NCBI RefSeq assembly: GCF_913055775.1 | Contig: NZ_CAJXJX010000013.1 | Coordinates: 1-33,554, forward strand | Length of the DNA stretch: 33,554 nt | Source of the DNA: an uncultured Demequina sp. | GTDB lineage: Bacteria; Actinomycetota; Actinomycetes; Actinomycetales; Demequinaceae | Direction of reading: 5' to 3' | In this document: piece by piece, positions 1 through 33,554 of the stretch | How the letters are laid out: every line of letters begins with the position of its first letter | How positions within the stretch are numbered: position 1 is the stretch's first letter | Program-made: the position numbers and the translations under genes | Notes under the pieces: generated by a model | Told to the model about the DNA's origin: nothing | Database searches by the model: none | What the model saw: only the letters and a program-made list of their open reading frames with translations

Positions 1-2322
1 GGCGACATCGTGCTGCTCGAAGCGGGCGACCTCGTTCCCGCCGACGGCCGCATCCTCACCTCGGCATCGTTCGAGGCCCAGGAGGCGGCGCTCACCGGCG
101 AGTCCGCGGCCATCGAGAAGCGGGCCGATGCGGTGGCTGAGGACGCGGTGCTCGGGGACCGGCGGTCGATGCTCTATCAGAACACCTCGGTGACGCGGGG
201 AACGGGCACGGCCGTGGTGGTCGCCACGGGCATGGGCACGGAGATGGGCGCGATCGCGACAATGCTTGCGGGAGTGGAGCGCGTGGTGTCGCCTCTCCAG
301 AAGGAGCTCAACGGGCTCACTCGGGCCATCGGCGCGGTCGCCTGGGGAGCAGTGGTGGTGATCATCGGCATGGGCCTCGCACGCGGGCAGTCGTTCGCGG
401 ACCTCATGTTCCTGGGCACGGCGGTCGCGATCTCCGCGATCCCGACGGGCCTGCCCACGTTCGTGCAGCGCATGCTGGCGTGGGGCGCGAACAGGCTCAC
501 CGAGGCCAAGGCGATCGTGACGTCGCTCAACGACGTCGAGACGCTCGGCTCGACCAGCGCGATCTGCTCGGACAAGACCGGCACGCTCACCATGAACGAG
601 ATGATGGCGCGCGAGGCATGGTTCGGGGGACACCACTACAGCATCGCGGGCCACGGCTACTCGTTCGACGGCCAGATCAGGGCCGAGGCCGGGGAGGTGG
701 TCGAGGGCACGCCGGAGATCGCCTTCGCGCTCGCACTGCCCAACGACGCCACCGTGAGCGAGGACGGCGACGTGGTGGGCGACCCCACCGAGGCGGCATT
801 CGTCGTGCTCGCCGAGAAGCTCGGCGTCGACGTCCCGGCGACCCTCCGTCGCTACCCGCGCGTCGCGGAGGTGCCGTTCGACTCGGACTACAAGTTCATG
901 GCGACCTTCCACCGCATCGAGTGGGAGGGGCAGGACCGTCTCGTGATCGTCGTCAAGGGTGCTCCTGACGTGGTGCTCGGGCGGTCGACGCGCTTCGTCG
1001 AGCATGATCGCTCGCTGTCGCCCATGGAGGGCCGTGCTGCTGACGTCGAGTCGGAGATCGAGCGCATGAGCGAGCAGGGACTGCGCACGCTGTCGCTCGC
1101 GATGCGCACCGTGGAGCCTGAGGACGAGGAGCGGGCGATCGCCGACCCCATGGCCGCCGTGGCGGACCTCGCCTTCGTGGGCGTCGTCGGGATCGTCGAC
1201 CCGCTGCGACCGGCCGCCAAGATCGCCGTCGAGCAGGCGCGCGCGGCGGGGATCGAGGTGCGGATGATCACCGGAGACCACGTGGTGACTGCCCGCGCGA
1301 TCGGCCGTGAGCTCGGTCTGGAGGGCGAGGCGCTGACCGGAACGGAGTTCGCGGCTCTGAGCGACGAGGAGATCGACGCGCGAGTGGACGGGATGTCGGT
1401 GTTCGGGAGGGTGACCCCGCAGGACAAGCTGCGACTCGTGCGCCGCCTCCAGGCGAGGGGCGACGTGGTGGCGATGACCGGCGACGCCGTCAACGATGCG
1501 GCGGCGATCAAGCAGGCGCAGATCGGCGTCGCCATGGGCTCCGGGTCGGAGGTGACCAAGCAGGCGGCCAAGCTGGTGCTCACCGACGACAACTTTGCGA
1601 CCCTCGTCAACGCCGTGAGGCTCGGTCGCGTCGTCTACCAGAAGATCATCAACTACGTGACGTTCCAGATGTCGCAGCTGATCGCGCTCGTCGCGCTGTT
1701 CCTGGCGGCAAGCGTGTTCAACATCAATCAAGGCGTGGCGCTCACGCCGATCATGGCGCTCGCGCTCAACTTCGCCATCGTGCTGTTCTGCGTCGTCACC
1801 ATCATCGCGGATCCCGCGCCAGACGGTCTCATGAAGAGGCCTCCCCGGGACACCTCCCAGGGGATCTCGAGCGGCGCCAGCGTGTGGCGGTGGGCTCTGT
1901 ACGGGCTGCCTCTGTTCCTCGCCGCTCTCGTGCCGCAGGTCGTTTTCGGGGACGACCTGAACCCCGACGGCGCATCGGAGCCCATGACCATGACCTTCGT
2001 GATCATGTCTTTGGGCACCGTCGTCACCGGCCTCGCGTTGCGCCGTGATCCCGAGAGCGGGCTGCGCGGGCCGTGGGGCAAGGCGCCGCAGCTCTTGGTG
2101 TGGCCGGTGGTGCTGACGATCGCGGCGACCGAGCTGGGCTTCCTTCAGACCTGGCTCGACACGACCCCGCTGTCGGGTCCCCAGTGGCTCATGTGCCTGG
2201 GGCTCACCGCAGTGGTGCTGGCTGTCGTCGAAGGCCACAAGGCCGTGATGCGGCGACGCCTGCACCAGCCGGCCGCCGCGCTCGACGTGAACGAGGCCGT
2301 GGCGCCCGCGCGCGCACGCTGA
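1..2322 (+). CDS. Cation-transporting P-type ATPase, 5' truncated by window edge
   Basis: Frame open from base 1 (GDIVLLEAGDLVPADG); TGES motif, phosphorylation motif CSDKTGTLT, hinge TGDAVNDA, C-terminal TM helices. Confidence 0.93.
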   Translation, partial: GDIVLLEAGDLVPADGRILTSASFEAQEAALTGESAAIEKRADAVAEDAVLGDRRSMLYQNTSVTRGTGTAVVVATGMGTEMGAIATMLAGVERVVSPLQKELNGLTRAIGAVAWGAVVVIIGMGLARGQSFADLMFLGTAVAISAIPTGLPTFVQRMLAWGANRLTEAKAIVTSLNDVETLGSTSAICSDKTGTLTMNEMMAREAWFGGHHYSIAGHGYSFDGQIRAEAGEVVEGTPEIAFALALPNDATVSEDGDVVGDPTEAAFVVLAEKLGVDVPATLRRYPRVAEVPFDSDYKFMATFHRIEWEGQDRLVIVVKGAPDVVLGRSTRFVEHDRSLSPMEGRAADVESEIERMSEQGLRTLSLAMRTVEPEDEERAIADPMAAVADLAFVGVVGIVDPLRPAAKIAVEQARAAGIEVRMITGDHVVTARAIGRELGLEGEALTGTEFAALSDEEIDARVDGMSVFGRVTPQDKLRLVRRLQARGDVVAMTGDAVNDAAAIKQAQIGVAMGSGSEVTKQAAKLVLTDDNFATLVNAVRLGRVVYQKIINYVTFQMSQLIALVALFLAASVFNINQGVALTPIMALALNFAIVLFCVVTIIADPAPDGLMKRPPRDTSQGISSGASVWRWALYGLPLFLAALVPQVVFGDDLNPDGASEPMTMTFVIMSLGTVVTGLALRRDPESGLRGPWGKAPQLLVWPVVLTIAATELGFLQTWLDTTPLSGPQWLMCLGLTAVVLAVVEGHKAVMRRRLHQPAAALDVNEAVAPARAR

Positions 2323-2439
2323 TTCCGGGGAGGGCCGGGGGAGTAGCCGCGCACTGAGCGGCGGTGCGGCGCGAGCCCGTAGCGCGCCTTCGACGCCTCC
2401 TGCTCGAAGCCTTTCGTTCGACTGAATCGTTCCATGTTC

Positions 2440-2465
2440 GATTTGTTGGACTTTGTTACAAAATC
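2440..2465. promoter_or_regulatory. Possible operator upstream of the sugar ABC operon
   Basis: AT-rich island with inverted repeat GATTTGT...ACAAAATC and inner palindrome TTTGTTACAAA (2452-2462), about 130 bp before the lipoprotein start. Confidence 0.4.
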
Positions 2466-2592
2466 GTGATGTTCGCGTGCTGAAACGGACACTCTGACCC
2501 GGCGCGGCCGCCTGTGTTCCTCGCTACTGTGACAAAGGCCACTCGACGAAGAGTGGCGCGGAGAGATCCTCCATGACACAGAGAGGTGTGAT

Positions 2593-3648
2593 GTGAAGAA
2601 GAACTCATGGGCAAGCCTGGCGGCCACCGCCAGCGTGGCCGCGATAGCGCTCACCGCGTGCTCAAGCGACAGTGGCGGCGGCGACGCCGACGGTCGTGCG
2701 TGTGTGATCCTGCCGGATGCGGCGTCCTCGCCGCGATGGGAGAACGGCGACCGTCCGGCGCTTGACGAGGCCATTACGGCCGCCGGATTCTCGGTCGACA
2801 TTCAGAACGCCGAAGGCGACACCGGTCAGTACGCGACCATCGCCGAGCAGCAGCTCACTCAGGGCTGCGACGTGATGCTCCTCGTCGATCTCCAGGGCGC
2901 CGCTGTCTCCGTCATGGAGAACGCTCAGGCGGAGGGCATCCCCGTGATCGCGTACGACCGTCCGATCGCCGGCGCCGACTACTACGTGTCGTTCGACAAC
3001 GTGCGTGTGGGTGAGCTCGAGGGCCAGGCGGTGCTCGACGGACTCGACGCCAACGGAATCGACCCGGCGGACGCGGTCGTCGTCTACATCGGCGGAGACC
3101 CTGCTGACGGCAACGCCGCGATGTTCTACGAGGGCGCGACGTCGGTGATGGAGGGTGCAGGCATCACTGCCGCTGCAGAGCCCCCGGGCCTGTGGGACGG
3201 TGAGCACTCCGCCACGGTCTTCGAGCAGGCGCTCACCGACTTGGGCGGTGAGGTCGACGCCGTGTGGGCGGCGAACGACACCAACGCCGCGGGCGTCATC
3301 ACGATCCTGGACAAGAACGGTCTGACCGTTCCGGTGTCGGGCCAGGACGCCTCGGTCGCTGGACTGCAGAACGTCCTCCTGGGCAAGCAGACCGCCACGG
3401 TCTACAAGCCGTTCCAGGTTGAGGCCGAGGCCGCATCCGAGCTCGCGATCGCGCTCCTGAACGGAGAGACGCCCGAGGCCGACATGGCGCTCGAGGACGG
3501 CACTCCGTTCATCGCGGTCGACCCGATCCTGGTCGGGCCGAGCGAGGTCCAGCAGGTCATCGACGACGGCAACGCCGACTATGACGAGATCTGCGCGGGC
3601 GATGTCGCGTCCGCGTGCGACGAGGTGGGGCTCGAGGCAGCAGCCTAG
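2593..3648 (+). CDS. Sugar ABC transporter substrate-binding lipoprotein (XylF/RbsB-like)
   Basis: GTG start after GAGAGG; lipobox LTACSS; periplasmic-binding-protein fold sequence (IPVIAYDRPI, GQDASVAGLQNVLLGKQTATVYKPF); followed by ATPase and permease genes. Confidence 0.92.
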   Translation: MKKNSWASLAATASVAAIALTACSSDSGGGDADGRACVILPDAASSPRWENGDRPALDEAITAAGFSVDIQNAEGDTGQYATIAEQQLTQGCDVMLLVDLQGAAVSVMENAQAEGIPVIAYDRPIAGADYYVSFDNVRVGELEGQAVLDGLDANGIDPADAVVVYIGGDPADGNAAMFYEGATSVMEGAGITAAAEPPGLWDGEHSATVFEQALTDLGGEVDAVWAANDTNAAGVITILDKNGLTVPVSGQDASVAGLQNVLLGKQTATVYKPFQVEAEAASELAIALLNGETPEADMALEDGTPFIAVDPILVGPSEVQQVIDDGNADYDEICAGDVASACDEVGLEAAA

Positions 3649-3667
3649 GCCGCTCGAGGCGCACGAG

Positions 3668-3703
3668 GGGGGTTCCGCATCGCATCCGCGATGCGGAACC
3701 CCC
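3668..3703 (+). terminator. Intra-operon stem-loop (attenuator/3' stabiliser)
   Basis: Perfect 16-bp stem GGGGGTTCCGCATCGC / GCGATGCGGAACCCCC with ATCC loop, between SBP and ATPase genes; no T-tract follows. Confidence 0.8.
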
Positions 3704-3752
3704 GGTCTGTCAGACTCGACCCACCACCGATCACGTCAAAGGAGACACAGCG

Positions 3753-4502
3753 GTGAATCAGCCGATCATCGAACTCAAGCAGGTCACCAAGAGCTTCGGC
3801 CCGGTCGACGTGCTCAAGGGCATCGACTTCGAGGCCCGCGCCGGGCGCGTGACCGCGCTCGTCGGCGACAACGGAGCCGGAAAGTCCACGCTCATCAAGG
3901 GTCTCGCCGGTGTGCAGCCCTACGACGGTGGAGAGGTCCTGTTCGACGGGTCACCTGTTCACCTGCACCACCCGCGAGAGTCGGCACGGCACGGCATCGA
4001 GGTGGTGTACCAGGACCTCGCGCTGTGCGACAACCTCGACATCGTGCAGAACATGTTTCTGGGCCGCGAGGAGATGGCGGGGGGCACCTTTGACGAGGGC
4101 CGCATGGAGGTCGAGGCGGCGGCCGCTCTGCAGGCGCTGTCCGTGAAGACCATGACGTCCCTGCGACAGAAGGTCGCCTCGCTGTCCGGTGGACAGCGCC
4201 AGACCGTTGCCATCGCGCGCTCGGTGGTCAAGCAGGCCAAGGTGGTGATCCTCGACGAGCCCACGGCTGCACTTGGAGTCGCGCAGACCGCTCAGGTGCT
4301 GAGCCTCGTCCGCCGGCTCGCCGACAGCGGCGTCGCCGTCATCATCATCTCGCATAACCTCCAGGACGTCTTCGAGGTCGCGGATGACATCGCGGTGCTG
4401 TACCTCGGCACGATGACCGCACGCCTCACAGCCCGGGAGACGAACCCCGACGAAGTCGTCGGGTACATCACGGGCACCAAGACGCAGGAGGCGGCGGCAT
4501 GA
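3753..4502 (+). CDS. Sugar ABC transporter ATP-binding protein (single ABC domain, XylG-like)
   Basis: Walker A GDNGAGKST, signature LSGGQRQ, Walker B VVILDEPTAAL; GTG start after AAAGGAGA; the track ORF start at 3615 is upstream of this. Confidence 0.92.
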   Translation: MNQPIIELKQVTKSFGPVDVLKGIDFEARAGRVTALVGDNGAGKSTLIKGLAGVQPYDGGEVLFDGSPVHLHHPRESARHGIEVVYQDLALCDNLDIVQNMFLGREEMAGGTFDEGRMEVEAAAALQALSVKTMTSLRQKVASLSGGQRQTVAIARSVVKQAKVVILDEPTAALGVAQTAQVLSLVRRLADSGVAVIIISHNLQDVFEVADDIAVLYLGTMTARLTARETNPDEVVGYITGTKTQEAAA

Positions 4503-5785
4503 CCACCGAGACCCAGGGCCCCGTGGTCGAGCCCTCAGACGCGAGCCCGGCAGCCCAGAGCCTGCTCGGCCGCGGCGTCGAGCAGGGCGTCTTCGAGCAC
4601 GGCCGTTCGTACCTGCGGCGCCTGCGCGGCGGCGAGATGGGGGCGCTGCCAGCGATCGGCGGGCTGCTGGTGCTGTTCATCATCTTCGGCTCCGCGCACA
4701 GTGCGTTCCTGACCCCGCGCAACATGGCCAACCTGATCACGCAGGCGGCTCCGCTCGTGGTGCTCGGCATGGCGCTCGTGTTCGTGCTGCTGCTCGGGGA
4801 GATCGACCTGTCGGCTGGCGTCACCTTCGGTGTCGCGATGGCGGTCTTCGTGAAGTACACGCAGCCGGACGGGCTGGCGTGGCCGGTGGGCCTCGCTCTG
4901 GCGATGGGCATCGGCTTCGCCGTGGGCGCCACGATCGGATTCTTCGTCGCCAAGATAGGCGTGCCGTCCTTCGTGGTCACGCTGGGTCTGTTCCTCGGGC
5001 TCCAGGGCGTGATCCTCATGGTGATCGGCGCGGGTGGCACGTACCGACTCATTCCTGAGCCCATCAAGGCCATCCAGAACTCGAATATGCCCGTCTGGGC
5101 GGGTTGGGCCATGCTCGCCGCGCTCGTGGGCCTGCTCGTGCTGGTGGCCATGTGGGATCGGTGGCGCCGTGCACGTTCGGGCGCCCCGAACCCGGCGCTG
5201 TCGATCGTGCTGCTCAAGCTGGGCACCATCGTGGTGCTCGGCGCGGCATTCGTGACGTTCATGAACCTGGACCGTGGCCGTGCCGCCCAGGCGATCATGG
5301 GCGTGCCGATCGTGGTGCCGGTGGTGCTGCTGATCGGGCTCATCGGCACTTTCGTGCTCGATCGCACCCGGTTCGGCCGGTACATCTACGCCATCGGCGG
5401 CAACCGCGAGGCGGCTCGACGGTCCGGCGTCAACGTCACGGCGGTCAAGTGGTCCGCGTTCGTCGTGTGTTCGTCCCTCGCGGTGCTCGCCGGTGTGCTG
5501 TACGTGTCGAGAGTGGGCTCGGCGGATGCGTCGACGGGGCGCGAGATCGTGCTCTCCGGCGTCGCAGCGGCCGTGGTGGGCGGGGTCAGCCTCTTCGGCG
5601 GGCGGGGTCGACTCATGCACGCCGCGGTGGGCGCTTTCGTGATCGCGACCATCGAGAACGGCCTGGGTCTGCTGGGCTTCTCGGCCGGCGCGACGCTCGC
5701 CGTCTCCGGCGGCGTGCTGATCCTCGCCGCGACCGTCGACGCCCTGGCGCGACGGCGCTCTGGCGGCGGCTCGACGAACTCCTGA
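4499..5785 (+). CDS. Sugar ABC transporter permease (XylH/RbsC-like)
   Basis: ATGA overlap with the ATPase gene; multiple TM segments; GEIDLSAG and [12 protein letters not shown] motifs typical of BPD_transp_2 permeases. Confidence 0.92.
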
Positions 5786-5786
5786 C

Positions 5787-5823
5787 CGTGCGTGCCCCGA
5801 CCGTCACGGTCGGGGCACGCACG
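5787..5823 (+). terminator. Strong stem-loop, likely terminator of the ABC operon
   Basis: CGTGCGTGCCCCGACC / GGTCGGGGCACGCACG 16-bp perfect stem, 5-nt loop, immediately after the permease stop. Confidence 0.8.
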
Positions 5824-5849
5824 CTGGTGCCCCGCGTAGACTCGCACTC

Positions 5850-7136
5850 ATGACCGACACCGTCCCCAGCACCGACGTCGAGAGTGCCGTCCTGGAGGCG
5901 TGCCGACGTGCCAAGGTCGCGTCGCGCGCTCTCGCGACTGCCACCCGAGCCGACAAGGACGCGGCCCTCCATGCGATGGCGGACGCGCTCGTCGCCCAGT
6001 CAGCGCGCATCGTCGCGGCGAACGCCGCCGACCTGGAGCGGGGTCGCGCGAGCGACATGTCGCCGGGGCTCCTCGACCGGCTCGAACTCACTGACGCCCG
6101 CATCGGCGCCATCGCCGACGCCCTGCGCTATCTGGCGGGGCTTCCCGACCCGGTGGGCGAGGTCAAGCGCGGCTCGACCCTGCCGAACGGCCTGCGACTG
6201 GTGCAGAAGGCGACGCCGATGGGCGTGGTCGGGATGATCTACGAGGCCCGTCCGAATGTCACGGTCGACGCTGCGGGGCTCGCCCTGAAGTCGGGAAATG
6301 CCGCGGTGCTGCGCGGCGGTTCGGCGGCGGCGAACTCCAACGAGGTCATCGTGGCCGTCCTGCAGGACGCGCTCGAGGCGGCGGGCCTGCCGCGCGACGC
6401 CGTGCAGTCCATCGATGCCTACGGGCGCGAGGGCGCCCGCGTGCTGATGAACGCGCGGGGGCTGGTCGACGTGCTCGTGCCCCGTGGCGGGCGCGAACTG
6501 ATCCAAGCCGTGGTCCGCGACTCGACCGTGCCCGCCATCGAGACCGGCGAGGGCAACTGCCACGTCTACCTCGACGCCTCCGCTCCGGTCGAACGTTCCG
6601 TCGAGATCGTGCTGAACTCCAAGGCGCAGCGCGTGGGCGTCTGCAACGCCGCCGAGACGTTGCTGGTGCACCGTGACGCGGCCCAGACGCTGCTGCCCGC
6701 AGTGGCGGCCGCGCTTGGCGAGGCGGGCGTCACCCTCCACGCTGACGCCGCAGCGGCCGAGCGCATCGGCTCTGCCGCGACGGTGGTTCCGGCGACCGAG
6801 GCAGACTGGGCCACCGAGTACCTCAGCCTGGATCTCGCGGTGCGCGTGGTCGACACGATCGACGAGGCGATCGCGCACATCCAGCGCTACAGCACCGGCC
6901 ACACCGAAGCGATCGTGACCGAGTCGCTCGCCGCGGCGGAGCAGTTTACGAGAGAGCTCGACACCGCCGCGGTGCTGGTCAATGCGTCGACGCGGTTCAC
7001 GGACGGAGCGCAGTTCGGGCTGGGCGCGGAGATCGGAATCTCCACGCAGAAGCTCCACGCGCGTGGGCCCATGGGGCTGGCGGAGCTGACGACCACCAAG
7101 TGGATCGTGTTCGGCGATGGGCACATTCGCGACTAG
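5850..7136 (+). CDS. proA: Glutamate-5-semialdehyde dehydrogenase (gamma-glutamyl phosphate reductase)
   Basis: [50 protein letters not shown] motifs; followed by nadD-rsfS as in other actinobacteria. Confidence 0.97.
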
Positions 7137-7209
7137 CGGGCGCGGCGCGACGTGCGCCTTGCCGCTCATGGAATAATCGACTACCAGACGACGAGAAGAG
7201 GATCCCCGC

Positions 7210-7356
7210 GTGATCACCGAAGCCGCTGAGACGACGCATCACGTCGTGAACGAGCTCCCCATCCCCGCCGAGGCGTTCGGCCTCATCGCCTTCACGGGCC
7301 TGATGGCGCTGCTGTTCGTGACCTACGCCTTCCGGAGCGTCGGCAGCCGTCACTGA
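7210..7356 (+). CDS. Small single-pass membrane protein, 48 aa (not in supplied ORF track)
   Basis: GTG start, translates VITEAAETTHHVVNELPIPAEAFGLIAFTGLMALLFVTYAFRSVGSRH*; hydrophobic helix; preceded by GAAGAGG; 1-bp gap to nadD. Confidence 0.75.
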   Translation: MITEAAETTHHVVNELPIPAEAFGLIAFTGLMALLFVTYAFRSVGSRH

Positions 7357-7357
7357 C

Positions 7358-7946
7358 GTGAGCGCGGCGCTGGCGCGGGTCGGGGTGCTCGGCGGCACCT
7401 TCGACCCCATCCACCACGGACACCTGGCTGCAGCGTCCGAGGTGTGCGCAGCGCTGGGTCTCGACCAGGTGCTCATCGCGCCCACGCATCGCCAACCCTT
7501 CAAGGACGGGTTCGACTCCGCCCCGGCGTCTGAGCGTCTCGAGATGTGCCGCCGCGCGGTCGAGGGCGACGAGCGGTTTGCCGTGACGCCTGTTGACATC
7601 GAGCGCGGCGGGATCACCTACACCGTGGATACCCTCACGGACCTGCGAGATCAGCTTCCCGGCACGAGCCTGTACTTCATCACGGGGGCCGATGCGCTCA
7701 CCAGGTTTGGCGACTGGAAGGACGTCGACAGGCTGCAAACTCTCGCACAGTTCGTGGGAGTGACGCGGCCCGGTCATTCGTTGCCTCAGTTGGATACCCC
7801 ACACCTGTTGGTAGAAGTTCCGGCGATGGCGGTATCCTCGACCGAGATCCGCCGCCGGGTGAGGGCCGGAGCGCCCATCCGCTACCTGGTACCTCGCGCC
7901 GTCGCCGACTACATCGCGCAGCACGATCTGTACGCGGGAGGAATGC

Positions 7947-7954
<8 letters not shown>
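7358..7954 (+). CDS. nadD: Nicotinate-nucleotide adenylyltransferase
   Basis: [15 protein letters not shown] nucleotidyltransferase motif, [17 protein letters not shown]. Confidence 0.96.
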
Positions 7955-9598
<1,644 letters not shown>

Positions 9599-9602
<4 letters not shown>

Positions 9603-9952
9603 CGGCCGCCCCCCGCGCTGTGGAGATCACCCGACTCGCCGCGCGCGCCGCCGACGACAAGAAGGGCACGGAGATCGTGGCCCTCGACGTCTCGTCGCGC
9701 ATGCCGCTCGCGGATGTGTTCCTGGTGGTGTCGGGCTCGAACGAGCGTCAGGTGATCGCGATCGCCGAGGCGGTCGAGGAGGCACTGCTCGCTGACGGCA
9801 CCAAGGCCGTGCGACGCGAGGGCATCCGCGAGGGCCGCTGGGCGCTGCTCGACTTCAACGATCTCATCGTTCACGTGATGCACCAGGAGGATCGGGCCTA
9901 CTACGAGCTCGAGCGCCTGTGGAAGGATTGTCCCGTCCTGCCCCTCGACTAG
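9599..9952 (+). CDS. rsfS: Ribosome silencing factor
   Basis: GTGA overlap with previous gene; [33 protein letters not shown] and [26 protein letters not shown] are typical RsfS motifs. Confidence 0.95.
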
Positions 9953-9960
9953 GAGGTCCG

Positions 9961-10578
9961 ATGCGCGTCTTCGTCGTGCGTCACGGCCAGACCACCTGGA
10001 ACGTCTCTGGGCTGCTGCAGGGTGCCGCCGACATTCCGCTCACTCCTGAGGGACGTCAGCAGGCGGCCGCCACCGCCGCCGTGCTCGGCCGGCTCGTCGG
10101 GCCTGGCGCGACCGTCGCATCGTCCCCTCTGTCGCGAGCCTCCGACACCGCATCGGCCATTGCCACCGAGCTCGGGGTGAAGGCGCACCTGGACGACCGA
10201 CTGCGCGAGCGGGCGTATGGAGTCTGGGAGGGCATCACTCCCGACCAGCGCGAGAGCGGCTGGCCGGACGAGGTGCGGGCGTGGCATGAGCACGGCAACC
10301 CCCCGATCGAAGGGTTCGAAGACCACTTCAGCGTGCGCGACCGCATGGTCGAGGCGATCGAGGAGTGGGCGGAGGACACCACCGGACCGCTCGTGATCGT
10401 GACCCATGGCAGTTCCGGCAGAGTGGGCCTCCAGGGGCTCCTGGGCCTGCCTCTCGATCACCGGACCCTCGGCAACCTCCGCAACGCGGCCTGGTCGCGA
10501 CTGACCCGCCGCGCGCGCGGCGACTGGACGCTCGAGCGCCACAACCTCACCGCCCAGCTCGCGGGAGCGCGGCCGTGA
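9961..10578 (+). CDS. Histidine phosphatase family protein (phosphoglycerate mutase-like)
   Basis: RHGQTTWN catalytic motif, SSPLSRASDTA, THGSSGR; ATG after AGGAGG. Confidence 0.92.
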   Translation: MRVFVVRHGQTTWNVSGLLQGAADIPLTPEGRQQAAATAAVLGRLVGPGATVASSPLSRASDTASAIATELGVKAHLDDRLRERAYGVWEGITPDQRESGWPDEVRAWHEHGNPPIEGFEDHFSVRDRMVEAIEEWAEDTTGPLVIVTHGSSGRVGLQGLLGLPLDHRTLGNLRNAAWSRLTRRARGDWTLERHNLTAQLAGARP

Positions 10579-11174
10579 GCGCGATGGTCCTGTGGCGGCA
10601 CGCGCGCACCGAGTACAACGCCGATGGGCGGCTTCAGGGCTCGCTCGACGTCCCGCTCGGCGAGGGCGGTCGCGCTCAGGCCGCGGGAGCCGCGCGCAGG
10701 CTCGTCGATCGCTACGGGTCGGACCTCGTGATCGTGTCCTCGCCGCTGTCGCGCGCGCTCGACACCGCGGACGAGCTGGCCGCGCTCACCGGTGGCGACG
10801 TGGCGGTGGACGAGGGCTTCGCCCAGCGTCCCTACGGGGCCTGGGAAGGGCTGACATGGGCGGACGTACAGGCCCGCTGGCCCGAGCAGTTCGCGGCGCG
10901 CAAGCGGGGGGAGGATCCGGACATCCCTGGGTGGGGAGTGTCCGCGGACGTCGCCGCGCGCGTGGGTGCGGCGCTGCGGGACCACTGGGATCCCGAGGCC
11001 ATCACCGTCGTCGTCAGCCACGGCAGCGCGATCCAGCTCGGTCTGCTCGACGTGCTCGGCCTCGAGCCGCTGTCGCGCGTGTTCGGATCCGTGCCTCACG
11101 CCGCGTGGCACGAGGTCAGGCGCGTCGAGTCCGGCGCATGGCACGTCGACGCCCTGGGGCTGGGAGCGGATTAG
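10575..11174 (+). CDS. Histidine phosphatase family protein, tandem paralogue
   Basis: WRHARTEYN catalytic motif, SSPLSRALDTADELA, SHGSAIQLGLLD; GTGA overlap with the upstream paralogue. Confidence 0.92.
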   Translation: MSAMVLWRHARTEYNADGRLQGSLDVPLGEGGRAQAAGAARRLVDRYGSDLVIVSSPLSRALDTADELAALTGGDVAVDEGFAQRPYGAWEGLTWADVQARWPEQFAARKRGEDPDIPGWGVSADVAARVGAALRDHWDPEAITVVVSHGSAIQLGLLDVLGLEPLSRVFGSVPHAAWHEVRRVESGAWHVDALGLGAD

Positions 11175-11239
11175 CGTCCGCCGCGCCCGTTGGGTTACAC
11201 TGTCATTCGCTCTTCGGGGCACCTGGTTCGAAAGAACAC

Positions 11240-11312
11240 GGGGCTGTGGCGCAGCTGGTAGCGCACCTGCATGGCATGCAGGGGGTCAGGGGTTCGAGTC
11301 CCCTCAGCTCCA
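11240..11312 (+). tRNA. tRNA-Ala (anticodon GGC)
   Basis: Acceptor GGGGCTG/CAGCTCC, anticodon arm CCTGC-ATGGCAT-GCAGG, T arm AGGGG-TTCGAGT-CCCCT; no encoded CCA. Confidence 0.96.
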
Positions 11313-11334
11313 CGATGTGTTGAGACAGCATCAT

Positions 11335-11362
11335 GAAAGCCGCTCCTTCGGGGGCGGCTTTC
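11335..11362. terminator. Bidirectional terminator between tRNA-Ala and glutathione peroxidase
   Basis: GAAAGCCGCTCC-TTCG-GGGGCGGCTTTC hairpin between convergent transcripts. Confidence 0.8.
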
Positions 11363-11390
11363 CTCGTTCCGCGGGGATCAGCGCGCGGGA

Positions 11391-11870
11391 TTACGCGCCG
11401 AGCGCGGCGTGGATGTCGTCCGCGATCTGCTCCGGCTCCGTCGAGGAGCCGTACCGCTTGATCACCCGACCGTCGCGGCCCACGAGGAACTTCGTGAAGT
11501 TCCACTTGATCTTCGAGCCCAGGGATCCTCCGGCCTCGGACTTGAGCCACGTGAACAGCCCGTGCTCGTCCTTGCCGTTCACGTCGATCAACCCGAACAT
11601 CGGGAACGTGACGCCGTAGTTCTTCTGGCAGAAGTCGCTGATCTCGGCGGCGTCCGCGAGCTCCTGCTTGAACTGGTTCGTGGGGAAGCCCAGCACCGTG
11701 AAGCCCTGGTCCTTGAACCGCGCGTAGAGCTTCTCGAGGCCCGCGAACTGCGGGGTGAAGCCGCACTTCGAGGCGGTGTTGACCACGAGCACCACCTGGC
11801 CGGCGAAGTCCGCGAGCTCACGCTCCTCGCCGTCGAGGGAGGTGGCGGAGAAGTCGGTCAGCGTCGTCAT
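11391..11870 (-). CDS. Glutathione peroxidase family protein
   Basis: VVNTASKCGFTPQFAGLEKLY, GFPTNQFKQE, WNFTKFLVGRDG motifs; real start at 11870, not the long track ORF to 13247. Confidence 0.95.
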   Translation of the reverse strand: MTTLTDFSATSLDGEERELADFAGQVVLVVNTASKCGFTPQFAGLEKLYARFKDQGFTVLGFPTNQFKQELADAAEISDFCQKNYGVTFPMFGLIDVNGKDEHGLFTWLKSEAGGSLGSKIKWNFTKFLVGRDGRVIKRYGSSTEPEQIADDIHAALGA

Positions 11871-11912
11871 GGCTCCATGGTCGCACGGCGCCCGCTGCGG
11901 CACCATGGGTCC

Positions 11913-12668
11913 ATGACGCGCACCCTGGTGATCGGCGCGACCGGCAGTGTGGGACGCGTGGTCGTGCCCGCTCTGGCGGACGCACGCCTCGACCCGGTCG
12001 CCTTCGTACGGGACCCTGCACGCGCATCGGCCCTCCTGGGGGACGTGTCCGTCGCGGAGGGTGCGCTCGAGGACCACGTCGCTCTCGCGGCGGCACTGCA
12101 CGGGGCCGATGCGGTGGTCATGGTCCACGGCGCGTCCGGTTCCGCACGGGCCGAGGACGTCGACTACGGCGCGGTGCCCGCGGTGCTGAGGGCTCTCGGC
12201 GGGGCGCGGCCGCACGTGGTGCTGATGACGTCCATGGCCGTCACGCACGCGACCGGCAGCTGGCGCGAGGCGATGCACTGGAAGCGGAGGGGAGAGCGGC
12301 TGCTGCGGGCGAGCGGTCTGCCTCTCACGGTCATCCGACCCGGGTGGTTCGATCTGCAGCCTTCGGGCTGGGACTGCGTCGCGATCGAGCAGGGGGACGT
12401 GACGCCGGTCGACTCGCGTCGCCCCGTTGCTCGGTCCCACATCGCCGATGCGGTGGTCGCTTCGCTGCAGTGTCCCGCTGCGGTGGGGGTTACCTGTGAG
12501 CTGTTCGCCGCACCGGGAGCGCGCGAGACGAACTGGTGCTCGCGGCTCGAGGCGCTGCGGCGGGACGTGCCGGGCGCGCTCGATGCGGCGATGGATCCCG
12601 AGGGGCCGGCGATCGAGGACGAACCGGCGCGGCTGCGTGCTGACCTCGCCGCATTGCGTCCCAGGTGA
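11913..12668 (+). CDS. NAD(P)H-binding NmrA/SDR-like oxidoreductase
   Basis: N-terminal Rossmann motif VIGATGSVGRVVVPAL; VIRPGWFDLQ. Confidence 0.85.
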   Translation: MTRTLVIGATGSVGRVVVPALADARLDPVAFVRDPARASALLGDVSVAEGALEDHVALAAALHGADAVVMVHGASGSARAEDVDYGAVPAVLRALGGARPHVVLMTSMAVTHATGSWREAMHWKRRGERLLRASGLPLTVIRPGWFDLQPSGWDCVAIEQGDVTPVDSRRPVARSHIADAVVASLQCPAAVGVTCELFAAPGARETNWCSRLEALRRDVPGALDAAMDPEGPAIEDEPARLRADLAALRPR

Positions 12669-12707
12669 CGGTGCCGGAGCCTGCACCGTCGGACTAGGCT
12701 CGCTTCC

Positions 12708-13493
12708 ATGCGGTTCGCGGCGATCGGAGACAGCTTCACCGAGGGCGTGGGAGACGACCTCCCCGACGGCGGCGTGCGAGGCTGGGCGGACCTCGTGGCC
12801 GCGGGGCTTGCCGCCGGGCTCGACGAGCCCGTCGACTACGTCAATCTCGCGATCCGCGGGCGCCTCATCGAGCCGATCGTGCGCGACCAGCTCGAGGCGG
12901 CCCTCGCGCTGGACCCGCTGCCCACGGTGATCAGCTTCAATGGCGGCGGCAACGACATGATGCGTCCGGGCTTCGCGCTCGAGCGGATCGTCGAGCTGAT
13001 CGAGCATGCCATCGCGCGGTGCCGCGAGGCCGGCGTGGAGCTGCTGATGCTGTCGGGTGGGGACCCGACCATGAGGCTCCCTCGAGGAGCCACCATGTCC
13101 GAGCGCGGGCGCATCTATCTCGAGGCCGTCGACGGCATTCTCCAGCGCCATCCTGAGCAGGCGTTCGTCGACAACTGGTCCGATCAGGAGCTCAGGCGCG
13201 CACCCTATTGGTCGCCGGATCGGCTCCACTTGGGTCCCTTGGGCCACGAGCGCGTCGCGGCACGGGTGCTAACCGCGCTGGGCGTGGAGACGGAGCTCCC
13301 CACGTCCGAGGACACGAGCGCGGAGACCCGGAGGGCCCTGGACGAGGCACGCTACTACGGCCGCTACGTGCTGCCGTGGATCGGGAGGCGTCTCACCCGG
13401 CGCTCCTCGGGCGATGGTCGCGTGGCCAAGCATCCCGACTGGGTGCGCATCGATCCCAGTGCCGTCCGCGAGTCGGCGCCACCCACTCGCTAG
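12708..13493 (+). CDS. SGNH/GDSL hydrolase
   Basis: Block I GDSFTEGVGD, SFNGGGNDMM block III, DRLHLGPLGH block V. Confidence 0.92.
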   Translation: MRFAAIGDSFTEGVGDDLPDGGVRGWADLVAAGLAAGLDEPVDYVNLAIRGRLIEPIVRDQLEAALALDPLPTVISFNGGGNDMMRPGFALERIVELIEHAIARCREAGVELLMLSGGDPTMRLPRGATMSERGRIYLEAVDGILQRHPEQAFVDNWSDQELRRAPYWSPDRLHLGPLGHERVAARVLTALGVETELPTSEDTSAETRRALDEARYYGRYVLPWIGRRLTRRSSGDGRVAKHPDWVRIDPSAVRESAPPTR

Positions 13494-13502
13494 CCTGGGC
13501 GC

Positions 13503-13982
13503 ATGCCCACCCCTGACTTCGTCCTGAAGCTGCGCGAGCGCATCGGCCACGATCTGCTGTGGATGCCGGGTGTCACGGCTGTGATCCTCCGCGAGACCTC
13601 GGGCGGCACCGAGGTGCTGCTGGTGAAGCGCGCGGACAACGGCGCCTGGACACCCGTGACGGGCATCATCGACCCGGGGGAGGAGCCCGCGGGCGCAGGT
13701 GCGCGCGAGGCGCTCGAGGAGGCCGACGTGGTGGCCGTGCCGGAGGCGCTGGTGCGGGTGCGGGCGCTCGAGCCCCTCACCTACGACAACGGCGACCGGT
13801 CGCAGTACCTGGACCTCACGTACCGCTTCCGTTGGGTCAGCGGTGAGCCGCACCCCGCGGACGGCGAGAACACCGAGGCGCGATGGTTCCCCACCACAGC
13901 GCTGCCGGACATGAGCACGGAGATGGGCGACCGCATCGGCGCCGCGCTGCGAGGCGACGACATCGCGGACTTCCTGCCCTGA
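13503..13982 (+). CDS. NUDIX hydrolase
   Basis: Nudix box-like GIIDPGEEPAGAGAREALEEADV. Confidence 0.92.
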   Translation: MPTPDFVLKLRERIGHDLLWMPGVTAVILRETSGGTEVLLVKRADNGAWTPVTGIIDPGEEPAGAGAREALEEADVVAVPEALVRVRALEPLTYDNGDRSQYLDLTYRFRWVSGEPHPADGENTEARWFPTTALPDMSTEMGDRIGAALRGDDIADFLP

Positions 13983-14001
13983 TCCCACCCACCCCCCGCG
14001 C

Positions 14002-14065
14002 CCGCGAAGTGGATCCCTTTCGCTTGCCCAAGCGCTAAGACAAGCGAAAAGGATCCCTTTCGCGG
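14002..14065. repeat. 64-bp imperfect palindrome made of two GGATCC-centred 20-bp sub-palindromes, in a convergent intergenic region
   Basis: CCGCGAAGTGGATCCCTTTCGCTTGCCCAAGCGCTAAGACAAGCGAAAAGGATCCCTTTCGCGG; 27 of 32 positions pair across the centre (14033.5); subunits at 14004-14023 and 14044-14063. Confidence 0.85.
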
Positions 14066-14077
14066 AAAGGGGCGGGG

Positions 14078-15571
14078 CTAGTGCGCCGCTATCGGGGCTT
14101 CGCCCTCGACCTTCTCCGGGCGTCGGATCAGGGTCGCCAGGCCGATGCCGAGCGTCGCGAGGATCGCGCCCACCAGGAACGCCGTCCGGATGCCCGCCGC
14201 CTCGGCGGTGGCCTCGGACGCGCCCCCGTCGATCTGCGTGATCGCGACGGCCGTCATGGTCGACACGAACAGCGCTGTGCCGGCCGCGGCCGCCACCTGC
14301 TGCAGCGTCGAGATGGTCGCTGAGCCGTGCGAGTACAGGTGCTGGGGCAGCGACCCCAGGCTCGCGGTGAACAGCGGCGTGAAGATGAGTGCCAGACCCG
14401 CGCTCAGGGTGACGTGGCACGCGAGCACCATCCACGGCTGAGTGGCGGTGGACAGCGTGAGCGCGAGCATCCACAGCGCGGTCGCGACGAGCGCGGTGCC
14501 AGGGATGAGCAGGGGGCGGGGGCCGATGCGGTCGTAGAGCCGGCCCACCGGTCGCGCCATCACGCCCATCAGCAGGCCGCCCGGCAGCAGCATGAGACCG
14601 GTCTGGAGGACGCTCAGGCCCAGCACGCCCTGGGTGAACAGCGGCACCAGGATGATGGTGCCGAACAGGGCCATCATCGCGACCACGAACATCGCCGTCG
14701 CGACGGAGAAGGTGCGCTCGCGGAACACGCGCAGGTCCAGCAGCGGGGCGTCACGCTTCTGGAGAACGATCTGGCGCCACGCGAACACGCCGGTCACCAC
14801 CACGCCGATGACCGCGAAGGCGATCGCAACCAACACATTGCCCTCCGCGGACTCGCCGATCTGCGACAGCCCGAACACGAGAGAGCCGAAGCCCACGGCG
14901 GCTAGCAGCACCGACGGCAGGTCGAGCGGCGCCGGGCGAGTCTCGTTAGTTGAGCGCATCTTGAGGAAGCCGAACACCAGCACCGTGATCGCCACGGGCA
15001 GCACGAACACGAACAGGAAGCGCCACGGCAGGAACTGCAGGATGACGCCCGAGATGGTCGGGCCCAGCGCCGGCGCCACCGAGATCACGAGGCCGATGGT
15101 GCCCATGCGCTTGCCGCGCTCGTGCTCGGGCACCAGGGAGATGACCGTGGTCATGAGCAGCGGCAGCATCACCGCCGTGCCGGTGGCCTGGATGACGCGC
15201 GCGCCGAGCAGCACCTCGAAGCCCGGAGCGACGGCGGCCAGCGCGGTGCCCGCGACGAACGTCGACATCGCCGCGAGGTACAGCGGGCGGGTGGGGAAGC
15301 GCTGCAGCAGCCAGCCGGTGATGGGGATCACCACGGCCATGGTCAGCAGGAATGCGGCGGTCAGCCACTGCGCGTCCACCGCGGTGATGTCGAGGTCCGC
15401 CATGAGGTGGGGGATCGCGACGCCCATGATCGTCTCGTTCAGGATCACCGTGAAAGCGGACACGATGAGCACCATGATCACGAGGTTGTCGCGACGGCTC
15501 GTGGTCGCGGCGGCGTCAGGAGTGGTGGTGGTGCGGGCGTTGCTGGTGGCGGGCGCGGTCGTCTCGGCCAT
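14078..15571 (-). CDS. MFS transporter, DHA2 (EmrB/QacA-like) drug exporter family
   Basis: TVILNETIMGVAIPHLMADL, DAQWLTAAFLLTMAVVIPITGWL, about 14 TM segments; start chosen at MAETTAP. Confidence 0.92.
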   Translation of the reverse strand: MAETTAPATSNARTTTTPDAAATTSRRDNLVIMVLIVSAFTVILNETIMGVAIPHLMADLDITAVDAQWLTAAFLLTMAVVIPITGWLLQRFPTRPLYLAAMSTFVAGTALAAVAPGFEVLLGARVIQATGTAVMLPLLMTTVISLVPEHERGKRMGTIGLVISVAPALGPTISGVILQFLPWRFLFVFVLPVAITVLVFGFLKMRSTNETRPAPLDLPSVLLAAVGFGSLVFGLSQIGESAEGNVLVAIAFAVIGVVVTGVFAWRQIVLQKRDAPLLDLRVFRERTFSVATAMFVVAMMALFGTIILVPLFTQGVLGLSVLQTGLMLLPGGLLMGVMARPVGRLYDRIGPRPLLIPGTALVATALWMLALTLSTATQPWMVLACHVTLSAGLALIFTPLFTASLGSLPQHLYSHGSATISTLQQVAAAAGTALFVSTMTAVAITQIDGGASEATAEAAGIRTAFLVGAILATLGIGLATLIRRPEKVEGEAPIAAH

Positions 15572-15717
15572 GGAATCTCCGATCGTGCACGCCAGGCGAT
15601 CAGCTTCCCAGCGGCGGGGCGGCACAAGGCACACGCGGGGACGGACCATTGTCGCACCTCGCGGCGGGTCCGGGAAGGGCAACCCTTCGGCAGGCCAGGA
15701 GATTCCCTACCGGTCGG

Positions 15718-16536
15718 TCAGATCAGTCCCAGCCTGCTGAAGCCCTCGACCAGCCCGCCGTCCTGCGGCCCCGGCACCACCGCATCGGCGCTCTCCAGGA
15801 CGTCAGGGTGACCACCCTCGATGCCGATAGCCGTGCCTGCGTAGCGGATCATCTCGACGTCGTTGGGGCCGTCGCCGGCGGCGACCACGTCCGCGGCCGT
15901 CAGGCCCAGGTGGTCCACGACGGTGCGCATCCCGACCTCCTTGGTGATGTGTGCCAGGTACAGCTCGCCCGCACCGCGGCCGAGGTCGCGGATCGACGTG
16001 TCGACCGCGGCGACCTCGGGGCCGATCTCCGCGGCGATCTGCGAGAGCGGCACGTCCGCGCTGAGGGTCACGACCTTGCAGAACGCGAGCCCGTCGAAGC
16101 TGTCGACCACGCGGCGCCCGTCGAGCAGGTCGCGCCAGACCTCTTCCTGGCTCGATCCTGAGCCCGGAGCGCGGGCATCCATGGCGTCGCGGCCCTCGGC
16201 GCGCACGTACATGGCTTCGGTCGCCTCGACCAGGCTCACGGCATGGTGACGGTCGAGCGCCGCGATGGACCGGGCGGCGACGGCTGCGGGGAAGGTCTCG
16301 TCGCGCAGTACCGCGCCTTCGAGTTCGGCGTACGCGCCGGCGCCTGCGACGACGCCGTCGAAGCCCGCCGCGAGCAGGCGCTCCGAGACCGTGGCGCGCG
16401 GCCGGCCCGTGCACAGCAGCACCCGGTGGCCGTTGGCACGCACCGCTCGCACCGCGTCGACGTGGGCGGGCGGCACCCATCCGTGGAACGCGTAGGTGCC
16501 GTCGATGTCGAGGAAGACGATGCGGGGGCCGGGCAT
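15718..16536 (-). CDS. HAD-superfamily (Cof-like) hydrolase
   Basis: FLDIDGTY motif, TGRPRATV, AAGDGPNDVEMIRYAG; start at MPGPRIVF. Confidence 0.93.
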   Translation of the reverse strand: MPGPRIVFLDIDGTYAFHGWVPPAHVDAVRAVRANGHRVLLCTGRPRATVSERLLAAGFDGVVAGAGAYAELEGAVLRDETFPAAVAARSIAALDRHHAVSLVEATEAMYVRAEGRDAMDARAPGSGSSQEEVWRDLLDGRRVVDSFDGLAFCKVVTLSADVPLSQIAAEIGPEVAAVDTSIRDLGRGAGELYLAHITKEVGMRTVVDHLGLTAADVVAAGDGPNDVEMIRYAGTAIGIEGGHPDVLESADAVVPGPQDGGLVEGFSRLGLI

Positions 16537-16634
16537 GGCTCCCAGCCTAGGAGGGATCACAGAGGGCCGATGCCGTGGCGAGGTCCCGCGCGAACGGTTG
16601 CCGGGGGGATGGTCGCCTGGCGTACGGTACGGGC

Positions 16635-17336
16635 GTGGACCCGATCGCGCCGCCCTTCCCCCGAGACCTCGGGGTCGTGGGCGCGGGGCGGGTGGGGCTG
16701 GCCCTCGCCGCGCTCGCCGAGCACGCGGGCATCGACGTCCAGGTGGCGGCGTCTCGGGAACCGGAGCGCATTCGCGCTCAGGTTCACGCCGCGGCGCCCG
16801 GGGCACACGCCGCGACGGTCGAGCAGGTCGCACGCTCGCAGGTGGTGGTGCTGGCGCTGCCCCTCGGTAAGGTCCGCACGCTCGACGCCGCGATGTTCAA
16901 CGGCGTGCTCGTGGTGGATGCGACCAACTACTGGTGGGAGCTCGACGGTCACCTGCCGCAGTTCGAGGACCTCGCGACGTCCTCTTCGGAGCAGGTCCAG
17001 TTGCTGCTGCCGGGTGCTCGGGTGGTCAAGAGCCTCAACCACCTCAGCGCCTACGCGCTCGAGGAGCTCGCGCGGCCTCGAGGTGTGGCTGACCGACTGG
17101 CGGTCGCGGTCGCGGGGGACCACGAAGCGGATCTGCGCGCGGTGAGCGCCCTCGTGGACCGGCTGGGCTTCGATCCCATCGCAGCAGGTCCGCTCGCCGA
17201 GGGCATGCGCTTCGAGCCTCAGACGGAGCTGTTCGGTGCGGATGCCGACGCGCAGGAGGCGCGAGAGATTCTCGACCGGTTCTGGGACTCGCAGCGTGGT
17301 CGCGTCGTCGGTCGCGCGCGCTCGCGCGAGGGGTGA
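16635..17336 (+). CDS. NAD(P)-binding oxidoreductase (F420-dependent NADP reductase-like N-domain)
   Basis: GVVGAGRVGLALAALAEHAG, VVDATNYWW, VVKSLNHLSAYALEEL; GTG start inferred. Confidence 0.8.
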   Translation: MDPIAPPFPRDLGVVGAGRVGLALAALAEHAGIDVQVAASREPERIRAQVHAAAPGAHAATVEQVARSQVVVLALPLGKVRTLDAAMFNGVLVVDATNYWWELDGHLPQFEDLATSSSEQVQLLLPGARVVKSLNHLSAYALEELARPRGVADRLAVAVAGDHEADLRAVSALVDRLGFDPIAAGPLAEGMRFEPQTELFGADADAQEAREILDRFWDSQRGRVVGRARSREG

Positions 17337-17367
17337 CGGGGCAGGCGCGACTAGAGCCTGCGCCGTC
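17335..17367. terminator. Bidirectional hairpin overlapping the pirin stop codon
   Basis: GACGGGGCAGGC / GCCTGCGCCGTC (11/12 pairs), 9-nt loop holding the CTA (TAG on minus strand) stop. Confidence 0.7.
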
Positions 17368-18283
17368 GGGGGGTGAGCCGGACGGCAGGCAACGGGGGAG
17401 CGGGGATCCTCACCGCGTTCGCCTCCGGCACCGTCCCGAAGCGGGCGTCGTGCGCCTCCCAGGCCTCCCGCGCATCGGCGATCTCCTGGTGACTGCGGCC
17501 CACGAAGTTCCACCACATGAGTAGGTCATCCGGAAAGGGCTCGCCGCCCAGGAGGAAGACGCGGGCGTCGGAGGGTGCACGGAGGGTCACGGACCTGCGG
17601 TCCGTGCCGAGGTACAGGATCGCGCTGTCGCGAGGTGCACCCAGGGCGCCGCCGTCGGTGTCCAGCACCTCGACGTCACCGGTCACCTGCAGGACCCCGT
17701 GCTCCCAGTGCGGCTCGAGCGGCACCGGCACGGTGGCGCCCGCGGGCAGGTCGATCTGCACGCCCACGAGCGGCGTGTGCACGGTCGCGGGTGACCGCAC
17801 GCCCGCGAGCTCGCCCATCACCACGGTGGCGCGGGCGCCTCCGCCCAGGTCGACCTCGGGCAGCGAGGCGTGGGTCTCGAATGCGGCATCCCCGTCCCGG
17901 GTCTCCTCGGGCAGCGCGACCCAGAACTGGATGGCGTCGAGCATCGTCTGGGGCGTCACCGAGTGCTCGGTGTGGGCGATGCCGTGTCCGGCGGTCATGA
18001 GGTTGAGCGCTCCGGGCCGCAGCACCACGTGCGAGCCGAGCGAGTCGCGGTGGCGCGCCTCACCGGTGAGCGGCCAGGTGACTGTCTGGAGCCCGGTGTG
18101 CGGGTGGGCGTCGACGGTCATCGTGGTGACCTGCGGGCCGAACCGGTCCACGAAGCACCAGGCGCCGATCGTGGGCAGCGCGCGCTGCGGAAGCGCGCGG
18201 CGCACTGTCATCGCGCGCAGTCCGCCCAGGGGAACGTCGCGGGCCTCGAGCATGATCGCGCGCGGACCCGGACGCTCGTGCAT
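17351..18283 (-). CDS. Pirin family protein
   Basis: CFVDRFGP, DAHPHTGLQTVTW, GHGIAHTEHS metal-binding cupin motifs. Confidence 0.95.
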   Translation of the reverse strand: MHERPGPRAIMLEARDVPLGGLRAMTVRRALPQRALPTIGAWCFVDRFGPQVTTMTVDAHPHTGLQTVTWPLTGEARHRDSLGSHVVLRPGALNLMTAGHGIAHTEHSVTPQTMLDAIQFWVALPEETRDGDAAFETHASLPEVDLGGGARATVVMGELAGVRSPATVHTPLVGVQIDLPAGATVPVPLEPHWEHGVLQVTGDVEVLDTDGGALGAPRDSAILYLGTDRRSVTLRAPSDARVFLLGGEPFPDDLLMWWNFVGRSHQEIADAREAWEAHDARFGTVPEANAVRIPAPPLPAVRLTPRRRRL

Positions 18284-18285
18284 GG

Positions 18286-18573
18286 TCACTGACCGACGAT
18301 CCTCAGCCCGGGAGTGTCGTGGCGGTCGACGTAGCGCGCGACCGCCGGGCACAGTGGAGCGACGGCGAGTTCCTGGCGGACGGCGTCCTCGAGAGCTGCC
18401 TCGATCAGCGGCTTCGACAGGCCGCGACCCCGGAAGTCCTCGAGGACCTCGGTGTGGGTCATGACGAGGATCCCGTCGCCCGAACGCGTGTCGATCCAGC
18501 CCACGAGCGTGCCGTCGACTCGCAGTTCGTAGCGCGCGGCGTCCGCGTTCCAGGTGGTCTCCGTCACGGTCAT
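18286..18573 (-). CDS. GNAT family N-acetyltransferase (YjdJ-type short form)
   Basis: MTHTEVLEDFRGRGLSKPLIEAALEDAV...LCPAVARYVDRH; overlaps the FMN reductase stop (ATGA). Confidence 0.85.
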   Translation of the reverse strand: MTVTETTWNADAARYELRVDGTLVGWIDTRSGDGILVMTHTEVLEDFRGRGLSKPLIEAALEDAVRQELAVAPLCPAVARYVDRHDTPGLRIVGQ

Positions 18574-19277
18574 CCCTCGGTCAGGTCGAAGGGCTCGCGG
18601 CGGCCGTCCCGCAGCGAGCCACCGGTCGCGAGCCGCATCATGTCGGAGTCGAGGTCGATGCCCAGTTCGGTCCCGCCGGCGGAGCCGAAGGTGTGCTGGT
18701 AGCGCGACCACGAGTCGTCGCGAACCTTCCGGGCAAAGCCGGACTCGACGAGGATCGCCAGCTCGGTCGCCGCGCGATCGATGCGGGTGCCGAGCGCCTT
18801 GTCGGTCCAATCCTCGGTGGAGGCGAACAGCCCGGTGGGCACCGGCAGCGCGCGAAGATAAGCAAAGAGTGCGCGCATCTCCTCGTCGACCACCAGCGCG
18901 TGTCGGGCGGTACCCGCGGTCGCGGCGAGAATCACGGGCTTGCCAATGAGCAGGTCGTTGTCGAGCACCTGGAAGAAGCTCGAGAAGAGGCCCGAGGCCC
19001 CAGCCTTGTAGACCGGCGCGGCGGCGATGATGCCGTCTGCGGCCTGGAGTGCCTCGATGGCCCTCGTGAACTTGGGGCCCATCAGCTGGCTCGAGAGCGC
19101 CTGCGGGAGCTCGGGCAGGAGCTCGCGCAGGTCGATGGTGGTGGCGGTGACCGTGTGGCCGCGGTCCTCGAGGATCGCGACCGCGCGCTGCGTGGCGCGA
19201 TCCGCGAGCAGGCGCGTCGACGACGGGTCGGAGACGCCCGCGCTGACGGTGACGAGGCGGTAGTTCTGAGTGGTCAT
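18570..19277 (-). CDS. NADPH-dependent FMN reductase (CE1759-like family)
   Basis: VTVSAGVSDPSSTRLLADR, AAPVYKAGASGLFSSFFQVLD flavodoxin-like motifs; start MTTQNYR. Confidence 0.9.
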   Translation of the reverse strand: MTTQNYRLVTVSAGVSDPSSTRLLADRATQRAVAILEDRGHTVTATTIDLRELLPELPQALSSQLMGPKFTRAIEALQAADGIIAAAPVYKAGASGLFSSFFQVLDNDLLIGKPVILAATAGTARHALVVDEEMRALFAYLRALPVPTGLFASTEDWTDKALGTRIDRAATELAILVESGFARKVRDDSWSRYQHTFGSAGGTELGIDLDSDMMRLATGGSLRDGRREPFDLTEG

Positions 19278-19738
19278 GACTCCTCCGGAGCGAGCTTGCG
19301 AGAGAGTGTCTCGAGGAGCACGAGCTCCTGGTCGGTCAGTGCGGCGGTCATCGCGGTCGCGACCTCGCGGCCGTGCGCGCGGCCGATGCTGCGCTGCATC
19401 TCGCGTCCCGCGTCGGTGAGCGAGATGTGAGCCGCGCGTGCATCGTCCGGATCCGCGCATCGGCCCAGCAGACCGCGCTCGACGAGGCGATCCACCAGGC
19501 GCGACAGCGCGGGCTGACTCAGCAGCACGTGCTTGCCGAGCTCGCCGATCCGCTGCGGACCGTCGCACTTGGACAGCGTGTACAGGACGTCGTACTCGCG
19601 CATCGACAGGCCGTGCCACACGTCCTGCGCCGCGAAGCGGCGCATGAGCGCCGCGTGCGCGGCCATCGTCGCCTCCCACGCGTGATTGGCGAGGACGGTG
19701 CGGGACCTGACCCGCGCATCGGCTTCCGTAGTGGTCAT
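19274..19738 (-). CDS. MarR family transcriptional regulator
   Basis: wHTH sequence LGKHVLLSQPALSRLVDRLVERGLLGRCADPDDARAAHISLTDAGRE. Confidence 0.94.
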   Translation of the reverse strand: MTTTEADARVRSRTVLANHAWEATMAAHAALMRRFAAQDVWHGLSMREYDVLYTLSKCDGPQRIGELGKHVLLSQPALSRLVDRLVERGLLGRCADPDDARAAHISLTDAGREMQRSIGRAHGREVATAMTAALTDQELVLLETLSRKLAPEES

Positions 19739-19745
19739 GGCCGTG

Positions 19746-20930
19746 TCACATGCTCGGGTACGCCGCGACGGACTGCTCGGAGTCCTGGTACGGCGAGCCG
19801 CCGGTGACGTTGTCGCCGCGGTTGGCGTTGGGGCGGGGCTGGCGCGGCTCCTCGTCGCCGTACTTGGCCGTCACCCGGGCGGCGTGCGTGGGGGCCTCTG
19901 CCGTGCCGGGCTCGCGCTTGGCGTCGAGCTCCTTGCGCAGGACCGGGACCACCTCGCCGCCCAGCAAGTCGAGCTGCTCCAGGACGGTCTTCAGCGGCAG
20001 ACCCGCGTGATCGACCAGGAACAGCTGGCGCTGGTAGTCGCCGAACGCGTCGCGGAAGGTCAGCGTCTTGTCGATGACCTCCTGCGGGCTGCCCACGGAC
20101 AGCGGCGTCATCTCCTCGAAGTCCTCCATCTTGGGACCGTTGCCGTACACCGGTGCCTCGTTGAAGTAGGGGCGGAACTGGTCGTGCGCGTCCTGGCTGT
20201 TCTTCGCGATGAAGGCCTGGCCGCCCAGGCCCACGATGGCCTCCTTCTGGGTGCCGTGGCCGTGCGCCTCGAATCGGCGGCGGTAGAAGTCGATGAGGCG
20301 CTGGTAGTGCTCCTTGGGCCAGAAGATGTTGTTCGCGAAGTAGCCGTTGCCGTAGTACGCCGCCTGCTCGGCGATCTCGGGGGTGCGGATCGAGCCGTGC
20401 CACACGAACGGCGGGACGTCGTCCAGCGGGCGGGGCGTGGACGTGAAGCCCTGGAGCGGACCACGGAAGTTGCCCTCCCAGTCCACGACGTCCTCGCGCC
20501 ACAGGCGGTGCAGCAGGTTGTAGTTCTCGAGCGCAAGCGGCAGGCCCTGGCGGATGTCCTGGCCGAACCACGGGTAGACCGGCGCGGTGTTGCCGCGACC
20601 CAGCATGAGGTCCATGCGGCCCTTCGACAGGTGCTGGAGCATCGCGTACTCCTCGGCGATGCGCACCGGGTCGTTGGTGGTGATCAGCGTGGTGCTCGTC
20701 GTGAGGATGAGCCGCTCGGTGAGGGCCGCAATGTGGGCGAGCAGCGTCGTGGGGGAACTGGAGAAGAACGGCGGGTTGTGGTGCTCGCCGATCGCGAAGA
20801 CGTCGAGACCCACCTCCTCCGCGTGGACGGCGATGCGGGTGACCGCATCGATGCGCTCCGCCTCGGACGGCGTGTAGCCGGTGACGGGGTCGCGGGTGAT
20901 GTCCGAGACGGACATGATGCCGAACTGCAT
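19746..20930 (-). CDS. LLM class flavin-dependent oxidoreductase (CE1758-like, luciferase-like)
   Basis: EVGLDVFAIGEHHNPPFFSSSP, TTLITTNDPVRIAEEYAMLQHLSKGRMDLMLGRG; start MQFGIMSV. Confidence 0.94.
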   Translation of the reverse strand: MQFGIMSVSDITRDPVTGYTPSEAERIDAVTRIAVHAEEVGLDVFAIGEHHNPPFFSSSPTTLLAHIAALTERLILTTSTTLITTNDPVRIAEEYAMLQHLSKGRMDLMLGRGNTAPVYPWFGQDIRQGLPLALENYNLLHRLWREDVVDWEGNFRGPLQGFTSTPRPLDDVPPFVWHGSIRTPEIAEQAAYYGNGYFANNIFWPKEHYQRLIDFYRRRFEAHGHGTQKEAIVGLGGQAFIAKNSQDAHDQFRPYFNEAPVYGNGPKMEDFEEMTPLSVGSPQEVIDKTLTFRDAFGDYQRQLFLVDHAGLPLKTVLEQLDLLGGEVVPVLRKELDAKREPGTAEAPTHAARVTAKYGDEEPRQPRPNANRGDNVTGGSPYQDSEQSVAAYPSM

Positions 20931-20976
20931 GGGGGTGCTCCTTGATGGGCGGGTCGTCTGGCGTGGCCTGGCGACA

Positions 20977-20998
20977 ATTATATGCGTTTGCATCTAAT
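20977..20998. promoter_or_regulatory. Putative MarR operator
   Basis: ATTATATGC-GTTT-GCATCTAAT, 8/9 paired arms, 47 bp upstream of the LLM oxidoreductase start. Confidence 0.65.
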
Positions 20999-21075
20999 AA
21001 CGCGAGCGGCCTGGATTCATTCCCGCAACTCACTCACGACTGTCAACGTCGCTGACTCCGCGAGCACCCGGCCGC

Positions 21076-21147
21076 GCCTCAAACGAGGCAACCCAGGATC
21101 ACGGGTCTCGGGCTCACAGCCTCACGAGGCAACTCAGGATCACGGGT
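21076..21147. repeat. Tandem intergenic repeat with mini-hairpins
   Basis: ACGAGGCAACCCAGGATCACGGGT (21083-21106) and ACGAGGCAACTCAGGATCACGGGT (21124-21147), 23/24 identical; each overlaps a GCCTC...GAGGC hairpin. Confidence 0.85.
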
Positions 21148-21155
21148 GCGGCAGG

Positions 21156-21935
21156 TCAGGACGCGTCCTGGCCCTCGGCCATCGCCAAGGTCGCTCGCGC
21201 CGCGCGCGCAAGCTCGACACCATAGGCGCGCCCATGGCCTGCGGCGTGGACCGCGAGCGGGTGCAGTTGGTGCACCGGCAGCCGAGCTCGCCAGCCGTCG
21301 CGAAGCTCCCCGACCTCCCGGTAGCCCTCGATGATCTGGTCCAGGTGCGGTGCCCCGAACAGGGCCAGCATGGCCAGGTCCGTCTCGGGATGTCCACCGT
21401 GTGCCGCGGGGTCGATGACGATCGCACCGTGGGCGTCGAACAGCAGATTCCCGGCCCACAGGTCCCCGTGGATGCGCGCGGGAGCCGCGCCGTCATCGAA
21501 GGCTCCGTCGACGATTGCCGCGCATGCGTCGAGGACGGTCGCCGCCTCGCTTGCGGTGAGGTGACCTGCCTGGCGAGCAGGCTCGAGGAACGGCTCCACT
21601 CGGGCCCCGGCGTAGAACTGTCCCCACGAGTCCGCAGTCGAGCGCGGCATCTCTCGGCGTCCGATGAACAGCGGCCCGTCCCAGCCTGCGGGCGGAGCGC
21701 CGAAAGCCTCGGCGCCTGCGACATGTGTCCTCGCGAGGTCGCCGCCGAAGGTGCGTGCAGCGCGGGACGTCGGCGCCGTGGTGACGATGCGGTCGAGCGT
21801 GATCGACGCCGAGGTGACGCGGCGCACGCCGACGGCGCGGGCGCCTCCTGCCTCCGCGAGCCAGCGCAGCCCAGCCGCCTCGGCCTCGAAGAATCCGGGT
21901 GGCGCGTCGTTCCTCGTTTTGGTGAACGGTTCCAT
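21156..21935 (-). CDS. Fructosamine kinase family protein
   Basis: ARIHGDLWAGNLLFD kinase loop, VIDPAAHGGHPETDLAMLALFG, FEAEAAGLRWLAEAGG. Confidence 0.93.
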   Translation of the reverse strand: MEPFTKTRNDAPPGFFEAEAAGLRWLAEAGGARAVGVRRVTSASITLDRIVTTAPTSRAARTFGGDLARTHVAGAEAFGAPPAGWDGPLFIGRREMPRSTADSWGQFYAGARVEPFLEPARQAGHLTASEAATVLDACAAIVDGAFDDGAAPARIHGDLWAGNLLFDAHGAIVIDPAAHGGHPETDLAMLALFGAPHLDQIIEGYREVGELRDGWRARLPVHQLHPLAVHAAGHGRAYGVELARAARATLAMAEGQDAS

Positions 21936-22039
21936 GGAAGTCCAGGCTCTCGCGGATCTCGATGGACCGGGAACAGCCGTTCGTGCCCGTCACGTGCCTC
22001 GTCAGGGCTGATCGGCCGGCTACTGAGTACGTGGCTTGC

Positions 22040-23290
22040 CTAGTTCTCGGTGGGGAGCGGGGGCGAGGCGGGGGCTCGGTGCGGGATTCTGCGCGGGGCC
22101 ATCACGCCCGCGAGCAGCACCACCACGAGGCCCATGAGCGGCATGATCATCAGTCCGGCGCGCAGGCTCCACGTGTCGGCGATCGCGCCCACCACCGGTG
22201 GGGAGATGAGGAACGCGAGGCGCAGTGTCCACCCCACCACGGTCAGTCCGGTTCCGGACTTGAGGCCGCGCATCTCGTCGGCCGCGTGGAACGCGCCCGG
22301 GATCAGCGTTGCGATGCCGACGCCCGCGGCGGCGAAGCCCGCGATCGTTCCCCACACGCTGGGGAAGGCCAGTGCGAGGCCCATGCCCACGAACACCAGG
22401 GCACCGCCCGCGCGCGCCACCGCGCGCTGGCCGAACCGGTCCACCATCCGGTCGCCGGTGATGCGCCCGATGAACTGGAATCCCTGCAGGGCGATGAAGC
22501 CGAACGCGGCAACGGATGCGGCGGCACCCAACTCGTCGCGCAGGTACGAGGCCGCCCAGGTCGACGCGGCGTCCTCCGCCCACGCGCCGGCGATCGCGAT
22601 CATCGACAGCGCCAGCAGGAGGCCCCACATGCGGCCGGGGATGCGGCGCGGGCGGTGGCCGTGCGGCATCCCCGCCTCGTCCTCGCCGGACTCGATCACT
22701 GACTGCGGCTCGGGCCCCCGGAGCAGCATGGGGTAGCTGACCACGTTCAACGCGACCACGACGACCGCCATGATGACGAAGTGCCAGGTCACGGGAAGGC
22801 CGAGGCCCGTCGCGGCCGCGCCCATCAGACCGCCGATCACGGCGCCGATCGACCACATGGCGTGGAACGCGTTGTTGATCGAGCGCTTGTAGAGCCGTTG
22901 CACCCGCAGGCCGTGGGAGTTCTGGGCGACGTCGACCCAGGCGTCGGTGGCGCCGACGAAGAACAGCGCCGCGCCGAACACCCACACCGACGGCGCGAAG
23001 CCCGCGACCAGCATCGCGACGGTGCAGCCGAGCATGCCGAGCACGGCGACGCGCGACGATCGGAAGCGCCGGATCATCGCGCCGGCGAGGAGCCCCAGGC
23101 CCAGCGAGCCGATGGGCCACATCGCCATCGCGATGCCGAGAGTGCCGTACGAAATCTCGAGGCCGTCGCGCAGCTCGGGCAGTCGCGGCGCGAGGTTGCC
23201 CAGCAGGATGCCGTTGGTCATGAAGACCAGGGACACTCCCAGGCGCGCCCGGCGAAGCTCGGGCGCCACGGTGGGGCGGGCGGCGGTCAT
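22040..23290 (-). CDS. MFS transporter (YbjJ/FucP-like)
   Basis: 12 TM-like segments; VFMTNGILLGNLAPRLPELRDGL, AQNSHGLRVQRLYKRSINNAFHAMWSIGAVIGG; start overlaps the GH3 stop. Confidence 0.9.
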   Translation of the reverse strand: MTAARPTVAPELRRARLGVSLVFMTNGILLGNLAPRLPELRDGLEISYGTLGIAMAMWPIGSLGLGLLAGAMIRRFRSSRVAVLGMLGCTVAMLVAGFAPSVWVFGAALFFVGATDAWVDVAQNSHGLRVQRLYKRSINNAFHAMWSIGAVIGGLMGAAATGLGLPVTWHFVIMAVVVVALNVVSYPMLLRGPEPQSVIESGEDEAGMPHGHRPRRIPGRMWGLLLALSMIAIAGAWAEDAASTWAASYLRDELGAAASVAAFGFIALQGFQFIGRITGDRMVDRFGQRAVARAGGALVFVGMGLALAFPSVWGTIAGFAAAGVGIATLIPGAFHAADEMRGLKSGTGLTVVGWTLRLAFLISPPVVGAIADTWSLRAGLMIMPLMGLVVVLLAGVMAPRRIPHRAPASPPLPTEN

Positions 23291-25539
23291 TCACCCTCGC
23301 CAATGCGGAAGCGAGTGGTGAGCAGGTCCTCGACCCGCGAGCTCGGCCCCACCAGCAACGTGAAGTCGCCCGGCTCGATCACGCGCTCGCCGGCGGCATT
23401 GACGATGCTGCACGCCGCCAGGTGCACGGCGACCTCGACCTCGCGCGATTGTCCGGGCTCGAGCGTGACCTGTCGGTGGCCCTTGAGCTCGCGATCGGCC
23501 CACGTGGCGGACGTGACCTCGTCGCGTACGTAGACCTGCACGGTCTCGAGAGCGGCGCGCTCGCCGGTGTTCGTCAGGGTGACCTGCGCGCGCACCACGG
23601 GCTCGTCGCCCGGGGGCAGCAGGCGCAGATCCCCGTACTCGACCGTGGTGTACGAGCGGCCCTCGCCGAAGACCCAGCGCGGACGCTGGGTCAGGTCCGC
23701 GTAGCGGGTGCCGTGCTGTGCGTCGATCTGGTTGTAGAAGACCGGCTGCTGGCCCGCGTGGCGCGGCCAGCTGAGCGGCAGGCGCCCGCTGGGCTCGATC
23801 GCGCCCAGCAGCAGCTCGGCGACCGCCTGGCCGCCGTGCATGCCGGGGTTGGCGGCCCAGATGACGGCCGATGCGCGCTCGGCCGAGGGAGGAAGGACGT
23901 GCGGCTTGGAGGCGAGGACGACGAGAATCACCGGGGTGCCGGTCTCGACGAGCGCGTCCAGGAGCACGACCTGGCCGCCCTGGAGCTCCAGCGTCGCGGT
24001 CGAGCGGCCCTCGCCGATCAGCTCGATGCGGTCGCCGAGCACGGCGACGGCGACGTCCGCGGCGCGCGCGGCCTCGACGGCCGCGTCCAGCTCGGCCTGA
24101 TCCACGGGAGCGGAGTGCGCCACGCGCGGACGCGGCTGGCCGTCGGCGAAGAACTCGCCGTCGGGGTCCGGGCCGGATTCGACGATGGACGCGCCGCGCT
24201 CATAGGTGACGGTCCAGCCCTCGGGGATCTGCTCGCGCAGGCCGTCGACGACGGTCAGGATCATGTCGCGCGGCTGGCCGTGCGCGAGCCAGTCCGCCTG
24301 GCCCGAGCTGCCCGCCCAGTCGCCCAGTTGGGTCTGGGCGTCGTGGGCGTTGGGTCCCACGACCGCGATGCTCCGTGCGGGTGCGTCGCCTCCCGTCCCC
24401 AGCGGCAGGAGTCCGTCGTTCTCGAGCAGCACCAGAGAGCGGCGCGACGCCTCGAGTCCGAGCTCGCGGTGCTCCGCGCGAGCGACGTCACGGTCGATGC
24501 GCTCGGCGTCCGGCATGCGCGGATCCTCGAACAGGCCCAGGTCGAACTTGAGCGTCAGGATGCGAGCGACCGCCTCGTCGATGCGCGCCTCCTCGAGCAA
24601 CCCCTGCGCGACCGCGTCCTGAGCGCCCTGGAAGAAGGCCGGAGTGGTCATGATCATGTCGTTGCCGGCGTTGACAGCGGCGGCGGCTGCCTGGGCGTAG
24701 TCCGGGAACATGCGCTGCTCGCGCACGAGGTTGCCGACGTTGTCCCAGTCGGTGATGAGCGTGCCCGTGTAGCCCCACTCGCCGCGCAGCACGTCGTTCA
24801 GCAGCCAGTCGTTCACGGTGATGGGCGTGCCGTCGATGGACTGGTAGCCCAGCATGAAGGTGCGGCAGCCCTCGCGCGCGACGCGCTCGAACGGCGGCAG
24901 GAACCACGATCGCAGCTTGCGGCGCGACACGTCCGCCTCGGAGGCGTCCCGACCGCCCTGGGTCTCGGAATACGCGGCGAAGTGCTTGGCGGTGGCGAGC
25001 ACAGCCGTCGGGTCGCCGAGCCCGTCACCCTGATAGCCGGCGACCATCGCGGAGGCGAGCTCGCCGATGAGGTGCGGGTCCTCGCCGAAGGTCTCGGAGA
25101 CGCGGCCCCAGCGCAGGTCCCGCGTGATGCACAGGACGGGGGAGAAGGTCCAGTGGATGCCGGTCGCGGAGGCCTCGACGGCCGTCGCGCGTGCGACGCG
25201 CTGCACGAGGTCGCGATCCCATGTCGCGGCGAGCCCCAGCTGGGTGGGGAAGATCTCGGCGCCGTCCCAGAACGAGTGGCCGTGAATGCAGTCCTCGCCG
25301 ATGAGCAGGGGGATCTGGAGCCGTGTGGCCTCGACGAGCTCTCGCGCCGCGATGACGTTCTCGGGTGAGGTGTGCAGGATCGAGCCGACGTGGAAGTTCT
25401 CGATGATCGCGCGCACGCCCGTCGGGGCGCTCAGCTGCATCATCTGTCCGACCTTCTCGGGGAGAGTCATGCGCGCGATGAGGTCCGCGACGCGGTCGGC
25501 GGTGCTGAGGCTCGTGTCGAGATAGGCGGCGGTGTCCAC
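23287..25539 (-). CDS. Glycoside hydrolase family 3 (beta-glucosidase-like), no signal peptide
   Basis: RVADLIARMTLPEKVGQMMQ, GEDCIHGHSFW, TAKHFAAYSETQGGRDA, GTLITDWDNV, C-terminal FnIII-like domain; GTG start after AAAGG. Confidence 0.95.
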   Translation of the reverse strand: MDTAAYLDTSLSTADRVADLIARMTLPEKVGQMMQLSAPTGVRAIIENFHVGSILHTSPENVIAARELVEATRLQIPLLIGEDCIHGHSFWDGAEIFPTQLGLAATWDRDLVQRVARATAVEASATGIHWTFSPVLCITRDLRWGRVSETFGEDPHLIGELASAMVAGYQGDGLGDPTAVLATAKHFAAYSETQGGRDASEADVSRRKLRSWFLPPFERVAREGCRTFMLGYQSIDGTPITVNDWLLNDVLRGEWGYTGTLITDWDNVGNLVREQRMFPDYAQAAAAAVNAGNDMIMTTPAFFQGAQDAVAQGLLEEARIDEAVARILTLKFDLGLFEDPRMPDAERIDRDVARAEHRELGLEASRRSLVLLENDGLLPLGTGGDAPARSIAVVGPNAHDAQTQLGDWAGSSGQADWLAHGQPRDMILTVVDGLREQIPEGWTVTYERGASIVESGPDPDGEFFADGQPRPRVAHSAPVDQAELDAAVEAARAADVAVAVLGDRIELIGEGRSTATLELQGGQVVLLDALVETGTPVILVVLASKPHVLPPSAERASAVIWAANPGMHGGQAVAELLLGAIEPSGRLPLSWPRHAGQQPVFYNQIDAQHGTRYADLTQRPRWVFGEGRSYTTVEYGDLRLLPPGDEPVVRAQVTLTNTGERAALETVQVYVRDEVTSATWADRELKGHRQVTLEPGQSREVEVAVHLAACSIVNAAGERVIEPGDFTLLVGPSSRVEDLLTTRFRIGEGE

Positions 25540-25586
25540 TCGGGATCCTTTCGGGGTGGCGGCGCTCCGGGGCGCACCGATCGTAT

Positions 25587-25612
25587 CAACTTTCCTACCG
25601 CATGGTAAGTTG
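25587..25612. promoter_or_regulatory. Putative TetR operator in the GH3/TetR divergent promoter
   Basis: CAACTTTCCTACCGCATGGTAAGTTG: outer arms CAACTT/AAGTTG, inner TACC-GCAT-GGTA. Confidence 0.6.
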
Positions 25613-25617
25613 AACGG

Positions 25618-26175
25618 ATGGTGGAGGACGATCGGCTCGACGGGCGCCAGAGGCGCGGCCGCGACACGCGCGCGCACATCATCTCCGCCGCGATGGAGCA
25701 GTTCTGCGAGTCAGGCTACCGGGCGAGCTCGCTGCGCGACATCGCCGCGCGCGCGGACATCACGCATCCGGGCGTGCTCTATCACTTCCCGACCAAGGAG
25801 GCCCTGCTCATGGCGGTGCTTCAGCGGCGCGACGAGCAGGGCCGCGAGACGCGACCTGTGGTGGGGGAGATGGGCAGGGCCGCGCTCGCGAGCATGGCTG
25901 CCGCTGCGGCGCACAACGAGACTCAGCGCGCCATGGTCGAGTTGTACGCCGTGCTGTCGGCAGAGGCGACGGGGCCTGACCACCCCGCGCACGCGTACTT
26001 TACGGAGCGCTACGAGCGCCTGCACGCCAACGTCCTCGAGGCCTATACGGTCGCTCGCGACGCTGGCGACCTGGTCGACGACGTGGAGCCGCGGGTGGCC
26101 GCGCCGCAGCTGATCGCGCGCATCATCACGGCGCACCTGAACACTCAGCTGCGCGTGCCGCTCGACGCCTTCTAG
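25618..26175 (+). CDS. TetR/AcrR family transcriptional regulator
   Basis: RDTRAHIISAAMEQFCESGYRASSLRDIAARADITHPGVLYHFPTKEALL HTH. Confidence 0.94.
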   Translation: MVEDDRLDGRQRRGRDTRAHIISAAMEQFCESGYRASSLRDIAARADITHPGVLYHFPTKEALLMAVLQRRDEQGRETRPVVGEMGRAALASMAAAAAHNETQRAMVELYAVLSAEATGPDHPAHAYFTERYERLHANVLEAYTVARDAGDLVDDVEPRVAAPQLIARIITAHLNTQLRVPLDAF

Positions 26176-28121
26176 GCGTTCGTGGAGCCCGCGCCCGTCG
26201 TGTCCAGCTCCGCCAGCCAAGCGCGGTAGGCCTCGGTGCTGAAAGGCCGGCCCAGGAAGGTCTCGACAAGGGCCCCTGCGGGCTGCGAGCCTCCGGGCAC
26301 CAGCACCGCATCGCGGTAGCGGTGAGCGGCGGCGGCGTCGAGCAGGTCCGCGGGGTTGAACCCCGTGAAGAGGTCGCGCGCGATCGCGAGGCTCCACTGA
26401 TACGTGTAGTAGCAGGCCGAATACCCCGTGAGGTGACCGAAGCTCGCGTACTGGTGCGTGTCGTCGAGCCGCTCGCGCACGTCGTGGCGTTCCTCGATCG
26501 CGGCCGCGAACGCGGCGATGTCCTCGGGAACGTCGCGGTGCAGCTGGTAGGAGAGCTGCGCGTAGACCAGTTGCCGGCACGTGAGCAGGCCGCGTGCGAG
26601 GTGCCGGCTCGCGCGTAGGCTGTCGACGAGTGACTCCGGAATAGGCGTGCCATCCTCGTCGACCGCGAAGCGGGCGAGCACGGCGTGGTCCCAGGCCCAC
26701 TCCTCGAGCAGCTGGGACGGCGCCTCGACGAAGTCCCACTCGCCCTTCTCGGACAGCCCGGCCAGGCGCATCCACTGGCCACCGCCGGACAGGATCGCGT
26801 GCATCAGGTGGCCGAACTCGTGCAGGAAGGTCTCGAGGTCGTCGAACGTCATCGACCCGCGAGGGAAGTTGCACACCAGCGCACTCACCGGCAGGTGGCG
26901 ACCGGCGATGCCGGTCACGACGGGGAAGCACGCCATGTGCCCGTACTTCCCGGCACGTGGGTGCATGTCGAGCAGGATGCGGCCGATGCGGTGGCCACCT
27001 GACAGGACGTCGTACGCCTCGACGTCCTCGTGCCACCGCGGCGCATCGGCCACCGGCTCGAACGACAGATCGAAGAGGTCGCCGGCGAGGGCGAGGATGC
27101 CGTCGCGCACCCGTCCGTAGTCCAGGTACCGGCGCACCTGGTGAGGGTCCACGCCAAAGCGCTCGGCCTTGAGGGTCTCGATGTAGTAGCGCGAGTCCGC
27201 GACGGTGACCGCGGTCGCATCTGGGTGGTCCTCGCGCATGCGCTCGAGCAGCATCGCGGCGTCAGCCTCGCCCGCAGGCCGTGCCGCGGAGTCGAGGTCC
27301 GCGAGGAACGACTCGATGCCCGCGCCGTCGGGCATCATCATCCGCGCTGTCGCGTAGTCGGGCCAGCCCTCGAAGCCGAGCAGGCTGGCCTTCTGGTCGC
27401 GCAGGCGCAGCAGGCGATCGAGCACCTCATCGTTGACGGGGTGTGCGCGCTCGTAGTCGGCGCGGACCAGCGCCTCGCGCGCCGACCTGTCGCTGGCCAT
27501 CGCGAGGAAGGGACCGGAATCCGGGTAGTCGGTCGTGATCTCGACCAGGCCGTCGTCGCCCGCAGGGTGCGCGGCGACATAGTCCTCGGGGAGTCCCGCG
27601 AGCACCTCCGGCGTCACGCGGATGCGACCCACGTCCTCGCGAATGTTCTCCGAGAACTCGGTCTCTGCCGCTGAGAGCTTGCGGTCGATGTCCGCGAGGC
27701 GCTGACGCGTCTCGGCGTCGAGGTGCGCGCCCTGCAGCCGGAAGTCCCGGAGCACCAGGGTGCGCAGGTACGGAGCCTCGTCCCCGGGGGGCACGGGCGC
27801 CCCCTCGAGCGCGGCGAAGAGCTCGGGATCGCCGTCTCGAGCCGTGCGGAAGGCCGCGACCTCGTGCACGAGGTCGACGCATGCGTGACGCACCTGCGCA
27901 TCCGGGTGGACCTCGGCGATCGACTCGACCAGCTGATGCGCGTGCGCCACGGCGACGTCCGCGTCGTTCCACGCGTCCCAGGCGTCGCCGCTCGGTCCGG
28001 AACGCACGCCATCGAGTGCCTCGCGCGCCGCCGACAGGCGCTCGTGAACATAGGCGGCGACGAACTCGCCCCACGGCTCGCTTGGCATCGGCAGGGTGGT
28101 GAGAGTGGCCTCGCTGGTCAT
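26172..28121 (-). CDS. M3 family metallopeptidase (oligopeptidase / peptidyl-dipeptidase-like)
   Basis: Zn motif FLHEFGHLMHAILSGG; VCNFPRGSMTFDDLETFLHE; C-terminal GFNPADLLDAAAAHRYRDAVLVPGGSQPA; start MTSEATL. Confidence 0.95.
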   Translation of the reverse strand: MTSEATLTTLPMPSEPWGEFVAAYVHERLSAAREALDGVRSGPSGDAWDAWNDADVAVAHAHQLVESIAEVHPDAQVRHACVDLVHEVAAFRTARDGDPELFAALEGAPVPPGDEAPYLRTLVLRDFRLQGAHLDAETRQRLADIDRKLSAAETEFSENIREDVGRIRVTPEVLAGLPEDYVAAHPAGDDGLVEITTDYPDSGPFLAMASDRSAREALVRADYERAHPVNDEVLDRLLRLRDQKASLLGFEGWPDYATARMMMPDGAGIESFLADLDSAARPAGEADAAMLLERMREDHPDATAVTVADSRYYIETLKAERFGVDPHQVRRYLDYGRVRDGILALAGDLFDLSFEPVADAPRWHEDVEAYDVLSGGHRIGRILLDMHPRAGKYGHMACFPVVTGIAGRHLPVSALVCNFPRGSMTFDDLETFLHEFGHLMHAILSGGGQWMRLAGLSEKGEWDFVEAPSQLLEEWAWDHAVLARFAVDEDGTPIPESLVDSLRASRHLARGLLTCRQLVYAQLSYQLHRDVPEDIAAFAAAIEERHDVRERLDDTHQYASFGHLTGYSACYYTYQWSLAIARDLFTGFNPADLLDAAAAHRYRDAVLVPGGSQPAGALVETFLGRPFSTEAYRAWLAELDTTGAGSTNA

Positions 28122-28273
28122 CTCGCCAGGGTATCCGCGCGCATGTGGTGCCCGGGTCACCAGCGCTCGGACCAGCGCTTTCACCGTGCACGTGTGCGGC
28201 AACGGGAGTAGCGTGCAAGGAGGGCGGTGGCACGCCCCACGTCGCGCGCGCGGCGGAGACAAAGGAGCAGGCA

Positions 28274-28861
28274 ATGGCAATGAACGACACGTCCACCACC
28301 ACTGTCGAAGGGCCCGTGGGTTCGCGGGCCGGATGGGTGATGCTCAGCATCACCCGCATCGTTATCGGGTTCTACTTCCTGTGGGCATTCATCGACAAGG
28401 CGTTTGGCCTGGGCTTTTCCACCTGCCGCAACTCTGCGGAGGACGGATCGTTCACGGTGGATGTCTTCTGTGACAGCGCGTGGTTCAACGGATTCCCGCG
28501 CATCACCGAGGGCTACCTGGTGTTCGGCGGGAATCCCCAGAGTCCTTTCAACGACTTCTACGTCGATTTGGGAGGACAGGCGTGGACCGACTGGCCGTTC
28601 ATGATCGGCCTGCTCGGCATCGGACTCGCGCTCATGCTCGGCATCGGCACGCGGATTGGAGCCATCTCCGCAACCCTCATGCTGCTCATGATGTACACCA
28701 CGCAGATCCCGCTCTCCACGAACCCGTTCCTTGACGACCACATCATCATGATCGTCGCCGTCATCGCGGCGGTCTTGCTCGAGGCCAGGTATCAAGCCGT
28801 CGGGTTCGGCCAAGCGTGGAAGCGCATGGGAGTCGTCGAGAAGAACCGCTGGCTCATCTAG
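28274..28861 (+). CDS. DoxX-like integral membrane protein
   Basis: Four TM-like segments; RIVIGFYFLWAFIDKAFGLGF, GIGTRIGAISATLMLLMMYTTQIP; ATG after AAAGGAG. Confidence 0.8.
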   Translation: MAMNDTSTTTVEGPVGSRAGWVMLSITRIVIGFYFLWAFIDKAFGLGFSTCRNSAEDGSFTVDVFCDSAWFNGFPRITEGYLVFGGNPQSPFNDFYVDLGGQAWTDWPFMIGLLGIGLALMLGIGTRIGAISATLMLLMMYTTQIPLSTNPFLDDHIIMIVAVIAAVLLEARYQAVGFGQAWKRMGVVEKNRWLI

Positions 28862-28873
28862 CCGCGTTCTTCG

Positions 28874-28907
28874 GGCGGGGCTGCGCACTCGGCGCGGCCC
28901 CGCCTTT
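28874..28907 (+). terminator. Rho-independent-like terminator
   Basis: GGCGGGGC ... GCCCCGCC stem followed by TTT, just after the DoxX-like stop. Confidence 0.65.
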
Positions 28908-28944
28908 CCGCGTGCGTCACCCTGGCAGAGGGCCGATGCGGGGC

Positions 28945-29583
28945 TCAGTCCCGCGATTCGAGCCACGCGGCGACCACGTCGCCGATCATGGATCGGTGAT
29001 GGTCGCGCAGGTTCGGGTCCAGCATGTCGCGGCCGAACAGGAAGCCGAACGTGTGGCGGTTGGCGACCTGGAAGAAGCAATACGCGCTGATGACGATGTG
29101 GACATCGAGAGCGTCCACCTCGCGACGGAAGCTGCCGTCGGCCTGGCCTCGCGACAGGATGTCATCGAGGACGCCCAGCGCATTCTGGTTGAGTTCGCGT
29201 AGGCCGTCGATGCCCTGGATGAACTCCCCGCGGTGGATGTTCTCGATGGCCACGAGCCGAATGAACGAGCTGTGGTCCAGGTGGTGGTCGTACGTGCGTT
29301 CGGCGATCCGACGCAGTGCCTCGCGAGGCGGCAGGTCTCCCACGTGCACGGACTGCTCGGCCTCACGGATGCCGCGATAGGCCGCCTCGAGCACCGCGAC
29401 GTACAGATCCTTCTTGCTGCCGAAGTAGTAGTAGATGCCGCGCTTGGTCATCTTCGTGCGACGCGCGATCTCGTCGACGCCCGTGCCTGAGTAGCCGGAC
29501 TCAGCGAAGGCCTCGGTGGCGACCGTGAGCAGTTCGGCGCGCGTGCGCGCGGCGTCACGCTTGCGCCCGGGTGCGGTCGTCAC
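28945..29583 (-). CDS. TetR/AcrR family transcriptional regulator
   Basis: RDAARTRAELLTVATEAFAESGYSGTGVDEIARRTKMTKRGIYYYFGSKKDLYVAVLE. Confidence 0.95.
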   Translation of the reverse strand: MTTAPGRKRDAARTRAELLTVATEAFAESGYSGTGVDEIARRTKMTKRGIYYYFGSKKDLYVAVLEAAYRGIREAEQSVHVGDLPPREALRRIAERTYDHHLDHSSFIRLVAIENIHRGEFIQGIDGLRELNQNALGVLDDILSRGQADGSFRREVDALDVHIVISAYCFFQVANRHTFGFLFGRDMLDPNLRDHHRSMIGDVVAAWLESRD

Positions 29584-29592
29584 GGTGTCACT

Positions 29593-30615
29593 CTACTGAG
29601 GAGGCAGGCCGGTCCGCAGGTGCGGTGCCGCGACGCGCGGCGCCTCGGAGAGCAAACGTCGCGGAGTGTCGACCAGCATGGTCTCGATCTCCCGGTCGCT
29701 GACGCCAGCCGCGGTGAAACGGGGCAGGACGGTCTCGAACAGGTGCTCCATGTGCCACAGCGGCGCGTGGACCGTCCTCCACGCGGGCGGTGTCACTCGG
29801 CTGAAGACCGCGGCGTCGTGGGAGAGAACCACCTGCTCCACCAGACCGGCGTCGAGGACGGCGAGAAGCATGCGGATGCGCGCGTCATCGGGCAGCACAT
29901 GTTCCATACCAAAGCGGTCGAAGCCCAGGTACGCGCCTCGCGCGGCAAGGGTGAGGAGGTAATCGAGGTCAGTCGAGTCGCCCGCGTGTCCCACGACGAC
30001 CCGGTCAGGGGCGACCTCGAGCTCATCGAGCAGCTCGAGTTGAGCAATCCCCCCTCGGGAGCCCGCGTGCGAGTGCGTCATGATCGCCGCGCCGGTGCGA
30101 CGATGGGCGTGCGCGGCTGCCGCGAACACTCGGCGCACGTCTGGTGTGATGCCGCCGAGGTCCGAGGCGACCTTGATGACCCCTGCTCGGACCTCAGTGC
30201 CTGCAATGCCCTGTTCGAGGTCACGCACCATCAGCTCGACGAGCGGATCCGTCCCGCCGACGAGGGTGCCGGGGCCGTGCATGCGCACAGCGGGCGGGAG
30301 GTCGCCCACGCTGTACCAACCGGTGGCGGCGACGATGCGCACGGGACTTGCGGCGGCGACCCGCGCCACAAGAGAGGCGTTGCGACCGATCCCGGGGACG
30401 GTGAGATCGACGACCGTGCGGACTCCGCGCTCATGCAGGCGGTGCATGGTCTCGACGGCGGAGTCGACCGCGCCCTGCTCATCCCATGAGGGATGAGGCA
30501 GGGCGCGGTCGAGCTCCAGGTCGCCGACGAAGACGTGCTCGTGCATCAGCGTGAGGCCGAGCGCGTCCGGTTCCACGAGGCCCGTGTAGGTCGGGACTCG
30601 AGCGTCGGCTGACAT
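29593..30615 (-). CDS. Phosphotriesterase (PTE/lactonase) family metal-dependent hydrolase
   Basis: LMHEHVFVGD, VIKVASDLGG (bridging Lys), IMTHSHAGSRG, VVGHAGDSTDLDYL, VLSHDAAVF: complete metal-ligand pattern. Confidence 0.93.
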   Translation of the reverse strand: MSADARVPTYTGLVEPDALGLTLMHEHVFVGDLELDRALPHPSWDEQGAVDSAVETMHRLHERGVRTVVDLTVPGIGRNASLVARVAAASPVRIVAATGWYSVGDLPPAVRMHGPGTLVGGTDPLVELMVRDLEQGIAGTEVRAGVIKVASDLGGITPDVRRVFAAAAHAHRRTGAAIMTHSHAGSRGGIAQLELLDELEVAPDRVVVGHAGDSTDLDYLLTLAARGAYLGFDRFGMEHVLPDDARIRMLLAVLDAGLVEQVVLSHDAAVFSRVTPPAWRTVHAPLWHMEHLFETVLPRFTAAGVSDREIETMLVDTPRRLLSEAPRVAAPHLRTGLPPQ

Positions 30616-30629
30616 GACGTCAGCTCGGG

Positions 30630-31697
30630 TCAGGGAGCCGTGGCGCGGATGGCGTTGAACACTTCGAGCGACTCGCCCGTGAACGTGTTCTCGAGGAAGG
30701 CGACCGCCATCTCGGAGAACGCGTCACGGTCGACGTCGTCGACGATCTCCCACTCGCCCTCGGCGCGCCAGGCGTCCAGGGTCTCCGTCTCGCCCTGGGC
30801 GATGCACTCGGTCACCGAGTCCACTGCGGTGATGGTCGCTGCGGACAGCGCCTCCTGCTGCTCGGCGCTGAGCTCGTCCCAGATGGGGCTGACGATCACC
30901 AGGTTGGTGTTGAGCTGGTGAGCCGAGAGGCTCAGGTAGTCCTGGACCTCCTTGAGGTTCGATGCGTCGATGTTCGTGACCGGGTTCTCCTGTCCGTCGA
31001 CGGTGCCGTTCTGGAGCGCGAGGTAGAGCTCCTCGTAGGCGACCTCGGTAGCCGTCGCGCCGAGCGCCTCGGCGTTCATGAGGTACTGCGGCGATCCCGG
31101 GAAGCGCATCCGCAGTCCATCGAGGTCCTCAGGAGTGCGAATGGGGTCGTTGGCGGTGAAGTGACGTGCGCCAGCGGACCACACGCCGAGCGTCTGCACG
31201 CCGGTCTCGGTGTAGAAGCCCTCGATCAGCACGGCGGACTCGTCGCTGGCCATGAATGCGGCGAGGTGAGCTTCGTCGTCGAAGGCGAACGCGGAGTCCA
31301 GCACGCTGATGGGCTCGTACACTGCTCCCAGCGCGGAGGCGCCCTGGATGTCGATGTCGATGTCTCCCGAGACCACCGACGCGATGCGGTCCGCATCGCC
31401 GCCGAGCTGGCTCGACGGGAAGATCTCGATGGTGAGGCCGACGTCTGCGGCGGCCACTTCATCGGCGATGACCTGGGCGCCGCACGCGTGCTGGGGCTGG
31501 TCCTCGGTGTAACTGTGGGCGAGGGTGAGTTCGATCGCCTCGGCCATCGAGTCGTCGGGCTCACTGGTCTCTTCTGCGGTCGTTTCCTCTGAGGTGGGCT
31601 CGTCCTCGGCGTCCGAGGAGGAGCACGCGGTGAGCAGGACCGCCGGGACCGCGGCAGCGGCGATCCAGCGGGTCAGGCGGGGACGTGGTGACTTCAT
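30630..31697 (-). CDS. TRAP transporter solute-binding lipoprotein (DctP-like)
   Basis: Lipobox VLLTACSS; LTLAHSYTEDQPQHACGAQVIADEV; LRMRFPGSPQYLMNAEALGATATEVAYEELYLALQNGTVDGQENPVTNI. Confidence 0.94.
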   Translation of the reverse strand: MKSPRPRLTRWIAAAAVPAVLLTACSSSDAEDEPTSEETTAEETSEPDDSMAEAIELTLAHSYTEDQPQHACGAQVIADEVAAADVGLTIEIFPSSQLGGDADRIASVVSGDIDIDIQGASALGAVYEPISVLDSAFAFDDEAHLAAFMASDESAVLIEGFYTETGVQTLGVWSAGARHFTANDPIRTPEDLDGLRMRFPGSPQYLMNAEALGATATEVAYEELYLALQNGTVDGQENPVTNIDASNLKEVQDYLSLSAHQLNTNLVIVSPIWDELSAEQQEALSAATITAVDSVTECIAQGETETLDAWRAEGEWEIVDDVDRDAFSEMAVAFLENTFTGESLEVFNAIRATAP

Positions 31698-32605
31698 CGT
31701 TCCTGTCCTTTCAGTGGTGCCACGTGGGCGGGATTCCTTGTCGCCTCCGCGGCGACCAGGTCTGTGAGGTCGGCAAGCATCGCGGCACGGTCGGCCGGCT
31801 CGCCGGTGAAGATCTCGAAGGCGTCTGCGGCCTGGTTCATGGCCATGCCGAGCCCCGTGACGACCGAGCATCCGCGCGAACGGGCGCCGCGCACGAACGC
31901 GGTCTCGACGGGGCGGTACACGATGTCGACCACGAGCGTTCCTGCGCGCAGGAGCGCAGGATCGACGGCACTGCCCGGGTGCGCCGCCATGCCGAGCGGG
32001 GTGGCGTTGATGACGGTGTCCGCCGCAGGGATGAGGTGGGCCAGCTCCTGCGCGCTCGCGCTCTCGGCGCCCGTCGCGGATGCGAGTGCTTCGGCGCGGC
32101 CCGCGTCGAGATCGGCGACCACGAAGCGCGTGGGCTGTCGCTCGGCGATCGCCCGCGCGACGGCCGCGCCGGCTCCTCCCGCGCCCACCAGCACCGTGGT
32201 GCCCAGCACCCGGCCGTCGCGCGCCTCGTCGATCGAGGCGGCGAACGCCGTGACGTCGGTGTTGTGTCCTACCGCTCGATCGCCGGTGAGCACCACGGTG
32301 TTGACGGCCTCGATGGACGCGGCCGATGGTGCGAGCTCGTCGAGAAGCGGCACGATGGCCTGCTTGGCGGGGTGAGTGACGTTGAGGCCGTTGAAGCCCA
32401 GGCGCCGAGCGCTGTCGAGGAGCGCCTGCAGTCGCGCGGGCTCCGCCTCGCCTGGCTCCATGTTGACGGTGCGGTAGACGTAGGACAGCCCGTGGCGCGC
32501 GCCTTCGAGCTCGTGCATCGCGGGGGTCAGCGACGGGCCCACGCCCTCCCCGATGAGGCCGATCAGCACCGAACGGTGCTTCGCAGCGTGTGCGGTCGGC
32601 GTCAT
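31694..32605 (-). CDS. Shikimate/quinate dehydrogenase (QsuD-like)
   Basis: LIGEGVGPSLTPAMHELEG, GFNGLNVTHPAKQAIVPLLDEL, GAGGAGAAVARAI, VVADLDAGRAEAL (Asp after beta2, NAD-type), INATPLGM; ATGA-coupled on both sides. Confidence 0.92.
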   Translation of the reverse strand: MTPTAHAAKHRSVLIGLIGEGVGPSLTPAMHELEGARHGLSYVYRTVNMEPGEAEPARLQALLDSARRLGFNGLNVTHPAKQAIVPLLDELAPSAASIEAVNTVVLTGDRAVGHNTDVTAFAASIDEARDGRVLGTTVLVGAGGAGAAVARAIAERQPTRFVVADLDAGRAEALASATGAESASAQELAHLIPAADTVINATPLGMAAHPGSAVDPALLRAGTLVVDIVYRPVETAFVRGARSRGCSVVTGLGMAMNQAADAFEIFTGEPADRAAMLADLTDLVAAEATRNPAHVAPLKGQER

Positions 32606-33554
32606 AGTCCCAGCACCCCCGGGAGCCACGCGACCGCGTCGGGCCACAGGATGATCGACACCGCGATCGCGGCTGAGGGAATGAGGAACGGCAGTGCTCC
32701 CCGGAACACCTCACCCACCTTGGTGTTCGACACGTGCGCGGTGACGAAGAGCACGGTTCCCACGGGTGGTGTGAGCAGCCCGATCATCAACGAGACGATG
32801 AGGAGGACACCGAGCACGATGGGGTCCACCCCGAACTCCCGGGCAATCGGCAGCAGGATCGGCACCACCAGCACCAGGATCGCAGTCGCGTCGATGACCG
32901 TGCCGAGCACGAGCATCATGAGTGCCGCCAGGGCGAGGAAGACCATAGGGCTGTCGGTGATCGACAGGACCAGCTCGGTCAGCATCTGGGGGAGGCGCTC
33001 GCGCGCGAGGATGTATCCCAGCAGAGACGCGGAGGCGACGATGAGCATGATGCTCGCGGTTGTCGTGACCGCTTCCCTGAGTGCGGCGAGTGCCGCACGC
33101 CACGGCAGTGAGCGTTGCAGCAGGCCCACGATCGCGATCCACGCGACACCCACCGCCGCAGCCTCGGTGGGGGTGAAGAAGCCGCCCAGGATGCCGCCCA
33201 GAATGATGACGGGCGCCACCATCGGCAGCAGGACGCCTGGAACGGACGAGCGCAACTCGCCGGCGTCGAAGGTGCCGGCGGTGATGTTCGGGTCGCGGCG
33301 GACGAGGATGAAGACCACGACGCACAGGCCGAGCGCCATGATGATCGCGGGCGCGACTGAGGCGGCGAACAGCGCTCCGGTCGACACTGCCGCGAGGCCC
33401 GCATAGATGACGGCGGGGATAGACGGCGGCATCACAGGCGCGACCAGCGATGACGCGGATGAGATTCCCGTCGCGAAGCGGCGGCTGTAGCCGGCCCGGA
33501 GCATCGCAGGGATCTGCACCTTGCCCAGTGCTGCCGCATCGGCCACCGCTGACC
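32602..33554 (-). CDS. TRAP transporter large permease (DctM-like), 5' truncated by window edge
   Basis: SAVADAAALGKVQIPAMLRAGY, SSLVAPVMPPSIPAVIYAGLA, GGFFTPTEAAAVGVAW; frame open to the edge. Confidence 0.95.
   Translation of the reverse strand, partial: SAVADAAALGKVQIPAMLRAGYSRRFATGISSASSLVAPVMPPSIPAVIYAGLAAVSTGALFAASVAPAIIMALGLCVVVFILVRRDPNITAGTFDAGELRSSVPGVLLPMVAPVIILGGILGGFFTPTEAAAVGVAWIAIVGLLQRSLPWRAALAALREAVTTTASIMLIVASASLLGYILARERLPQMLTELVLSITDSPMVFLALAALMMLVLGTVIDATAILVLVVPILLPIAREFGVDPIVLGVLLIVSLMIGLLTPPVGTVLFVTAHVSNTKVGEVFRGALPFLIPSAAIAVSIILWPDAVAWLPGVLGL

Follow-up and report, generated by a model that had tools for sequence, protein, structure and literature searches.

The 64-bp near-palindrome at positions 14002-14065 of the 33,554-nt stretch of Demequina DNA analysed here (the window) is best read as a non-autonomous member of a family of dispersed repeats that has one nuclease gene of the same genome as its cognate (G000:C126:150-1058; AbiEi-Vsr type, DUF559/REase_MTES_1575). 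The repeat forms a family with preferred genomic positions, inverted copies of it surround the nuclease gene, repeat and gene co-occur across genomes, and the two match each other species by species; from this we infer that the nuclease drives the spread of the repeat, and give the reading as a whole a probability of roughly 0.6.

Sequence and coordinates of the palindrome were verified as exact. It is the top-ranked inverted repeat of the whole window and the sole copy of the element there, with arms (14002-14033 and 14034-14065, spacer 0) that are 81% complementary, pairing at 26 of 32 Watson-Crick positions; the near-palindrome reported in an earlier note on this DNA is therefore real, its count of about 27 pairs being corrected to 26. 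Inverted-repeat, folding and covariance-model analyses delimit an unstranded element of the form P1-P2-P1, centred at 14033/14034, which comprises P1 unit a (14004-14023; palindrome GCGAAGTGGATCCCTTTCGC, family consensus GCGAARTGGRYCCAYTTCGC), a P2 unit (14024-14043; degenerate central palindrome TTGCCCAAGCGCTAAGACAA, family version CTCGCCTAAGCGCTTAGGCGAG) and P1 unit b (14044-14063; palindrome GCGAAAAGGATCCCTTTCGC, 40 bp from unit a). The direct repeat noticed earlier, GGATCCCTTTCGC at 14011 and 14051, is confirmed at a spacing of exactly 40 bp, and the two 20-mers are palindromic as claimed, but imperfectly so (8/10 and 9/10 Watson-Crick pairs, read off the sequence). RNA spanning 13995-14072 has a folding energy of -41 kcal/mol, whereas its shuffles average -24 (z -5.18; none of 200 reaches the native value), and the covariance model matches the element on either strand (E 6e-16 and 9e-16). 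Covariation lay weakly above shuffles for one long hairpin and for two short ones, with direct-repeat similarity raised equally, a signal that cannot separate selection on an RNA hairpin from within-genome homogenisation. The element occupies the gap between the stop codons of two convergent genes, as had been stated, and Pfam matches confirm both: a NUDIX hydrolase gene on the left (13503-13982, + strand; PF00293, E 4.9e-16) and an MFS transporter gene on the right (14078-15571, - strand; PF07690, E 3.1e-54). Between element and genes lie a pyrimidine-rich left flank (13983-14001; family mean 68% Y) and a purine-rich right flank (14066-14077; family mean 67% R), the latter with a U tract absent on both strands.

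The window's genome (G000; genus Demequina, 2.71 Mb in 208 contigs) contains about 55 dispersed sites, at which the 20-bp palindrome occurs about 90 times in all. BLAST of the 64-mer found some 20 near full-length sites at 75-85% identity, the 20-mer P1 pattern GCGARRTGGRYCCAYYTCGC (≤3 mismatches) gave 106 matches against 4 for the reversed control, and the covariance model gave 105 matches over two strands, at about 53 sites. Stretches fetched around the matches hold 57 clusters with 95 units, 1 to 4 units each, a few of these clusters (one or two single units) being probably due to chance. The BLAST and P1-pattern matches throughout the genome rule out a single-copy curiosity, the outcome that the earlier note had itself named as fatal to its proposal. 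Each P1 unit is a palindrome with a GGATCC or GGGCCC core, P2 is a second palindrome between P1s, tandem units are spaced exactly 40 bp apart, and in many copies an additional inverted module, B (GCGGTCGATTCTCGCTC ... GAGCGAGAATCGACCGC), lengthens the element. Several copies stand at contig ends, as expected of repeats. With its roughly 55 sites, modular tandem build and enrichment in convergent gaps, the element is dispersed and REP/BIME- or MITE-like, as the note had proposed.

The associated gene is of another kind than the TnpA-REP (Y1 HUH) gene that had been suggested: the Y1 transposase (PF01797; RAYT) was found in 0 of 44 Demequina genomes by a search that was positive in the E. coli control, and an AbiEi-Vsr/DUF559 nuclease gene stands in that position instead. 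In G000 this gene (150-1058 of contig C126) is flanked by inverted P1-P2-B modules, the left side showing P1-P2-B and the right side B' and P2', after which the contig stops, and the left flank has a median identity of 72% to dispersed copies, versus 46% for random regions. In genome G016 the repeat arms form MITE-like pairs about 125-240 bp apart (private derivatives, about 150-260 bp long, that keep these ends), and in one place they bound a 1.13-kb unit with a single 305-aa ORF. The C-terminus of the encoded protein matches REase_MTES_1575 (PF18741, 1.9e-8) and DUF559 (PF04480, 1.5e-5), while the AbiEi match of its N-terminus is weak (PADLOC E 4e-7, Pfam 0.04, PDB profile 0.18); a family profile gave correctly placed matches to AbiEi, AbiGI and an endonuclease-like PDB entry, which individually fall short of significance. 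By these matches, the partner is a protein of about 300 aa with a weakly AbiEi-like N-terminus and a predicted Vsr/DUF559-type PD-(D/E)XK nuclease domain.

Close homologues occur in G033, G015, G031, G000, G065, G036 and G008, and a more distant one in G034. The homologues in G033, G015, G031, G065, G036 and G008 lie between inverted copies of the repeat version found in the same species (scores 34-64), and the arms measure 59 nt in G033, 57 in G015, 63 in G031, 62 in G065, 64 (perfect) in G036 and 61 in G008, against 26 bp (perfect) in G016. One flanking copy lies downstream of the nuclease stop codon, and inverted copies lie 80-230 bp upstream of the start. Eleven alignment columns are invariant, including E247, D249, H254, D263 and R266, and conservation of these residues together with E204 and D236 suggests a working nuclease. 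Among five core species the C-terminal third is 58-79% conserved, versus 47-66% for the first 200 residues, and MurC is better conserved than the protein in all genome pairs, though by a narrow margin in G031-G033. Sizes and order of neighbouring genes match in G016, G033, G031 and G000, and the nuclease gene therefore looks resident rather than hopping, as RAYTs do. Separately, the gene of G060 appears to be split into two overlapping pieces in different frames (L320, G060:C1:1207603-1208446), and about 13 repeat sites persist in that genome.

The nuclease subfamily is present in 8 of 8 repeat-rich genomes (G000, G031, G008, G033, G060, G015, G036 and G016) versus 1 of 36 others (G065), counts that ignore phylogeny, include G060 with its broken gene and depend on a subfamily cut-off set after the list was seen, with G034 and G021 just below it. 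Best gene-spanning inverted repeats scoring at least 18 were found at 16 of 29 homologues, versus 1 of 86 G033 genes of similar length and none of 55 NUDIX/murC control loci. The sole control exception (L205:15071-15835 in G033; score 45) is, by eye, a fructosamine kinase-like gene. Most Demequina genomes carry several DUF559-type genes, and many paralogues have no clear flanking repeat. Of 23 further homologues, eight reach a score of 18 or more, and three of the five loci from another family, f8, are among them (54, 35 and 29). In 200-kb samples, two G043 gene flanks recur at 1 and 3 places and a G001 flank at two sites (3 units), and a G033 gene flank recurs at 4 places in 400 kb; shuffled flank queries gave 11 matches in 210 query-database pairs. 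Many other DUF559-type genes of the genus, as well as some from another family, are flanked by inverted palindromes of their own.

Across 85,462 genomes, the exact two-unit pattern was found only in Demequina sp. NBRC 110053 and NBRC 110056, besides two lone matches in an Agrococcus MAG (L167:1361-1426) and a Deltaproteobacteria MAG; a crude scan of the stretches around these two (8 kb for Agrococcus) found no DUF559-like motif, and a plasmid search gave no useful homologue. Covariance-model matches are strong in G000, G031, G008, G033, G060, G015 and G036, with a few in other Demequina genomes. One copy in G000 lies in frame within murC (L146:2802-2865), and at that point the murC genes of G016, G031, G033, G060 and G015 (L225, L226, L227, L230, L231) contain an inserted hairpin whose sequence differs from species to species, which brings the total to six Demequina species; 24 other aligned species have a short linker at that position. 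The G016 version is private, with 59 BLAST matches in G016, none in eight of nine other genomes searched and one weak site in the ninth, G024. In G016, G031, G033 and G015 the murC insertion best matches the nuclease-gene flank of its own species. A translated hairpin is hardly a terminator, so the source of its symmetry must be either the biology of the element itself or template switching, a process able to rewrite the arms of hairpins (PMC8794818). A murC hairpin that resembles each species' resident nuclease-gene flanks amounts to a natural experiment on concerted evolution.

With genes in the G000 stretches called by a codon-usage script, copies are almost exclusively intergenic, in surrounding DNA that is 90% coding. 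The 49 placed intergenic clusters fall into 22 convergent, 24 tandem and 3 divergent gaps, and element-free gaps of at least 20 bp in the same stretches number 14, 72 and 40, respectively. The bias towards convergent regions that the earlier note had proposed to check is thus present (enrichment p = 4e-6), together with a divergent depletion (p = 3e-4). The elements fold with a mean energy of -40 kcal/mol on both strands, and their flanks are 68% pyrimidine on the left and 67% purine on the right, against 53% and 58% at element-free convergent stops (n = 12). Position and folding make the bidirectional terminator suggested earlier plausible; nothing shows that it is switchable, and 0 of 74 element flanks carry a U tract (at least 5 T in 12 nt), which rules out a canonical U-tailed intrinsic terminator. 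At its own locus, the window element is probably a hairpin that serves as a 3' end in both directions and lacks a U tract. Two minus-strand predictions of a terminator scanner for the window element were set aside since they rest on internal sub-hairpins, and Rfam returned no family at gathering score, only chance mir-4679 matches far below the cut-off.

These data also feed the best-surviving rival, which we consider improbable: that the repeats are terminators or mRNA 3'-end hairpins under selection, that gene conversion keeps the copies similar, and that those inverted around the nuclease gene are no more than border terminators. It would draw on the convergent enrichment, the divergent depletion and the folding on both strands, and on the orthologous NUDIX/MFS gaps of G033, G031 and G015, where long hairpins stand whose sequences differ (that of G031 can be recognised as the window element's counterpart, those of G033 and G015 share its design but have other sequences); further orthologous gaps also hold long hairpins with changed sequence. 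It would gain, too, from 400 kb of G033, where strong palindromes occur in 32% of convergent, 8% of tandem, 2.5% of divergent and 0% of shuffled convergent gaps. However, the 74 flanks lack a U tract, six species carry in-frame copies inside murC, and the rival leaves unexplained both the inverted copies upstream of the nuclease start and why the repeat-rich genomes are those with the nuclease subfamily.

Other hairpins of the window and the genus were seen alongside. Perfect inverted repeats at 5787-5823 and 3668-3703 of the window (18- and 16-bp arms), just past stop codons of called genes, are probably ordinary hairpin terminators. The motif GGAGGGCCGATGCGCGGGC recurs between genes throughout the genus and frequently lies 5-25 bp downstream of a stop codon; it stands alone, next to the palindromes or in inverted pairs that make up convergent hairpins (window 28930-28939 and 16564-16573; L101:768-810; L204:8861-8932; L204:11731-11788), and may be the stem of the terminators usual in this genus. 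In G033 there is a second palindrome that looks dispersed, with the core GAAAGTGGGCCCACTTTC (L205:1605-1693, L213:7038-7157, L215:12076-12300), and long convergent hairpins around TCAACACACA...TGTGTGTTGA (L222:18995-19149, L211:9535-9842, L221:17976-18220) are possibly another palindromic family.

A less probable rival holds that the AbiEi-like protein is a regulator or defence nuclease, that P1 units are its operators and that dispersed copies are regulatory or self/non-self marks rather than mobile DNA. The weak AbiEi similarity of the N-terminus speaks for it, as does the binding of AbiEi to inverted repeats in its own promoter (PMC7319586), but copies avoid divergent, promoter-rich gaps, one flanking copy lies past the nuclease stop codon, and the private MITE-like derivatives of G016, about 150-260 bp long with the same ends, look like dispersed DNA rather than operators. 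Very unlikely is an origin of the elements as MITEs from an ordinary DDE insertion sequence, unseen or lost, with the nuclease as passenger: it would fit the inverted ends and internal-deletion derivatives of G016, but the same kind of gene, catalytic residues kept, lies between arms of differing sequence in seven species, no target duplications were seen and the Y1 transposase is absent.

Under the preferred reading of a nuclease-driven repeat family, the AbiEi-like N-terminal part would bind the P1/P2 palindromes and the PD-(D/E)XK domain would nick or cut them, whereupon repair or replication could copy the element to new sites or over older copies, in a homing- or REP-like spread that would also keep the copies within one genome alike. 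The dimeric protein-binding site suggested in the earlier note would be compatible with such an AbiEi-like DNA-binding part in the partner protein. A copy lodged between genes would provide a hairpin, lacking a U tract, for 3' ends or termination in both directions, and copies may survive in convergent gaps for that reason. Counting against the spread model, no clean empty site, target duplication or strain-level presence/absence was seen for dispersed copies; by eye, the flanks, pyrimidine-rich on the left and purine-rich on the right, show no target-site duplication. Also weighing against the preferred reading are the similar neighbourhood that the nuclease gene keeps in four genomes, the weak AbiEi match and the paralogues that lack a clear flanking repeat. 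At even odds, we would extend the proposal to AbiEi-Vsr (DUF559-type) nucleases of Actinobacteria as a separate repeat-spreading class, each member binding and cutting its own palindrome and so spreading and homogenising a private hairpin family, an independent PD-(D/E)XK counterpart of REP/RAYT. If this is true, the common DUF559-type genes, without an assigned role here, would gain one in driving dispersed palindromes, and REP/RAYT-like systems would have arisen with an unrelated enzyme; the protein and its own species-specific palindrome would then be a directly testable pair. We found no literature linking DUF559 to palindromic or inverted repeats in this sense, in a search that covered subscription journals poorly.

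Among known systems, the closest parallels are with REP/BIME-RAYT REPtrons, in which RAYT genes are flanked by inverted REPs that co-evolve with them (PMC2817692) and REPs favour convergent and unidirectional gaps (PMC3733652). As there, the palindromes are short, intergenic and present in tens of copies with a convergent/unidirectional bias; they build modular tandem arrays, and the cognate gene, though here a nuclease, lies between inverted copies. Repeat and gene also co-diverge, with private versions per species at the nuclease gene and murC by sequence matching, and the cognate gene evolves faster than MurC in most genome pairs. Unlike in REP/RAYT, the enzyme is an AbiEi-Vsr PD-(D/E)XK nuclease rather than a Y1 HUH enzyme, no Y1_Tnp occurs in the genus (44 genomes), no GTAG or CGTC head stands beside P1 (alignment and consensus of 31 copies), and the P1-P2 period is fixed at 40 bp. 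Absence of a Y1 gene from the 44 genomes rules out identity as a REP with a RAYT and, as the tests for Y1 enzyme and GTAG head both failed, we do not file the family under REP/RAYT, although the two appear to work alike. With MITEs, ERIC, BOX and RUP (PMC10969869) the family shares non-coding, dispersed and modular copies with inverted ends and RNA hairpins, some of them intragenic, but its arms are shared with a DUF559-group nuclease gene. Rickettsia palindromic elements (PMC10969869) likewise insert in frame into housekeeping genes, here murC of six species; only one clear in-gene site was found in our family, which is otherwise intergenic. AbiEi antitoxins of type IV toxin-antitoxin systems, which bind pairs of 23-bp inverted repeats near their own gene (PMC7319586), resemble the N-terminal part weakly, whereas the Demequina protein is fused to a nuclease domain and its inverted repeats not only stand on either side of the gene but are scattered over the whole genome.
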